Assembly (NCBI RefSeq): GCF_009617895.1
Contig: NZ_BLAW01000001.1
Location: 3,711,001-3,775,000 of the forward strand
Direction of reading: 5' to 3'
Source of the DNA: Prolixibacter sp. SD074
GTDB taxonomy: Bacteria > Bacteroidota > Bacteroidia > Bacteroidales > Prolixibacteraceae
Length of the DNA stretch: 64,000 bases
Positions 1 to 64,000 of the stretch are shown here, one piece after another (the stretch's first letter is position 1; the number at the start of each line of letters is the position of its first letter). A program made the position numbers and the translations under genes. Under the pieces are notes generated by a model that saw only the letters and a list, made by a program, of their open reading frames with translations, did no database searches and was not told the DNA's origin.

Positions 1-1007
1 GTAAGTCCTTTAGAGGTCAAATATCGGATCAAGGTGCTTTTTACCGGAAAGCCATTGGCATCCAAGCCGGAAAATTTCAGCGAACTTCGGTGGTTCCATT
101 CCTTCTGCAGTTCCGGAAGACAAATATTGAGGTAAATGAAATGGCCGTTTTCCCGTAAGGTTTTACTGAAATCGTTTTGATATCGGTTCCCGTTTAGGGT
201 GAATTGGGCAACCTGATTAGGGGCGGGCATGGAAGTGTGAAACTGTCGGTATAGTTCGCGACCAATTGGCGCCATAGGAATAATGATAAGTACGACAGCT
301 CCACTCCAAACGTATTTTCGCAACCTTACCGGAATTTCCCGGTAGGTGGAGAACGGAAGCAAAATTAACGCCGCAAAGAGCGTCAGTAATCCGAGTAACG
401 AGTGTAGCCAGAAGTTGAAAAACAATAAAAACAGGACTCCGGCAAGTCGTAAAATTTGACGTGCATACCAATTGTTTGCCCGGTAACGGAAAATTTGCTG
501 AAACAGGAAAAACAGGGCAAAGTTAACCAGCAACGAATGGGCAATGTGCGGATTGAGTGTAGCGTCTCTTATGTCTGTTATTCCGATGCTTTCGCGAAAA
601 TTCCATCGTACAAAAGCGACCAGCGAACTTATAACGACACCTAGAACGAGCGCGTAAAGAATGCGGTTTAGTTGTTCTCGGCTTATTGGAAGGTAGGCAA
701 CGGCTGCCGGGATCAGGAACCAAAAAACATTGCGCCTGATTTCGTCGATGGCATTGGCCGGATGATGAGTACCTATCGCCCAGATTAGGTATAGAAGGAA
801 AATGCCGGACGGGAAAACAGGGAGTGGATTTTTACGAAACAGGTTAAATTTTTCGTTAGGAGAAATAATCAGCCATGAAAAAACAAAAATCAGAACGGTG
901 ATAATACTGACCAGTGCTTCGGAGAAAGGCAGGACAAGTGCCAATGACATCAGCATTCCTTCCATTATGAGAAGCTTTGTTGGTTTGATGTCCCGGATTT
1001 GCTGCAT
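1..1007 (-). CDS. O-antigen ligase/polymerase-like membrane protein (C-terminus cut by window edge)
   Basis: About 335 residues are visible; the 3' end lies outside the window. The protein starts at ATG 1005-1007, preceded in frame by a TAA four codons upstream, so no earlier start is possible. It begins MQQIRDIKPTKLLIMEGML and consists of successive hydrophobic segments (roughly residues 15-55, 65-80, 95-140, 160-215) with short charged loops, followed by a long extracytoplasmic region from about residue 250. This pattern, with the early PFSEAL-type segment, resembles the Wzy/WaaL O-antigen ligase family found in Bacteroidota surface-polysaccharide loci. The substrate cannot be told. Assignment rests on topology and general resemblance, not on a clear motif. 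Confidence 0.6.
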   Translation of the reverse strand, partial: MQQIRDIKPTKLLIMEGMLMSLALVLPFSEALVSIITVLIFVFSWLIISPNEKFNLFRKNPLPVFPSGIFLLYLIWAIGTHHPANAIDEIRRNVFWFLIPAAVAYLPISREQLNRILYALVLGVVISSLVAFVRWNFRESIGITDIRDATLNPHIAHSLLVNFALFFLFQQIFRYRANNWYARQILRLAGVLFLLFFNFWLHSLLGLLTLFAALILLPFSTYREIPVRLRKYVWSGAVVLIIIPMAPIGRELYRQFHTSMPAPNQVAQFTLNGNRYQNDFSKTLRENGHFIYLNICLPELQKEWNHRSSLKFSGLDANGFPVKSTLIRYLTSKGL

Positions 1008-1086
1008 GGTTCGCTGTTAAGCCGAAGAGTATCTTTTAAACTATCTGATGAAAGCAAACATAGCAAAAATATAGACATCTGGCATA

Positions 1087-1120
1087 CAAAAAACCCGCCC
1101 CCAAACCTGGGAACGGGCTT
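1087..1120 (-). terminator. Rho-independent terminator of dnaK
   Basis: On the minus strand a GC-rich inverted repeat (GCCCGTTCCC with GGGGGCGGG) is followed by a run of T. It lies about 25 bases after the dnaK stop codon. Confidence 0.75.
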
Positions 1121-1144
1121 AAATGTGGAATATATATTGAGTGC

Positions 1145-3070
1145 TTATTTGACTTCCTCGAAATCTACATCCGTTACTTCGTCGTCGTCACCGCCTTTTT
1201 GCTGGCCTCCGGCCTGTTGGGCACCGGCTTGTCCGTCCTGTGGGTTAGCCTGGGCATTGGCTTCAGCATTGGTTGCATTGTACATCTCCTGTGAAGCAGC
1301 CTGGAAAACCTGGTTCAATTCGGCAGTCGCGGTATCGATAGCTGCCAAATCCTGGTTTTTGTGTGCTTCTTTCAGTTTCTTCAATGCTTCTTCAATCGGA
1401 GCCTTTTTGTCAGCCGGCAATTTGTCGCCGAACTCTTTCATCTGTTTTTCCGTCTGGAAAATCAGACCATCCGCCTGGTTCAGCTTGTCGATTTTTTCAC
1501 GGGCTTGTTTGTCAGCTTCAGCATTGGCTTCAGCCTCCTGCTTCATCCGTTTGATTTCGTCATCGCTCAGACCAGACGAGGCTTCGATACGAATCGATTG
1601 CTCTTTGCCGGTCGCTTTATCTTTTGCCATTACGTGCAAAATACCGTTGGCGTCGATATCGAAGGTTACTTCAATCTGTGGTACGCCGCGCGGTGCCGGT
1701 GGCAGTCCGTCGAGGTGGAAACGCCCGATGGATTTGTTTCCGGTAGCCATTGGACGTTCACCCTGCAGTACATGGATTTCAACTGACGGCTGATTGTCGG
1801 CTGCCGTGGTAAAGGTTTCCGTTTTCTTCGTCGGGATGGTAGTATTGGCCTCAATCAGTTTGGTCATCACACCACCCATGGTTTCGATACCGAGTGACAG
1901 CGGAGTTACGTCGAGCAACAGCACGTCTTTTACTTCACCGGTCAGTACACCACCCTGGATAGCTGCACCAATGGCAACAACCTCGTCGGGGTTAACCCCT
2001 TTCGAAGGATTCCTGCCAAACAGCTCTTTCACTTTTTCCTGTACGGCAGGGATACGGGTTGAACCACCTACGAGAATTACCTCATCAATGTCAGCAGCCG
2101 AAACGCCTGCATTTTTCATCGCACGACGGCAAGGCTCTACTGTTGCTGTAATCAGCGAATCAGCCAGACTTTCAAACTGTGCGCGTGACAGGGTTTTCAC
2201 CAGGTGTTTCGGAATACCATTCACCGGCATAATATACGGCAGGTTGATTTCAGTTGAAGTTGAGCTCGACAACTCGATTTTTGCTTTCTCTGCAGCTTCT
2301 TTCAAACGCTGAAGAGCCATCGGGTCCTGACGTAAATCAACACCTTCTTCTTCTTTAAAGCTGTCAGCCAGCCAGTCGATAACAACCTGGTCGAAGTCAT
2401 CACCACCCAGGTGAGTATCACCATCGGTTGATTTTACTTCAAATACGCCGTCGCCCAGTTCCAGTATCGAAATATCGAAGGTACCACCACCGAGGTCGAA
2501 TACGGCGATTTTCATATCGCGGTCACGCTTATCAAGGCCATATGCCAACGAAGCAGCAGTAGGTTCATTGATGATACGACGAACTTTCAATCCGGCGATT
2601 TCACCAGCCTCTTTAGTTGCCTGACGCTGCGAGTCGTTGAAGTAAGCCGGAACCGTAATAACGGCTTCAGTAACTTCCTGTCCCAGGTAATCTTCAGCGG
2701 TTTTCTTCATTTTCTGAAGAACCATGGCTGAAATTTCCTGAGGAGAATACATTCGGTCGTCGATTTTTACGCGCGGGGTATTGTTATCTCCTTTAATAAC
2801 TTCATAAGAAACACGCTTCACTTCTTTTTGAACCTGATCAAACGTTTCTCCCATGAAGCGTTTGATGGAGAATACGGTTTTATGAGGATTGGTGATGGCC
2901 TGACGTTTGGCCGGGTCACCAATTTTACGTTCACCATTTTCAACAAAAGCTACAATGGATGGCGTGGTCCTTTTCCCTTCGCTGTTCGGTATAACGACCG
3001 GCTCATTTCCTTCCATTACCGAGACGCAGGAGTTTGTTGTTCCTAAGTCAATTCCAATAATTTTTCCCAT
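1145..3070 (-). CDS. dnaK: Molecular chaperone DnaK (Hsp70)
   Basis: ATP-dependent Hsp70 chaperone of the cytoplasm, which with DnaJ and GrpE folds and rescues proteins. The 641-residue product begins [18 protein letters not shown], the phosphate-binding motif of the actin-like ATPase domain (about 1-380), continues with the substrate-binding domain ([15 protein letters not shown] near 395) and ends with a Gly/Gln-rich linker and the acidic tail [14 protein letters not shown]. Length and ends are typical of Bacteroidota DnaK. A reading frame extends 15 codons upstream, but ATG 3070 matches the family start. The gene is monocistronic here, with a terminator behind it and no dnaJ or grpE nearby. 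Confidence 0.98.
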
Positions 3071-3130
3071 TACTGATAAATATTTTAATTTATACGTCTG
3101 TTTGTTTCGTTTCAATTTCGTCGTGTTGTA

Positions 3131-3147
3131 CTCAATCGTTGTGCCAA
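3131..3147 (-). promoter_or_regulatory. Possible sigma-54-like -24/-12 element upstream of dnaK
   Basis: On the minus strand the sequence reads TTGGCACAACGATTGAG. It has the GG doublet of a sigma-54 promoter with exactly ten bases to the second doublet, which is GA instead of GC. A start about 12 bases downstream would give a leader of roughly 50 bases before dnaK. The remainder of the 334-base divergent gap (3071-3404) shows nothing clear. One mismatch in a core doublet makes this weak. Confidence 0.2.
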
Positions 3148-3404
3148 TCCATTTTCACCGGTTTTTTGTGAAATATTGACACCGGTAACTGGTTTTCCCT
3201 GGGACGAATGTCATCTTTCGTGACAAAACGACAGGGTTAACGCTTTTCTGCTTCGGACGGACATTACAATGAAGGCAGTGTCAATAAAAGACTTTTATTG
3301 TGGTGGTACAGCAATGCAATTCGTAAACATTGAAATGCAGTAGGTTAATTTGTTTGTCAAAAGATTATGGTTAAATTTCTGCCTGCAAACTAAATTTAAG
3401 TCTT

Positions 3405-4529
3405 ATGAATGCTGAACACAATCCGAACCGGATTAACGAGCGTTTGGTGTCGTTGGATACTTTACGCGGATTTGATATGTTATGGATTACCGGCGGTGGG
3501 CTGCTGGTTATTTCTCTGGCGAAAGCCACCGACTGGGGCTGGCTGAACGCCATTGCCGGGCAGATGGAACATGTTCCCTGGGCCGGCTTCCATTTTTACG
3601 ATCTCATCTTTCCTTTGTTCATGTTCATTTCTGGTGTGGCTATACCCTATGCCATTACCGGGAAACTGGAAAAAGGTACCCCGAAAAGAGAATTAGTTAA
3701 CAAGGTGACCAAGCGAATGCTCACGCTGGTTATTTTCGGTTTGCTGTACAATGGCGCCTTTGAGAATGGTTTCAGTAATTTGCGCTATGCCAGTGTATTG
3801 GGACAAATTGGTCTGGCTTACTTTTTTGCGGCTTTAATCGTGATGAATACGAACCGCGTGCAAACCCGCCTGTTTTGGCTGGGTGGCATTTTACTGGTGA
3901 TTGCTTTGCTGCAATTGGTGGTTCCGGTTCCGGGATTTGGTGCTGGTGAGATGACCAAAGTTGGTAGCATCAACTCATGGATTGATCAGCATTTCCTACC
4001 GGGAAAATTGTACGGTGGAACATTTGATCCCGAAGGATTATTGTGTATTGTCTCTGCCTCTGCTGTTACCTTGATGGGCTCACTGGCCGGAACGATTCTG
4101 CGTGATGGAAAAGCGGCCAACAGCCGTAAAGCCGGTCTCCTGGTTATCACCGGCGCTGCTTTAGTCGTTGTGGCACTGTTGCTTTCTACCTTTTATCCGA
4201 TAATCAAAGCCATGTGGACGGTTCCGTTCGATTTTCTGACGGCCGGCGTTAGTTTTCTTTTGCTGTCGTTGTTTTATTACATCGTTGATGTGAAGAAATG
4301 GCGGGGATGGATTTTATTTTTTCAGGTTATTGGCCTGAACTCCATTACCATTTACCTGTTTGTCCGGATTTTTGGCAACGGCATACTCGATGTTTCGAAA
4401 TTCGTCCTGGGTTGGTTGGCCAATCCGGCCGGCGATTTTGGCATGGTCATCCTCACCATTGGCGGCATTGCCTTCGAGTGGGCGTTTTTGTATTTCCTGT
4501 ACAAGCGGAAAATATTCCTGAGGGTTTAA
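3405..4529 (+). CDS. DUF5009 / HGSNAT-like membrane acyltransferase
   Basis: A 374-residue polytopic membrane protein starting MNAEHNPNRINERLVSLDTLRGFDM. The SLDtLRGFdm opening after a short cytoplasmic tail, the repeated hydrophobic helices (about ten), and motifs such as FHFYDLIFPLFMFISGVAIPYA match the DUF5009 family, related to heparan-alpha-glucosaminide N-acetyltransferase and bacterial NagX. Members transfer acetyl groups across the membrane to amino sugars, so a role in cell-wall or glycan sugar modification is likely, but the substrate is unknown. It stands alone, divergent from dnaK, and is followed by a terminator. Confidence 0.85.
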   Translation: MNAEHNPNRINERLVSLDTLRGFDMLWITGGGLLVISLAKATDWGWLNAIAGQMEHVPWAGFHFYDLIFPLFMFISGVAIPYAITGKLEKGTPKRELVNKVTKRMLTLVIFGLLYNGAFENGFSNLRYASVLGQIGLAYFFAALIVMNTNRVQTRLFWLGGILLVIALLQLVVPVPGFGAGEMTKVGSINSWIDQHFLPGKLYGGTFDPEGLLCIVSASAVTLMGSLAGTILRDGKAANSRKAGLLVITGAALVVVALLLSTFYPIIKAMWTVPFDFLTAGVSFLLLSLFYYIVDVKKWRGWILFFQVIGLNSITIYLFVRIFGNGILDVSKFVLGWLANPAGDFGMVILTIGGIAFEWAFLYFLYKRKIFLRV

Positions 4530-4554
4530 ATTCGTTGGTTGGTAATACGAATGC

Positions 4555-4594
4555 GAAAAAAGGGGGCTTCTGATAAAAAAGCGTCCCCTTTTTC
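4555..4594 (+). terminator. Terminator after the DUF5009 gene
   Basis: Inverted repeat GAAAAAAGGGG / CCCCTTTTTC ending in a T-rich stretch, 25 bases after the stop codon. The A/T symmetry could let it work on both strands. Confidence 0.65.
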
Positions 4595-4633
4595 TTTCGA
4601 CCAATAAAAATTATTCCCCCATGTAAAAAAATA

Positions 4634-4725
4634 TTATTCGTCCGATGAGGCGTCCGGCGGAGGCGTCTGGTCGTTGTCGTTGCGGGTTTGCCGTGCCTTT
4701 ACATAAAGTTTGATCCCTGTCAGGC
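4634..4725 (-). pseudogene. Possible 3' remnant of an ORF interrupted by the insertion sequence
   Basis: On the minus strand the left flank of the IS reads through ...LTGIKLYVKARQTRNDND...DASSDE to a TAA at 4634-4636, which looks like an acidic protein tail. Joining the two flanks across one copy of the direct repeat keeps the frame open into 6129-6190, where a TAA is met. The rebuilt ORF is therefore only about 46 codons, with an ATG 35 codons from the end. The product is not recognised, and chance openness cannot be excluded. Confidence 0.2.
4714..4725 (+). repeat. Left flanking direct repeat of the IS
   Basis: TCCCTGTCAGGC abuts the left inverted repeat. The copy at 6129-6140 differs at one base. 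Including the bases TTGA before it, the shared word is longer (TTGATCCCTGTCA occurs at both ends). Confidence 0.55.
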
Positions 4726-4745
4726 TCACTTCAATATTAGGGTGG
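4726..4745 (+). repeat. Left terminal inverted repeat (IRL)
   Basis: TCACTTCAATATTAGGGTGG. Its reverse complement matches the right end at 16 of 20 positions. Confidence 0.65.
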
Positions 4746-4771
4746 GCAACAAAAAATTCTACTTTTATGTC

Positions 4772-5143
4772 ATGGAAATAGAAAGCTTACTACGTTACTT
4801 ATTGCCCCAGGAAATATTTGAATACTTTGATTTGATTGATTTCAAGGAAGTAGAAGGTGGACAATTAGAGCTACATTTAAATGAAAAGTCAATTAAGCCC
4901 TTGGAGCACGCTGATAAAGAGCTGGTTTCAAATGGATTCGACGAGCCTGTCCGTATCCAAGATTTTCCGTTAAGGGACAAGACAGTCTATTTTGTCGTCA
5001 GGCGACGAAAATGGAAGGACAAGCACACAGGAAAGATCTATAGTTCCCGATGGGATTTAATAGCCAAAGGCACCAGCTACACCAAAGAGTTTGCTGCTTT
5101 TTTAAAAGGGTTACTTGGACAAATACCCGATAAGTTCGAATAG
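4772..5143 (+). CDS. ISAon1-type transposase N-terminal region protein (OrfA)
   Basis: A 123-residue protein from ATG 4772 (MEIESLLRYLLPQEIFEYF). It has the LLP..iFeYFdl and DFPLRDKTVYFVVRRRKW motifs of the small N-terminal ORF of ISAon1-family elements, probably the DNA-binding part. Upstream in-frame codons reach 4688, outside the left inverted repeat, so the start inside the element is preferred. It overlaps OrfB by 29 bases. The two frames differ by +1, so translational coupling or a +1 frameshift near ATACCCGAT (about 5120) could join them. Confidence 0.75.
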   Translation: MEIESLLRYLLPQEIFEYFDLIDFKEVEGGQLELHLNEKSIKPLEHADKELVSNGFDEPVRIQDFPLRDKTVYFVVRRRKWKDKHTGKIYSSRWDLIAKGTSYTKEFAAFLKGLLGQIPDKFE

Positions 5144-6098
5144 CTTAGAGAAACATTATTATATCAACGGAGATTATTTTGGGCAACAATACAAGGATCA
5201 TTTGAGCGATTTTCATGAATGGGAACAGAAGTCCCATTCAAAGGATTGGATCCTTTTTCCAGGGAATATAGGGACACGATTGAGTATCGATGAAACAGCA
5301 CTTACCAATGGAGAACTTTACACCGTGGTGACCAATAAGGCAGGGAAAGGGAAAAAGGGCTCTTTAGTGGCCATGATAGAAGGGACAGAGGCAGGGAAAG
5401 TTATTGAAGTTTTAGATAAGATATCAGAAGAAGAAAGAAATGCAGTTGAAGAGGTAACACTGGATATGGCCAGTTCCATGCGAAAAATAGTAAAAAGTTG
5501 TTTTCCAAAAGCCAGCCGGGTTATTGACCGCTTTCATGTCCAGAAACTGGCCTATGATGCATTGCAGGAGATACGTATCAAACACCGTTGGGATGCCATT
5601 AATGAAGAAACCAATGCAATTGAAAATGCAAAAGCTGATGGCGTAAAATATATCCCTGAAGTTTTAAGCAATGGAGACACTAAAAAACAACTTCTGGCCC
5701 GTAGCCGGTATTTATTGTTTAAATCAGGGGATAAATGGACTGACAAGCAAAAGAAAAGAGCTGCTGTATTGTTTGAGCTTTATCCCGACATTAAAGAAGC
5801 ATATTCCCTGACACATTCATTAAGAATGATATTTTTGAAAAACACGGACAAGAAAGTAGCTTATACTAAAATGGCCAGGTGGTTCAACGATGTTACTGAA
5901 TCCGGTTTTAAATCTTTCAATACCATATCTGCTACATTCTATGCGCATTATCCTGAAATATTAAACTTCTTTGACAACCGAAGCACTAATGCTTCTGCTG
6001 AATCATTTAATGCCAAACTTAAAGCTTTCCGTGCAACTCAAAGAGGAGTTGTCGATATTGAATTTTTCCTTTTCAGAGTGGCTAAGATTTATGCGTAA
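5115..6098 (+). CDS. ISL3-family DDE transposase (OrfB)
   Basis: About 327 residues carrying the RNase H-like transposase core. The acids are visible in TRLSIDETALTNGELY (first Asp), KASRVIDRFHVQKLAYDAL (second Asp) and STNASAESFNAKLKAFR (Glu), the arrangement of DDE_Tnp_ISL3. The only initiator near the front of this frame is TTG 5115, inside OrfA, which suggests coupling or frameshifting instead of independent initiation. The frame is intact to its stop, 11 bases before the right inverted repeat, so the element could be active. Confidence 0.85.
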   Translation: MDKYPISSNSLEKHYYINGDYFGQQYKDHLSDFHEWEQKSHSKDWILFPGNIGTRLSIDETALTNGELYTVVTNKAGKGKKGSLVAMIEGTEAGKVIEVLDKISEEERNAVEEVTLDMASSMRKIVKSCFPKASRVIDRFHVQKLAYDALQEIRIKHRWDAINEETNAIENAKADGVKYIPEVLSNGDTKKQLLARSRYLLFKSGDKWTDKQKKRAAVLFELYPDIKEAYSLTHSLRMIFLKNTDKKVAYTKMARWFNDVTESGFKSFNTISATFYAHYPEILNFFDNRSTNASAESFNAKLKAFRATQRGVVDIEFFLFRVAKIYA

Positions 6099-6108
6099 TC
6101 TAAAAAAT

Positions 6109-6128
6109 CCACCCCAATTATGAATTGA
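6109..6128 (+). repeat. Right terminal inverted repeat (IRR)
   Basis: CCACCCCAATTATGAATTGA, the imperfect inverse of the left end at 4726-4745. Confidence 0.65.
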
Positions 6129-6140
6129 TCCCTGTCAAGC
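6129..6140 (+). repeat. Right flanking direct repeat of the IS
   Basis: TCCCTGTCAAGC, matching the left flank 4714-4725 at 11 of 12 bases. The following 270 bases to panB hold no recognisable gene and presumably include the panB promoter. Confidence 0.5.
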
Positions 6141-6412
6141 ATAGGGTCGAGGTCATTCCCCGGAGATTTAAGTTATCATCCGAAACGTTTTTTTAATCCC
6201 TACCGGCGGTTCCGGTTGTCAACCGGCAATGGGTTGGCTGCCATAGGCCGGAAGCCTGATATTCGAAAACTGGTTTTTGGATAACTTCTTACGATGTCCC
6301 GGGATTCGCCGGAATGGTTAGCGGTGATATTTCCCGATTTATGGAGGCAATAAGGTGACGGAGCCAAAGCTTTTTGGTAATTTTGTAGGCTACAAATCAA
6401 TCTTGAGTGATC

Positions 6413-7228
6413 ATGTCAGTACATAAAGAAGTAAAACGGGTAACAACCCATGTCCTGTCGGAGATGAAGCTGCGGGGGGAGAAGATTTCGATGCTTACTG
6501 CGTACGATTATAGTATGGCCCGCCTGGTGGATGAAGCTGGTCTGGATGTGATTTTGGTAGGCGACTCGGCCTCGAATGTGATGGCCGGAAACGAAACCAC
6601 TCTGCCCATTACGCTTGATCAGATGATTTATCACGGTAAATCAGTGGTGAAAGCGGTGAACCGTGCTTTGGTGGTGGTCGATTTGCCTTTCGGTACGTAC
6701 CAGGGCGACTCGAAAGGGGCGTTGATTTCTTCTATCCGTATCATGAAGGAAACGCATGCCGACGCGGTGAAAATGGAAGGCGGCAAGGAGGTGATTCAAT
6801 CGGTAGAGCGCATTCTTTCGGCAGGTATCCCGGTGATGGGACATCTGGGGTTGATGCCGCAATCGATTCATAAATATGGTACCTACACCGTTCGCGCCAA
6901 GCAGGATGCCGAAGCTGAGAAACTAATTGAAGATGCCCGTTTGTTGGAAGAAGCCGGTTGTTTTGCTATTGTGCTCGAAAAAATTCCGGCTGCCCTGGGC
7001 GAACGTGTTGCCAAAGAGCTTAAGATTCCGGTTATCGGAATTGGTGCCGGCGGCGGTGTTGACGGGCAGGTTTTGGTTATCCACGACATGCTGGGCATTA
7101 CACAGGAATTTTCTCCCCGCTTTTTGCGTCGCTACCACAACCTGGCCACCGAGATAAAAGGCGCTGTGGGGAATTACATCCAGGACGTAAAATCGCGGGA
7201 TTTCCCGAACGACAAAGAACAATATTGA
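6413..7228 (+). CDS. panB: 3-methyl-2-oxobutanoate hydroxymethyltransferase (ketopantoate hydroxymethyltransferase)
   Basis: Catalyses the first committed step of pantothenate (coenzyme A) synthesis: 5,10-methylene-THF plus 2-oxoisovalerate gives ketopantoate. The 271-residue TIM-barrel protein shows the metal site ([13 protein letters not shown]), [24 protein letters not shown], and the catalytic Glu in IVLEKIPA, and ends with [11 protein letters not shown]. The frame opens at a GTG two codons earlier (6407), but ATG 6413 gives [15 protein letters not shown] and fits better. No other pantothenate genes are adjacent. It is followed after 66 bases by the pseudouridine synthase and may be cotranscribed. 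Confidence 0.95.
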
Positions 7229-7294
7229 TATATTTCAGCACAGGTCAGTGAGCGTTCGCTGATCTGCGTTTTTGCCTTTTCACAATACTCAGAT

Positions 7295-7969
7295 ATGGAG
7301 GTTTTATACGAGGACAACCACATTATTGCCGTGAACAAGCGCTGCGGAGATATTGTACAAGGCGACAAAACCGGTGATCCGACACTGGGTGACGATGTGA
7401 AGGCTTATCTGAAGAAGAAATACAATAAACCAGGTGATGTGTTTCTGGGCGTAACACATCGCCTCGATCGTCCAACCAGTGGGATTGTGCTGTTTGCGCG
7501 TACCTCCAAAGCGCTGGCCCGGCTGAATAAACTATTCAGCAATAAAGGAGAAATCCGGAAAACATATTGGGCGGTAGTCGACAAGCGGCCCGCCAACGAC
7601 GAGGATACATTGGAGCATTGGTTAGTGCGATATCCCGAAAAAAACAAGTCGGTGGCCTATAGCAGTCGTCGTGTTAACGGCAAAGCAGCCTCGCTAAGCT
7701 ATCGCTATCTGGCCTCGTCCGATCGGTACCATTTACTGGAAATAGCGCTACACACCGGGCGCCACCACCAAATCAGGGCGCAACTGGCTGCGGTGGGCCT
7801 GCACATCAAAGGTGATTTGAAATACGGTTTCCCGCGCTCGAATAAAGACGCAGGTATCCATTTGCATGCCCGGAGCATTGAATTGCCCCATCCGGTAAGC
7901 CAGGAAAAAATATCAATAACAGCGCCCCCTCCCCGTGACGCTGTTTGGGCCTGTTTTTCTAAATTGTAG
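7295..7969 (+). CDS. RluA-family pseudouridine synthase
   Basis: Converts uridine to pseudouridine in rRNA or tRNA. The 224-residue catalytic domain has the family signature THRLDRPTSGIVLFA with the nucleophilic Asp, KTYWAVV, and TGRHHQIRAQLA near the C-terminus. There is no N-terminal S4 domain, so it is closest in layout to RluA/TruC-type enzymes; the target base cannot be deduced. It ends three bases before the convergent cytidine deaminase. Confidence 0.93.
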   Translation: MEVLYEDNHIIAVNKRCGDIVQGDKTGDPTLGDDVKAYLKKKYNKPGDVFLGVTHRLDRPTSGIVLFARTSKALARLNKLFSNKGEIRKTYWAVVDKRPANDEDTLEHWLVRYPEKNKSVAYSSRRVNGKAASLSYRYLASSDRYHLLEIALHTGRHHQIRAQLAAVGLHIKGDLKYGFPRSNKDAGIHLHARSIELPHPVSQEKISITAPPPRDAVWACFSKL

Positions 7970-7972
7970 CGA

Positions 7973-8455
7973 TTAATCCAGGGCTTCTTTCCGGAATCTC
8001 AGCGGTAACAGATTATCTATTCCGTTAAGCACTTCAATTCGGTCGTGTCCGTCGAGAATAATGCGGATCGGTTTTTCAAACCGGTCCTCGAACTCAGCCA
8101 TTACCTGGCGGCAACTCCCGCATGGTTTGACGGTGTTGTCAACCAAAAGTTCCTGTTTCAGTGCCGATATGGCTATCATGCTAACGGGAACATTCGGGAA
8201 CTGGGCACTGGCATAAAAGAGTGCGGTTCGTTCGGCACACAATCCGGACGGATAGGCTGCATTCTCCTGGTTGTTTCCGGTGACGGTTTGGCCATTTTCC
8301 AACAAAACAGCAGCACCAACTTTAAAACCGGAATACGGAGAATAAGCGTTTTTGGAAGCTTCGCGAGCTTTTTGTAAAAGCTCCTGTTCGGTAGCCGGCA
8401 ATTCTTCAATACCGGAATATTCGGTCAGTGCAATTCTGAAAACGATCTCTTTCAC
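7973..8455 (-). CDS. cdd: Cytidine deaminase
   Basis: Zinc-dependent deamination of cytidine and deoxycytidine to uridine forms for pyrimidine salvage. The zinc ligands and catalytic Glu are in SGLCAERTALF and VKPCGSCRQVMAEF, and the substrate region in AYSPYSGFKVGAAVLLENG; the 160-residue length fits the tetrameric class. Two GTG codons are possible starts (8497 and 8455). The inner one gives MKEIVFRIALTEYSG, which resembles relatives; the longer form would add 14 atypical residues. It converges with the pseudouridine synthase gene. Confidence 0.93.
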   Translation of the reverse strand: MKEIVFRIALTEYSGIEELPATEQELLQKAREASKNAYSPYSGFKVGAAVLLENGQTVTGNNQENAAYPSGLCAERTALFYASAQFPNVPVSMIAISALKQELLVDNTVKPCGSCRQVMAEFEDRFEKPIRIILDGHDRIEVLNGIDNLLPLRFRKEALD

Positions 8456-8633
8456 GAAAAAATAATTATGCTGGTAACGTGAACCGGAAGGCCCCACCTG
8501 TATTTGCAGTTAAAAGCAGGAGCTCCGTAATTGGTATACCATGTTTGGTTCAAATTTACAATTTCTGCGCGAATGCTATCATTCTCCTGCGGTGGAACCT
8601 CTTTTTTTTTATTTTTGGGATAAAATCGAAAAT

Positions 8634-9632
8634 ATGAGACCCCAGATACGCTCCCTCTTCATTGCTTTTATCATGTTATTGGCCGGCATTGCAGCCCGGG
8701 GCGACGAAGCGCACCGAATGACGCGGCAACAATATATTAATCGTTATGCGAAGGTGGCAATTGCAGAAATGAATCGGTTTCATATTCCGGCCAGTATAAC
8801 GATGGCGCAGGGGTGCCTTGAATCGGGGGATGGAAATTCTTCGTTAGCGCGTGATGCAAACAATCACTTTGGCATAAAATGCAATAACGGTTGGATCGGG
8901 AAAAGAGTGAGGCACGATGATGATTCGCGGAGGGAGTGCTTTAGAAAATACAAATCGGCGTGGGAATCTTATCGCGATCATTCGCTTTTCCTCCGGAACA
9001 ATGTGCGTTATGCGTCATTGTTCAAACTGAATATTACCGATTATAAAGGATGGGCGAGAGGATTGAGGAAGGCAGGATACGCTACAGATCCGCGTTATCC
9101 CGAGCGGTTGATCCGAATCATCGAACAGTACCGGCTTTATGATTTGGATAAAAACTATGATGGGAAAAATGAGGCTGTCGCAACATCCGGAAATGAGCAA
9201 CCTGGTTACAGCGATCGGACACCTGGTAAGGGGAATAACCGCATCGATCATTTCTCCATTGATTTGTCAGATAGTCAGTCGGCTGTTGAGCGTAACGGCG
9301 CTAAATCGATTCGAGCCCGTAAAGGTGACACGTATGAAGAGCTGGCCGCGGAATATGGTTTGAAAGAATGGGAAATCTTCCATTACAACGATACCGGGAA
9401 AGGGCACGAACCTGCCGGGTCATCGATTGTCTATCTTGAAATGAAATCCGGTCGTGCAGCCAGAGGAAATAATTATCATATCGCACTGGCTGGTGAAACC
9501 ATGTGGCAGATTTCGCAGCAATATGGCATCCGTCTGAAATCGTTGTACCGCAAAAACCGGATGAAACAAGGCGATGAACCGAAGCCAGGACAACAAATCT
9601 GGTTGAGGAAGAAAAAGCCCCGCAGGCGTTAA
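8634..9632 (+). CDS. Secreted glucosaminidase with two LysM domains
   Basis: Peptidoglycan hydrolase exported to the periplasm. ATG 8634 gives MRPQIRSLFIAFIMLLAGIAARG, a clear signal peptide; the frame opens earlier (8541) but those codons lack this character. Residues about 30-165 are a GH73-like glucosaminidase with the catalytic Glu in MAQGCLESGDGNSSLA followed by NNHFGIKC. Two LysM repeats follow (RARKGDTYEELAAEYGL and HIALAGETMWQISQQYGI), binding peptidoglycan. A possible -7 element TATTTTTG lies at 8610-8617. The C-terminus is strongly basic (RKKKPRRR). It converges with fmt, ten bases apart. Confidence 0.9.
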   Translation: MRPQIRSLFIAFIMLLAGIAARGDEAHRMTRQQYINRYAKVAIAEMNRFHIPASITMAQGCLESGDGNSSLARDANNHFGIKCNNGWIGKRVRHDDDSRRECFRKYKSAWESYRDHSLFLRNNVRYASLFKLNITDYKGWARGLRKAGYATDPRYPERLIRIIEQYRLYDLDKNYDGKNEAVATSGNEQPGYSDRTPGKGNNRIDHFSIDLSDSQSAVERNGAKSIRARKGDTYEELAAEYGLKEWEIFHYNDTGKGHEPAGSSIVYLEMKSGRAARGNNYHIALAGETMWQISQQYGIRLKSLYRKNRMKQGDEPKPGQQIWLRKKKPRRR

Positions 9633-9641
9633 TGGTTGCTT

Positions 9642-10616
9642 TTAGATAGCGTGGAAATGTTCTGCATTTTGGAAGCCGCGGAGAAAGTCTTCCACCTTCA
9701 TGCGTTTTTTCCCGGCCATTTGTAATTCAGTAATGCAGATAAAACCATCCTGGCAGGCAATTTTTAATTCCGTTCGATTGGGTACGATGACCGTACCCGG
9801 AGCTCCGGCATTGTCATCTTTCTCAAAACGTGCCCGATAAATTTTAATCTGGATTTCCTTCTTTCGGCCATTTTCCCGGAAAACGGTCCATGAAGCCGGG
9901 TACGGGCTGAGCCCCCGGATGAGATTGTGAATTTGTGCTCCGGGCTTACACCAGTCGATATGGCAATCGTCTTTAAAAATTTTGGGAGCAGGTTTTACTG
10001 CTGTTCCGCGTGCAATAAGGACATCCTGGGCAATGCCTTTGGCTGTACCTTCTGCTATTGCATCAACTGTTTTTAGGACTAACCGGGCACCGGCCCCCAT
10101 TAGTTTATCGTGTAAATCACCCACCGTTTCGTCGGGGCCAATGGGAACTTTTTCCTGGAAAAGAATATTGCCGGTATCAATTTCGTGTTTGAGCAGGAAG
10201 GTGGAAACTCCGCTCTCCGTTTCGCCGTTAATAACCGCCCAGTTTAAAGGAGCAGCTCCCCGATATTGTGGTAATAGCGATGCATGTAGGTTAAAGGTTC
10301 CCATGGGAGGCATGCTCCATACGATCTCGGGAAGCATCCGAAAAGCAACGACTACCTGCAAATCGGCCTTCCATGATTTAAGTTCTTCAATAAAAACCGG
10401 GCCCTTTAGTTTTCCGGGTTGCAATACCGGTAAATTTTGAGACATAGCGTACTGTTTTACCGCGGACATATGCATTTTTCGTCCCCGGCCCGAAGGCTTA
10501 TCCTGAGTGGTAATAACACCAATAACATTGTAACCGTTTTCTACAAGCGCCTTTAAACTCTCAACGGCAAAATCGGGTGTGCCCATAAAAACAATACGAA
10601 TGTCTTTACCTTGCAT
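9642..10616 (-). CDS. fmt: Methionyl-tRNA formyltransferase
   Basis: Formylates initiator Met-tRNA using 10-formyl-THF, needed for bacterial translation initiation. The 324-residue protein has the N-terminal transferase domain (IVFMGTPDFAVESL, QDKPSGRGRK) with the catalytic Asn-His-Asp set in FNLHASLLPQYRGAAPLNWA and HEIDTGNIL, then the C-terminal OB-like tRNA domain. It lies 57 bases downstream of the DUF5522 gene on the same strand and is probably cotranscribed with it. Confidence 0.97.
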   Translation of the reverse strand: MQGKDIRIVFMGTPDFAVESLKALVENGYNVIGVITTQDKPSGRGRKMHMSAVKQYAMSQNLPVLQPGKLKGPVFIEELKSWKADLQVVVAFRMLPEIVWSMPPMGTFNLHASLLPQYRGAAPLNWAVINGETESGVSTFLLKHEIDTGNILFQEKVPIGPDETVGDLHDKLMGAGARLVLKTVDAIAEGTAKGIAQDVLIARGTAVKPAPKIFKDDCHIDWCKPGAQIHNLIRGLSPYPASWTVFRENGRKKEIQIKIYRARFEKDDNAGAPGTVIVPNRTELKIACQDGFICITELQMAGKKRMKVEDFLRGFQNAEHFHAI

Positions 10617-10673
10617 AATCTTCTGTTTGTATGTTTATTATTATTTGACTCTTTTTCAGGACAGAAAATGAGT

Positions 10674-10862
10674 CTATTCCCTTAAACTGCGATTTCCTTT
10701 TTGGGCTTTTGGAAAATAGGGACAATGCCTGCATCCGTTACCGCAGCAGTAACCACGTTCTCTCAGGTATTTTTCCGTCATTACCCGGTAACCTTCTTTG
10801 GTTAGATAGTAATCTTCACCGTCCTGTAAATTATCGCTGTATTCTATATCATCCCACATCAT
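10674..10862 (-). CDS. Small DUF5522 protein (cysteine-rich)
   Basis: A 62-residue protein with the DUF5522 hallmark YCCGNGCRHCPY near the C-terminus after a GYRVMTEKYLRERG segment. Four closely spaced cysteines and a His suggest metal binding, but the function is unknown. The first two codons are both ATG. It precedes fmt on the same strand. A strong hairpin with a T run stands 18 bases upstream of its start, described separately. Confidence 0.8.
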   Translation of the reverse strand: MMWDDIEYSDNLQDGEDYYLTKEGYRVMTEKYLRERGYCCGNGCRHCPYFPKAQKGNRSLRE

Positions 10863-10880
10863 GTTGCTTCAAAAGTATGC

Positions 10881-10923
10881 AAAAAAGTTTCCCTGAAAGA
10901 TGGGAGAAAATTTTCAGGGAAAC
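10881..10923 (-). terminator. Terminator-like hairpin in the leader of the DUF5522-fmt unit
   Basis: Perfect 12-bp inverted repeat GTTTCCCTGAAA / TTTCAGGGAAAC with a 13-base loop, followed on the minus strand by six T, ending 18 bases before the DUF5522 start codon. The upstream ribBA gene has its own terminator, so this hairpin sits in the 5' leader and could act as an attenuator. Between it and the ribBA terminator (10924-11138) are a quasi-palindrome TAGGTCTAAACTAAACCTA (10943-10961) and AT-rich promoter-like sequence, but no gene. Confidence 0.55.
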
Positions 10924-11138
10924 CTTAAAAAGACAGAAAAATTAGGTCTAAACTAAACCTAAACCAACCTAAATCCTCATTAATAAAGTTACCCCGATTA
11001 TTTTCCCTTGTCAAATATTATATAGAACAAACAATTGTCAAAAGGTACGTTGCGCATCCCATTCATCCCTGTTTTGTTGATTTTTAATAATATGTTTATA
11101 AAAACAGAAACGAGCGGCAGAAAGGACCCGGATGAGAT

Positions 11139-11163
11139 AAAAAAGGAGGCTTAACCTCCTTTT
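11139..11163 (-). terminator. Terminator of ribBA
   Basis: AAAAGGAGG / CCTCCTTTT stem with a 5-base loop and T run on the minus strand, directly after the ribBA stop codon. Confidence 0.75.
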
Positions 11164-11171
11164 ACATATTG

Positions 11172-12410
11172 TTATTCTTTGGTATGATCACCGTAATTGA
11201 AACGCTTCAGAGAATGCCCCATGCGATCCCGTTTGGTTTTCATATAAAACTCGTTAAACTGATTCGGTTTTACTTCAATCGGAACGGTATCCACAACTTT
11301 CAATCCATAGCCTTCTAATCCGACACGTTTTACGGGATTGTTTGTTATTAGCCGCATTTTTTCAATGCCTAAGCTGCGGATGATTTGTGCGCCGACACCG
11401 TAATCACGTTCATCCGGATCGAAGCCTAAATGAACATTGGCATCAACGGTATCGAGGCCTTCTTCCTGCAGTTTGTAGGCTTTGATTTTATTCATCAGGC
11501 CAATGCCGCGGCCTTCTTGTTGGATATATACAATGGCTCCCTGGCCTTCCTTTTCGATGAGCTCCATTGACTTGTGCAACTGGTCGCCGCACTCGCAACG
11601 AAGCGAACCGAAAATATCACCTGTGGCACAAGAAGAATGTACCCGCACCATAACGGGTTCACCGGGTTTCCATTTTCCTTTTAGCAAGGCCATATGTTCC
11701 ACTCCATTTGATTTCTGCCGGAAGGGAATAAGCCTGAAATCGCCAAATGCGGTGGGCAGATGCACTTCTTCACCTCGTTCGATGAGACTCTCGGTTTGAA
11801 GCCGGTAGGCAATCAGGTCGGCGATACTGATGATCTTCAGATCGAATTTTGCCGCGATTTTCATTAACTGAGGAAGACGCGCCATGGTGCCATCTTCGTT
11901 CATGATTTCGACCAACACCCCAGCTGACTGCAAGCCTGCCATTCGGGCCAGATCAACAGCTGCTTCAGTATGTCCGGAACGGCGTAATACACCACGGTTT
12001 TTCGCTTTCAGCGGAAAGATGTGCCCGGGACGCCCTAAATCTTCGGGGCGGGTATTTGGATCGGCCAGCAAACGAATGGTTGCTGCCCGGTCATGAGCTG
12101 AAATTCCGGTCGTTACACCTGGAACAACAGCATCAACCGATACCGTAAAGGGTGTTTCGTGCAGAGAAGTATTTTTCCCAACCATCATTCCCAGTTCCAA
12201 TTCATTGCATCGCTCTTCTGTAATGGGAGCACAAATGAGTCCTCGTCCCTCAGTGGCCATGAAGTTGACCATTTCAGGCGTTATTTTTTCTGCGGCAGCA
12301 ATAAAGTCACCTTCATTTTCACGATCTTCATCATCTACCACAATCACAAATTTTCCGTTACGGATATCGTGTATTGCTTCGTCGATGGAATTGAGTTTAA
12401 TGTCTGTCAT
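11172..12410 (-). CDS. ribBA: Bifunctional 3,4-dihydroxy-2-butanone-4-phosphate synthase / GTP cyclohydrolase II
   Basis: Supplies both precursors of riboflavin: ribulose-5-phosphate to dihydroxybutanone phosphate, and GTP to the pyrimidine intermediate. The 412-residue fusion has RibB at the N-terminus ([41 protein letters not shown]) and RibA from about residue 205 with the zinc cysteines in [20 protein letters not shown] and QEGRGIGL. No FMN riboswitch is visible in the 43 bases upstream. It is the last gene of a minus-strand series after lptF-like, GT4 and GT2 genes, an unusual companion set. Confidence 0.97.
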
Positions 12411-12453
12411 TTTTTTATTTTTTCGAAAGCCAGAAATACTTTCGAGCGCAAAA

Positions 12454-13674
12454 TTAAGAAAATCCTTCGTGGAATGAGCCTGAGCGTTGGGCCTTTTCCC
12501 ATAATACCGTCTGCTTACCCAATAAATACCTGATAAAACCGGGAAAATAGGCGAAATTCATTAGCGTGAAATAATACGGAGCGAAGAACCAGCCTGACCG
12601 AATATTATTTCTTTGCAATAGGTATCCAAAGAGTGCGAACAAGTAAAAAATAACTTGCAAAATAGTTGCGGCCTGATAAACGGAAAGTCCGGCAACCGAC
12701 GGTTGTATTGACAGATACAAACCGGAAAAAAAGAGAAGTGGTAATGAAACAGGAGCCAGGGTCCAGCGAAGAACTTTATGAGAAAAGTACTGGAAAGAGA
12801 GCCTGCCATACCTGAATGGATTTAAAAGTTCCGGTAACCGGGCAATGGACTGGTAAGCTCCGGCAGCAATTCTCACTTTGCGTTTCATCTCTTCCCGGGC
12901 ATTGGAGGATGCAAACTCGGTAGCCTGGGCATCTTGTGCGTAAGCAATCCGGTAACCCTTCATCGCGGTTCGCATGGACAGGATGAAATCATCCAATAAA
13001 GTATCTTTCTCGAGCTCGGAATAAAGCTCGGTTCTGAGGGCAAAAATTTCGCCGGCAGCGCCAATCGTGCTGTAAAACCGGCTGTCGAGTTTCTTTAGCC
13101 ACGATTCGATTCGCCAGTACAAGCCTTCTCCGGCTGCAACCGGCGTAGAGGAGTTATCATTTGCAATTCTTTTTTCGCCGGCAACACAACCAACTTTTGG
13201 ATGACGGAATTCACGGACAATGGCCCGAACCGTTCCTTTGGATAAAAGGGTATTGCAGTCGGTAAACACAACAATCGGGGCTTTGACAAATGCTATTCCC
13301 CGGTTGAGAGCATCTGCTTTTCCCTTACGTTCCGGTTCATGAAATACTTCTACTTGCGGATAGGTGGCTGCGATGTCAGGTGTGTCGTCGGTCGAGCCAT
13401 CCGTTACCCAAATCAACCGTAACTTCTCATTGGGATAATCAAGCGCCAGCGAGTTTTCTATTTTTTGTCTTACGTGAGTACGCTCATTATAAGCGGTGAC
13501 AAAAAGACAGACATCCGGATCCGGAGAATCGCTCTCTGAATATGAAAACTTTTCTTTTTTGTTAAATAATTGTCGAATTTCCAGGATCATCCAAAGGAAA
13601 ATGCCGTATCCGCCAAATGAATAGAAAATAATGAATGCACAGAAACAGAATACAAGAACGGCGACATCAGACAT
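12454..13674 (-). CDS. Membrane glycosyltransferase family 2
   Basis: A 406-residue processive-type GT2 with an N-terminal membrane anchor ([24 protein letters not shown]), a GT-A catalytic domain ([45 protein letters not shown]) and C-terminal helices (about 310-400). The [14 protein letters not shown] motif is typical of Bacteroidota enzymes resembling hyaluronan or poly-N-acetylglucosamine synthases. ATG 13674 is chosen because it gives [11 protein letters not shown] and overlaps the stop of the upstream glycosyltransferase gene by 8 bases, indicating translational coupling. Product sugar unknown. Confidence 0.88.
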
Positions 13675-14878
13675 GGTGCACCTCCTTTTGTTTATCCAGA
13701 AATTGGAGAAATGGGACAACTGTTTTGTCGTATCGGTAGTGTTCGGAAGCAAATCTGAACGCTTCATTCCCCAATTGTTGGATGCGACCGGAAGAGTCGA
13801 GTAATTGCATCACCGAATTGGCAAAATTCTCCGGGGTATCGGCTATGAGCAATTCATTCCCCGGTTGTACCGGAATTCCCTCGGCTCCGATGCTGGTGGT
13901 TACAATTGCTTTTCCCATTGTCAGGCCTTCCAGGATTTTCACGCGGACGCCACTTCCCGAAAGTAGCGGTACGATGAGGATGCTTCGGTTCGAAATAAAT
14001 TCATGCGCATTTTCAATCTCACCCGGGAATTGAATGCCCGGATGGTTCAGGTATTTGCTGAATCCGGCAGGCGCGTTTCGCCCACCTACCCAAAATTGGC
14101 TCTTCGGATGGTTGGAATGAATTTGTGGCCAGCAATTTTCTACAAACCACTTCAATCCAATTTGGTTGGGGATCCAATCGAGAGCGCCAAGAAAGCCAAT
14201 CGATAATGGGAGGGTCAGTTCACCAGCTGGTTTTTCTTCGATAGTAAAACCAGGCTGCATAACAATTGCCGGTTTTTGATTGCCCAATTCGTTGAGTTTT
14301 TCCTTGTCTCGTTCCGTTACCGTGGAAAGGATGTCATACTGATTCAGGAAACCGATTTCAGCTTTGCGCAACCGGAGGGCCATATTTTTCAGGTAGAACC
14401 GCTTGAATCCTTTTTCAACCTCAGCTGTCCGTTCCCAAATTTCATGCTCCACATTGTGGGCCCGGAGAATGATTTGGGCCCGTGAATATTTCCGGATTAC
14501 CGGGATGTAAGGACAGAGATAAAGCCCCTCAAGTTGGATGAAATCGAAGGATTCTTCCTGTAAGATAGTGATTAATTGTTTTTTGAAAATTGACGAAACG
14601 AAGCGCTCAAGGATGTATGCTTTTGTCGAGAATAACCAATTAATAGCCAGTTGGGGTATTCTAATATTGGTGTTGGCATCCACTAATTTAAATTTAATTT
14701 TTGATGTAAGAGCAGGTGGCAGTTCGCTTTCGTGAATGTGGTGTTTTGGGGTATTCATGGCCAGTAGGGTAACCTGGTGTCCGTTATCCGCATAACCTTC
14801 CAGGATATTCAAAATACCGATGGCTCCACCATCTTTTCTTGGGAATGGTACTTTATTGGCCAGCGAGAGGATTTTCAT
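13667..14878 (-). CDS. Glycosyltransferase family 4
   Basis: A 403-residue GT-B enzyme starting MKILSLANKVPFPRKDGG. It has the N-terminal acceptor domain with RAHNVEHEIWER and the C-terminal nucleotide-sugar domain: IGFLGALDWIPNQ, PLLSGSGVRVKILEGLTMGKAIVTTSIGAEGI, the E(x7)E-like region of GT4. Likely cytosolic, building a cell-surface polysaccharide. The chosen ATG lies 26 bases inside the end of the LptF-like gene and the gene overlaps the GT2 gene downstream, so all three are coupled. Confidence 0.88.
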   Translation of the reverse strand: MKILSLANKVPFPRKDGGAIGILNILEGYADNGHQVTLLAMNTPKHHIHESELPPALTSKIKFKLVDANTNIRIPQLAINWLFSTKAYILERFVSSIFKKQLITILQEESFDFIQLEGLYLCPYIPVIRKYSRAQIILRAHNVEHEIWERTAEVEKGFKRFYLKNMALRLRKAEIGFLNQYDILSTVTERDKEKLNELGNQKPAIVMQPGFTIEEKPAGELTLPLSIGFLGALDWIPNQIGLKWFVENCWPQIHSNHPKSQFWVGGRNAPAGFSKYLNHPGIQFPGEIENAHEFISNRSILIVPLLSGSGVRVKILEGLTMGKAIVTTSIGAEGIPVQPGNELLIADTPENFANSVMQLLDSSGRIQQLGNEAFRFASEHYRYDKTVVPFLQFLDKQKEVHHV

Positions 14879-16361
14879 GTTGTTTAGGCTCTTCCCCGTC
14901 ATCCTTTTTTTTCTTTTTTTTGAACGGATTCAGTTTCCGGAAGATTTCAGCATAAGCATTTATATTGAGAATGACAGAGTCATTGGCAGCTTTATAAGTA
15001 AGAAAAATGCCGGCAGGCAGAAACAACAGCGATGAGAACCACATGCCTTCCCAAATATGTCCAACACCTTCGCGCGACATCTTTTCACCGGTCATGGAGA
15101 TGATGTAATAGAAAATGAAGAGGACGATGGAGATAACGAGCGGCATTCCCAGTCCGCCTTTCCGGATAATCGCTCCCAATGGAGCTCCAATAAAGAAGAA
15201 GATGAGACATGCCAGCGAAAGCGTGAACTTCCGATGCCATTCGACCCAATATTTATTCAACCATTTGGTACGAAGATCCAGGTCATCTTTGGCCTGCTGA
15301 AGTGAACGTTTGTTGGAACGGGCATTTCGGAGTGCCTGGCTAACAATGTCCATTTTTACGTTCCTGTTCATGTGGTTCAGCATGCTGTCGACGTCAACAT
15401 ATTCGTCCATCTTTAACCTGGACGTGACGGAACTGTCGGTTCGCGCATACGAAACCACTTCGCGGGTAAGCGGCGGTAAATAGTTTAGCTTAACAGAGAA
15501 ATCAGTCCTTCGTTTGTCCAGATCCTTTGCCATGGAATCGGCACTTGACGACAGTTGGCGCAAACTAAGGGCCTTGTAGAAATTGCCAACCGAGCTTTCG
15601 TCTTTTCGCTTGAAATCCATTCCTTTTATAGGAGTTATCAGAACTTCTTTGCTGAATTTGTCCCGCCGAAATGGATATTCGTTATTGCGGCGGCGCGAAT
15701 TCGGTTCCTGGTCGGTATATGCTTCGCCTGAGAAAAGCGTCAGCACCATAAATTTCTTGTCTTCACTCATCTTCATGACACCTGAATCTGCCACGGTGAC
15801 GGAGGTATTTCCTTCATTTTTTGTGTGATCGTAGATCATGATATTGTAGAGCTTGTCAGTTTTTTTTGATTTTCGGCCGACTTTAATGGAGTAACCATCT
15901 ATTTCGTTTGAGAATACGCCGTCTTTGACAATCAACTCGGGTTTCTGGTAACGAATGCTGAGCAGCAACGCAGCAAATTTGCGGTTGGTGACCGGCATAA
16001 TATCATTGGCAAAATAGAACGCAAAGAGGCTGACAAAAACGCTCAAAAATATCAGTGGTCTCATAATGCGGGTCAGTGAAATACCCGCTGCTTTCATCGC
16101 AAGCAACTCGTTATTCTCACCTAAATTCCCAAAAGTCATAATCGAAGCGAGGAGCATGGAAAGAGGTAAGGCCAATGGAATCAGACTGGAGATGGCATAA
16201 AGCATTAATTCGGCAATGACCTCGCCATCCAATCCTTTACCTACAAATTCGTCCAGGTACGTCCACAAAAATTGCATGAGGAGGACGAAAACCGTGATAA
16301 AAAAAGTCATGAAAAACGGTCCGATGAACCGGTTTATCATATATTTATAAAGTTGCTTCAT
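14853..16361 (-). CDS. LptF/LptG-family permease
   Basis: Inner-membrane component of the LptB2FG exporter that extracts lipopolysaccharide toward the outer membrane. The 502-residue protein has three N-terminal helices (MINRFIGPFFMTFFITVF; LMLYAISSLIPLALPLSMLLASI; LIFLSVFVSLFAFYFAND), a large periplasmic beta domain (about 120-370) and three C-terminal helices containing IGAPLGAIIRKGGLGMP. The MTFGNLGENNELLAMKAAGISL segment is the coupling-helix region. Bacteroidota carry several YjgP/YjgQ paralogues, so LptF and LptG cannot be separated. It begins the series with two glycosyltransferases. Confidence 0.93.
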   Translation of the reverse strand: MKQLYKYMINRFIGPFFMTFFITVFVLLMQFLWTYLDEFVGKGLDGEVIAELMLYAISSLIPLALPLSMLLASIMTFGNLGENNELLAMKAAGISLTRIMRPLIFLSVFVSLFAFYFANDIMPVTNRKFAALLLSIRYQKPELIVKDGVFSNEIDGYSIKVGRKSKKTDKLYNIMIYDHTKNEGNTSVTVADSGVMKMSEDKKFMVLTLFSGEAYTDQEPNSRRRNNEYPFRRDKFSKEVLITPIKGMDFKRKDESSVGNFYKALSLRQLSSSADSMAKDLDKRRTDFSVKLNYLPPLTREVVSYARTDSSVTSRLKMDEYVDVDSMLNHMNRNVKMDIVSQALRNARSNKRSLQQAKDDLDLRTKWLNKYWVEWHRKFTLSLACLIFFFIGAPLGAIIRKGGLGMPLVISIVLFIFYYIISMTGEKMSREGVGHIWEGMWFSSLLFLPAGIFLTYKAANDSVILNINAYAEIFRKLNPFKKKKKKDDGEEPKQHENPLAGQ

Positions 16362-16430
16362 GAACGTTATAAGTCATAATCTGAAACCTTCACAAAGCTA
16401 ATGTATTTTTGGGATTTTGAACAAATGATA

Positions 16431-16802
16431 TTAGGAGCCGAGTGCATGTTTCAGCTCAGTAATTTGGGAGTTCCAGAGATCTTTGGCATCGTCGATTTCG
16501 TCTTCTTCAACAAAATCAGTAATAACCAACGAAACATCACCCGTTAGTTCATCGCGGGCAACTTTGAATTCAAAGTAGCAATCTTCATCACAGTCTGTCC
16601 AGCGGAACCGGACCATATCATTTTGCCGGCTGCCAATCATTTCGGCTTCCTGCTCGGTACTGTCCCAAACAAATGTGTATGTTTTCCCTCGCACAGTCAC
16701 ATTATCGGCAAACCATTCTGATAATCCCGAAGCGGTACTTAATCGGCTAAATAAAACGGAAGGAGATGATTTGAAATTATATTCGAGCTGAAGTTTCTTC
16801 AT
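16431..16802 (-). CDS. START-like (SRPBCC/AHSA1-type) domain protein
   Basis: A 123-residue single-domain protein: MKKLQLEYNFKSSPSVLFSRLSTASGLSEWFADNVTV, VRFRWTDCDEDCYFEFKV, LVITDFVEEDEIDDAKDLW. This is the compact START-like family of Bacteroidota, a hydrophobic-pocket fold whose ligand is unknown. ATG 16802 is preferred to the upstream frame opening because of family resemblance. It lies 69 bases upstream of the LptF-like gene on the same strand. Confidence 0.85.
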   Translation of the reverse strand: MKKLQLEYNFKSSPSVLFSRLSTASGLSEWFADNVTVRGKTYTFVWDSTEQEAEMIGSRQNDMVRFRWTDCDEDCYFEFKVARDELTGDVSLVITDFVEEDEIDDAKDLWNSQITELKHALGS

Positions 16803-16936
16803 TGTGGTTTTATTGAACGTAAGTAAAGTTATCAAGTGGGATAACATTTTACTGCAAAGTAGTAAATTATTCCAGTTTGGCAATCACCAGCGGGATCTGT
16901 TGGCTGAAAAAAACGTCAAAAATTTGAGCAAAGCAG

Positions 16937-16966
16937 TTGACAGGTGACGGAAACATATTATATTTG
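16937..16966 (+). promoter_or_regulatory. Promoter of tRNA-Met
   Basis: TTG at 16937-16939, 19 bases, then TATATTTG at 16959-16966: a full match to the Bacteroidota sigma-A (SigABfr) consensus TTG / TAnnTTTG. The tRNA begins about 21 bases later. Confidence 0.7.
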
Positions 16967-16987
16967 CACCCGCAATCGCGAAAAAAT

Positions 16988-17061
16988 GGCGAGGTAGCTC
17001 AGCTGGTTAGAGCGCATGATTCATAATCATGAGGTCGCCGGTTCAAGCCCGGCTCTCGCTA
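16988..17061 (+). tRNA. tRNA-Met (CAT)
   Basis: A 74-nt cloverleaf: acceptor GGCGAGG pairs with TCTCGCT, D arm AGCTCAGCTGGTTAGAGC, anticodon arm CATGA-TTCATAA-TCATG with anticodon CAT, T arm CCGG-TTCAAGC-CCGG, discriminator A. Length and D arm fit elongator methionine; a CAT tRNA modified to read isoleucine AUA cannot be fully excluded. CCA is not encoded. Confidence 0.95.
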
Positions 17062-17063
17062 CT

Positions 17064-17098
17064 AAGGCCTGAAAGTAATTACTTGCAGGCCTTTTTCT
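17064..17098 (+). terminator. Terminator after tRNA-Met
   Basis: AAGGCCTG / CAGGCCTT stem with a 13-base loop and T-rich tail, directly after the tRNA. Confidence 0.8.
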
Positions 17099-17176
17099 TT
17101 ACTGAAGATGGATGGCTTTAGGCCGTAAGCTTTTGGCTGGTTTCATCCCGGGGCTTAAATTTGCATAAGCGTTCGA

Positions 17177-20146
17177 TTAATCAGCAGACCATTCAGTCCC
17201 TTTCGTTATGCTTCGAATCAGTTCATTGGCGATATTCGAACTTTCGAGCCGCATGATACTTTCTTCGGCGCTGCCATAACTTAGCAGGTTGATGCTCCCG
17301 TACCAAACAATCTTTTCATCCATAACAGCAAATTTCTGATGGATATTTGACTTAAAGACAACCACTACCCCGGAACTTTTTAACAGTTCAATTGTCGTTT
17401 GCCAGGAAGTCAAATCTTTGTCTTTGAAATCCCCTGCAGGCCGGGCTACAACAACCACTTTTACACCCTTTACCAGTGCGGCCTTAAGATTTTGCATCAT
17501 CTGTAAGGTGCGCCGCCTTGTCACAAACGGGCTTACAATCGTTATTTCCCTGGAGGCATTGACAATATCACCGGAATATACCGGTAAAAAATTGCTTTTA
17601 TTAAAAATGATGTCTGTATTTTCTGCCGTAATATTTTCACCTTTTGCTTTATAGCCGATAGACGCATATCCGGCAAGCCGTTTATTGTACATTTTTTCAA
17701 GCATTCGTACCCGGATATCCACGTAATCATAAATCAGCACTTCCTTTTTCCCTTCAAATAATCGGTGAAGTCTCCCCGCATATTGCTGTAAGGTTCCTTT
17801 CCACGATATAGGCATCGCCAGGAACAGGGTGTCAAGCCTTGGTTCATCAAAGCCTTCGCCAATATAGCGGCCCGTTGCAACTAAAGTCAGTGGCTTGTCC
17901 CCGGGGGTTTCTGAAATCCGGGTCCTGGTTTCCCTTGTTTCCTTTATCCCCATACCGCCCATTAGTGAGATGACATCCGGAATCCCCTGACTGAGTTCGT
18001 TGGCAAGCGACTCAACGTGAGTTGTCCTTTCTGTCAGGATCAGGCAATTTCTGCCATTTTGGTTACATTGAATGACATCATCGACGATTAACTGATTTCT
18101 CATTTCATTTTCGATGATCGCGGCGTACAGTTCATGGATTGGGATATCTTTCTCTTCCTTATCCAACGGTGTATTGAAAGAAGTGAACCGGGGTATGATG
18201 AAATGGTCGAAAGGCCTTTTCTCCGCTTGCTTTTTTGCATCGTCCCTGTACCGGATTGGACCACATTGCATAAAAATAATGGGATGGTGTCCATCCTTTC
18301 TGGCCGGAGTAGCTGTTAAGCCGTAAACATATTTAGCGTTCACATTTTTCAATATCATTTCAAAACTGAAAGCAGAAACATGATGACACTCGTCAACGAT
18401 CACCATGCCATAATCTTTCACACATTCCTTAACTTCTCCCATCCTGTTCAGCGATTGCATAACCGCAATATCAATGACACCGTTCAATGCTTGTTTCCCG
18501 GCTCCCATCTGTCCGATAATGCTTTTATTTTTTTTTTTTTTTCTGGCTCCGGGACTATCAGTAACCAGAAGTGGTTCTTTGATTGTCAGAAAGGCTGAAA
18601 GTTTTTCTTTCCACTGCGATACCAGGCTGATCCTGTCAACCAGAATCAGGGTATTGACCTTTCTTTCGGCGATCAGTTTTATGGCTGCGACTGTTTTCCC
18701 GAAAGCCGTTGTTCCGCACAAAATTCCATTATCATGTTCCAGTAGTTTTTCAACAGCGAGAGGTTGATCATCCCTCAGACTACCGTTAAACACAACATCT
18801 ATCGTTTTGCCGTGATTGGTTTTGTCGGTCCACAACACTTTCGTTTTCATTTCCTCAAACAGCAATTTTATATCTGTTTCACATCCTCTTGGTAAGCACA
18901 GGTATTCAGCCGTTTCATCCGAGCAAGAGATAATCCTTGGTTTATCGAAGGTTGGTAAGCGCATGGCCTGGGCTTTGTAAAATTCAGGATTTTTGAAAGC
19001 AGCCAGCCGTTTCAGGCGGTTTAATGCTTTTTGGGAAAATCCGGCTTTTGGGATGAATAACATATTGGCTTTTACAACTTCGATTTTATTGGGAAAATCA
19101 TTTTTGCTGATTGCCGTTTTCTTTACCCTTTCCCAAGGTTTGGGTGCTTCTTCATCGTCTACTTTCAGTGTACCGAGTTCATCCCCCGGGCATAACTTTG
19201 AAGTCAATTCAACCAGATTCTTTTCGGAAATCCTTGTACGGGATGCCAGGAAAGCCCACTGATCTTCTATCGGGTGAAAATGTTCATCAATGAAGGTACT
19301 GTTATTATCTTTTCTTGCTGCCTTTTGCAGGGGCAGGGCGATTAAATTACCAAAACCGCCTTTCGGCATAATATCCTGATTGGGGAAGAAACGGTCATAA
19401 GATCTAAATGTGATTTCGTGCCGCTGGCCCATGGCATAGGTTAGCAAAGCACTTCCAAACTTTCTTGCTAAAGAAGCAGGAACAGGATGTTCAAAGAAAA
19501 ACCAGGCATGAGCTCCATTTCCAGACCGTGACCTTTCAACTGCAATGGGAACTGCAAACCGGGAGCATACCCTCCTGAGTGTCAATATATCGTTTTGCCA
19601 TCCTTCATCGTCAAAGTCAATTGCCAGAAACCAGCAGGTTTCATCTGACAGCAAAGGATAGAGTCCGGCAACCAGATTTTGCCTGCCCCGTAAATGCGCA
19701 TCTATTGCCGTCTCATTCAAAGGAAGAAAATCCTGATTTTTACAAGCTGAGCATTTTATTTTTGGCTTTTGACAAATACCCGGTTTCCATTCATTGCCAC
19801 AGGCAGGCGCATAGCCGGCAGTTTCTTTTACTTTGTTTTCCCATCTTTTGGCATACACATCGTCCCTTCCCCTGAACAATGATTGGAAAAGTCTAATCTT
19901 TTCGCCGGAATCAGATCGTTTATTTAGGGTTTCAGAAGTTGTTGAAGGTTTGGTTTCTATTTGCCGATCAAATAATTTTGGCTCTGGTGCGGCAAAATAT
20001 TCAGAAATTTTGTTGTCGGCACCCTCTGGCTCTTCATGGCTTGCGCCGATGCCAAGCTGAGTCTTCAGCCTTTTTATTTCTTCTTTCAGGCGGTTGTTTT
20101 CAAGAAGCAATTGCTGGTATTTCTCATGCAACGTTTTAAAATCCAT
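17177..20146 (-). CDS. Archaeo-eukaryotic primase (TOTE-type AEP) - SF2 helicase - phospholipase D fusion
   Basis: A 989-residue multidomain protein. Residues 5-32 form a leucine-rich coiled coil (LHEKYQQLLLENNRLKEEIKRL). A Cys cluster (116-135: CGNEW, GIC, KCSAC) precedes the AEP domain, with the metal motif FLAIDFDD (Asp177, Asp179), GNGAHAWFF (His213) and RSYDRFFP. The SF2 helicase follows: Walker A GTTAFGKT (478-485), VDECHH (585-589), TATPARKDG, QYAGRLHR. The C-terminal PLD-like module has one HxK set (His936, Lys938, Asp943). This order matches the Pfam TOTE conflict system primase proteins, thought to act in conflicts with foreign nucleic acid. It is 44 bases behind a SNF2 gene. A 15-nt homopolymer lies at residues about 535-539. 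Confidence 0.88.
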   Translation of the reverse strand: MDFKTLHEKYQQLLLENNRLKEEIKRLKTQLGIGASHEEPEGADNKISEYFAAPEPKLFDRQIETKPSTTSETLNKRSDSGEKIRLFQSLFRGRDDVYAKRWENKVKETAGYAPACGNEWKPGICQKPKIKCSACKNQDFLPLNETAIDAHLRGRQNLVAGLYPLLSDETCWFLAIDFDDEGWQNDILTLRRVCSRFAVPIAVERSRSGNGAHAWFFFEHPVPASLARKFGSALLTYAMGQRHEITFRSYDRFFPNQDIMPKGGFGNLIALPLQKAARKDNNSTFIDEHFHPIEDQWAFLASRTRISEKNLVELTSKLCPGDELGTLKVDDEEAPKPWERVKKTAISKNDFPNKIEVVKANMLFIPKAGFSQKALNRLKRLAAFKNPEFYKAQAMRLPTFDKPRIISCSDETAEYLCLPRGCETDIKLLFEEMKTKVLWTDKTNHGKTIDVVFNGSLRDDQPLAVEKLLEHDNGILCGTTAFGKTVAAIKLIAERKVNTLILVDRISLVSQWKEKLSAFLTIKEPLLVTDSPGARKKKKNKSIIGQMGAGKQALNGVIDIAVMQSLNRMGEVKECVKDYGMVIVDECHHVSAFSFEMILKNVNAKYVYGLTATPARKDGHHPIIFMQCGPIRYRDDAKKQAEKRPFDHFIIPRFTSFNTPLDKEEKDIPIHELYAAIIENEMRNQLIVDDVIQCNQNGRNCLILTERTTHVESLANELSQGIPDVISLMGGMGIKETRETRTRISETPGDKPLTLVATGRYIGEGFDEPRLDTLFLAMPISWKGTLQQYAGRLHRLFEGKKEVLIYDYVDIRVRMLEKMYNKRLAGYASIGYKAKGENITAENTDIIFNKSNFLPVYSGDIVNASREITIVSPFVTRRRTLQMMQNLKAALVKGVKVVVVARPAGDFKDKDLTSWQTTIELLKSSGVVVVFKSNIHQKFAVMDEKIVWYGSINLLSYGSAEESIMRLESSNIANELIRSITKGTEWSAD
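18528..18542 (-). repeat. 15-nt homopolymer inside the AEP-helicase gene
   Basis: Fifteen consecutive T on the plus strand (A in the coding strand) encode the Lys run of GARKKKKNKS between helicase motifs. It is a potential polymerase slippage site. Confidence 0.85.
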
Positions 20147-20190
20147 GGCCTAAACTTGCTCCTTTGTTGAATGGTGCTATCGTTTATGCT

Positions 20191-22851
20191 TTATTTTCCG
20201 ATTGGCAGTTTAAATTTCATCGTCACTTCCCCGGTTTCCTTGTTCACTTCAATAGTTTGATTTTCAACGTCCATTTCCTTTCCGGTGGTCATTTTAAACA
20301 AGCCGGACAGAAACTGCATTCCGCTGTTCATTACGGTCTCCAGCCCGGCTGTCTGAGCCGGATGTTTTGCCCCATTGCCGGCGTGGGTTTCAGTCAATTC
20401 CTCCTGTTGTTCCGTGTCATCACCAGAAAAGTCGATTTCATCTGCCGGACGTTTTTCCGGTTCAGTTTCAGTAATCGCCTCTTCCCCGAGCGGTTCGACG
20501 GCCAATTCTTCTTCCTGTCCTTTTCTTTCGGTTTCGCTGATAAATTCTTCCAACTGCTGAATAAACTGCGAACGGCCTTTGGTGGTAAAATCCACGAAAT
20601 TGGTCCGGGCATCGTCGCCCAGCACCCCGTCGAACAGGCTTTGTTTGACCAGTAGGCCAGCGGCGATTTGAGTCTCAATAGAATTGCGGGTGATGAAGTT
20701 GAAAATTGTGAGTTTGTTGCTTTTTTGCCCAATCCGGTCGATACGTCCGATGCGCTGGTTCTTTTTGGCCGGGTTCCACGGAAGCTCGAAGTTGATCAGT
20801 GTGTCAGCCACTTGCAAGTTAAGGCCCGAGCCTCCTGCTTCGGTAGATAAAAACACTTTGTACTGCGGGTTCGACTCAAATTTACGGATCAGTTCGCCGC
20901 GTGACCGGACTGGTATCTTTCCGTTCAGTTCTACAAAACCGATATTATTTTCCCGCAATAGTTGTCCGATCAGCTTGTGTACCTTCACCCATTCAGAAAA
21001 AATGATGATCTTCGTGTTTTTATTAGAAACATCAAGTTCGTCGAGCAAAATATGTTTTAGTTCATTTAACTTGGGCGACTCGTTGGTTTCGTCGTCAATC
21101 AGGTAAGTTGAGTCGCACGCCATGCGCATATTGGCCAGGAGCAGTTGCATGCGGTGAAGGTCATAAGGGGTGAGGAATTTTTTGTGGATGATCTGTGCCA
21201 GTCCCCTGGCATAGGACGCATGGTAATCTGCCTGCAAAGGTGAAAGTTCGACCGGGATGTCAATCTGACGGAGGTTCGGCAGCTGGTCAATTACTTTCCG
21301 CTTTTCACGCCTGATCAAAACCTTTTCCAATTGTTTGTTTAGTTTCTGGAGGTTGTAATAGCCGTTTATCTTGTTTTGTTTTTCAGGATCGAACAGGCAG
21401 TGCTGGTAAGAGAATTCCCACAAGGGACCGAAGAATTCCGGATCGAGGATGCTCATAATTGAAAAGATGTCGATCAGTTTGTTCTCGATGGGGGTCCCGG
21501 TAATGGCCAGTTTGTGTTTGGAGTTGATCTGTTTTAGCGAGGCAGCTGTTTTGGTTTCGTAGTTCTTTGCCCGCTGGGCTTCGTCGAGGATCAGAAAATC
21601 CATACCGGCTTTATTAATCGCGATTTGGTCGCGCAGAACGGTTTCGTAATTGACGATAAAGAAAAAGCAACTGCGGTCTTTGTACTGTTGTGCGCGTTCG
21701 TCAGGCGTCCCCTGTATAACCAGTGCTTTTTGGTCGGAAAATCTTTCCACTTCTTTTTTCCATTGTTCTTTCAGCGAAGCGGGACAAACTACCAATGTTT
21801 TGCTAAACCCGAATAACTCCTTTTTTTGCATGGCGGTCCCGATGGCCTGTATGGTTTTACCAAGCCCCATTTCATCAGCAATAATTGATGTTTTCCGGAA
21901 AAGGGCAAATTGTATCCCTTCCTTTTGGTAATCGTACAGGTCGGCTTTTATCTTACTGAAATCAGGAGTATATGTTTCCTGAAGGTCTTCCAGCACTTTT
22001 TTTTCAAAAGCAGCCTCTATCTTTTCTGCTACTTCCGGACGGACACAAATGTGCGGCTTCTGACTAGCCTCATCCAAAAAATTCAGCAATCCCGTAATTT
22101 TGTTGTCCTCAATAAAATTTGAGTTTTTAAAATAGCGTGAGATTAGCAATTGTTCCTCAACCGGTATTTTGTTGGGGTAATACCAGCTTATTTTATAATC
22201 GTTTAACGGGTCGCAATAGATTTCTACAAACGGAAAGGTCTTATCCAGCTTGTTGAAAAATGCCTTGTTTTCTTTCAACGCATTAAAGGCAAACATAATG
22301 TGCTTGGTGGTTCCCAGCTTGTTTAGGCGCGAGTCCATGCTGTTGCTGTAGCCTGTTTCGGTTTCAAAATCGCGCAGGAAAACTTTGTATTTGATCCCCC
22401 GCTCGTTGGTCAGGATGTGGTCTCCGTAAATATTGTCCGCCCACCGGATATGGTAACCGGCCTTTTCCGCTTTCTGTTGACGTTCTTTCAACACCCGTTT
22501 AACCATACCTTCCCTTGTATATTTTTTATGCTCCGTCTGCTCCTTTGGATCCAGCAAGTGCATTTCACTTTCAACTTGTAAAAGGCAGGCAAACGAGGTT
22601 TTGTTCCACCCGGCATCTTCATCGTTTTTGATTTTGGGGATGATCGTTCCCGTTTCCTCGATTTCCAAAGTAACTTCAGCCACATCATTTCTGTATTCAT
22701 CGGTGATAATTAGTTCGTAGCGAGAAGCTGACTGAGACAATATTTGACACTGACCGTTGTTAAAAATTATCTCCCCAAGGGCTAACTCCTGCCTGTTGAG
22801 TTGATCTGCCAGTTTTTTTTTCTGTGTAATAACGATTTGGTGAATATTCAT
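20191..22851 (-). CDS. SNF2-family helicase/ATPase
   Basis: An 886-residue SWI2/SNF2 translocase. The N-terminal 300 residues are unrecognised. The motor has LYDYQKEGIQFA, Walker A DEMGLGKT (326-333), LILDEAQRAKN (DEAQ 423-426), AITGTPIENKLIDIFSI, and in lobe 2 IIFSEWVKVHKLI, STEAGGSGLNLQ and RIGRIDRIGQ. An acidic Glu/Thr-rich linker leads to a short C-terminal domain (MNSGMQFLSGLFKMTTGKEM). It likely remodels or displaces proteins on DNA instead of unwinding it. It is read just before the AEP-helicase-PLD gene, with a 44-base gap, indicating one operon. Confidence 0.88.
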   Translation of the reverse strand: MNIHQIVITQKKKLADQLNRQELALGEIIFNNGQCQILSQSASRYELIITDEYRNDVAEVTLEIEETGTIIPKIKNDEDAGWNKTSFACLLQVESEMHLLDPKEQTEHKKYTREGMVKRVLKERQQKAEKAGYHIRWADNIYGDHILTNERGIKYKVFLRDFETETGYSNSMDSRLNKLGTTKHIMFAFNALKENKAFFNKLDKTFPFVEIYCDPLNDYKISWYYPNKIPVEEQLLISRYFKNSNFIEDNKITGLLNFLDEASQKPHICVRPEVAEKIEAAFEKKVLEDLQETYTPDFSKIKADLYDYQKEGIQFALFRKTSIIADEMGLGKTIQAIGTAMQKKELFGFSKTLVVCPASLKEQWKKEVERFSDQKALVIQGTPDERAQQYKDRSCFFFIVNYETVLRDQIAINKAGMDFLILDEAQRAKNYETKTAASLKQINSKHKLAITGTPIENKLIDIFSIMSILDPEFFGPLWEFSYQHCLFDPEKQNKINGYYNLQKLNKQLEKVLIRREKRKVIDQLPNLRQIDIPVELSPLQADYHASYARGLAQIIHKKFLTPYDLHRMQLLLANMRMACDSTYLIDDETNESPKLNELKHILLDELDVSNKNTKIIIFSEWVKVHKLIGQLLRENNIGFVELNGKIPVRSRGELIRKFESNPQYKVFLSTEAGGSGLNLQVADTLINFELPWNPAKKNQRIGRIDRIGQKSNKLTIFNFITRNSIETQIAAGLLVKQSLFDGVLGDDARTNFVDFTTKGRSQFIQQLEEFISETERKGQEEELAVEPLGEEAITETEPEKRPADEIDFSGDDTEQQEELTETHAGNGAKHPAQTAGLETVMNSGMQFLSGLFKMTTGKEMDVENQTIEVNKETGEVTMKFKLPIGK

Positions 22852-22919
22852 TTTATGATTTTTCTCAAAGATAAGGCGAATATTTTTTCCAATAAATACA
22901 ACAGGGACTATTAAATTTT

Positions 22920-23084
22920 CTATACTTTAAATGCCGATATTATCAGTGTTTGCTCACTTCGTGGTATTTCTATGTGGTTTGCTATTTTTGCCAGTTGGAT
23001 ACAGAATGATTTTATCTCGTCAAGGATGGTGTCCATTTCTTCTTGATTAGCTTTAGATCCTGTAATTTCCGGCCAACTCATCAT
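22920..23084 (-). CDS. Possible small ORF upstream of the SNF2 gene
   Basis: A 54-codon frame (MMSWPEITGSKANQEEM..., then DEIKSFCIQLAKIANHI) in the 324-base gap between the tRNA-Cys terminator and the SNF2 gene. The amphipathic helical tail looks protein-like, but there is no recognised family, and a neighbouring frame (LGLQDDFLKLAADDELAG) could be its other half after a frameshift. It may be a decayed gene or noise. Nothing else is seen in this gap. Confidence 0.2.
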   Translation of the reverse strand: MMSWPEITGSKANQEEMDTILDEIKSFCIQLAKIANHIEIPRSEQTLIISAFKV

Positions 23085-23135
23085 CGGCTGCCAGCTTGAG
23101 GAAGTCGTCCTGGAGACCCAATACCCGGAGAACAT

Positions 23136-23167
23136 AAAAAAAAGGCCCCTTGAATTTCAAGAGGCCT
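23136..23167 (-). terminator. Terminator after tRNA-Cys
   Basis: On the minus strand AGGCCTCTTGAA pairs with TTCAAGGGGCCT, followed by eight T. Confidence 0.8.
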
Positions 23168-23175
23168 ACAATAGG

Positions 23176-23249
23176 TGGAGGTCGGTGGCGGATTCGAACC
23201 GCCGTACGCGGTTTTGCAGACCGCTGCCTAGCCACTCGGCCAACCGACC
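23176..23249 (-). tRNA. tRNA-Cys (GCA)
   Basis: Cloverleaf on the minus strand: acceptor GGTCGGT pairs with ACCGACC, anticodon loop CTGCAAA gives GCA, T arm GGCGG-TTCGAAT-CCGCC, discriminator T as in tRNA-Cys, with CCA encoded. Confidence 0.95.
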
Positions 23250-23257
23250 ATTATCGC

Positions 23258-23316
23258 CATCGAAAATCATGTGCCAGACCGGGCGTTTTAGTCGCCAATA
23301 GCCTTATTTTTCGATG
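23258..23316 (-). other. Inverted repeat in the tRNA-Cys leader
   Basis: CATCGAAAA / TTTTCGATG arms (23258-23266 and 23308-23316) enclose a smaller GGCG...CGCC hairpin. It lies between the promoter and the tRNA and would fold in the primary transcript, perhaps as a processing signal. Its role is unknown. Confidence 0.35.
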
Positions 23317-23322
23317 CGGATG

Positions 23323-23354
23323 CAAATATATGCAAATTTATTTATCCCTTGCAA
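23323..23354 (-). promoter_or_regulatory. Promoter of tRNA-Cys
   Basis: On the minus strand TTG (23352-23354), 21 bases, then TATATTTG (23323-23330), the same -7 octamer as the tRNA-Met promoter. The tRNA starts about 73 bases further on. Confidence 0.6.
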
Positions 23355-23378
23355 CTCTCTTTTTAAAAATCCCGGATG

Positions 23379-23729
23379 CTACCGTTCGAGCGTCACACTC
23401 ACGCGTTCGATCTGTCCCCCCATCGGAGGATTCATTTTCGAGATTTTCACTTTGGCCCAGTGTATTTCGGGAAAAGTGGCATACAACCGATCCAGTATCC
23501 GTCCGCCAATATGCTCCAGTAGATGAGATTTTTCTTCCATCTCCTCCTTGATGGCCTGGTAGGCCCGCTGATAATTTAACGCATCTTCGAGTTTATCGCT
23601 TTTCGATGCCGACTGGCAGTTGGTGCGTATTGCAACATTCACTAAAAAACGGTTACCCACTACCTGTTCTTCTTTAAAATGCCCGTGATAGGCATAAAAT
23701 TCCATGTCCTCAATTTCAATCAGTCCCAT
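23379..23729 (-). CDS. folB: Dihydroneopterin aldolase
   Basis: Cleaves 7,8-dihydroneopterin to hydroxymethyldihydropterin in folate synthesis. The 116-residue protein has the family opening IEIEDMEFYAYHGHFKEEQVVGNRF and the catalytic Lys in VKISKMNPPMGGQIERVSVTL. It is divergent from glnS; TAATTTTG on the minus strand at 23797-23804 is a possible -7 element, without an obvious -33 partner. Confidence 0.95.
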   Translation of the reverse strand: MGLIEIEDMEFYAYHGHFKEEQVVGNRFLVNVAIRTNCQSASKSDKLEDALNYQRAYQAIKEEMEEKSHLLEHIGGRILDRLYATFPEIHWAKVKISKMNPPMGGQIERVSVTLER

Positions 23730-23917
23730 GTCGTTTCGGTGTTTGACGATTTCCTTTTCGGTTGAAATGAATCTTTCCTTCCGGTGTTTGTTCCCTCAAA
23801 ATTACGAGTATTTTATGAAAACCTATTTTTACGATTGATTATTACCTCGAATGGGGAAACTCTTCTTACTTTTGTGGGAACATTTTGACAACAATTCCGC
23901 GAAGTAACTCATTGCAT

Positions 23918-25618
23918 ATGACGGAAAAGAAAAACGTAACAGAAGGAGCTGAAAAGAAAGCCCCCAAGAATTTTATACATCAACAGATTGACGCTGATTT
24001 AGCCGAAGGGAAGAATGGTGGACGTGTGCATACCCGTTTTCCCCCGGAGCCTAATGGTTATCTGCATATTGGTCATGCCAAATCAATCTGTTTGAATTTC
24101 GGTATCGCTGAAAAGTATAATGGATTGACCAATTTACGTTTCGACGACACCAATCCGATCAAAGAAGAGACGGAATATGTCGATTCCATTAAGGCCGATG
24201 TTCGCTGGCTCGGTTTTGACTGGGGTGATCGGGAATATTATACCTCTGATTATTTCGACAAACTGTACGAGTTCGCCGTGATGTTAATCAATCGCGGACT
24301 TGCTTATGTCGATTTCCAGTCGCAGGAAATTATTAGCCAGCAACGGGGGACCCCGCAACGTCCGGGAACCGAAAGCCCTTACCGGAATACTTCGCCGGAA
24401 GAAAACCTGATGCATTTCGAAAAAATGCGGAACGGAGAATACGATGAAGGCCATTGTGTATTGCGTGCCAAAGTTGATATGGCATCGCCTAATATGCACA
24501 TGCGCGATCCGCTGATGTACCGCGTTCTGAAAAAAACACATCACCGGACAGGTGACAAGTGGTGCATCTATCCGATGTACGATTTTGCCCATGGACAGAG
24601 TGATTACTGGGAAGGAATTACCCATTCGGTTTGTACGCTGGAATTCGAGGTTCATCGCCCGTTGTATGACTGGTTTGTTGATGAGCTGAAAACGGATGAT
24701 TACCGTCCGCGCCAGATTGAATTCTCTCGCTTGAATCTGAGTTATACCGTTATGAGCAAGCGTCGCCTGCTCGAACTGGTCCAGAAGAAGTATGTAAGTG
24801 GATGGGACGATCCACGAATGCCTACGATTTCCGGCCTTCGCCGAAGAGGGTATACGCCTGAATCGATTCGGAATTTCTCCGAACGGGTTGGTGTTACCAA
24901 GGTGGATGGAGTAACTGACGTAGCACTTTTGGAATACGCTGTCCGTGAAGATTTAAACAGGCGTGCTCAGCGGGTAATGGGCGTTCTGAACCCGCTGAAG
25001 GTGGTTATCACCAATTACCCCGAAGGCAAAGAGGAGATGACCCAGGCGGTAAATAATCCCGAGAATGAGGGCATGGGCAAACGCAATGTGCCTTTCTCGC
25101 GAGTGCTGTATATTGAGCGGGATGACTTTATGGAAGATCCGCCTCGTAAGTTTTTCCGTCTGGCGCCCGGCCGCGAAGTCCGTTTGCGCTATGCTTATTT
25201 TATTACCTGTAACGAGGTAATGAAAGATGAAAATGGCGAAGTTGTTGAGTTGAGATGTACTTACGATCCGGAGACTAAGGGCGGGAATGCCCCCGATGGA
25301 CGGAAAGTGAAAGCAACGCTCCACTGGGTTTCAGCAAAACATGCAGTGAAAGCCGAGGTGCGGCTATACGATAGGTTGTTCAACGATCCCGATCCAGCTG
25401 GACACAAGGATGTTGATTTCAAAGAATTCCTGAATCCCGATTCCTTGACTATCCTTTCGGAATGTTATGTTGAACCGTTCGTGAAGGACGCTCAGCCGCT
25501 TGATCATTTCCAGTTTGAGCGTGTTGGTTATTTCAACCTCGATCCGGATTCAACCCCGGAGCATATGCGTTTTAATCGCACCGTTCCACTCCGGGAAACC
25601 TGGAAGAAAACGCAGTAG
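23918..25618 (+). CDS. glnS: Glutaminyl-tRNA synthetase
   Basis: Class I enzyme charging tRNA-Gln directly. The 566-residue protein has the HIGH motif in [19 protein letters not shown], the KMSKS equivalent in [14 protein letters not shown], and the C-terminal beta-barrel anticodon domains (about 345-560). The frame opens with TTG at 23885, but ATG 23918 ([14 protein letters not shown]) is the expected start. TACTTTTG at 23867-23874 is a likely -7 element. A very strong terminator follows. Confidence 0.96.
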
Positions 25619-25644
25619 CCTTAAAGGCAGAAGAGATATATATG

Positions 25645-25681
25645 AAAGCTGTATCCCGGTTCGCCGGGAGACAGCTTTTTT
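25645..25681 (+). terminator. Terminator of glnS
   Basis: AAAGCTGT-ATCCCGG-TTCG-CCGGGAG-ACAGCTTTTTT: a 14-bp stem with a TTCG tetraloop and a T run. Confidence 0.9.
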
Positions 25682-25725
25682 ATTGTATGCCTGGCTTGCC
25701 ACACTTCCAGGGTCCGAAAAAAACC

Positions 25726-26085
25726 GCATACGTTTTTGGTCCCGCTGACTGGCGGCATGAAAAATTGCGTACGTTTTTGGTCCCGCTGACTGGCGGCGTG
25801 AAAAATCGCGTACGTTTTTGGTCCCGCTGACTGGCGGCGTGAAAAATCGCGTACGTTTTTGGTCCCGCCGGCTGGCGGCATGAAAAACCGCGTACGTTTT
25901 TGGTCCCGCTGACTGGCGGCATGAAAAACCGCGTACGTTTTTGGTACCGCTGACTGGCGGCGTGAAAAACCGCATACGTTTTTGGTCCCGCTGACTGGCG
26001 GCATGAAAAATTGCGTACGTTTTTTAGTCCCGCTGGCTGGCGGCATGAAAAACCGCGTACGTTTTTGGTCCCGCCGGCTGGCGGT
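25726..26085. repeat. Nine-copy 41-bp tandem repeat array
   Basis: Units start at 25726, 25767, 25808, 25849, 25890, 25931, 25972, 26013 and 26055; spacing is 41 bp except one of 42, and the last copy is truncated. The core is GCGTACGTTTTTGGTCCCGC, then TGACTGGCGGC[A/G]TGAAAAA. Variation is limited to a few positions (CATG/CGTG, TTG/TCG/CCG, TGACT/CGGCT). Each unit contains a hairpin (CCGCT or CCGCC with GGCGG around a 4-base loop) and an AAAAAC/GTTTTT pair around the palindrome CGTACG. The T/C change in the stem keeps pairing with G. The array fills the gap between the convergent glnS and DUF4395 genes. No spacers are present, so it is not CRISPR. Confidence 0.95.
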
Positions 26086-26088
26086 GGC

Positions 26089-26571
26089 CTACTTCATTGG
26101 GGTGATGGGGAATTTCGGGGAACCATTTTCATTTTTTCCGAAGAAAGGTAATACAACATAGGAGTACACATAGCATCCCATGCAAAATCCAACGCTCCAT
26201 TCCAGAAAGGCAAACAATGTTAAAACGCCCATGACAATCTGTGCAGCCAGAATGTAATGAGGGAGCATCAGCAGGAACGCGGTGACCGAAAAGAGGAAAC
26301 CAACCCGGGCAGCAAATATTTTGGGCGCTTTGTCAATTTGTTTCGATTTGAACGGGACGAACTGTGTGAGTCCGGCGCCGGAACAGGCCAGGATGCTGGT
26401 ATTCTTCATTCCAAAAGCGCGCGAATAAAAATCAATAGCCAGAAACCCGGCCGCATACAGGTTCGGCTTCAGGGTGAACAGAATGGCTATAATAAAACTG
26501 AGCAAAGCGGCACCTCGTACGGCTTTCTCATCGACTTTTTCAGTCGAAACGGGGCAAATGAGTGAGCTCAT
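26089..26571 (-). CDS. DUF4395 membrane protein
   Basis: A 160-residue protein with about four hydrophobic segments and the DUF4395 signatures: N-terminal LICPVSTEKVDEKAVRGAALL and C-terminal LEWSVGFCMGCYVYSYVVLPFF with paired Cys. It is an inner-membrane protein of unknown function; the CxxC near the C-terminus suggests thiol chemistry, which is inference. It is 23 bases behind the MATE gene on the same strand, and its stop directly abuts the repeat array. Confidence 0.85.
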   Translation of the reverse strand: MSSLICPVSTEKVDEKAVRGAALLSFIIAILFTLKPNLYAAGFLAIDFYSRAFGMKNTSILACSGAGLTQFVPFKSKQIDKAPKIFAARVGFLFSVTAFLLMLPHYILAAQIVMGVLTLFAFLEWSVGFCMGCYVYSYVVLPFFGKNENGSPKFPITPMK

Positions 26572-26594
26572 ATGTATTCAATTTTAGGGTTCAA

Positions 26595-27959
26595 CTAAGT
26601 TTTAGACGTATAAGATTGTGCAACCTTACGAATTTTTTTCCGGGTATAGAAAAAAGTATAAATGGCAGCACTCCAGTTTACGATAAAAAGGCCCCACCAG
26701 ATTCCTTTTGTGCCCCAATTTAATGTTACGGCAAGAAAATAGAATAGCGGCAGTGGGACAATTAATCGCCGGTAGAGGCCTATCCATATGGCATACATGG
26801 GTTTTTTCATTCCTTGTAAAGTGGACACCGATATATTTAATAGAATGTACGAGAGAAAATAAAATGCTCCCACGTGCAGGTACTCAACACCAGTCTGTAT
26901 AACCTCGGTATCTACAGTGAAAAAACCAACCAACTGCGCAGCAAAAAAGTAAACAAGGGCTGAACCGACCAAAATGATCGCAATGCCGTAAGCCTGGCTC
27001 AATTTCCAGGTTTGATAAACGCGGTGTAACAGAAAAGCACCCATATTCTGACCTGTCAGCGCCAGCGTGGCAATATTTAGTCCAATGGCCGGAAGAAGGG
27101 CCATCTGTTCTATCCGGACGGCGATTCCAAATGCTGCGACGGTTTTCGATCCGAATCTTCCAGCGAAAGCGGTAATGATGAAAATCCCCAAAGCGATCAT
27201 CGTCATATTTAAGCTGGCCGGAAATCCTTGCTTAAACAGATTGGCAAAAAATGACTTCCGGGGGAACAGTTCGCGGTAATTCAAATGTAGCAGGATACCT
27301 TGGCGCCGAACGACATACAGGAGATAAAACATGCCAATAGCTTGAATCATAACTGTGGATAAGGCAATACCGCCTATGCCCAAAGCGGGCATTCCCAATC
27401 CTCCAAACATAAACCATGGATCGAATCCGAGATTCAAAAAAAATCCGGCTATCAGGAAATTACGATAGGTTCGGGTATCTCCTCTCGATGTAAGAAAAGC
27501 GTTGAAGATATTATTCATCAGGAAGAAAACGGTTCCTAACAATATCAAGCGCATATAAACAAGAGCGGTATCGAGGTATTCTCCTTCGGCACCCATGATG
27601 CGGAAAAGAACCGGAGCGATAAAAAAACCGATAATGGTAAGTAGTATCGAGTTTGCGATAGCAAAAGAGATGGCTTGAATGCCATATAACCGGGCCTCCT
27701 TTAATTTACCTGCTCCCAGGGCCTGAGATATGAGAGCGGTTGTTCCGGTTCCCAGGCCGGTACCAAGGGACAGAATGATAAAGAAAACCGGAAGCGAAAG
27801 CGACAGAGCTGCCAGTACTTTGGTCGATATTAACCCGCCATACCAGGTATCGGCTACATTAAACAGCGTGTTGAAAATAAAACCGACACTGGCCGGTACC
27901 GCCAATTTTTTTATCAATCCCGGTAGTGGTGCAGTGGTAAAATTAGATTGGCTGTTCAT
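26595..27959 (-). CDS. MATE-family efflux transporter
   Basis: A 454-residue, 12-helix cation-coupled exporter. Motifs include KKLAVPASVGFIFNTLFNVADTWYGGLIS, GLGTGTTALISQALGAGKL in the first half and ALTGQNMGAFLLHRVYQTW at the equivalent point of the second half, reflecting the two-fold repeat of MATE proteins. Substrates cannot be told. It heads a two-gene unit with DUF4395 and is divergent from the GH77 gene. Confidence 0.93.
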   Translation of the reverse strand: MNSQSNFTTAPLPGLIKKLAVPASVGFIFNTLFNVADTWYGGLISTKVLAALSLSLPVFFIILSLGTGLGTGTTALISQALGAGKLKEARLYGIQAISFAIANSILLTIIGFFIAPVLFRIMGAEGEYLDTALVYMRLILLGTVFFLMNNIFNAFLTSRGDTRTYRNFLIAGFFLNLGFDPWFMFGGLGMPALGIGGIALSTVMIQAIGMFYLLYVVRRQGILLHLNYRELFPRKSFFANLFKQGFPASLNMTMIALGIFIITAFAGRFGSKTVAAFGIAVRIEQMALLPAIGLNIATLALTGQNMGAFLLHRVYQTWKLSQAYGIAIILVGSALVYFFAAQLVGFFTVDTEVIQTGVEYLHVGAFYFLSYILLNISVSTLQGMKKPMYAIWIGLYRRLIVPLPLFYFLAVTLNWGTKGIWWGLFIVNWSAAIYTFFYTRKKIRKVAQSYTSKT

Positions 27960-28137
27960 GTAAGGTTATTCTACTGTTTTACAATTTCCTGATGCAAAGA
28001 TTGACAAAGTACTTGCGAATACAGACACTCCAACAATTTATTTTTTGTAGTGTATCATTTTATGGCACGTTTTTAAGTTGTAAATTGTAAATAACGCCCC
28101 CAAAGCTTTGTTCACCTACATTTTCGGAGGATAACTT

Positions 28138-30855
28138 ATGAAAGTTTCGTTTAAGATAGATTATCAAACGGTTTGGGGACAACGGCTGTGTGTCCTGGGC
28201 TCCCGGCCTGAATTAGGGGAGTGGAATCCGGGCCGGGCCCTTGAGATGGAGAATATCTATCCGGGCGAATGGGAATTGGTTATCGATATAGAACATGTTA
28301 AATCGTGGGATTACAAATATCTTGTGAAAGATGGCGAAGGTGGCGTTCTATGGGAATGGGGCGGTAACCGGCACGTCGATCTTTCAAACGGTCAGTTCGA
28401 TGAAATTCGCATTCGCGACTTTTGGAGAACATCGCAAGATGTGGAAAATGCTCTCTTTCATTCTGCATTTACCCGTGTGCTGATGCTTCGGAAACCATCC
28501 GGTAAACATCAAAAGCAGCTACATACTGGTCGTGTTTTACGGGTGCAGGTACATGTTCCCCGCGTAAATCATCGATATTCGATAGCCTTACTGGGTAACC
28601 GTCCCGGGTTGGGGGCATGGAAAGAGCGGGATGCGCTGGTGATGGATGACTCCCGTTTCCCGCTTTGGTCGGTTGACATTGACGCTTCTCAATTGAAGTT
28701 TCCTCTGGAATTTAAGTATGTAGTTTATGACGAGCGGGAACGAAAAGTAATTTTGTGGGAAGATGGTAATAACCGGATAATTCGTGATTTCGTCTGCCAG
28801 GAGGATAATAGCCTGAAAGTACATACTGATGAGAAGTTTCGTTTCCCGATTGGGGTTTGGAGGGGAGCAGGCATTGCCTTACCCGTTTTTTCTATCCGGA
28901 CGGAAAAAAGTGGTGGGATAGGAGAGTTTCCTGATTTGAGAATGGTAGTCGATTGGGCGAAGAAAACTGGTTTGAAGTTGATCCAGCTTCTTCCGGTAAA
29001 CGAAACGGTTGCTACGCAAAGTTGGCTCGATTCGTATCCATATAAGGTGGTTTCGGCCATGGCCCTGCATCCGGTTTATGCCAGCATCGAACTGATGGGT
29101 ACGTTGAAGGATGAACAGGCCATGCAGGATTTTCGCGATCAGCTTTACGAACTGAACCAGATGGAATCGGTTCCTTACGAAGAAGTTCACCGTGTAAAGT
29201 CGCGTTACTTTAAGCTGCTTTTTGACCAGGAGATGGAAGCATTTCTAAACGACCGGGATTTTCTTCTTTTCTTCGAAGAAAATAAAGAATGGTTGGTGCC
29301 GTATGCCGCATTCTGTTATTTGCGCGATCAGAACAAAACGGCTGCTCACCGAATGTGGAAGAACCATGCCATCTATCATCCGGAAGAGATACAGAAACTT
29401 TGCGATCCGTCGCAGAAACACTATCCCGATATTGCTGTTCATTATTTTATTCAGTACCATCTCGACCGGCAACTGCGCGACGCTTCGAACTATGCCCGGG
29501 AAAACGGAGTTGTGTTGAAAATCGATATCCCGATAGGTGTTAGCCCCGATAGCGTAGAGACCTGGACACATCCCGAGTTGTTTAACCTGGAAGAACAAAT
29601 AGGCTCACCACCAGATGAAGACGATGATATGGGCCAAAACTGGGGATATCCGACTTATAACTGGGAACGAATGGCATACGACGGTTACGATTGGTGGCGT
29701 AAGCGTTTGCTGAAACTGGGATCGTGGTTTGATGCCTACCGTTTGGCTCACGTTGTTGGCTTCTTCCGCACCTGGGCGATTCCGTCGTCACAGACTAATG
29801 CGGAAATGGGCTGTTTTGTTCCTTCGCTTCCGCTTACGCGTGATGAGATCATCGATGCCGGAATTCATTTTGTGGAAGAGCGGATGACACGGCCGTTTAT
29901 CCGTGAATATTTTCTGTGGGATTTGTTTGGCGATTATACCGATGAGGTGAAGAATAAGTATCTGGAAGAGTATGGTTCCGGAAAATATAATCTGAAACCG
30001 GAAGTGGATACGCAACGAAAGATTACGGTTCATTTTGAACAGTTCAAGAAAGATGGCAGCCTTCCGGATAAAGAAAACCGAATTATGGAGGGCCTGAATT
30101 CTCTTGTGAGTGAGGTTTTATTTTTACGCGATCCGTATGATAATTATAAATTCCATCCGAGGATTCGCCTTCAGGATACCTACTCGTTTATCAACCTTGA
30201 TGAGGCGACACGCCACAATTTTGAACAGCTTTATATCGAATACTTTTATAAGCGGCACGAAGATTTGTGGTGCGACAATGCCATGATAAAACTTCCCGCA
30301 TTATTACGTGCTTCGGACATGATGGCCTTTGGCGATGATTTTGGGATGAATCCCGGTTGTGTTCAGCGGATACTCAAAGAGCTGGGTATTTTGACCCTTG
30401 AGGTACAGCGCCGGCCCCACCATACAGAGGTGGAGTTTGGTCACCCGTCCGATGCGCCTTACTTATCCGTTTGCACTACTTCCACCCACGATATGACAAC
30501 CCTCCGCGGCTGGTGGGAAGAAGACTATGAGCGCAGTAAGCGATTTTACCATACCATGTTAGGTCATGCAGGTGAGGTCCCTCACTTCATGGAGCCATGG
30601 ATTGCACGCGACATTATCAGTCAGCATTTGTGGTCGCCGGCTATGTGGGCCATATTCCCTTTACAGGATTTGCTGGCCATGGATGGTGAATTGCGGTGGG
30701 GGAAAATATGGAATGAACGAATTAACATTCCGGGAATAACCTATTACTACTGGCGATACAGGATGCATCTGAAAATGGAGGATCTATTGCATTCCGATAG
30801 CTTTAATCACACAGTGGGCAGGATGATTGAGCAATCAGGAAGGAATAAAAATTAA
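28138..30855 (+). CDS. GH77 4-alpha-glucanotransferase (DPE2/MalQ type) with two CBM20 domains; catalytic residues substituted
   Basis: A 905-residue protein with two N-terminal starch-binding CBM20 domains (about 1-105 and 130-230) and a GH77 barrel (about 245-890) of the DPE2/Bacteroidetes MalQ type (GQNWGYPTYNWERM, STHDMTTLRGWWEED). Active GH77 enzymes have R-I-D-H with the nucleophilic Asp; here it reads DAYRLAHVVGFFRTWAIP, so that Asp is Ala537, and the following WEIP Glu is Ala547. The acid/base GEDLG motif is GDDFG (Asp733). Only the third acid (Asp785) is kept. The fold should bind alpha-glucan, but normal transglycosylation is doubtful. It lies upstream of a type I pullulanase in a glucan locus. 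Confidence 0.88.
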   Translation: MKVSFKIDYQTVWGQRLCVLGSRPELGEWNPGRALEMENIYPGEWELVIDIEHVKSWDYKYLVKDGEGGVLWEWGGNRHVDLSNGQFDEIRIRDFWRTSQDVENALFHSAFTRVLMLRKPSGKHQKQLHTGRVLRVQVHVPRVNHRYSIALLGNRPGLGAWKERDALVMDDSRFPLWSVDIDASQLKFPLEFKYVVYDERERKVILWEDGNNRIIRDFVCQEDNSLKVHTDEKFRFPIGVWRGAGIALPVFSIRTEKSGGIGEFPDLRMVVDWAKKTGLKLIQLLPVNETVATQSWLDSYPYKVVSAMALHPVYASIELMGTLKDEQAMQDFRDQLYELNQMESVPYEEVHRVKSRYFKLLFDQEMEAFLNDRDFLLFFEENKEWLVPYAAFCYLRDQNKTAAHRMWKNHAIYHPEEIQKLCDPSQKHYPDIAVHYFIQYHLDRQLRDASNYARENGVVLKIDIPIGVSPDSVETWTHPELFNLEEQIGSPPDEDDDMGQNWGYPTYNWERMAYDGYDWWRKRLLKLGSWFDAYRLAHVVGFFRTWAIPSSQTNAEMGCFVPSLPLTRDEIIDAGIHFVEERMTRPFIREYFLWDLFGDYTDEVKNKYLEEYGSGKYNLKPEVDTQRKITVHFEQFKKDGSLPDKENRIMEGLNSLVSEVLFLRDPYDNYKFHPRIRLQDTYSFINLDEATRHNFEQLYIEYFYKRHEDLWCDNAMIKLPALLRASDMMAFGDDFGMNPGCVQRILKELGILTLEVQRRPHHTEVEFGHPSDAPYLSVCTTSTHDMTTLRGWWEEDYERSKRFYHTMLGHAGEVPHFMEPWIARDIISQHLWSPAMWAIFPLQDLLAMDGELRWGKIWNERINIPGITYYYWRYRMHLKMEDLLHSDSFNHTVGRMIEQSGRNKN

Positions 30856-30859
30856 TATC

Positions 30860-31287
30860 ATGATGTCAGATCGTAATCAGCGTTTCCCTAAAGGTGATTT
30901 TGATGGAGTAGCGATTCTTGGAGGCCGCGAAACTACGCTGGTGGCTAATTAAACCAGGAGTTGCACAATTGGCTTAGGGTAATGTACGGGCGCAGTGGAT
31001 TACTGGATGTGGAGAAGCGGCTGAATACATTCCATGTGCATATAAAGGTTTCACAGGGTATTGACACGATGCTTCAGGACACCTGACAGGCCCCTCCGGA
31101 AATTATTTTTTACCCTGCATTTGATCAATTTATCCGTATTCATCGTTCTTACCTGGTGAATGCATCTCAAATCAACGAAATTCAACAATACGAAAAATAG
31201 TCGTGGATATTGAGGTTGAATGGAGGCGAAAAACTAAAGGTCAGTAAGTCGGGTTACCGCAATCTAAGGGAGCGCCTGAGTTTTTGA
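30860..31287 (+). pseudogene. Decayed LytTR-family DNA-binding regulator
   Basis: Fragments of a LytTR domain occur in order across several frames and stops: FDGVAILGGRETTLVAN then TAA; LLDVEKRLNTF; QFIRIHRSYLVNASQINEIQQ then TAG; LRLNGGEKLKVSKSGYRNLRERLSF then TGA. FIRIHRSYLVN is the family hallmark. No intact reading frame remains. It follows the GH77 gene by five bases. Confidence 0.75.
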
Positions 31288-31598
31288 TATCTTCTGTTGA
31301 TAAAATGTGAATAACACCCGTCCTTATCAACTATTCTTTAACCGGAGTCTAACCGGTTATTCACGTTGGATTTCATTTTATTCATATTTTTTCCACTGGA
31401 TTTCAAGAGAGATTAACTTGTTTTCAACTTTCGTCTGAACTATCCGCCTGGGTTTGTCAACAAGATATAAACATGATTTCAACGATTATTCGCTTTCCTT
31501 TAATTTGTTCTCGAAAATATTTTTGCAATCAGCTCATTTTTATGATGGAATATCCACGGAATTCCCTTTTTTTGTGTGATTAAATCCTGCACCAGAGG
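31288..31598. other. Intergenic region before the unknown membrane protein
   Basis: No gene seen. It contains a 9-bp inverted repeat GTGAATAAC / GTTATTCAC (31307-31315 and 31356-31364) with AACCGG words near the second arm, and a possible -7 element TATTTTTG at 31518-31525 without a clear -33 box. Confidence 0.4.
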
Positions 31599-32132
31599 AT
31601 GATTGCATGTGTTACACTTACGGTGGATAATTTATCGGAATTACATGATGTTGCGCCCGAAGGATATAAAATCCTCCGGGCGTTGGCTGCTTTACTTGCG
31701 CCACTAATCGTGTACCTTTTGTGGAAGAAGATTCTTTGGAGTAAGTTATTCCGGGTTAATACAACGGGAGAGCAACGATTTGGGAATTCAGAATTATCAA
31801 TTTCGCTGAATGGTGAACCGGAATCCAGGCCCATTGTTTTGTATCTCAAAATGACAAACCATTCAGGCCGGATAATGGATATCAAGGCGCCGGTAATTGT
31901 GTTTAAGCGATGGCGGAGTTCACGGAAATTCCGAATACGAAAGGTAAATGAATCGGAAATTTATCCGCTGCTGCTTGATCACAATCAATCGCATGAACTT
32001 ACCATTCAGCTCGAACCTTTTTACAGGCAGGAGCCCATTTTGAGGACTGCAACAAGAGTGAGGATGGAAGTAGAGGAGGTGCGGGGGAGTGAGCGGCTGA
32101 GAAGCCGGTTTGTACGTTTAAAATGGATATAA
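31599..32132 (+). CDS. Unknown single-pass membrane protein
   Basis: A 177-residue protein that I do not recognise. A short N-terminal segment is followed by a transmembrane helix (about 28-46, LAALLAPLIVYLLW) and a soluble region rich in beta-strand-like alternation (ELSISLNGEPESRPIVLYLKM, HELTIQLEPFY), suggesting an immunoglobulin-like fold. The soluble part is basic. It ends three bases before the pullulanase start, so the two are very probably translated together. No signal-peptidase site is obvious. Function unknown. Confidence 0.65.
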   Translation: MIACVTLTVDNLSELHDVAPEGYKILRALAALLAPLIVYLLWKKILWSKLFRVNTTGEQRFGNSELSISLNGEPESRPIVLYLKMTNHSGRIMDIKAPVIVFKRWRSSRKFRIRKVNESEIYPLLLDHNQSHELTIQLEPFYRQEPILRTATRVRMEVEEVRGSERLRSRFVRLKWI

Positions 32133-32135
32133 ACT

Positions 32136-34082
32136 GTGAGAAGCTGGAAATTTAATCCTGTTGAATTTGATAAATACCCTGTTTACGAAGGTAGTGATTT
32201 AGGGGTTTTCTGGTTTGCGGAAAAGGCCTTGGTGAAGGTTTGGGCCCCTTCGGCTACTCGCATTTTTTTCCGGTTGTACCGGGAAGGGGTTGGTGGAGAT
32301 GCTGAATCTGAACACGATTTGCAAAAAAGTGAAAACGGCCTTTGGCTGCTGGAATTGGCCGGTGACTGGAATGGTTGGTATTATACTCTTCAGGTGCGTG
32401 ATAACCTGGGCTGGCTTCTCGAAGGTCCCGATATCTATGCACGAAGCACCGGTATCAACGGCCGGCGTGGAATGATTTTCAATCCGGCGGGGACTAATCC
32501 TGAAGGATGGACAGCTGACGGGCACGTTGTGCCGGCTTCTCCTACCGACATGATCATTTACGAAACGCATATCCGCGATTTTTCCATGTCGCCTGATTCG
32601 GGTATACAACATAAAGGGAAATACCTGGGATTTACCGAGGGCGGGACAAAATCACCCAACGGAGAAAAAACTGGATTGGATCATCTTGATGAACTGGGAG
32701 TTACTCACGTTCATTTGTTGCCGGTTGCCGATTTTTATACCGTTGACGAAAATAAGGAGACACCTCAGTACAACTGGGGGTACGATCCGTTGAATTACAA
32801 TACTCCGGAAGGTTGGTACTCCACAAATCCGAACGATGGCCGAGTTCGAATCAGGGAACTGAAGCAATTGGTGAAAGCTCTCCATGACCAGGGAATTGGC
32901 GTAATTCTGGATGTTGTTTATAACCATACCGGCCTGATTAATGAGTCGTACTTTAACCAGACGGTTCCGGGGTATTTCTACCGGCAAAACGACGACGGAA
33001 GTTTCTCCGATGCCAGTGGCTGTGGAAATGAGCTTGCTTCGGAGCGGGCAATGGTGCGGAAGTACATCATCGATTCGCTGATGTATTGGGCTTCCGAATA
33101 TCATATCGACGGTTTCCGGTTCGATCTAATGGGCGTGTTGGATATCGATACGATGAATGCCATTCGGAAGAGTATGGATTCCGTCAACCCGAATATTTTT
33201 CTTTATGGCGAAGGCTGGGCTGCCGGTAAAAGCCCTTTGGAGAAAAAGAAACGTGCCCTAAAAAGACATACGTTGAAACTGGACCGGATAGCCAGCTTTA
33301 GCGACGATATGCGTGACGGGTTGAAAGGAAGCGCCTTTGACCAGTTTAGCACCGGTTTTATCAGTGGCCATACACTCCAGGAAGAGCGGCTAAAGTTTTC
33401 AATGGTTGGTGCAGTGAAGCACGGACAGATAGCGTATGAATTTGTTGAATCTTCTAAAGAACCCTGGGCAAACGAAGCTGCGCAGTGCATCAACTATGTG
33501 TCGTGCCACGACAATTATACGCTGTTCGATAAGTTGCAATATTCCTGTCCCGAGGCTTCCAAAGCTCAAATTGAACGAATGGTCCGACTGGCGTTGGGTA
33601 TTGTCATTACTTCGCAGGGGGTTCCCTTTCTTCATGCCGGTTCCGAAATGATGCGGACAAAAGGCGGTCATCACGATTCGTACCGTTTGCCTGATGTGCT
33701 GAACCAGATCGACTGGAATCGGAAGAGTGAATTTCATGACTTATTTGTCTTTACCCAAAAATGTATTGAACTACGCCGACAACACCCTGCATTCAGGATG
33801 AGTTCCGCAAAAATGATTAACGAGAAATTGCGGTTTGCCGGGAAATATATTCCAGGTATTATTCGATACGAACTGGGTGAGCATGCCAATGGCGATTCTT
33901 GGAAAAGCATACAGATGCTGTTCAATGGTAATAACTATTCGGTTGAACTGGACGTTCCCGAAGCCAATTGGCTGGTCATTGCTGAAGATAGCGAGATTAA
34001 TCCTGACGGAATGGGGCGGATGACTACCGGGAAAGTACGTATTCATCCAACTTCGATGATGATTTTGGTTGCCGAAGATTAA
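32136..34082 (+). CDS. Type I pullulanase (GH13)
   Basis: Cleaves alpha-1,6 branch linkages in glycogen, pullulan or limit dextrins. The 648-residue protein, with GTG start, has an N-terminal CBM48-like domain (VKVWAPSATRIFFRLY), the type I pullulanase signature YNWGYDP, and an intact GH13 catalytic set: GFRFDLMG (nucleophile), FLYGEGW (acid/base) and YVSCHDNYTLFDKL (third Asp). No signal peptide is seen, so it acts in the cytoplasm, probably on stored glycogen. It overlaps the stop of the convergent ald-like gene by four bases. Confidence 0.93.
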   Translation: MRSWKFNPVEFDKYPVYEGSDLGVFWFAEKALVKVWAPSATRIFFRLYREGVGGDAESEHDLQKSENGLWLLELAGDWNGWYYTLQVRDNLGWLLEGPDIYARSTGINGRRGMIFNPAGTNPEGWTADGHVVPASPTDMIIYETHIRDFSMSPDSGIQHKGKYLGFTEGGTKSPNGEKTGLDHLDELGVTHVHLLPVADFYTVDENKETPQYNWGYDPLNYNTPEGWYSTNPNDGRVRIRELKQLVKALHDQGIGVILDVVYNHTGLINESYFNQTVPGYFYRQNDDGSFSDASGCGNELASERAMVRKYIIDSLMYWASEYHIDGFRFDLMGVLDIDTMNAIRKSMDSVNPNIFLYGEGWAAGKSPLEKKKRALKRHTLKLDRIASFSDDMRDGLKGSAFDQFSTGFISGHTLQEERLKFSMVGAVKHGQIAYEFVESSKEPWANEAAQCINYVSCHDNYTLFDKLQYSCPEASKAQIERMVRLALGIVITSQGVPFLHAGSEMMRTKGGHHDSYRLPDVLNQIDWNRKSEFHDLFVFTQKCIELRRQHPAFRMSSAKMINEKLRFAGKYIPGIIRYELGEHANGDSWKSIQMLFNGNNYSVELDVPEANWLVIAEDSEINPDGMGRMTTGKVRIHPTSMMILVAED

Positions 34083-35296
34083 AATGCAGCCAGCAACAGA
34101 TTAATATCCTTTACAGGAATATCGAGAATGTTGCCCAGATCGTGGTTCGTTAAAATACCGTTGAAGATGTAAATTCCTTCGCAGAATCCCTGGTTGACCC
34201 TGATGTATTGTTTCAGACTTCCGGAACGTCCCATGTTGAGCAGGATGGGAGCAATAATATTGCTGACAGAAATGGACGTTGTTCGCGCCATCCTGGAAGA
34301 TATATTCGGTACACAGTAATGAATAACGCCATGTGTGGTGAATACCGGGTTTTTCAGGTTGGTAAGCCGGGATGTCTCGAAGCAGCCTCCCTGGATAATA
34401 TTCAAATCGATGATGACGGATCCGTTCTTCATGTTTTCCACCATCATTTCCGGCACAATAATTTTCGGTACTTCATTCATCGATAGTGCCCCGATAGCCA
34501 CATCAGCCGATTTCAGTGCTTTCTTGAGTGCTTTTGGATGGAAAACCGAGGTGAACACCCGCTGCCCCAGGCGTTCTTGGAATCGCATCAGTTTGTGAAT
34601 ACTGTCGTCAAAGACCTTTACTACAGCTCCCAACCCCAATGCATTACGGGCTGCAAATTCGGCGGCAGTTCCTGAACCAATGATGACCACTTCTGTAGGG
34701 GATATTCCGGTAATACCGCCAAGGATGACTCCTTTACCGTGTCGGTAAGTGCTAAGGTATTCACTGGCCACAAAAATAGCCGCGTTCCCCATTATCTCAC
34801 TTAAAATCCGGGTAACCGGGAAAATGTCATGTTCATCTTTCATGTATTCAAACCCGATGGCGGTCACCCTTTTTTGCATCATTTTACGGACCGTTTCCTG
34901 GCTTTGATAGGTGATGTACAATGGTGACATCAGGAGCTGGTTTCCCTTCAGTAATTTTACTTCCTCGTGGGTGAAAGCCGACATTTTAACAATCACGTCC
35001 GATTGAAAAATTTCAGCTTTGGTTTCGCAGATAACAGCACCGGATTCAGCGTAAGCATGGTCGGAATAACTCGAACCTTCGCCCGCACCTTTCTCGATAA
35101 AGATGTCATGGCCATTCGATACCAAAAGTTCGACGGCTTGTGGTGTCAACGGGATACGGAATTCTATCTCCGGAACAACATTCGGGATGCCAATGCTCAG
35201 TTTCATGCTCTTTTTCTGCGGGACCAGCAGCTGTTCCTTTGGTAGCAACTGTGGATTGGCAAGCGAACTCATTCTTTCGGATTTCCGTTGAATCAT
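34079..35296 (-). CDS. Alanine dehydrogenase/PNT-family protein with substituted catalytic residues
   Basis: A 405-residue protein with the AlaDh/PNT N-terminal domain (EFRIPLTPQAVELLVSNGH, IEKGAGEGSSYSD) and NAD-binding domain (VVIIGSGTAAEFAARNALGLGAVVKVFDD). It would be annotated ald. In an ungapped comparison with classical alanine dehydrogenase, recalled from memory, the substrate-binding Lys (VKEP) becomes Ser106 in VKMSAF, and the catalytic His (LFTFLH) becomes Tyr127 in LMSPLYI. The reaction is therefore uncertain; many Bacteroidota carry this variant, I believe. An inner ATG at residue 31 is also possible. It sits 11 bases behind tsaE. Confidence 0.75.
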   Translation of the reverse strand: MIQRKSERMSSLANPQLLPKEQLLVPQKKSMKLSIGIPNVVPEIEFRIPLTPQAVELLVSNGHDIFIEKGAGEGSSYSDHAYAESGAVICETKAEIFQSDVIVKMSAFTHEEVKLLKGNQLLMSPLYITYQSQETVRKMMQKRVTAIGFEYMKDEHDIFPVTRILSEIMGNAAIFVASEYLSTYRHGKGVILGGITGISPTEVVIIGSGTAAEFAARNALGLGAVVKVFDDSIHKLMRFQERLGQRVFTSVFHPKALKKALKSADVAIGALSMNEVPKIIVPEMMVENMKNGSVIIDLNIIQGGCFETSRLTNLKNPVFTTHGVIHYCVPNISSRMARTTSISVSNIIAPILLNMGRSGSLKQYIRVNQGFCEGIYIFNGILTNHDLGNILDIPVKDINLLLAAF

Positions 35297-35307
35297 GGTG
35301 TGTCAGG

Positions 35308-35727
35308 TTAGTTTTTCGACTCGATGGTCCTCAACCCATCATTCATTTCTGTGATATAAACTTTCACCGTATTTTCTGGCAGGAGGCTCTCTATTTTTTC
35401 TGGCCACTCGATAAAGCAGTGTTTTCCGCTGAAGAAATAGTCTTCGTAACCAAAATCGAATGCTTCCTCCAGCGTTTTTATCCGGTAAAAATCGAAGTGG
35501 AAAATTTTATCATCGGTCGACGTTTGGTACTCATTAATCAGGGCAAAGGTTGGGGACGTGACGTAGTCAGTCACTTGCATCTCTTCGCATAACGCCTTGA
35601 TAAACGTTGTTTTACCAGCTCCCATCTTCCCGTAAAATGCAAACACTCTGTCAGCAGGGTGCGCGGCGATAAATCGCTGTGCAATATGGTTGATTTCCTC
35701 CAGAGAATGTATCTCAGCCTTAAACAT
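35308..35727 (-). CDS. tsaE: tRNA threonylcarbamoyladenosine biosynthesis ATPase TsaE
   Basis: P-loop ATPase that with TsaB and TsaD makes t6A37 on ANN-decoding tRNAs. The 139-residue protein has Walker A FAFYGKMGAGKTTFIKAL, PTFALINEY and HFDFYRI, plus FIEWPEKI. ATG 35727 is chosen over the TTG at 35763. It is transcribed just ahead of the ald-like gene. Confidence 0.94.
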   Translation of the reverse strand: MFKAEIHSLEEINHIAQRFIAAHPADRVFAFYGKMGAGKTTFIKALCEEMQVTDYVTSPTFALINEYQTSTDDKIFHFDFYRIKTLEEAFDFGYEDYFFSGKHCFIEWPEKIESLLPENTVKVYITEMNDGLRTIESKN

Positions 35728-35916
35728 TTTCAGCGTCAGTTTTTGTTTCTCAATTTTAATCAATTTATGGATTTAATAAAAACAGTGGGTTAAAAATTTC
35801 AGCGAGTCGTTTTGGCATTAGGGTTCTGCTTTGGGGCTGATTTTATCACAGGGTTTAAATGAAAATTTGTTGTACTTTTGGGGAAGGATCTGAAACTTTT
35901 TAAAACGTTTTATCTT

Positions 35917-36297
35917 ATGAATATTCCTGCTGATTTAAAATACACGAAAGACCATGAATGGGTCCGTGTGGAAGGTGACAAAGTAGTTGTTGGTATCACC
36001 GATTTTGCTCAGGGTGAGTTAGGTGATATTGTTTTCCTTGAAATTGAGACCGAAGGAGAAGAACTAGCAAAAGAAGAAGTATTTGGAACGGTTGAAGCCG
36101 TTAAAACTGTTTCCGATTTGTTTATGCCTGTTTCCGGAACGGTTGAGGCGTTCAATACTGAACTGGAGGATGCACCTGAACTGGTGAACAAAGATCCGTA
36201 CGGAAAAGGATGGATGATTAAGATTGCCATGAGTGCCCCATCTGAATTGGATGACCTGTTATCGGAAGATGAATACAAAGATTTGGTTGAAGGTTAG
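35917..36297 (+). CDS. gcvH: Glycine cleavage system H protein
   Basis: Lipoyl carrier of the glycine cleavage complex. The 126-residue protein starts [16 protein letters not shown] and has the lipoylated Lys in [16 protein letters not shown] and the C-terminal GKGWMIKI. The frame opens 13 codons earlier, but ATG 35917 is the family start. A possible -7 element TACTTTTG lies at 35873-35880. No other gcv genes are adjacent. Confidence 0.97.
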
Positions 36298-36318
36298 TTA
36301 TCTTCAAAAACAACATTA

Positions 36319-36356
36319 AAAAGAGGGTGCCCGAAAACGGATGCCCTCTTTTTTTT
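36319..36356 (+). terminator. Terminator of gcvH
   Basis: AAAGAGGG / CCCTCTTT stem with eight or more T following. The next 290 bases up to the glycyl-radical homologue hold no gene. Confidence 0.85.
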
Positions 36357-36646
36357 GTCAAACTGTTTCAGAACAAGACAGTCATGTTTTCATCTGAACG
36401 AAATTAAGTAATTAATTACATGCCTAAGATAGGAATGATAAAGAAAGGTTGAATTCAATTCTTCCGATAAAGATTAATTAACATATTTTAACGTGCTGTT
36501 TGGCAGGTGCTTTCGAAAAATGTGAAGCATCGCATAGATTTTTGAGTAAATTGGCAGGTACTTGTTTTGTTGAACAGATAGAATAACGAATATCATTGGA
36601 AACGGAAAGCTACATTCTTATTTCCGGTAAACGAAACTGATTTGAT

Positions 36647-38860
36647 ATGAAAAGTCTCCGCCGGAAGATTTGCATAATGGAAAAGTTTACCCGGGTGTAT
36701 CAGGAATTTCGGACAGCTGGCCCTTCGGTTAGGGAGTTGCGTTGTCTGGAGGCATTGTTTCCGGCCATATTGCAGCCTGTTGGTAAAACCGATCGGTTTG
36801 TAGGACGGATTGAACCATTGCCAATAGGTATTTCCATTTATGAAGGTTCTTTGGGATATTTTTATGATGAAGCGAGGATGAATACCTTGCTGGAACATCC
36901 GCAACTAACTTTTAAGCTTGAATTACGCCTCAGAACACTGGAGGCTTTCTGGCAGGGCGAAAATTCGGTTGCTAAAATTAAATCGGCACAACGGCAGGCT
37001 GAAGTAAAGTATACTCCTGATAAAATCAGGCGTTTCCGGAATCACGGTGTTATTGAGCCATACTACCGCATAAACGGCATCAATCCGGATTATTCAAAGT
37101 TATTACAAAAAGGAATTCCCGGACTTCGCGAGGAGTTACAATCGGTTGATTTAGCGGAAGCAGATGATGGAAAACGGGCAATGGTGACGTCCATGCTGGG
37201 TGCGTTGGATATCCTGGTCCGGGTTATTAATCAATATGCTGTTTACACCCGCGATTTAAGCGATGAGTGTATAGATGAAGAAAGCAAAGCGGAATTGTTG
37301 CACATGGCAACGGCATTAGAAACCATATCCGATTCGAAGCCAACCACATTCCGCGAAGCTGTTCAGTTGGTGCATTTGTTTGCCCTGTTGTCGGGGACCG
37401 GAAATTATGGCCGCCTTGATGTTTGTCTTGGCGATTTTCTGGTATGCGATTTAGAAGACGGAGAGCTGACAGAAGAGCGGGCACATCAAATGATGGAATC
37501 GTTCTGGATGCTGATTAATGCGCGGCAATTAGGTGTTGAAGGAAGAATGGTGGTTGGCGGGAAAGGGCGCCCTAACGAAGAAGCAGCCGACAAGTTTGCT
37601 CAACTCGCGCTACAAACGAGCGCCTTGGTTAAAGAGGTGTCGCCACAAATCTGTCTTCGGTATTATGACGGACAGGATGAGACGCTTTTTACACAGGCTG
37701 CAGGTTTATTGTCGGAAGGAAATATTAATCCGCTGCTTTTCAGCGACTCCACGTTGCTGCCATACATTGAACAGAATTATGCTGTTTCGGAAGAAGACGC
37801 TGAACAATATATTCCCGATGGGAATGGTGGATTTGTGCTTTGGCACCGAAGTATTGGCGGGCCTGCCGGTGCTATTAACCTGTTAAAAGTACTTGAGCTT
37901 TCGATAAACAGCGGACGTGATTTTATTTCCGGGACTGAAGTGGGGCCCGACTTTGGAAAATTCGCCGAATTTCATAACTTGGATGACATATGGGATGCCT
38001 TTTCCCGGGAGGTGGAATATTTTGTAGAAGCCCTGGTCATCCAGGAGGAAATATTATTCACTGTTATCAACCGGGAGGCATCCTTTATTTATGCTTCCCT
38101 CCTGCATGACCAATGTATATCTGATGGACATTCCATTTTTGATGGTGAGATCCCCCTTTTAGGAAGTAGGGTAGAAGTGGCCGGCGCAAAAAATGTTGGT
38201 GACAGTCTGGCAGCAATTGATTCAGTGGTTTTCCAGGATAAATTAATTTATCCGGTTAAGTTGAGTTACATCATTGGCGAAAATTATGAGGGCTTTGAAA
38301 GTGAAAGGGAACTGCTGTTGAAGTCACTTTATCGGCGGGATATCCGGAATAAATCCGATGATTTTATCCGGAGGATAGATCAGCTATTGTCGAATATAGG
38401 CTTCGGGTATGCAAATAAATCAGGCATGCATTACTTTGCCCATTGTCCGGCAAACGGAAAAATAAATATGACTTTTGGCCGAAAAACAGCTGCCAGTGCC
38501 GATGGGCGAAAAGGGATGGCTTTGCTGGATTGTTCGCTGAGCCATCGTATCATTCTACAAACTCACCCTGAAAAAATTACTTTTCCCGATACGGAAATTC
38601 TTCAACGAAATGGAATGCATCTTTTTCAGGTAAGTAAAATGCTGGACGTGGGGCAACAACTTACCATTATTGAGGCATTAAGGCAGCTGGGAGTTGGGCA
38701 AATGGTGGTAAGCGTGTTGGATCGTGACACATTGGAGGCCGCTCGCCGTGATCCGGAGAACTATCGTAACGTTATGGTACGTCTGGGGTCGGGGACTGTC
38801 CGTTTTGTGGAACTTGATGCCGATACGCAGGAGCAAATTATTATCCAGCTCGATGACTGA
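36647..38860 (+). CDS. Pyruvate formate-lyase-like glycyl-radical-enzyme homologue lacking both catalytic residues
   Basis: A 737-residue protein with the ten-stranded-barrel PFL/GRE fold. Motifs include FREAVQLVHLFALLSGTGNYGRLD, GGPAGAINLLKVLELSINSG, VGDSLAAIDSVVFQDK, FGRKTAASADGRKGMA, VVSVLDRDTLEAARRDPENYRNVMV. Active members have a Cys in a GC-x-E loop; here it is PDGNGGF with Asn393. The C-terminal radical motif RVxGYxxRF is RLGSGTVRF, placing Ser715 where the radical Gly belongs. No radical SAM activase is nearby. ATG 36677 is an alternative start. Likely a pseudoenzyme; its role is unknown. Confidence 0.85.
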   Translation: MKSLRRKICIMEKFTRVYQEFRTAGPSVRELRCLEALFPAILQPVGKTDRFVGRIEPLPIGISIYEGSLGYFYDEARMNTLLEHPQLTFKLELRLRTLEAFWQGENSVAKIKSAQRQAEVKYTPDKIRRFRNHGVIEPYYRINGINPDYSKLLQKGIPGLREELQSVDLAEADDGKRAMVTSMLGALDILVRVINQYAVYTRDLSDECIDEESKAELLHMATALETISDSKPTTFREAVQLVHLFALLSGTGNYGRLDVCLGDFLVCDLEDGELTEERAHQMMESFWMLINARQLGVEGRMVVGGKGRPNEEAADKFAQLALQTSALVKEVSPQICLRYYDGQDETLFTQAAGLLSEGNINPLLFSDSTLLPYIEQNYAVSEEDAEQYIPDGNGGFVLWHRSIGGPAGAINLLKVLELSINSGRDFISGTEVGPDFGKFAEFHNLDDIWDAFSREVEYFVEALVIQEEILFTVINREASFIYASLLHDQCISDGHSIFDGEIPLLGSRVEVAGAKNVGDSLAAIDSVVFQDKLIYPVKLSYIIGENYEGFESERELLLKSLYRRDIRNKSDDFIRRIDQLLSNIGFGYANKSGMHYFAHCPANGKINMTFGRKTAASADGRKGMALLDCSLSHRIILQTHPEKITFPDTEILQRNGMHLFQVSKMLDVGQQLTIIEALRQLGVGQMVVSVLDRDTLEAARRDPENYRNVMVRLGSGTVRFVELDADTQEQIIIQLDD

Positions 38861-38938
38861 GGCGGTTTTAGGTTTCCGGTAAACGTTTTCTTTTTTCAGG
38901 CATGCTTCTTATCTTTGGGCACACTGAAGTTGTGAAAC

Positions 38939-39565
38939 ATGACCCAGGATACTTTCCCATCCAAATTACTTGAAAATGCGGTAATGGAATTTGCCAAGCT
39001 TCCGGGTATTGGAAAAAAAACAGCACTACGGTTGGTCCTTCATTTGCTTAAGCAGGAAAAGGAGGAAGTGCATCGTTTCAGCAGTTCCATTACCCGCTTA
39101 CGTGATGAAATCAGGCATTGTAAAATTTGCCGGAATATTTCGGATACCGAAGTTTGCAATATTTGCAGCAATAATTCGCGCGACCATGCAACCATTTGTG
39201 TAGTGGAGAACATACGAGATGTGATGTCCATCGAAAATACACAGCAGTATCACGGTGTTTTTCATGTATTGGGTGGCATTATCTCGCCAATGGATGGAGT
39301 CGGGCCTGCTGATATCGAGGTTGATTCATTGATAAAAAGGGTCAACGGGGGCGATGTAAAGGAGATTATTTTGGCATTGAGTACCACGATGGAAGGGGAT
39401 AGCACAAACTTCTATATATTTAAGAAATTAAAAGATTCTGGAGTGAAAATTTCCATGCTGGCGCGGGGCGTTTCCATCGGCGATGAGCTGGAGTATATTG
39501 ATGAAGTTACGCTGGGCCGTTCGCTTGTCAACCGCCAGTTGTTTGAGCAGTCCCTCGGGCAATGA
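38939..39565 (+). CDS. recR: Recombination protein RecR
   Basis: Works with RecF and RecO in loading RecA at gaps. The 208-residue protein has the HhH region ([20 protein letters not shown]), a four-Cys zinc finger ([16 protein letters not shown]), and a Toprim domain ([33 protein letters not shown]). TATCTTTG at 38910-38917 is a candidate -7 element. Confidence 0.97.
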
Positions 39566-39626
39566 TTTAAATTTCCATAACCCGATGAAATTGTATCCTG
39601 ACTTAAAGATATAAACCTGTCCATCA

Positions 39627-41609
39627 ATGAAATTATCGGTCGTTATTGTCAACTATAACGTCAGGTTCTTCCTGTCCCAATGTTTGGCATCGGTGCAAAA
39701 AGCATCCGAGGGACTGGAGGTGGAAGTTTTTGTCGTTGATAATAATTCGACCGATGGTTCCTATGCCATGTTGAGGGACTCCTTTCCATGGATAAACTTA
39801 ATCGCGAATCACGAAAACGTTGGTTTCTCCAAAGCAAATAACCAGGCTATCCGAAAGGTAAAAGGGGAATATATTCTTTTGCTGAATCCCGATACAATTG
39901 TTCAGGAAGATACCTTCAGCAAGGTGATTGCTTTTATGGACGGACATCCGAAAGCTGGCGGACTAGGTGTTAGGATGATCGATGGTGGGGGAAATTTTCT
40001 GCCCGAGTCAAAACGTGGTTTTCCAACACCTTTGGCTTCGTTTTACAAGATTTTCGGTTTTACCAGGCTTTTCCCACGTTCTCGTGTTTTTTCCCGCTAT
40101 TATCTCGGACACCTTCCGGAAGATGAAACCAACCGCATTGATGTGCTGGCTGGCGCCTTTATGCTGCTTCGGAAGGAAACACTGGAACAAACCGGGCTGC
40201 TGGATGAAACTTTTTTTATGTATGGGGAAGACATCGATCTTTCGTACCGGATTCAGCACGCCGGATATGAGAATTACTACTTCCCCGAAACAACCATCAT
40301 CCACTACAAAGGAGAGAGTACGCGCAAAGGAAGCTTCAATTACGTACGCTTGTTTTACAAAGCCATGCTCATTTTCGTGCGGAAGCATTACCTGACGTCC
40401 GGTGCAAGACTTTTTAGCCTCCTGGTTCGTTTGGCCATATTTTTCAGGGCTTTTCTCAGCTTGCTGAAAAGAGGACTGGCGTGGCTTTGGAAGCCCCTGG
40501 TTGATGCCCTGCTGATGTTTGCCGGCTTCAGTTGGCTGGTGCCGGTTTGGGGTAAAATAGCACATGGGCCGGGCTATTATCCGGAAGACTTGCTACAGAC
40601 GGTTATTCCTTTTTATGTGCTTTTATTTGTCTTTGCACTCGCGCTTTCCGGCGCATATCATCGTCGTTGGCGCGTTCACGGTTTTTTTCGAAGCTGGTTT
40701 ACTGCTGTTTTGGTTTTGCTGGTCGCTTATTCGCTGATGAGTGAAAACATGCGGTTTTCGCGAGCCATTATTCTCATGGGCGCGGGTTGGGGATTGCTCA
40801 CGTTGTTGTCAGCAAGGCTTTTGATGGCGAAATTGGGTTGGATGAATTATCCTGCCGGAAAGGAAAAAAGCAGGCGCATTGTATCCGTTGGTTCCCGCAA
40901 CCAAAACCAAAAAGTAAGGGAGATTTTAGTTCAGCAAGGAACCCGCAGTCAATGGTTGGGTAGCGTTGTTTTAAATGAAGAGGATGAAACCGGAGATACG
41001 TTGGGCACGCTGGCGCAGTTACCTGAAATTGTCCGCATCAACGGGGTAGATGAGGTCGTTTATTGTGCCGAAGATGTTCCTACAGGAGAAATGATTCGCT
41101 CGATGGCACGGGTTAGCAGCCAATCGATCCGCTTCAGGATATATAATTCCAGGGAAGGTTTTTTTATTGCCAGCCATTCGGCCAACGATGCCGGCGATTT
41201 AATTTTATTCGATATTAATGCGATTAGTTTGCCCGAAAACAGGAGGCGTAAAAGAACGCTCGATGTGAGTATCTCGGCGTTGGGATTTATTCTGTCGCCT
41301 TTTCTTTTTCCTTTCATTAAGTCGAAAAAAAACTACTTATCTAATATATTCAACGTACTGAAGGGAAATAGAACATGGGTAGGTTACTCAGCGGAAGAAG
41401 CTGAAACAGATATTGAATTGCCGGTTTTGCTTCCCGGCGTATTGTCATGTGCCGACAGAACAACGGAATTGAAAGACCTGGGGGATGTGAAAAAAATTAA
41501 TACATTGTATGCTAAAGATTACCGGATTTGGAATGATCTGGAAATAATTCGTCGAAATATATCCAAACTGGGAAATACTACATCGGATGACACAATACCT
41601 GAAGAGTGA
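39627..41609 (+). CDS. GT2 glycosyltransferase fused to membrane and sugar-transferase-like modules
   Basis: A 660-residue fusion. Residues 1-250 are a rhamnosyltransferase-like GT2 (VVIVNYNVRFFLSQCL, DNNSTDGS, LNPDTIVQED, GAFMLLRKETLEQTGLLDE). A membrane region follows (about 265-400) with several helices. Next is a Rossmann-like CoA-binding fold (RIVSVGSRNQNQKVREIL) as found before polyprenyl-phosphate sugar transferases, then a short remnant of that transferase (RRKRTLDVSISALGFILSPF; NVLKGNRTWVGY; LYAKDYRIWNDLEI). The central catalytic stretch with the KFRTM-type motif is absent, so only the GT2 should be active. Confidence 0.82.
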   Translation: MKLSVVIVNYNVRFFLSQCLASVQKASEGLEVEVFVVDNNSTDGSYAMLRDSFPWINLIANHENVGFSKANNQAIRKVKGEYILLLNPDTIVQEDTFSKVIAFMDGHPKAGGLGVRMIDGGGNFLPESKRGFPTPLASFYKIFGFTRLFPRSRVFSRYYLGHLPEDETNRIDVLAGAFMLLRKETLEQTGLLDETFFMYGEDIDLSYRIQHAGYENYYFPETTIIHYKGESTRKGSFNYVRLFYKAMLIFVRKHYLTSGARLFSLLVRLAIFFRAFLSLLKRGLAWLWKPLVDALLMFAGFSWLVPVWGKIAHGPGYYPEDLLQTVIPFYVLLFVFALALSGAYHRRWRVHGFFRSWFTAVLVLLVAYSLMSENMRFSRAIILMGAGWGLLTLLSARLLMAKLGWMNYPAGKEKSRRIVSVGSRNQNQKVREILVQQGTRSQWLGSVVLNEEDETGDTLGTLAQLPEIVRINGVDEVVYCAEDVPTGEMIRSMARVSSQSIRFRIYNSREGFFIASHSANDAGDLILFDINAISLPENRRRKRTLDVSISALGFILSPFLFPFIKSKKNYLSNIFNVLKGNRTWVGYSAEEAETDIELPVLLPGVLSCADRTTELKDLGDVKKINTLYAKDYRIWNDLEIIRRNISKLGNTTSDDTIPEE

Positions 41610-42120
41610 AAAAATCACATTGAGGGCGCTCGAGCCTGAAGATATTGAACTGCTGTACCACTGGGAAAACAACAGCGAAGTTTGGGAAGTCAGCGATACG
41701 CTGGCCCCGTTTTCGAAATATTTGCTGGCGCTTTACATCAAGAACTCGGACAAAGATATTTACGAGAGTAAACAACTTCGGTTGATGGTTGAAAACAGCG
41801 AAGGCCGGGCAGTAGGCGCGATTGACCTGTTTGATTTTGAACCGCACCATTCACGTGCCGGCATCGGAATTTTGATTGGTGAAACAGAAGATCGAAAGAA
41901 CGGTTATGCCACTGAAGCGCTGGAACTTGTTTTGGAATACTGTTTCAAGCGGTTAAACCTGCATGTGGTTTATGCCAACATCGATGCGAACAATGAAGCC
42001 AGTATCGGGTTATTTAAGAAATTCGGATTCGAGTTGGCCGGAACGCGGAAAGACTGGATCCGTAACGCCGGGGGATGGACGGATGAGCATCTGTTCCAGT
42101 TGATAAATCCTGAGGATTAG
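41587..42120 (+). CDS. GNAT-family N-acetyltransferase
   Basis: A 177-residue RimJ/SpeG-like acetyltransferase: ITLRALEPEDIELLYHWENN at the front, the acetyl-CoA loop IGILIGETEDRKNGYATEAL, and VYANIDANNEASIGLFKKFGFELAGTRKDW. Its start overlaps the preceding glycosyltransferase gene by 23 bases, indicating coupling. The substrate (protein, polyamine or nucleotide sugar) is unknown. Confidence 0.9.
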   Translation: MTQYLKSEKITLRALEPEDIELLYHWENNSEVWEVSDTLAPFSKYLLALYIKNSDKDIYESKQLRLMVENSEGRAVGAIDLFDFEPHHSRAGIGILIGETEDRKNGYATEALELVLEYCFKRLNLHVVYANIDANNEASIGLFKKFGFELAGTRKDWIRNAGGWTDEHLFQLINPED

Positions 42121-42566
42121 AGGGATTGAAAATCCGGGATGAGGGGTAAAAATTCGTAGCTGTTTGCTTCGGTCGAGAATCGACAGCAATAATGCTGTAT
42201 CCCATTGGTCACCACAAGGTATCTGACTTTTAGCTGCATATTGTATCGCGCGATCTGGTCAAAGGTATCCTGGGTAATTTTTATTTGGGGGGCCTTGCAT
42301 TCTACCGCTAGCAAAGGTGTGCCTTGTGAGCCGAAAATAACAATATCGCTGCGAAATGCATTGCGGTTAATGCGTAAAGACATTTCCACAGCAATTAATG
42401 AGAGTGGATACTGCTTTTCTTCGTTCAGATAACGGATAAACAATTGCCTGACCTTTTCTTCCGGAGTTAGCGGGACCCATTTTTTACGGCAGGGATCGAA
42501 GACACTTTTTTTCCCGTTAGCCAGGCGGACACGAAGGTTGTATTTCGGTAAATTTAAGTTCATCAA
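42117..42566 (-). CDS. HsdR N-terminal-like (PD-(D/E)XK) nuclease domain protein
   Basis: A 149-residue protein consisting only of the domain found at the N-terminus of type I restriction subunit R. The nuclease motif is visible as RSDIVIFGSQGTPLLAVECKAP (Asp, then Glu-x-Lys), followed by QIARYNMQLKVRYLVVTNG. No helicase or methylase is nearby, so this is a stand-alone protein, common beside holA in Bacteroidota as far as I recall. It may act in DNA repair. It is convergent with the GNAT gene and divergent from amn. Confidence 0.85.
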   Translation of the reverse strand: MMNLNLPKYNLRVRLANGKKSVFDPCRKKWVPLTPEEKVRQLFIRYLNEEKQYPLSLIAVEMSLRINRNAFRSDIVIFGSQGTPLLAVECKAPQIKITQDTFDQIARYNMQLKVRYLVVTNGIQHYCCRFSTEANSYEFLPLIPDFQSL

Positions 42567-42659
42567 ATAATATTCTGCGAAGGCAAAACTAATTGTTTAA
42601 TTTATGATTGGTGAGCTCCCCGAAAAGGAAAAAGCTGATAATTTTGCAAAAATTGACAG

Positions 42660-43433
42660 ATGAAAACAAAAGAAGAAATTGTAAAAAACTGGTTACCACG
42701 TTATACTGGCAGAAAGTTGGATGACTTTGGAAATTACATCCTGTTGGTAAATTTTCAGAAATATGTCGACATGTTTGCCGAGAAGTTTAATGTACCCGTT
42801 GTAGGGAATGACAAGGCTATGCCCAACGCCAGTGCCAACGGTATTACCATCATCAATTTTGGCATTGGAAGTCCGAATGCAGCACTGATAATGGATTTGT
42901 TGAGCGCGATTGTTCCGCATGGAGTGCTGTTCCTTGGCAAATGTGGTGGAATAAAGAAAAAGAACGAGCTGGGTGATTTGATTCTGCCGATTGCGGCCAT
43001 TCGTAGTGATGGTACCTCTAACGACTATTTACCACCCGAAGTTCCGGCACTTCCGGCATTTAGCCTGCAGCGTGCCATTTCATCGACCATCCGCGATCAC
43101 AAACGCGATTACTGGACCGGCACGGTGTTTACTACCAACAAAAGGGTATGGGAATACGATGAGCGTTTCAAACGATATCTGCATAAAACCCGTGCCATGG
43201 CTGTTGATATGGAAACGGCGACCATTTTCACGGTAGGTTTTTATAATCAAATTCCGAGTGGCGCTTTATTGCTGGTTTCCGATCAACCCATGATTTCAAC
43301 AGGCGTAAAGACTGAAGCAAGCGACAGGGAAGTGACACAGAAGTATGTAGATGAACATTTGCAGATTGGTATCGAATCGTTGCTTGAACTGAATAATAAT
43401 GGTAGATCTATAAAACACTTGAGATTCGACTAA
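42660..43433 (+). CDS. amn: AMP nucleosidase
   Basis: Hydrolyses AMP to adenine and ribose-5-phosphate, adjusting adenylate pools. The 257-residue protein is of the short type lacking the long N-terminal regulatory domain of the E. coli enzyme. The phosphorylase fold is seen in IINFGIGSPNAALIMDLL, GVLFLGKCGGIKK, and the ribose/base motif AVDMETATIFTVGF. TAATTTTG at 42639-42646 is a candidate -7 element. It is two bases ahead of holA. Confidence 0.93.
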   Translation: MKTKEEIVKNWLPRYTGRKLDDFGNYILLVNFQKYVDMFAEKFNVPVVGNDKAMPNASANGITIINFGIGSPNAALIMDLLSAIVPHGVLFLGKCGGIKKKNELGDLILPIAAIRSDGTSNDYLPPEVPALPAFSLQRAISSTIRDHKRDYWTGTVFTTNKRVWEYDERFKRYLHKTRAMAVDMETATIFTVGFYNQIPSGALLLVSDQPMISTGVKTEASDREVTQKYVDEHLQIGIESLLELNNNGRSIKHLRFD

Positions 43434-43435
43434 TT

Positions 43436-44437
43436 ATGGATTTTAATGCTATCTTATCAGATATAGAAAACAAGCATTACCAACCTGTTTATTTTTTGGA
43501 AGGGGAGGAGGCCTACTTTATTGACCGAATCAGTGAAGAGATAACCGGCAATGTGTTGACTGAAGCCGAAAAGGGATTCAATCAAACGATCCTTTACGGT
43601 AAAGACACCGATGTAGACACCATCATTACAGCAGCCCGCCGTTTTCCGATGATGACATCGCACCAGGTTGTGGCGGTACGGGAAGCCCAAAATATTAAAA
43701 ATATCGAGGACCTGGCTTCCTATATTGAGCATCCGCAGCCTTCGACATTGTTGGTGATCAGCTACAAATACAAAAATATTGATAAGCGCAAGCGACTTTA
43801 TAAAGCGCTGCAAAAAAATGGAGTTTATTTTGAAGCAAAACGCATTTACGAAAGTAAAATCCCTGCATGGATCACGAAGTACCTGCGTGCAAAAGGTTAC
43901 GGAATTGAGCCTCGCGCGGCCCAGTTAATCACCGATCATGTCGGGAATGATTTAAAGCGGATAGTGGGTGAACTGGAAAAGGTCATTATTTCCCTGCCGC
44001 CGGGGATGAGTGTTACGCCGGTTGAGGTTGAACACAATATCGGTATCAGTAAGGATTACAATACCTTTGAGTTACAAAAGGCCATAGGTAAAAGGGATGT
44101 ATTGAAGGCAAATCGTATCGTCAACTATTTCGGTGATAATCAGAAGATGCATCCGTTCCCGGTTGTTATCGGGATTTTGCATTCTTACTTTCGAAAAATT
44201 CTGGCCTATCATTTCCTGGAAAATAAAACCAACCGGAATGCTGTGGCTGGGGCAATTGGGGTAAGTCCTTACTTCATCAGCGATTACGTTGATGCAGCCC
44301 GGAATTATAACATCAGGAGATCGGTTAAGGCTGTTTCGCTTTTGCGCGAATACGATATGCGTTCGAAGGGGGCGCGTGGAGGTTCGACTGATAGTGGAGA
44401 ATTGCTCCGTGAGTTGATTTATAAAATTCTACATTAA
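43436..44437 (+). CDS. holA: DNA polymerase III subunit delta
   Basis: Clamp-loader subunit that opens the sliding clamp. The 333-residue protein has YFLEGEEAYFIDRI (degenerate P-loop region), FNQTILYGKDTDVDTII, RRFPMMTSHQVVAVREAQN, and the C-terminal domain ELQKAIGKRDVLKANRIVNYF. It follows amn by two bases. Confidence 0.95.
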   Translation: MDFNAILSDIENKHYQPVYFLEGEEAYFIDRISEEITGNVLTEAEKGFNQTILYGKDTDVDTIITAARRFPMMTSHQVVAVREAQNIKNIEDLASYIEHPQPSTLLVISYKYKNIDKRKRLYKALQKNGVYFEAKRIYESKIPAWITKYLRAKGYGIEPRAAQLITDHVGNDLKRIVGELEKVIISLPPGMSVTPVEVEHNIGISKDYNTFELQKAIGKRDVLKANRIVNYFGDNQKMHPFPVVIGILHSYFRKILAYHFLENKTNRNAVAGAIGVSPYFISDYVDAARNYNIRRSVKAVSLLREYDMRSKGARGGSTDSGELLRELIYKILH

Positions 44438-44447
44438 GAACTCAGAC

Positions 44448-45047
44448 ATGACAATTATTATCATCATTATCACCTCACTTGTTTCAATTCTGGCTTTTTC
44501 GCAACAGGATGTGATGGGAAGGTTGCAGTTTAACGCCTACCAGGTTGTTCACCGGAAGGAATATTTCCGGATTTTCACCCATGCATTTTTGCATGCGAAC
44601 TGGGAGCACCTGCTGATCAATATGATTGTACTCTGGTCGTTTGGAACTGCGGTGGAACATTACTACTACCTGAATTTTGGTTCGCGGGGAACGTATCTGT
44701 ACTTTTTGCTTTATTTTGGAGCCATTCTTTTCTCGAGTCTGGGGGCCCTGATCAAACAAAAGAACAATTATTACTATAACGCCGTCGGAGCGTCGGGAGC
44801 GGTTTCAGCCGTTGTTTTTTCCGCCATCTTTTTTGCTCCGTGGAATAAAATCTACTTCTTCGGACTGCTGCCCATTCCGGGAGTTGTATTCGCAGTCCTG
44901 TACCTGGTTTATTCATACCAGATGAGCAAACGGAATGTGGATAATGTGGGACATGATGCTCATTTCCTGGGCGCGATATTTGGATTTATATTGCCCATTA
45001 TTATCCGACCGTCATTATTTCTCGAGTTCATCAATAACCTGTTTTAA
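44448..45047 (+). CDS. Rhomboid-family intramembrane serine protease
   Basis: A 199-residue six-helix protein with the catalytic Ser in NAVGASGAVSAVVF and catalytic His in NVGHDAHFLGAIFGF; HANWEHLLINMIVLWSFG supplies the conserved His-Asn of helix 2. It cleaves membrane proteins within the bilayer; targets unknown. It starts 10 bases after holA and its stop directly abuts the gmhB start. Confidence 0.93.
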   Translation: MTIIIIIITSLVSILAFSQQDVMGRLQFNAYQVVHRKEYFRIFTHAFLHANWEHLLINMIVLWSFGTAVEHYYYLNFGSRGTYLYFLLYFGAILFSSLGALIKQKNNYYYNAVGASGAVSAVVFSAIFFAPWNKIYFFGLLPIPGVVFAVLYLVYSYQMSKRNVDNVGHDAHFLGAIFGFILPIIIRPSLFLEFINNLF

Positions 45048-45557
45048 ATGGGACACAATCAAGCGGTTTTTGTCGATCGTGACGGAACGATTAACGATAA
45101 AACGCCGGCATATTACATTTACACCACAGCCAATTTCAAGTTAGTTGAAGGTGTGGGCGCCAATCTGAAAAAGTTGCAGGATGCGGGTTACCTGCTTATA
45201 GTGATTACGAACCAGGGAGGCATAGACAAAGGAGAGTACACCCACAAGGATGTAGCCCGGGTGCATCGGTATATGCGTGAATTGCTTGAATCAGAAGGTG
45301 TACAACTGACAGACGTTTTTTACTGTCCGCACCATGCCGATGTTCAGGAATGCGAATGTCGTAAACCGGGAACCTTATTGATTGAGGAAGCGATTGAAAT
45401 GTATGAAATCGATCGGGAACGTTCGTGGTTTATTGGTGATTCGGATGTGGACATGGAAGCAGCTAAGCGGGCCGGATTGAGGAAGATTCGGGTTGAAACC
45501 AACAAGCCCTGGGGTGATGCCATTCAGCCCATTCTCGATGATGTATACAAACCATAG
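45048..45557 (+). CDS. gmhB: D-glycero-D-manno-heptose 1,7-bisphosphate 7-phosphatase (HAD-IIIA)
   Basis: Dephosphorylates heptose bisphosphate on the route to ADP-heptose for lipopolysaccharide core. The 169-residue HAD protein has AVFVDRDGTIND (nucleophile and acid/base Asp), VITNQGGI, the zinc loop YCPHHADVQECECRKP, and WFIGDSDVDMEAAKRAG. Histidinol phosphatases are related, but the zinc loop and length fit GmhB. Confidence 0.88.
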   Translation: MGHNQAVFVDRDGTINDKTPAYYIYTTANFKLVEGVGANLKKLQDAGYLLIVITNQGGIDKGEYTHKDVARVHRYMRELLESEGVQLTDVFYCPHHADVQECECRKPGTLLIEEAIEMYEIDRERSWFIGDSDVDMEAAKRAGLRKIRVETNKPWGDAIQPILDDVYKP

Positions 45558-45587
45558 CAGCATTGTTTTAAAGAATACAATAAATCA

Positions 45588-46445
45588 GTGAAAGGCGGTT
45601 TTGTTTTATATAACGGCAAATTTTTTCGTGCCGACGAGAAATTGTTTTCAGGAGATGAGTTATTCCGTCTCGAAGCAGGTATCAAAGTCTGGTTTCGCAC
45701 AGAGGATAACGAAATCTTGTTCCACGGACAAAATTATGCCTATTTGTGTGCTGCCACCAGGGCAATCAATCTGATCCTGCCCGAAGATTTTGATTTGGGC
45801 GGAGCACGTTTGCGGCGCGATGTTTCCCGGTTACTCAACAAGAATAAATTCTACCTGGCTGGTCGGGTAGTGGCGTATCTTTTCCCAGGTGTCAACGGAA
45901 CTGATGTGCTGCTAACCGCAGAGGAAATTCCCCGCGGTTTCTTTCCGATGAATGAAAACGGCCTGCTAATTGATATTTTCAACGAGGGCAGAAAATCGGA
46001 TACGGTGATGAACCCCTATGAAACAGGTAGCCGGTTTTTGTGGATGATTGCCGCAGCCAAGGCGCAGTCGTTAAACCGGCAGAATATGATTTTAAAGAAT
46101 CATGCGGGTTTTTGCTGTGAAGGAATTGGTACCTCGTTCGGATATATTCATGAAAATGTGTTGTATATACCTTCAGAAAAAAGTGAAGGTTACAGGGTTG
46201 TACTTACCGAAATGGTCCGGGAGGCAGCCAGGCAGGCCGGTTTTCTGGCAGCAGAAAAGGACGAAATCTCTACATCCGATTTGGAGCAGGCCGAAGAAGT
46301 TTTCCTGATTGACAATGCATTGGGCATTCAGTGGGTTTTGGGAATTGGCAACCGACGTTACTACAGTACCAAAACATTTGAAATAGTAAAGAAACTGCAA
46401 CTGATGGCACAAAATAAAAAAGCCTTTAGCAATGCAAAAGGCTGA
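45588..46445 (+). CDS. Class IV aminotransferase-like protein lacking the PLP lysine
   Basis: A 285-residue protein (GTG start) with the fold-type IV aminotransferase pattern: LYNGKFFRADEKLFSGDELFR at the front, then FCCEGIGTSFGYIHENVLYIPS equivalent to the SEGxGxNlF-dgvlyTP region of IlvE/PabC. Counting back from Glu178 without gaps, the position of the PLP Schiff-base Lys is Tyr144, and the local sequence NPYETGSRFLW has no Lys. A transaminase or lyase reaction is therefore doubtful. It follows gmhB by 30 bases. Confidence 0.75.
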   Translation: MKGGFVLYNGKFFRADEKLFSGDELFRLEAGIKVWFRTEDNEILFHGQNYAYLCAATRAINLILPEDFDLGGARLRRDVSRLLNKNKFYLAGRVVAYLFPGVNGTDVLLTAEEIPRGFFPMNENGLLIDIFNEGRKSDTVMNPYETGSRFLWMIAAAKAQSLNRQNMILKNHAGFCCEGIGTSFGYIHENVLYIPSEKSEGYRVVLTEMVREAARQAGFLAAEKDEISTSDLEQAEEVFLIDNALGIQWVLGIGNRRYYSTKTFEIVKKLQLMAQNKKAFSNAKG

Positions 46446-46466
46446 TTTCATATGTAATGGCCTATT

Positions 46467-47045
46467 TTAATTCCAGTTCGGGTCTTCCGGGAAATTTTGC
46501 CACATCGTATAGCGTCCTCCCACTTGTTTGACACTTTCCATCCAGAAATTCTGATCGCTCGTCATGATACTTTTCACGTTGGTTTCGGCAACGAGCCATG
46601 AATTTTCCTTGATTTCGGCCTCTAGTTGTCCTTCACTCCACCCTGAATAACCGAGGAAAAAACGCACTTGTTCCGGATTTACCACACCTGAGGTAATTAA
46701 CATCTTCAGGTGATCAAAATCGCCGCCCCAGTAAAGGCCATCCATCACCTTAACGCTTCCGGGAACTAAGTCACCCAACGTGTGGATGAAGTAGATCATA
46801 TTGGTGCTTACCGGCCCGCCAATGAAAACCTGTGTATTGAAACTGGTGAGCTCATTCATAAATTTGTGTACCGGAAAATCTACCGGTTTGTTAAGGATGA
46901 ACCCAACCGCTCCTTCACCGGAATGTTCAACAAGAAGAACTGACGACCTGTTGAAATAATTTCCCGGCAGGAAAGGTTCCGAAATAATAATTCGACCTTG
47001 TTTCGGAGCAATCTTACTTTCTATTTTAAAGAAATCGAATTGCAT
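46467..47045 (-). CDS. YqgE/AlgH-family protein
   Basis: A 192-residue member of the UPF0301 family: QGRIIISEPFLPGNYFNRSSVLLVEHSGEGAVGFILNKP, VFIGGPVSTNMIYFIH and FFLGYSGWSEGQLEAEIKENSW. The molecular function is unknown; some relatives influence transcriptional regulation. It is convergent with the aminotransferase-like gene. Confidence 0.93.
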   Translation of the reverse strand: MQFDFFKIESKIAPKQGRIIISEPFLPGNYFNRSSVLLVEHSGEGAVGFILNKPVDFPVHKFMNELTSFNTQVFIGGPVSTNMIYFIHTLGDLVPGSVKVMDGLYWGGDFDHLKMLITSGVVNPEQVRFFLGYSGWSEGQLEAEIKENSWLVAETNVKSIMTSDQNFWMESVKQVGGRYTMWQNFPEDPNWN

Positions 47046-47186
47046 AATCGGTTTATTCTTCTTAGTAAATTAGAAATTAATCCTGATTTTTCAAATACCT
47101 AAAGCCGGCTGCCGGGCACGATTCGGTGCAACTCTGCCGTGCAAATACGTGACAACAAAAACGATGCCCTATTAAAAACCGAATTA

Positions 47187-47486
47187 TTATTTTTCTTCAA
47201 TAATGAAGATATCTTCGTCCTTCTTTTTCATCAGGTATTGCTCTCGGGCAAACTTCTCAAGGTTTCGGGAATCTGTCTGTAACTCTTTTAATTTTCTTCG
47301 GTCCGATTCAATTTTATTCTCGTAGTAAGCTTTTTCAGCATTCAGCTTATGGAGCTTTTGTTGATCCTGAAAGAGAGAAATAAAATTGTGATCATCCAGG
47401 AAAGTCATCCATACAAAGAATACTACAAAGGCCAGTAAATATTTATTGGCAACAATTCTTAGCAGTACTCGTGGGATTTTCAGCAT
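47187..47486 (-). CDS. Septum formation initiator family protein (DivIC/FtsB-like)
   Basis: A 99-residue bitopic protein: one transmembrane helix (VANKYLLAFVVFFVWMTFL, residues 12-30) followed by a coiled coil (KLHKLNAEKAYYENKIESDRRKLKEL) and LEKFAREQYLMKKKDEDIFII, the FtsB/DivIC signature. It would sit in the divisome with FtsL/FtsQ. The frame opens far upstream into pruA, but ATG 47486 is the natural start. Confidence 0.9.
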   Translation of the reverse strand: MLKIPRVLLRIVANKYLLAFVVFFVWMTFLDDHNFISLFQDQQKLHKLNAEKAYYENKIESDRRKLKELQTDSRNLEKFAREQYLMKKKDEDIFIIEEK

Positions 47487-47536
47487 GTCAACCTCCGGAT
47501 TTTTATTCAAATTAAAACAATCCTTTTCAAAAGAAA

Positions 47537-47565
47537 AAGAGGAACCCGGCAAAAGGTTCCTCTTT
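47537..47565 (-). terminator. Terminator of pruA
   Basis: AAAGAGGAACC / GGTTCCTCTTT stem with a 7-base loop and T-rich tail on the minus strand, between pruA and divIC. Confidence 0.75.
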
Positions 47566-47589
47566 AATATGAAAGAATGCTTAACTATC

Positions 47590-49227
47590 TTACTTCTTAT
47601 CGGGGAGGAAATTTGGATACATGTAGTTGTGCGGCGGAACAAAGTTCTCTTTAACTGCCCGCATCGATACCCAACGAATAAAATTGAAAACTGAACCGGC
47701 TTTGTCGTTGGTTCCCGAGCCACGGGCACCGCCGAATGGTTGCTGACCAACAACGGCTCCGGTCGGCTTATCGTTGATGTAGAAGTTCCCGGCTGCATTT
47801 TCCAGTCGGTCCATAATCTTCTCAATGCTGTAGCGGTCCTGGGAGAAAACAGCTCCTGTCAATGCGTACATTGAGGTATTATCCAGAATGGACAGCGTTT
47901 CGTCAAGCTTGTCGTCTTCGTAAACGTAAACAGTTACTACAGGTCCAAACAGTTCTTCCTGCATGGTGATATAATCAGGTTTCTTTGCCAGGATAACTGT
48001 AGGCTCGATAAAGTAACCTTTGCTCTTGTCGCATTTTCCCCCGGAGATTACTTCAGCGTCTGCATCTTTTTGTGCGTTGTCGATGAAACCTTTCAGTTTA
48101 TCGAAAGAAGATTCGTCGATAACCGCGTTAACGAAGTTGGTAAAGTCTTCCGGGCCACCCATTTTAACGGTCTTAAGCTGGGCTTCGATAGCTTCCCATG
48201 TTTTTGGCCAAATGCTCTTCGGAATGTATACGCGGGAAGCTGCAGAACATTTTTGCCCCTGGTATTCGAACGCCCCACGAACAAAGGCGGTAGCCAATGC
48301 CCGAATGTCAGCGGTATTGTCAGCAAAGATGAAGTCTTTTCCACCGGTTTCGCCAACAATACGCGGATATGTTTTGTATTTGTGAATATTCTCACCAATG
48401 GTTTTCCAGATGTTCTGGAAGACTTCGGTTGAACCGGTGAAGTGGATTCCGGCAAAGTCTGGGTGATTAAATACCACATCGGCTGCGGTTGGTCCTGAAA
48501 CATGGACCAGGTTAATTACCCCGTCCGGTACACCTGCTTCGCGCAGTACTTCCATGATAACGGCTGCAGAATATACAGCGGTTTTCGATGGTTTCCAAAC
48601 AACGGTATTCCCCATCAGGGCAGGAGCAACCGGAAGGTTACCAGCGATTGACGTGAAGTTGAAAGGGGTTAGTGCAAAGACGAAACCTTCAAGCGGACGG
48701 TAAGCCGCATAGTTCCAGGTCCCTTTGGATGATTCTGGTTGCATTTCGTAGATGTCAACCATGCACTTCACCCCGTAGCGGTAGAAGTCGGCCAATTCGC
48801 AAGCTGCGTCAATTTCAGACTGGAACGCATTTTTCGACTGTCCCAGCATGGTAGCAGCATTGATTTTCGAGCGATACGGCCCGGTCAACAAATCGGCTGC
48901 TTTCAGGAAAATGGATGCGCGGTGTTGCCATGATATCCTGGACCACTTTTCACGGGCCTCAAGGGCAGCGTCGATTGCCTGGCTGACATGCGAAGCATCA
49001 CCCTGGTAATAGTGCCCCAGCAGGTGATCCAGATCGTGCGGAGGACGCATCTCAATCTTCTTGTCCGTTGTCACTTCTTTTCCTCCGATAATCATTGGGA
49101 GGCTAACTGTCATTGCGCGCAGTTCTTTGATTTTTTCCTGTAATTCCTTACGTTCCGGTGTACCTGGAGCGTAGCTCAATACCGGTTCATTTTTTACTTC
49201 AGGAATATTAAAGAATCCTTTGGGCAT
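47590..49227 (-). CDS. pruA: L-glutamate gamma-semialdehyde dehydrogenase (delta-1-pyrroline-5-carboxylate dehydrogenase)
   Basis: Second step of proline catabolism, oxidising glutamate semialdehyde to glutamate with NAD. The 545-residue aldehyde dehydrogenase has RIVGETGGKDFIFA (Glu) and FEYQGQKCSAASRVYIP (catalytic Cys), with N-terminal region typical of the monofunctional long form. No proline dehydrogenase is nearby. Confidence 0.95.
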   Translation of the reverse strand: MPKGFFNIPEVKNEPVLSYAPGTPERKELQEKIKELRAMTVSLPMIIGGKEVTTDKKIEMRPPHDLDHLLGHYYQGDASHVSQAIDAALEAREKWSRISWQHRASIFLKAADLLTGPYRSKINAATMLGQSKNAFQSEIDAACELADFYRYGVKCMVDIYEMQPESSKGTWNYAAYRPLEGFVFALTPFNFTSIAGNLPVAPALMGNTVVWKPSKTAVYSAAVIMEVLREAGVPDGVINLVHVSGPTAADVVFNHPDFAGIHFTGSTEVFQNIWKTIGENIHKYKTYPRIVGETGGKDFIFADNTADIRALATAFVRGAFEYQGQKCSAASRVYIPKSIWPKTWEAIEAQLKTVKMGGPEDFTNFVNAVIDESSFDKLKGFIDNAQKDADAEVISGGKCDKSKGYFIEPTVILAKKPDYITMQEELFGPVVTVYVYEDDKLDETLSILDNTSMYALTGAVFSQDRYSIEKIMDRLENAAGNFYINDKPTGAVVGQQPFGGARGSGTNDKAGSVFNFIRWVSMRAVKENFVPPHNYMYPNFLPDKK

Positions 49228-49455
49228 GATTTTATGGATTTTTGCGTTATTATATAATATCAGGATTTTCTAATTCGATCCTTTTGCAACAAATTTATGG
49301 ATTTAGATGTAGAGATTTGCTAATAAAAATCAGCTTTAAAGCTGGCCTTTTATTCTTGCGGAATAGGGAAGAAAATGAAAAAAGCAGAAATTGGCAGAGG
49401 AAGAAAAATTACTAATTTTAATTGCTTAAAATTGCAAACTAACCCTGGGGATTAG

Positions 49456-51549
49456 ATGTTTGAAAAATTACTAAATTTTATTGGAAAAGCGTATCCTTCA
49501 GCAACTCACGGAGACCTGAGGAAAATCCGGACGCTTTTCTTCTTTTATCTTGCCGCCATCATTCTTACATCGTGGTGGATTATATTTGATTCATTCAATT
49601 TTCCAACGCGTAATAACTATCAGGGAGAGTTAAGTCTTTTTGGAATGGCCATTCTTGGCTATTACTTTGTTATTAAAGGGCAGCGAAGTGCAGCTGTTGG
49701 GCTCATTCATCTTTTGCCATTTCCAATCTATTTTCTTTTCATTTCTTCGGAATATGCGATGCTGCCACCCGAACAATCAATTCCGCTTACATTAAGTGTG
49801 TTGATTTTTGGGTTATTCTTTTTGCTCATTTTTGCCAAACAACAGGTCCAGTTTACCATCTATTTTGTGATTTCATTTACCACGTTGTTTCTTCATACCT
49901 GGTGGGTAAAAGATCACGGATATATTTTGTCTTTTTTCTGGCCCGACCATAATCCTTATATTAATCCGCTGTTTATTTATCTGGTCGTTTGGTTGCTCTC
50001 GTATGTCATTTTTTCATTTAACCGGCGGGCATTGGAGGAATCATCCGATCGGCTCGTTTTTCAGCAACGCAGAGTTGGCGGTATTTTGCTTCAAATTCCG
50101 GACGGAATTTTGCATATGTCCTACATCCGTGACGAGCAGGGACAGAAGACAGAACTACTTATGTTGCACATTAATCCTGCATTCGAGGAAATGTTTGGAA
50201 TAAAAAACAGCGAGGTTCGTGGCCGTCCTGCATCGTCCATTTTTCAGAAGATTTTTAGGGATAAAGTCGACTGGCAGAAAATTTTTCTAACCGGGAGAAA
50301 AAGTAAACACGAAATTTATGTGCCGCACATGGAGAAGTGGTATGAAATTTATCTTCTTCATCTAGGCACGGAAGAATTGATTGGTGTGTTTCGTGATGTG
50401 ACAGCAGCGAAAAAAGCGCTGGATGATTTGTCTTCCAGTCGTCATCGGTATAAGTTGCTATTGGAAACCATTCCCGATATTTTCTTTGTTATCGATAAGG
50501 ACGGGACCTACATCGATTATGTAGCGAAAGAAGAGGAAGGAATCGATATTGCGCCTGACGATATTATTGGAAGTTCTATTTTCGAAGTGGGATTTTCGGA
50601 ACGCATGGTACGGCAGGTTTTCCATTCTATCCAGACGGTTATCAAATTCGATGCGATTGAAACCATTGAGTATGCACTCGATATTCCCGGTAGGGGAACT
50701 TGCTTGTTTGAAATGCGTATGGTGAAATTATCTGACGTGGCTGTGATGGCTGTGTCGCGTGATATCACCAAAAGGAAAATTGCCGAGCAACGGATCGAGG
50801 AAGCGAGGAAAAAGGCAGAAGAAGCCGATCGGTTGAAGTCAGCTTTCCTGCAGAATATTTCGCATGAAGTGCGTACGCCGATGAATGCTATTCTTGGTTT
50901 CTCCAATATGTTGATTGCTGAGGAAGTGCCAAAAGCAGAACGTGATAAGTATCTTCAGTTGATAACCAAAAACGGACAAACGCTGCTGCACCTGATAAAC
51001 GACATGATTAAGCTGGCCCAGATTGAAAGCGGTCAGATTGAAGTTAAAAAGCAATTCTTTTCCGTCAATAACCTGATGGTGGATTTGCACCGTCAGTTTA
51101 TTTACGAAAAAGAGCAACGTGGAAGAAAGCATCTGCGGCTTAATATCTCTACGGGCAATGATAATCCACAATTTTCCATCTATTCCGATGGCAATAAAAT
51201 CAGGGATATCATGGAAAATTTGTTGGATAACGCAGTGAAATTTACCCATGAAGGGGAAATTGAATTTGGATATCGCATGCTGGAGGAGAACAATATTGAA
51301 TTTTTTGTACGCGATACCGGTATTGGAATTCCGGTAGATATGCACAAGGACATTTTCCGGCGTTTTTATCAGCTTGACAGTAGCCTGACGCGTGAGTATG
51401 GTGGAACAGGGATTGGCTTGTCCGTTGCTCAGGATTTTGTCGATAAACTGGGTTCTCGTTTACAAGTCACTTCCGAATCAGGAAAAGGTGCCCGATTTTT
51501 CTTTGTGATACCAGTTGAAGCCGGTAACGGATTTCTGAGAGTCGTATAG
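49456..51549 (+). CDS. Membrane PAS sensor histidine kinase
   Basis: A 697-residue sensor. About six N-terminal helices (residues 25-195) form an uncharacterised membrane sensor, followed by two PAS domains (about 205-320 and 330-450), a HisKA domain (FLQNISHEVRTPMNAILGFSNML, phospho-His) and HATPase (DNAVKFTHEGEIEFGY, VRDTGIGIP, EYGGTGIGLSVAQDF). No receiver or output domain is attached and no response regulator is adjacent, so the partner is unknown. Confidence 0.94.
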   Translation: MFEKLLNFIGKAYPSATHGDLRKIRTLFFFYLAAIILTSWWIIFDSFNFPTRNNYQGELSLFGMAILGYYFVIKGQRSAAVGLIHLLPFPIYFLFISSEYAMLPPEQSIPLTLSVLIFGLFFLLIFAKQQVQFTIYFVISFTTLFLHTWWVKDHGYILSFFWPDHNPYINPLFIYLVVWLLSYVIFSFNRRALEESSDRLVFQQRRVGGILLQIPDGILHMSYIRDEQGQKTELLMLHINPAFEEMFGIKNSEVRGRPASSIFQKIFRDKVDWQKIFLTGRKSKHEIYVPHMEKWYEIYLLHLGTEELIGVFRDVTAAKKALDDLSSSRHRYKLLLETIPDIFFVIDKDGTYIDYVAKEEEGIDIAPDDIIGSSIFEVGFSERMVRQVFHSIQTVIKFDAIETIEYALDIPGRGTCLFEMRMVKLSDVAVMAVSRDITKRKIAEQRIEEARKKAEEADRLKSAFLQNISHEVRTPMNAILGFSNMLIAEEVPKAERDKYLQLITKNGQTLLHLINDMIKLAQIESGQIEVKKQFFSVNNLMVDLHRQFIYEKEQRGRKHLRLNISTGNDNPQFSIYSDGNKIRDIMENLLDNAVKFTHEGEIEFGYRMLEENNIEFFVRDTGIGIPVDMHKDIFRRFYQLDSSLTREYGGTGIGLSVAQDFVDKLGSRLQVTSESGKGARFFFVIPVEAGNGFLRVV

Positions 51550-51576
51550 GCCTTTCGTAGTTGTTTTTACCCGTTT

Positions 51577-52890
51577 TTATTCGTTTGCAGAATTGATAAC
51601 CTGGTATCCGATTAATTGGTCGTAGCGTGAACTGATACCCCGGTAATACACAAAAATCTGGTAGTTGTTTTCGGTTTCTACATGGCTTCCCTCCAACAGC
51701 GAGGTATTGATTTTCCCGTCATCATTACGGACATAGGCGTATTCATAGTCATAGAAACCCTGTTTCAGCAAAAGCGCCAGCTCATATTGCTTGCGCTCGA
51801 TGCTGTAAACCATCTGATTGGACGGAGAACACTGCCAATCAGATAATTCCCCAAAGACATAAATATTTCCTTCGGTGAGTGGCGCCTGTATATCAAGTGA
51901 AAAGTGAACCATTGCATAATCGGATTCCACATTACTGTCGGTTACATTATCCCTTTTGACCAGGTAATGTCCATTCAAATCGTTTTCGAAATGGTAATCC
52001 TGTCCGTGCCGGTCTTTATCGGCGTACAAAGTAACATGATATAACGGCGATAAATATTGGATGCCGGCTATCCCTTTGCCATTCACTCTTAGGCTCTTCA
52101 TGTCGAAGTTCCTGAATTCATTTCCTCCCGGGAATACATTCTCCCCGCTGTAGTCATATGTCAATGAATTTTCACGGATAAACTGAGGAAGTAAATCCGT
52201 TTTGGCATTGTCCCATCGTCCGTTTTGCATCAGCAACACTTTGACTTCGTTTCGTGGATTTTGAATGGAAAAATCGGGATGCTGTATTTCAAAATCTACT
52301 TCCTGATTCGGGCCTTTATAACTATCGTAAGTGGCCGCTTTTACTCTTCCTGTCACACTTACTTTCTGGCCTACAACGAAAAAGCGCCGGGAGAGTAGCG
52401 GCTTGGTATGACTGTAGTCGCGCCAAACAGTTAGAACATAATTCCCGGAAAGCTTTAGCTTGACATCGTCGTTCGGAATACGAAGCAGATAGTTGACATA
52501 TGGGATCGTGGTATTGACCGAATATTCATAATCATCGATGGAATTCTCAAAAAAGCCATCGAGGTATTCCGATTCAATCAGATTGGAAGGAGTCCAGTCG
52601 GTCGTACAATGTTTGATGGTGTAACTGTACGTATGGGCTTCGCTGGAAAGATCATCGAATTTGAGGACCAGATGTTGGCCGGAACCCAAAATGAGCACGG
52701 GCTGCGAAAATTCCCATCCTTCTCTGTATAACTGAACAGTATGTATATTATCGTTGTATACATGATTGCTCAGGAGGTTTTCGTCGTCGGGATTATCGTT
52801 TCCCTGTGCGTTTTTTGCTGAAGCGGTTGGCCAACAGAAGAGAGGGGCCATGAGGATGAAAATAAGATGTATGGTGGAATGGCGATACAT
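51577..52890 (-). CDS. Type IX secretion system plug protein (DUF5103)
   Basis: A 437-residue exported protein with an N-terminal signal (HLIFILMAPLFCWPTASA) and the DUF5103 beta-sandwich architecture: NIHTVQLYREGWEFSQPVLILG, YSYTIKHCTTDWTPSNLIESEYLDGF, HPDFSIQNPRNEVKV. In T9SS this protein closes the outer-membrane SprA translocon from the periplasmic side. It supports the presence of T9SS together with the protease at 61215. It is divergent from nqr. Confidence 0.88.
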   Translation of the reverse strand: MYRHSTIHLIFILMAPLFCWPTASAKNAQGNDNPDDENLLSNHVYNDNIHTVQLYREGWEFSQPVLILGSGQHLVLKFDDLSSEAHTYSYTIKHCTTDWTPSNLIESEYLDGFFENSIDDYEYSVNTTIPYVNYLLRIPNDDVKLKLSGNYVLTVWRDYSHTKPLLSRRFFVVGQKVSVTGRVKAATYDSYKGPNQEVDFEIQHPDFSIQNPRNEVKVLLMQNGRWDNAKTDLLPQFIRENSLTYDYSGENVFPGGNEFRNFDMKSLRVNGKGIAGIQYLSPLYHVTLYADKDRHGQDYHFENDLNGHYLVKRDNVTDSNVESDYAMVHFSLDIQAPLTEGNIYVFGELSDWQCSPSNQMVYSIERKQYELALLLKQGFYDYEYAYVRNDDGKINTSLLEGSHVETENNYQIFVYYRGISSRYDQLIGYQVINSANE

Positions 52891-53032
52891 ATGGTAAAAT
52901 TAACGAAAAACTAAATAACGTTTACACTTGTTAAAACATTCATATATACAGACATTTGCAAGAATTTCCCTGTTAATTTGAATTTTGTTGGGAATGAATA
53001 TTCTAGAATGGGCTTTTAAATTAGGGCAAAGA

Positions 53033-53063
53033 TTGTGAAAAAGTACCTAAATATTTACTTTTG
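53033..53063 (+). promoter_or_regulatory. Promoter of the nqr operon
   Basis: TTG at 53033-53035, 20 bases, then TACTTTTG at 53056-53063: a full match to the Bacteroidota consensus. The start codon of nqrA is 30 bases further on. Confidence 0.65.
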
Positions 53064-53093
53064 TGCATCAAATTAATCATTCAAATCACTACA

Positions 53094-54446
53094 ATGTCAA
53101 ACGTTATAAAGCTCAAGAGAGGTTTAGATATTCAGCTGAAGGGTAGGGCCGGGCAGATCCTGGAACAAATGAATCGTCCCGATACTTTCGCCATTAAACC
53201 TACCGACTTTCATGGGCTTACCCCGAAACTTGCAGCAAAAGAGGGAGATAAGGTGAAAGCCGGTTCTCCGCTGTTTTTCGACAAGTATCAGCCGGATGTC
53301 AAGTATGTTTCTCCGGTAAGTGGCGAGGTGGTTGCCATAAACAGGGGTGAGCGTCGCAAGATTTTAGAGGTGGTTGTGAAGGCAGATGGTGAAAACCAGT
53401 CTGAGGAATTCAGGAAGGCCAACCCGGCTGATTTAAGCCGCGACGAGGTTCGTGAGGAATTGCTCCGGTCAGGTTTATGGCCAACAATCCGGAAACGGCC
53501 TTATGGCATAGTGGCCCAACCGGGTGAGAATCCCAGGGATATCTTCATTTCGTGTTTCGACAGTGCCCCTCTGGCCCCCGATTATGATTATGTCCTAAGC
53601 GGTGAAGAAAACGCCTGGCAGACTGGTCTTGATGCACTGGGCAAGTTGACCGATGGTAAGATCTATCTCGGTTTGCCGGCTGAAGGTGCCAACAAGGTTT
53701 TCGCCAATTCAAAAGGTGTTGAAATCAACCGTTTCCAGGGGCCACATCCTGCCGGAAACGTCGGTATCCAGTTGTATCATGTAGCGCCGCTTGCTAAGGG
53801 CGATGTGGTGTGGACCATACTGCCACAGGATGTTGTTGCCATTGGTAAGCTGTTTGAAAAAGGCATTTACGACCCGTCCCGTATCCTTGCTTTTGTGGGC
53901 TCTGAGGTGAAAGAACCACGCTATTACCGAACGTGGGTTGGAGCCAATCTGGCCGGCTTGTTCGAAGGCCGGTTGACCAATGAGCATGTTCGTTATATTA
54001 GCGGCAACGTGCTGACCGGTACCCGAATTGAACCGGACGGATTTTTAGGATTTTACGATTCGATGGTTACGGTTATCCCCGAAGGCGACTATTACGAAGC
54101 CTTTGGCTGGGCCCTTCCCGGATTTAATAAGTTTAGTCCGTCTCATACCTTCTTCACATGGTTAGGTTCGAAGAAGAAGAAATATCGTCTGGATACCAAT
54201 AAACACGGAGAAGAACGTGCATTTGTTATTTCGGGTGAATACGAAAAAGTATTACCGATGGATATTCTTCCTGTATACTTGTTGAAAGCCATTTTGGCCA
54301 ACGATATCGACAAGATGGAGAAACTGGGTATCTATGATGTTGTGGAAGAAGATATGGCGCTTTGCGAGTATATATGTACCTCGAAAATTCAGGTGCAGAG
54401 TATCTTGAAAAAAGGTATTGACTCCATGATCAAAGAGTTAGGCTAA
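53094..54446 (+). CDS. nqrA: Na+-translocating NADH:quinone reductase subunit A
   Basis: Cytosolic-side subunit of the respiratory sodium pump. The 450-residue protein starts MSNVIKLKRGLDIQLKG at ATG 53094; upstream codons to 53061 overlap the promoter. The barrel-sandwich hybrid region (GDKVKAGSPLFFDKYQPDVKYVSPVSGEVVAINRGERRKI) and Rossmann-like part are typical. It is first of six nqr genes in the canonical order. Confidence 0.97.
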   Translation: MSNVIKLKRGLDIQLKGRAGQILEQMNRPDTFAIKPTDFHGLTPKLAAKEGDKVKAGSPLFFDKYQPDVKYVSPVSGEVVAINRGERRKILEVVVKADGENQSEEFRKANPADLSRDEVREELLRSGLWPTIRKRPYGIVAQPGENPRDIFISCFDSAPLAPDYDYVLSGEENAWQTGLDALGKLTDGKIYLGLPAEGANKVFANSKGVEINRFQGPHPAGNVGIQLYHVAPLAKGDVVWTILPQDVVAIGKLFEKGIYDPSRILAFVGSEVKEPRYYRTWVGANLAGLFEGRLTNEHVRYISGNVLTGTRIEPDGFLGFYDSMVTVIPEGDYYEAFGWALPGFNKFSPSHTFFTWLGSKKKKYRLDTNKHGEERAFVISGEYEKVLPMDILPVYLLKAILANDIDKMEKLGIYDVVEEDMALCEYICTSKIQVQSILKKGIDSMIKELG

Positions 54447-54485
54447 CGGACTGTCTTTTTAGTTGAAAATAATTCAAATATATCG

Positions 54486-55640
54486 ATGAAAGCAATTAGA
54501 AATTTGTTCGATAAAGCAAAGCCCCATTTTGAAAAGGGTGGTAAATTTCACATGTTCAAATCGGTCTTTGGTGGATTCGAGACATTTTTGTTTGTCCCGA
54601 ACCATACGAATAAGAACGGAACACACATCCGTGATTATGTTGACCTGAAGAGGACCATGGTGATTGTTGTTGTTGCCCTGATTCCCGCTTTGCTTTTCGG
54701 CATGTATAACATAGGTTATCAACACAATCTGGCTGTAGGAGAAACTGCTGATTTCTGGCAGGCCTTCTTTTATGGTTTTATTCGTGTTTTACCAATAATA
54801 GTCGTTTCGTACGTAACCGGATTAGGAATTGAGTTTGCCACGGCGCAGATGCGCGGGCACGAGATTAACGAAGGATTCCTGGTATCAGGTATGCTGATTC
54901 CGCTGGTAATGCCAATCAACACGCCACTGTGGATGATTGCTGTTGCTACAGCTTTTGCCGTCGTCTTCGGTAAAGAGGTATTTGGGGGAACAGGTATGAA
55001 TATCCTGAACCCGGCACTTACAGCACGTGCATTCCTCTTCTTTGCCTATCCGTCCTTTATGTCTGGTGATTCAGTCTGGACCCGAATCGGGGCCGGCAAT
55101 CATGCGGTCGATGGTTTTTCCGGTGCTACCGCAATGGCACAGGCAGCTCAGGGACACCCCATCACTTATTCAGTTTCCGATATGTTCTTCGGTTTTATAC
55201 CCGGTTCCATTGGTGAAACGTCAACACTCGCCATTCTGATTGGCGCTGCTATTTTGCTTTGGACCGGAGTTGGAAGCTGGAAAATCATGCTCTCAGCTGT
55301 AGTGGGTGGAACCGTTATGGGGCTTCTGCTGAATATTTTTGCTGTGAATGATTATATGGCCGTTCCGTTTTGGGAACATTTCATCATGGGTGGTTTTGCC
55401 TTTGGTGTGGTATTTATGGCCACCGACCCGGTGTCTGCTGCACAAACGCCAAAAGGAAAATGGATTTACGGTTTCCTTATCGGATTCCTGGCCATCCTTA
55501 TCCGGGTTGTCAATCCGGCTTATCCTGAAGGTATGATGCTTGCCATCCTGCTGATGAACGTATTTGCCCCGCTGATTGACCACTATGTGGTAGAGGGCAA
55601 TATTAAACGGAGAATGAAACGCGCAACTGTTAAAGCCTAA
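54486..55640 (+). CDS. nqrB: Na+-translocating NADH:quinone reductase subunit B
   Basis: Polytopic core subunit carrying covalent FMN and riboflavin. The 384-residue protein has about ten helices, with the FMN-accepting Thr in VDGFSGATAMAQAAQ. GGTGMNILNPALTARAFLFFAYP and FMATDPVSAAQTPKGKWIYG are family motifs shared with RnfD. Confidence 0.97.
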   Translation: MKAIRNLFDKAKPHFEKGGKFHMFKSVFGGFETFLFVPNHTNKNGTHIRDYVDLKRTMVIVVVALIPALLFGMYNIGYQHNLAVGETADFWQAFFYGFIRVLPIIVVSYVTGLGIEFATAQMRGHEINEGFLVSGMLIPLVMPINTPLWMIAVATAFAVVFGKEVFGGTGMNILNPALTARAFLFFAYPSFMSGDSVWTRIGAGNHAVDGFSGATAMAQAAQGHPITYSVSDMFFGFIPGSIGETSTLAILIGAAILLWTGVGSWKIMLSAVVGGTVMGLLLNIFAVNDYMAVPFWEHFIMGGFAFGVVFMATDPVSAAQTPKGKWIYGFLIGFLAILIRVVNPAYPEGMMLAILLMNVFAPLIDHYVVEGNIKRRMKRATVKA

Positions 55641-55651
55641 ATAATTAAGAA

Positions 55652-56356
55652 ATGGATAAGAACGGAAACGCTTACACATTCATATATGCCTCGGTAATGG
55701 TTGTTCTGGTAGCTGCGGTTCTGTCGTTTGCTGCCATGAAACTGAAAACACCGCAGGATAGAAATGTGGAGATAGAAAAACAACAAAGTATACTCAAGTC
55801 GTTAAATATTGTAGTCGGCGCGGATAAGGCAGAGCAGGTCTACAAAAAGACAATTACCGACTCGTACATTGTTAATACAAAAGGTGACAAGGTAAATGGC
55901 GATGCCTTTACCGTTAACCTGAAAGAGGAGCATGCCAAGCCGGTTGACGAGCAGAAATTGCCTGTTTACGTTGCCGATTTGGGCGATCAGGGTAAGAAAT
56001 ACATTATACCCGTAAGGGGAACCGGTTTGTGGGGACCTATTTGGGGATATCTGGCCTTCGATAGCGACCTGAGTACCATCTACGGAGCAACCTTCGATAA
56101 TGAAGGCGAAACTCCCGGACTTGGTGCGCAGATTTCGACCGAAGGATTTCAGAAGCAATTTGCAGGCAAATCCATCTTCAATTCCGAAGGTAAATTTGTT
56201 TCCATCTTCGTGGCCAAGGCGAGTGAAAAAGGGAAAGCGAATCCCAAGCATAGTGTTGATGCCATCTCTGGCGGGACAATTACCAGTAAAGGATTGCAAA
56301 AAATGCTTCAGGATGACTTGAGCAAATACACCGAATTCTTTAAAAAATTAAGATAA
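55652..56356 (+). CDS. nqrC: Na+-translocating NADH:quinone reductase subunit C
   Basis: A 234-residue subunit with one N-terminal membrane helix ([21 protein letters not shown]) and a periplasmic FMN domain; the flavinylated Thr is in [38 protein letters not shown] and [10 protein letters not shown] are conserved. Flavin attachment requires ApbE, not in this window. Confidence 0.97.
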
Positions 56357-56357
56357 A

Positions 56358-57008
56358 ATGAGCGACAAGGAACCTTTATTCTCTAAAAAGAACCTGAGCT
56401 TGCTAACTGATCCGCTGAACAGCAAAAATCCGATTACCGTTCAGGTTTTGGGTATTTGTTCAGCATTGGCAGTTACCGCTCAGTTGAAACCGGCAGTGGT
56501 AATGTCGCTGGCTGTAATTGTGGTTACGGCATTTTCCAATTTTACGATTTCACTGCTTCGGAACGGTATTCCTAATCGTATCCGAATCATCGTTCAGTTG
56601 GTTGTGATCGCGTCATTGGTAATTTTGGTCGACCAGCTGCTGAAAGCCTATGTTTACGATGTAAGTAAGCAGCTCTCTGTGTTCGTCGGCCTGATTATAA
56701 CAAACTGTATCATCATGGGACGTTTGGAAGCTTTTGCCCTTGGGAACAAGCCAATCCCTGCCTTCCTCGATGGTATTGGTAATGGTGCGGGTTACGGACT
56801 AATCCTGGTTATCGTTGCTTTCTTTCGGGAGCTGCTCGGTTCGGGAAGCATCTGGGGATATCATGTAATCCCGGCCAGCTGGTACATCGACAACGGAGGA
56901 TGGTACTCGAACAACGGTATGATGATTCTGCCTCCAATGGCCTTGGTTACTGTAGGCGTTATCATCTGGGTACAGCGCAGTAAAAACCGCGATTTGATCG
57001 AGGACTAA
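56358..57008 (+). CDS. nqrD: Na+-translocating NADH:quinone reductase subunit D
   Basis: A 216-residue, six-helix subunit; motifs [34 protein letters not shown] and [26 protein letters not shown]. Its pseudo-symmetric partner is NqrE. One base separates it from nqrC. Confidence 0.97.
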
Positions 57009-57035
57009 TCAGAAACTGAAAAAAGAACAAGCGAT

Positions 57036-57653
57036 ATGGAAAATTATATAAACCTGTTTGTCAGATCCATCTTTGTGGACAACATGGTATTTGCCTACTT
57101 CCTGGGAATGTGTTCCTTTCTGGCGGTATCAAAATCGGTCAAAACCGCTACGGGACTTGGGCTTGCAGTCATATTTGTTTTGGGAATCACCGTACCGGTC
57201 GATTACCTGCTTGAAAACTATGTATTAAAAGAAGGTGCATTAACGTGGCTGAGCAAGGACTTTGCCAACGTTGATTTGGACTTCCTCAGCTTCATCATGT
57301 TCATCGCGGTTATCGCCTCAATGGTGCAATTGGTTGAGATGGTCGTTGAAAAATATGCACCTGCCCTGTACACTAGTCTGGGAATTTTTCTTCCCCTGAT
57401 TGCGGTAAACTGTGCGATTCTGGGAGGATCGCTCTTCATGCAACAGCGTCAGTTTGTTAACATCGGCGAGGCAACGTCTTACGGTCTGGGGTCCGGCGTG
57501 GGTTGGTTCCTGGCGATTGTGGCTATTGCGGCTATCCGCGAAAAGATCCAGTACTCCAATGTACCGGCCCCGCTTCGCGGCTTGGGCATCACCTTCATCA
57601 TCACTGGTCTGATGGGGATTGCATTTATGGGCTTTATAGGTATTAAGTTGTAA
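57036..57653 (+). CDS. nqrE: Na+-translocating NADH:quinone reductase subunit E
   Basis: A 205-residue, six-helix subunit with [34 protein letters not shown] and [16 protein letters not shown], including the conserved Cys that with NqrD holds an iron centre between the two inverted halves. Confidence 0.97.
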
Positions 57654-57675
57654 TCAGCGAAGGGATAAGAGCGAA

Positions 57676-58956
57676 ATGATAAAATCAATTGAAATCATGA
57701 TAATTCTGGCATCACAAACAGCGGTTATTGTCACCAGTGTTGCGGTATTCCTTCTGGTCATCCTGCTGCTGGTTGGTATTTTGCTGTATGCGAAAACGAA
57801 GTTAACCCCATCGGGGTCTGTCGTTGTAAACATCAACGATGGCGAAAAAACGATTGAAACGGAACCCGGTTCTTCGTTGCTTTCAACACTTGGGAATAAT
57901 AAAATCTTTCTGCCGTCGGCGTGCGGAGGTGGGGGTACTTGTGGTATGTGCCGTTGCCAGGTTGATTCGGGGGCCGGAAGTATTCTTCCGACTGAAACCG
58001 GATTCTTCACCCGGAAGGAGCAACAGAACAACTGGCGTCTTGCTTGCCAGGTGAAAGTGAAAGAAGACATCGAAATGCGCGTTCCGCAGGAAGTGATGGG
58101 TATCAAGAAATGGGAGTGTACAGTTGTTTCGAACAGGAACGTGGCTACCTTCATCAAGGAATTTGTAGTAAAACTGCCCGAAGGCGAAAATCTCGACTTC
58201 AAATCAGGTGGTTATATACAGATTGATGTTCCGAAAGTTGAAGTGGACTTTAAAAATTTTGACATTGATGAGAAATTCCGGGGCGATTGGGAGAAATTAG
58301 GTATGTTCGATCTGAAGATGAAAAATCCGGAACCGACTTACCGCGCTTACTCGATGGCCAACCATCCGGCAGAAGGTAACATTGTAATGCTGAACATCCG
58401 TATTGCAACACCTCCTTTCGACCGGGTAAATGGTGGATTCCAGAAAGTAAATCCGGGAATCTGTTCGTCTTACATCTACTCGCTGAAGCAGGGTGATAAG
58501 GTAACGATTTCAGGGCCTTACGGTGAATTCTTCCTGAAGGATAATGATAACGAGATGATGTTTATCGGGGGTGGGGCCGGAATGGCGCCGATGCGTTCGC
58601 ACTTGTTCCACTTGTTCCACACAGTGAAAGAAAAGAAAAAGAAAGTGACCTTTTGGTACGGTGCACGCTCATGGAAAGAAGTTTTCTACTACGAGCAGTT
58701 CCGCGATATCGAAAAGAACTTCCCGAATTTCGAGTTCCATCTGGCATTGTCGGAGCCGCAGCCCGAAGATAACTGGGACGGGCCGGTAGGTTTCATACAC
58801 CAGGTGATTTATGACAATTACCTGAGTAAACACGAAGAACCGGAAGAGATCGATTACTATCTCTGCGGTCCTCCAATGATGAACTCAGCAGCGACCAAAA
58901 TGCTGTACGAACTAGGCGTTCCGGATGAGAACGTATTGTTCGACGATTTCGGCTAA
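57676..58956 (+). CDS. nqrF: Na+-translocating NADH:quinone reductase subunit F
   Basis: NADH-oxidising entry subunit. The 426-residue protein has an N-terminal helix (about 15-40), a plant-type 2Fe-2S domain (SACGGGGTCGMCRCQVDSG and a later RLACQ), an FAD domain (TYRAYSMANHPAEGNIVML) and NADH domain (MMFIGGGAGMAPMRSHLFHL, DYYLCGPPMM). The start may be ATG 57676 or the ATG seven codons later. It closes the operon and is followed by a large hairpin. Confidence 0.97.
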   Translation: MIKSIEIMIILASQTAVIVTSVAVFLLVILLLVGILLYAKTKLTPSGSVVVNINDGEKTIETEPGSSLLSTLGNNKIFLPSACGGGGTCGMCRCQVDSGAGSILPTETGFFTRKEQQNNWRLACQVKVKEDIEMRVPQEVMGIKKWECTVVSNRNVATFIKEFVVKLPEGENLDFKSGGYIQIDVPKVEVDFKNFDIDEKFRGDWEKLGMFDLKMKNPEPTYRAYSMANHPAEGNIVMLNIRIATPPFDRVNGGFQKVNPGICSSYIYSLKQGDKVTISGPYGEFFLKDNDNEMMFIGGGAGMAPMRSHLFHLFHTVKEKKKKVTFWYGARSWKEVFYYEQFRDIEKNFPNFEFHLALSEPQPEDNWDGPVGFIHQVIYDNYLSKHEEPEEIDYYLCGPPMMNSAATKMLYELGVPDENVLFDDFG

Positions 58957-58981
58957 TTTTCACTTCGGAAATTCAAACAGA

Positions 58982-59074
58982 AGAGGCTGTTTCAAAATCT
59001 CGTTTCAGCGCCGGCTAACTTCCATTAATTGTCGGCCGGTTTATCTGAAGAGGGGCTTGAGACAGCCTCTTTGT
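58982..59074 (+). terminator. Long hairpin terminator after nqrF
   Basis: AGAGGCTGTTTCAAA at 58982 pairs with TTGAGACAGCCTCT ending at 59070, with an inner CCGGC/GCCGG hairpin and a weak T tail. This type of long AGAGGCTGTCTC-like stem is frequent in Bacteroidota intergenic DNA, as far as I recall. Confidence 0.6.
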
Positions 59075-59188
59075 TTGATGGACAAAAAACTTTGACGGGA
59101 AGGTTTCCCGTCCCGGGAAAGCATGAAAACCCACCCCGGGCAAAACTCTGTTGTTGTGTTTTCCTACCGGGAATCGTTACTAGGTAAT

Positions 59189-60001
59189 ATGAAAATTATG
59201 CGTGTGAAAATATTCGTCATGTTGGTCATGCTCGCTGGTGTTGTGAGCATTTGTTTTGCGCAGGATCCGTTTAATCATACTGATTCTCACGGAATGAAAC
59301 AGGGACAGTGGATTGGTCGGTACCCCGATGGGAAAATCAAGTACGAAGGGACCTTTATTGATGGCCGGCCGGTGGGACAAATGACACGATATTATCCTAA
59401 CGGACAATTACAGGCACAGATGCATTATGTGCCCGGTTCGGACAGTATTATTGCTGAAATTTATAATGATGAAGGCAAACGAACAGCCAGGGGTGTTTTC
59501 CTGGGAAAGAAGAAATCGGGGAGATGGACCTATTTCGACAGTGGTCGCGTTGTTTCCTGCGAACATTATCAGGATGGCTTACATGTGGGAACCGATACCA
59601 TCTACTTTAAGAACGGAACCCCGGCACGTACAAGCGAGTGGAAAACCGGCCGGATGAATGGCGTGATGCGGGAATTATACCCCAATGGCAAAACCAAGTT
59701 CAAAATGCATTATGCCGATGGCAAACGCGACGGCTTGACAATGGCCTATTATGAAAATGGTACCCTGGAAATAGAAGGAAATTATATCAACAACCTACGT
59801 ACCGGCAATTGGGATTTTTACAACGAGGGCGGAAGTTTAAAATATACCCTGAAATATGATAAAGGCGTTCTGCTGAACAGCGATGCATTGGATAAAGCTC
59901 AGCAGAAAGAGTTCAATGAAATGGAGAAAAATCGCGAGGTACTGAAAGATCCGGAAAAATACCGCAACGATCCGTCCGGTTATATGGCGCCCCGTCCTTA
60001 A
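59189..60001 (+). CDS. Exported MORN-repeat protein (YwqK-like)
   Basis: A 270-residue protein with a signal peptide (MRVKIFVMLVMLAGVVSICFAQ) followed by about eight MORN_2-type repeats such as GQWIGRYPDGKIKYEGTFIDG, NGVMRELYPNGKTKFKMHY and GLTMAYYENGTLEIEGNYI. Databases often label it a YwqK-family antitoxin, but no toxin is adjacent and the export signal argues for an envelope role. The start is ATG 59189, since earlier codons spoil the signal. It overlaps the convergent DUF3810 stop by four bases. Confidence 0.85.
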   Translation: MKIMRVKIFVMLVMLAGVVSICFAQDPFNHTDSHGMKQGQWIGRYPDGKIKYEGTFIDGRPVGQMTRYYPNGQLQAQMHYVPGSDSIIAEIYNDEGKRTARGVFLGKKKSGRWTYFDSGRVVSCEHYQDGLHVGTDTIYFKNGTPARTSEWKTGRMNGVMRELYPNGKTKFKMHYADGKRDGLTMAYYENGTLEIEGNYINNLRTGNWDFYNEGGSLKYTLKYDKGVLLNSDALDKAQQKEFNEMEKNREVLKDPEKYRNDPSGYMAPRP

Positions 60002-61068
60002 CGTTTTTCTTTTTGGGCGTACCAGCGAAGAATAAGGTCCACTACCTGGTTGTAGTTGAAGGTCCCCTGTTTGATGTTATTGCTTTTCAGGTAGGCATCG
60101 TTGGCCGCCGTTTGAATACGGTCAAGCTTTTCATTACGCATGGCCCGCCAGTATTTTTGTTCCGCCCTGATGTCAGCAATCACCTCGGGCCTTAATTTCT
60201 TCACGTAATCACGGTAGTTTTTCAGTGGAAGTGCATCCACCAGAAAATATTGGATCAGGTTAAAATTGGCCGAATAACGCAAATACGGGTTTTCAGAAGT
60301 ACTGCAAACCACGTAGGCACAAAAATTGGCTTCCGACTCCCTTGCCATGCCGAATTGATGCGCCTTTTCGTGCGCCAGCACAAATGGATATTCGGTAGGC
60401 AACAATTTCCCGTTGATTTGTATTTCGTTGAAAAACGGCCCGAAATAGCCACTCACGCCAGACTTGGCAAACAGGCCTGAATAAAGCATTGTTTTGGGAC
60501 GTCGGTAACCGTTGGGACAGTCTATTTGTAAAAATGCAGAATTGGCCTTGTACGAAGCTTCAACCGCCCTGTTAACATTCTTCTTTTTCATGCTGTCCAT
60601 TTCCATCCATGATGCGTTGGTTTGCGCAATCAAGTTGTCGAGTGTTTCCACGAAAAGACTGTCGGGTAGCTTAGCTTCAGTAAAGTGAAGACGATTGTCG
60701 ATGGACGGGCGAAAGTAATTGAATCCCCAAACCAGATAGAAGTAACTGTAAAGAATTGCCAAAAATTGTAAGGTTTTCAATAATGTGGGAGTGAACCTGA
60801 TTTTCCGGATTATCAGCAACAGAATAACAATAATGGCAGCGAACACAAACCCGGTCCAGAAAACATCCCACAGTGAAAATGGTATAAACTGGCTGAAAAA
60901 TGAGAGTATCGTCGCAATAACAGGATAAGCCCCATGTGAATACCACTCATCGGTCCGTTGCGGAAAGCGAATAGCCAACCGTGTTATCAGGAAAACAACA
61001 GCTGCCACCCAAAACGGTAAATAACGGGTAGAAAACAGAAATCCGCGCACTTTTCGCCAGTAACCCAT
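59998..61068 (-). CDS. DUF3810 membrane protein with HExxH motif
   Basis: A 356-residue protein with about three N-terminal helices and a soluble domain containing FVLAHEKAHQFGMARESEANFCAY, a zinc-metallopeptidase-like HExxH with a downstream Glu-Ser-Glu-Ala set, and SGVSGYFGPFFNEIQIN. This is DUF3810, of unknown function in Bacteroidota; protease activity is plausible but unproven. ATG 61068 (MGYWRKVRGF) is preferred over 61107. Confidence 0.88.
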   Translation of the reverse strand: MGYWRKVRGFLFSTRYLPFWVAAVVFLITRLAIRFPQRTDEWYSHGAYPVIATILSFFSQFIPFSLWDVFWTGFVFAAIIVILLLIIRKIRFTPTLLKTLQFLAILYSYFYLVWGFNYFRPSIDNRLHFTEAKLPDSLFVETLDNLIAQTNASWMEMDSMKKKNVNRAVEASYKANSAFLQIDCPNGYRRPKTMLYSGLFAKSGVSGYFGPFFNEIQINGKLLPTEYPFVLAHEKAHQFGMARESEANFCAYVVCSTSENPYLRYSANFNLIQYFLVDALPLKNYRDYVKKLRPEVIADIRAEQKYWRAMRNEKLDRIQTAANDAYLKSNNIKQGTFNYNQVVDLILRWYAQKEKR

Positions 61069-61214
61069 TCTCAATACTTTTTTTTTCAAAAATATAAAAA
61101 TGAGCATTGGTAAATCTGATCGAAGGCAGATGATTTACTGCCTGTTTAGAATAAGAATGCAACGAAAGTTCTCTTTCATCGCCGGAAAAATTAATTTTAC
61201 TGAAAAGCTTCCGG

Positions 61215-62861
61215 ATGAAACTAACCTGGTTATGGATATTGTTTTGCATTCCCTTACTTGCCCATGCGCAAAGTGATGGCGCCCGTTACCGGGTTGAGTT
61301 TACCGACAAGGCAGGGACCCAATACGATTTAGCTCATCCGGAAACATTTTTATCCCAGCGCGCCCTGCGTCGTCGTGAACGGTACCACATTCCGGTTGAT
61401 GAAAAAGATTTGCCCGTTTCCGGTGTATATCTCGATAGTTTGAAGACGCATGGATTTAAAGTACTGTATACCTCGGGGTGGTTTAATTTTGCGACAGTTG
61501 CTGTTGTTTCTCCCGGAGATACTGCCGGAGTTTCGAGGTGGAATTTTGTTCGTTCGATAAAACTAACCAGGCCGGAAAATATGCTGAAAAATGTTATAAA
61601 AAAGTGGGCTGAGATTAAAACACCTTCAACAAAAAGTATTCAAACTGAACCTGATGACAGCTATGGTTATTCGAGTGGGCAAATTGCTCAGTTGAATGGG
61701 AAAATATTGCATGAGAATGGTTTTAAGGGACAAGGCATGTTGATAGCGATTCTTGATGCCGGGTTCAGGGCAGCCAATCAATTGGCCGTGTTCGATTCGC
61801 TTTTTCTGCAGAACAGGATGTTGGGAACACGTGATTTTGTGAATCCCGAATCCAATGTTTTTGAGGAATATCAGCACGGTATGAATGTGTTGTCACTGAT
61901 GGGGGCAAATACTCCTGGTAAATTAGTTGGTACGGCCAATGATGCATCCTATTTTCTCATCCGGACGGAAGATGAAAATTCCGAATATCCGGTTGAGATG
62001 GATAACTTTATTGCGGGTTTGGAGCTGGCTGATAGCGTTGGCGCCGATGTCATTAATGCTTCGCTGGGTTACTTTTATTTTGACGATCCTGCTGAAAATC
62101 TCAATTATGATGAGCTTGATGGAAAAACGCTGATGATTACGCAAGCGGTGGAAACGGCGGAACAAAAAGGAATGATTGTCTGCGTTAGCGCCGGTAATGA
62201 AGGAGAAAGTGCGTGGCGGTACATCATTGCCCCGGCCGATGCCAAAGGGATTTTAAGTATGGCTGCTGTAAATGCGGCAGGTGAGAGGGCGAGGTTCAGC
62301 TCTATCGGTCCTTCTGCCGACGGCCGCATCAAACCGGAAGTGGCAGCTTGTGGATGGGACACCTGGCTTCAAAAATATCCGGACGCAATTGGCGTTTCGA
62401 GCGGAACTTCTTTTTCTTCTCCCCTGGTCGCCGGATTGACGGCGTGCCTGTGGCAGGAATATCCTGATAAAAGTCCTGCGGAAATAGTTGATGCAATTAT
62501 CCAAAGTGCCAGTCAGTATACTTCTCCAGATAATTACCTGGGATATGGAATTCCCGATTTCGGGAAGGCATCATTACTTTTACAGAAGACACAGGTCGAT
62601 GGAGATTCGGAAAAGCAATGGAACGTATCGCCTAATCCGTTTGATGAAAAAATTCGACTTGAATACCAGGGAAAAGGATTATTGGATGATGCTTCAGCTA
62701 CCTGCATATTGATTAGCAGCACGGGAACAATTTTAAAGGAAGAACGTTTGTCAGGCAGAGTCAAATTGGTAAATAATCTTGGAGTATTGCCGTCAGGTTT
62801 ATACTTTCTGCAGATAATTGCCAATGGACTAACAGAAAACCATAAACTCATTAAACGGTAA
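61215..62861 (+). CDS. Secreted S8 (subtilisin-like) protease with T9SS sorting domain
   Basis: A 548-residue protein with a signal peptide (MKLTWLWILFCIPLLAHAQ), a propeptide-like region (about 20-150), and a subtilase domain with the triad Asp in LIAILDAGFRAAN, His in QHGMNVLSLMGAN and Ser in SSGTSFSSPLVAGL, plus the oxyanion Asn in CVSAGNEG. The last 80 residues (NVSPNPFDEKIRLEY ... LPSGLYFLQI) form a type A T9SS C-terminal sorting domain, so it is exported across the outer membrane by T9SS. Nine bases separate it from xseA. Confidence 0.93.
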   Translation: MKLTWLWILFCIPLLAHAQSDGARYRVEFTDKAGTQYDLAHPETFLSQRALRRRERYHIPVDEKDLPVSGVYLDSLKTHGFKVLYTSGWFNFATVAVVSPGDTAGVSRWNFVRSIKLTRPENMLKNVIKKWAEIKTPSTKSIQTEPDDSYGYSSGQIAQLNGKILHENGFKGQGMLIAILDAGFRAANQLAVFDSLFLQNRMLGTRDFVNPESNVFEEYQHGMNVLSLMGANTPGKLVGTANDASYFLIRTEDENSEYPVEMDNFIAGLELADSVGADVINASLGYFYFDDPAENLNYDELDGKTLMITQAVETAEQKGMIVCVSAGNEGESAWRYIIAPADAKGILSMAAVNAAGERARFSSIGPSADGRIKPEVAACGWDTWLQKYPDAIGVSSGTSFSSPLVAGLTACLWQEYPDKSPAEIVDAIIQSASQYTSPDNYLGYGIPDFGKASLLLQKTQVDGDSEKQWNVSPNPFDEKIRLEYQGKGLLDDASATCILISSTGTILKEERLSGRVKLVNNLGVLPSGLYFLQIIANGLTENHKLIKR

Positions 62862-62869
62862 CACCATAT

Positions 62870-64000
62870 ATGGCTTCATCATTGGAAAATAAACTACGAC
62901 TATCCGAATTAAATAACCGAATTAAGGGTGTTCTCCAGGAGGCTTTTCCAACTACTGTCTGGGTAATTGCCGAAATATCCGAGATGAAGGTAAACCGAAG
63001 CGGGCATTGTTACCTGGTACTGGTGGAAAAGGATGAAGATTCAGATGAAATCCGGGCACAGGCGCGTGGGACCATTTGGTCGTACACTTTTCGAATGCTT
63101 CGGCCATTTTTCGAGACGACTGCCGGGCGGGCTCTTTCTGAGGGGATGAAGGTGTTGGTGAATGCTTCAGTTGAGTTTCATCCGTTATATGGTTTTAGCC
63201 TGAATATCCGCGATATCGACCCAACTTACACATTGGGTGATATGGCGCGAAAAAGGCTTGAGATAATCAACCGGTTGAAAGGAGAGGGCATATTCGAAAT
63301 GAATAAGGACCTGGAATTACCCATGGTTCCACAAAAAGTTGCGGTTATTTCTTCATCTACGGCAGCTGGTTATCAGGATTTTCAAAATCAACTAAATAAC
63401 AACGCTTACGGTTACCGGTTTTATACGCATCTTTTTCCGGCGCTGATGCAGGGAAATCAAGCCAGTGAATCAATTATTGCAGCGCTGGAACATATTTACC
63501 TGTACGAAGATTTCTTCGATGTGGTAGTAATCATTCGCGGTGGAGGTTCTCAGCTCGACCTAAGCTGTTTCGATGACTATGAACTGGCCTTTCATATTAC
63601 ACAGTTTCCTCTTCCGGTGATAACCGGTATAGGGCACGAAAAAGATGATACCATCAGCGACATGGTGGCGCATACGCGAATGAAGACGCCGACGGCCGTA
63701 GCCGAATTCCTGGTGGCCGGTGTCATGCAGTTCGAAGTACACCTCGATGAACTGCAGCAGGAGTTTGTCAATTCGGTGGAAGAAATTATGACGGAATCGC
63801 GACAACGACTCGATAATGCGGTTAAAACCTTGAAACCGGTCGTTCAGCAACTGCTTTTTAACCGGCAAAAGAAGTTGGGCCGATATGTATGGCAGATGGA
63901 AAGTTCGGTCATTGAGATATTGCGAAACAATAAATACCGGTTATCCCGGAAGAAGGACGAGATAAGGGAATTGTCCGGGCGACTAATTCATGACAAGCGG
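62870..64000 (+). CDS. xseA: Exodeoxyribonuclease VII large subunit (3' end beyond window)
   Basis: The first 377 residues are visible, from ATG 62870 (MASSLENKLRLSELNNRIKG). An N-terminal OB fold (WVIAEISEMKVNRSGHCYLVLVE) is followed by the catalytic domain with VAVISSSTAAGYQDF, IIRGGGSQLDLSCFDD and GIGHEKDDTISD, then the start of the coiled-coil region. Bidirectional single-strand exonuclease in DNA repair. xseB would be expected just downstream. Confidence 0.95.
   Translation, partial: MASSLENKLRLSELNNRIKGVLQEAFPTTVWVIAEISEMKVNRSGHCYLVLVEKDEDSDEIRAQARGTIWSYTFRMLRPFFETTAGRALSEGMKVLVNASVEFHPLYGFSLNIRDIDPTYTLGDMARKRLEIINRLKGEGIFEMNKDLELPMVPQKVAVISSSTAAGYQDFQNQLNNNAYGYRFYTHLFPALMQGNQASESIIAALEHIYLYEDFFDVVVIIRGGGSQLDLSCFDDYELAFHITQFPLPVITGIGHEKDDTISDMVAHTRMKTPTAVAEFLVAGVMQFEVHLDELQQEFVNSVEEIMTESRQRLDNAVKTLKPVVQQLLFNRQKKLGRYVWQMESSVIEILRNNKYRLSRKKDEIRELSGRLIHDKR

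Follow-up and report, generated by a model that had tools for sequence, protein, structure and literature searches.

We suggest that the protein encoded at 36647-38860 of the window (the whole 64-kb stretch of Prolixibacter DNA analysed here) is a neofunctionalised pseudoenzyme with the fold of the glycyl-radical enzymes (GREs), working as a binding or scaffold protein, and we give this reading a probability of roughly 0.6. The full-length GRE pseudoenzyme of the original prediction is supported by the loss of catalytic residues, the predicted fold, the lack of an activase (in the window and, over the TIGR02494 cut-off, in the genome) and purifying selection on the gene. Glycyl-radical catalysis is very unlikely, judging from the residue loss and established GRE chemistry. 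In GREs, an activase places a radical on a Gly residue, where it is stored, and the thiyl radical of a Cys attacks the substrate; loss of the Gly removes the site where the radical is placed and stored, and loss of the Cys removes the means of delivering it, so catalysis of this kind should not be possible. The gene, its altered sites and its flanks are listed in Table 1.

Table 1. Window positions of the pseudoenzyme gene, its altered sites and the flanking features.
Feature	Positions	Strand	Basis
Upstream intergenic stretch, alignable in four genomes with mean column identity 88% (the aligned piece includes 14 coding bases)	36380..36646	.	Alignment
CDS of the GRE-fold pseudoenzyme, 737 aa	36647..38860	+	ORF, domain and structure-sequence matches, orthologues at 83-92% identity in three other Prolixibacter genomes
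Asn393 codon (AAT), replacing the thiyl-radical Cys in the loop PDGNGGF	37823..37825	+	Sequence and profile alignments, four genomes
Gly395 codon, replacing the usual Glu; GC-x-E changed to GN-x-G	37829..37831	+	Alignments, four genomes
Residues 555-690, most of the other lost GRE-conserved positions: PKYGND block, N-P-G-D-G-TA-NS loop, G683	38309..38716	+	Conserved-column comparison
Residues 625-660, rebuilt loop, including both stretches under pLDDT 50	38519..38626	+	AlphaFold model compared with the model of an intact relative
Ser715 codon (TCG), replacing the radical Gly; VRLGSGTVRF, compared with VRVGGFSARF	38789..38791	+	Sequence and profile alignments, four genomes
recR-like gene, next downstream in all four genomes	38939..39565	+	Conserved neighbour order

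The forward-strand frame starts with ATG and encodes 737 amino acids followed by a stop codon; it had been predicted to be open and full-length, which the ORF analysis confirmed, and it is open in four genomes. The host genome of the window is a single contig of 3.96 Mb with an estimated completeness of 97.65%. The protein is a GRE homologue along its length, with 249.6 bits for PF02901 (cut-off 24.3). PF01228 (Gly_radical) gave 21.2 bits on the protein itself, slightly below the cut-off of 22.2, and 23.4 bits, slightly above it, in the genome search. Sequences of 33 distinct solved structures matched the protein (E up to 0.01), glycerol dehydratase being the top match.

Two alignments, one with 11 other sequences and one with 88, revealed the replacement of all three residues: N393 stands in the column of the thiyl-radical Cys, G395 in that of the general-base Glu and S715 in that of the radical Gly, and these residues are fixed in 4/4 Prolixibacter genomes examined. 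The three losses claimed at the outset were thus borne out, those of Cys and Gly by both sequence and profile alignments, and in neither kind of alignment are the tips of the loops occupied by Cys and Gly. In a profile built from the window protein together with its relatives, the relatives' GCGE and VRVGG motifs land on GC-x-E and VRVAG of the solved glycerol dehydratase 1r8w; the MAFFT alignments and this profile alignment together rule out a register error in the motif assignment. The features of an active GRE, a thiyl Cys at the loop tip and a radical Gly in the C-terminal R-V-x-G motif, were both missing from this protein in all four genomes. By the genetic code, AAT is two changes away from any Cys codon, and TCG and TCC are each two changes away from any Gly codon. 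These codon distances, together with the same residues in four genomes, exclude chance or sequencing error.

Among other GREs, loss of the Cys was found in none of the 127 rows examined (118 distinct by the last 250 residues) and loss of the Gly in none of the 125 rows reaching it, two rows (L108, L134) ending before the Gly. The Glu is absent from some GREs that keep Cys and Gly, including the PFL-like L188, which has CC, and L169-L172, which represent a type of GRE seen in four genomes of the same family as the window and have GCNWM instead of GC-x-E. When short or weak GRE matches of the family were examined for natural loss of Cys or Gly, the latter four seemed by pattern to be without the C-x-E motif, and the alignment showed that Cys and Gly are kept and the Glu alone is missing. 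Because some intact families vary at this position, the Glu carries the least weight of the three signs, and its loss alone is not diagnostic.

According to structure prediction, the protein retains the fold of the GREs. The AlphaFold model of the window protein (51 sequences) has a pLDDT of 89.1 and a pTM of 0.90, with stretches of pLDDT below 50 only at residues 632-636 and 641-644. For the intact relative L054, predicted likewise from 48 sequences, the pLDDT is 94.2 and no such stretch occurs. The most changed part of the model seems to be the loop around 625-660, and its low confidence may partly reflect the presence of only three pseudoenzyme rows. Structure prediction and comparison with GRE structures had been proposed as a check; the best Foldseek match of the model was 1r8w (E 3.7e-38, TM 0.84), to which VIA-align gave Z 33.9 with rmsd 2.8 over 693 residues. 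Other structures scored Z 25.0 (pyruvate formate-lyase, PFL) and 17.6-18.6 (class III ribonucleotide reductase, RNR); the RNR large subunit has a radical-enzyme barrel fold related to that of the GREs. In barrel-domain homology, by its PF02901 score, and in predicted fold, by its TM value to 1r8w, the window protein belongs with the PFL-like GREs.

Loss of conserved residues is concentrated in the C-terminal part. We used 116 columns at least 90% conserved across 48 intact relatives, in an alignment with three pseudoenzyme rows; the window protein retains 79 of these columns, and 34/116 are lost in all three pseudoenzyme rows. Only 2 of the 41 conserved columns in residues 1-380 are lost, against 32 of the 75 after them (Fisher p about 1e-5), and for columns invariant in the relatives the losses are 0/15 and 14/32, respectively (p 0.0017). 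When the intact relatives were left out one by one, at most 15/120 columns were lost (median 5). The loss is thus more than ordinary divergence, with the N-terminal part staying and the part with the Cys and Gly loops eroding. The Cys loop of the window protein retains the H-R-S of many intact relatives and the NLL stretch after it.

The gene is under purifying selection and is not decaying. Six pairs among the four genomes gave dN/dS of 0.058-0.111 (Nei-Gojobori), between the values for recR (0-0.048) and for the neighbouring glycosyltransferase gene (0.077-0.144). For gcvH and pulA no pair could be formed, since the stretches compared contain no match to them. These values refer to four close genomes, with a dS of 1.2-1.4, near saturation, between the two species pairs. 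Variation among the four genomes affects 144 of the 737 residues, and 311 codons differ synonymously only. Within the genus, the Cys and Gly loops have 6 variable residues of 53 versus 10.4 expected (P 0.08), a non-significant trend to higher conservation. A homologous fold, missing key catalytic residues and selection on the gene, by which a pseudoenzyme is recognised, are found together in the window protein.

Orthologues are confined to three other Prolixibacter genomes among the 140 genomes of the family searched: Prolixibacter bellariivorans (92% identity), P. denitrificans (84%) and a fourth genome (83%). The next best matches in the family, in eight genomes beyond the genus, have 32-34% identity; an order-level search (393 genomes, E up to 1e-40) added four further matches at 30-33%, and a GTDB 220 scan with two peptide patterns gave none above 35% outside Prolixibacter among the best 80 of 289 matches. 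The intact GREs of Prolixibacter itself are only 24-26% identical to the window protein. Phylogeny was suggested as a way to see whether the loss defines a clade, and it does, since the four Prolixibacter proteins group together as a single clade within the intact GREs. In the careful tree of 75 rows (both trees were built with LG+G4), the four pseudoenzymes group with 34 intact-type relatives (support 100/100) and are nested inside them (99/97), on a stem of 1.37 that some branches of other GRE types equal or exceed in length. The 88-row quick tree gave one clade with a stem of 1.62, the longest branch printed, short tips and an SH-aLRT of 89 for the nesting. From the trees and the selection analysis, we infer a single loss with rapid change on the stem, followed by constraint.

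The main rival to a binding role is a non-radical enzyme, in which the barrel pocket and the rebuilt loop would do acid-base chemistry (for example, as a lyase, isomerase or hydratase) with new residues. Purifying selection along the chain, the H-R-S and NLL residues kept in the Cys loop and the barrel, predicted to be intact, are all consistent with such an enzyme. We regard it as possible but doubtful, because a large share of the conserved columns of the C-terminal part (32/75) is lost, the loop 625-660 is poorly ordered in the model, the four close sequences name no candidate new catalytic residues, and the neighbouring genes (recR-like, glycosyltransferase, GNAT-like) suggest no pathway by eye. 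That a GRE barrel was turned, via its rebuilt pocket, into a new oxygen-insensitive non-radical enzyme or a ligand receptor is a tentative idea to which we give rather low odds.

The original prediction also stated that no radical SAM activase lies nearby, and a motif scan (ORFs >150 aa) and phmmer with one activase (ORFs of at least 100 aa) found no activase homologue across the 64-kb window. With one phmmer query, no activase was detected at the pseudoenzyme locus in any of the four genomes, and the same query gave one match at every one of four control loci, which carry intact Prolixibacter GREs. An activase-like gene was present within 3 kb at 66/81 intact-type loci and at 0/2 pseudoenzyme loci (phmmer, one query, 83 loci scanned, a set that contains two pairs of identical proteins, L091/L131 and L102/L103). 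The 17 loci without one include the two of Prolixibacter, L061, which has an activase 4.9 kb away, several near a contig edge, and the intact-type loci L079, L089, L114 and L118, which have none despite 10 kb on both sides. A missing neighbour activase is not diagnostic alone, since 15/81 intact-type loci are without one within 3 kb.

We extended the search to the whole genome of the window (an estimated 97.65% complete, so that absences from it are relative) with TIGR02494, the sole activase profile searched, which scores over its cut-off for two tested activase-like genes beside intact relatives; the best match was 44.8 bits against a cut-off of 174.35. The radical-SAM activase expected of an active GRE was found neither at the locus in the four genomes nor, by TIGR02494, in the window's genome. 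The two best radical-SAM matches there were rejected as GRE activases, since from their sequences they look like proteins of the AmmeMemoRadiSam type; for the one scanned, Pfam gave no more than Radical_SAM. In the same genome, searches for another GRE (PF02901, Gly_radical) and for NrdD (NRDD) gave no match. The gene is thus retained in a genome in which the searches for GRE, NRDD and TIGR02494 revealed no such radical machinery.

A regulator of canonical GREs, acting as an activase decoy or as a dimer partner that damps radical enzymes, would have potential targets in the three other Prolixibacter genomes, in each of which one or more GREs, judged intact from their Cys and Gly patterns, lie beside an activase away from the pseudoenzyme locus. 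We consider such a role improbable: the window's genome keeps the gene, yet no other GRE, NrdD or activase over the cut-off was found in it, and the low identity to the intact Prolixibacter GREs also argues against it.

Downstream of the gene, the order recR-like, glycosyltransferase, GNAT-like (names assigned from the sequences) is common to the four genomes. Three Prolixibacter recR loci have a GRE match upstream, versus none of 26 recR loci of other genera (about 1.49 kb covered in 25 of them and 303 bases in one). The gene therefore probably came to its place next to recR through an insertion in Prolixibacter, and we draw no functional link to recR. The upstream intergenic stretch may hold the promoter. 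Further upstream, gcvH lies beside the gene in the window only, with no match in the corresponding stretches of the three other genomes, which have a small divergent gene (exported and Spy-like by eye, no Pfam match at 1e-5) in front of the pseudoenzyme gene. At window positions 36380-36410, a stretch from near 36380 aligns with the start of this small gene, which is otherwise unmatched in the window; with gcvH there instead, this marks a rearrangement breakpoint. The ends of the window's contig (1-20000 and 3915001-3935000) are a mutual repeat (99.6% identity, 56 gap openings in 20 kb). This repeat is probably the overlap of a circular sequence left untrimmed, and its many indel differences mean that at least one contig end carries assembly errors.

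These indel differences, together with the loss of three key residues, could speak for a decaying remnant or an assembly artefact, to which we nevertheless give very little credence: the frame is open in four genomes with the identical three replacements in each, and with the low dN/dS these shared replacements rule out decay in the main. Equally hard to credit is a GRE that stays active through radical residues at other positions (one of the glycines on either side of Ser715, Gly714 or Gly716, and another of the nine cysteines such as 490 or 600), since Cys and Gly are canonical in every other GRE row reaching them, C490 is conserved beside the true Cys in intact relatives too, and the window's genome has no activase over the TIGR02494 cut-off.

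We therefore return to the binding or scaffold protein as the preferred reading. Radical chemistry would have been abandoned on the long stem of Prolixibacter and the protein kept for a binding job. GREs are dimeric, and the barrel scaffold, probably dimeric as well, would most likely bind a small ligand in its rebuilt pocket or expose a surface for a protein partner. Pfam matches of the genes around three intact relatives (GH130 phosphorylase, GH94 family, PTS, sodium:solute symporter and sulfatases) suggest sugar or polyol metabolism for these three, and by analogy a sugar- or polyol-like ligand of the window protein would be our guess.

Two loci of intact relatives are described here in their own right. 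In a Prolixibacteraceae MAG (L087, 6678-19699), the intact relative is clustered with a sodium:solute symporter, a GH130 phosphorylase, an activase and two sulfatases, a hint of a sugar or polyol substrate for the intact GRE clade. In Citrobacter sp. Awk 4 (L104, 4396-13143), an intact GRE of the same clade and its activase lie a few kb downstream of genes that we presume to be recR- and htpG-like, and the GRE adjoins a GntR/UTRA regulator and a PTS. Although Prolixibacter has a similar arrangement, the position close to recR is probably a coincidence.

GREs are normally recognised as radical enzymes by their fold, Cys and Gly, and a naturally conserved full-length member without Cys or Gly would show that the scaffold can outlive the chemistry. 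Searches of an open-access library turned up no described GRE pseudoenzyme, and the papers combining 'pseudoenzyme' and 'glycyl radical' had the former word in reference lists only. For studies of structure and ligand binding, the protein would serve as a natural GRE free of radicals, and it is a warning that annotation at the family level by PF02901 can name a protein for a reaction beyond its ability.

Among comparable systems, the closest sequences, of similar length, belong to an intact clade of PFL2/glycerol-dehydratase-type GREs (GCGE, VRVGGFSARF; no function found here), with 28-35% identity to the window protein, mostly near full length, in the best 80 of 289 matches. Its hosts include Bacillota, Bacteroidota, Ignavibacteriota, Planctomycetota, Lentisphaerota, Citrobacter and others, and the Prolixibacter protein nests among its members. 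This clade keeps Cys and Glu, the Gly where the row reaches it, and mostly an activase nearby (66/81), whereas the window protein is without all of these. The best solved-structure match of the model is the B12-independent glycerol dehydratase of Clostridium butyricum (1r8w), closely followed by 1,2-propanediol dehydratase (5i2g, 5i2a; Z 33.8, TM up to 0.83). The glycerol and propanediol dehydratases have about 20-22% identity to the window protein, in which the Cys, Glu and Gly of 1r8w are without counterpart. The spare-part cofactor GrcA/YfiD shares the C-terminal glycyl-radical domain, but GrcA is this domain alone with the Gly kept, a small stand-alone protein, whereas the window protein has 737 aa, lacks the Gly and scores 26-29 bits against GrcA cut-offs of 145-170 (NCBIfam). 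The PFL C418A/C419A variant is reported to be catalytically inactive, to keep Gly734 and still to take the glycyl radical (PMC12338860); it is a laboratory mutant with its Gly, while the window protein is natural and is missing the Gly too. The inactive RNR large-subunit homologues of betaherpesviruses, such as HCMV UL45, have lost most catalytic residues and bind proteins instead (PMC5469499). They are viral and of another family, the window protein being a bacterial GRE homologue; the example of these viral R1 proteins shows that a fold related to that of the GREs can be repurposed, and the bacterial counterpart proposed here is testable in P. bellariivorans and P. denitrificans.
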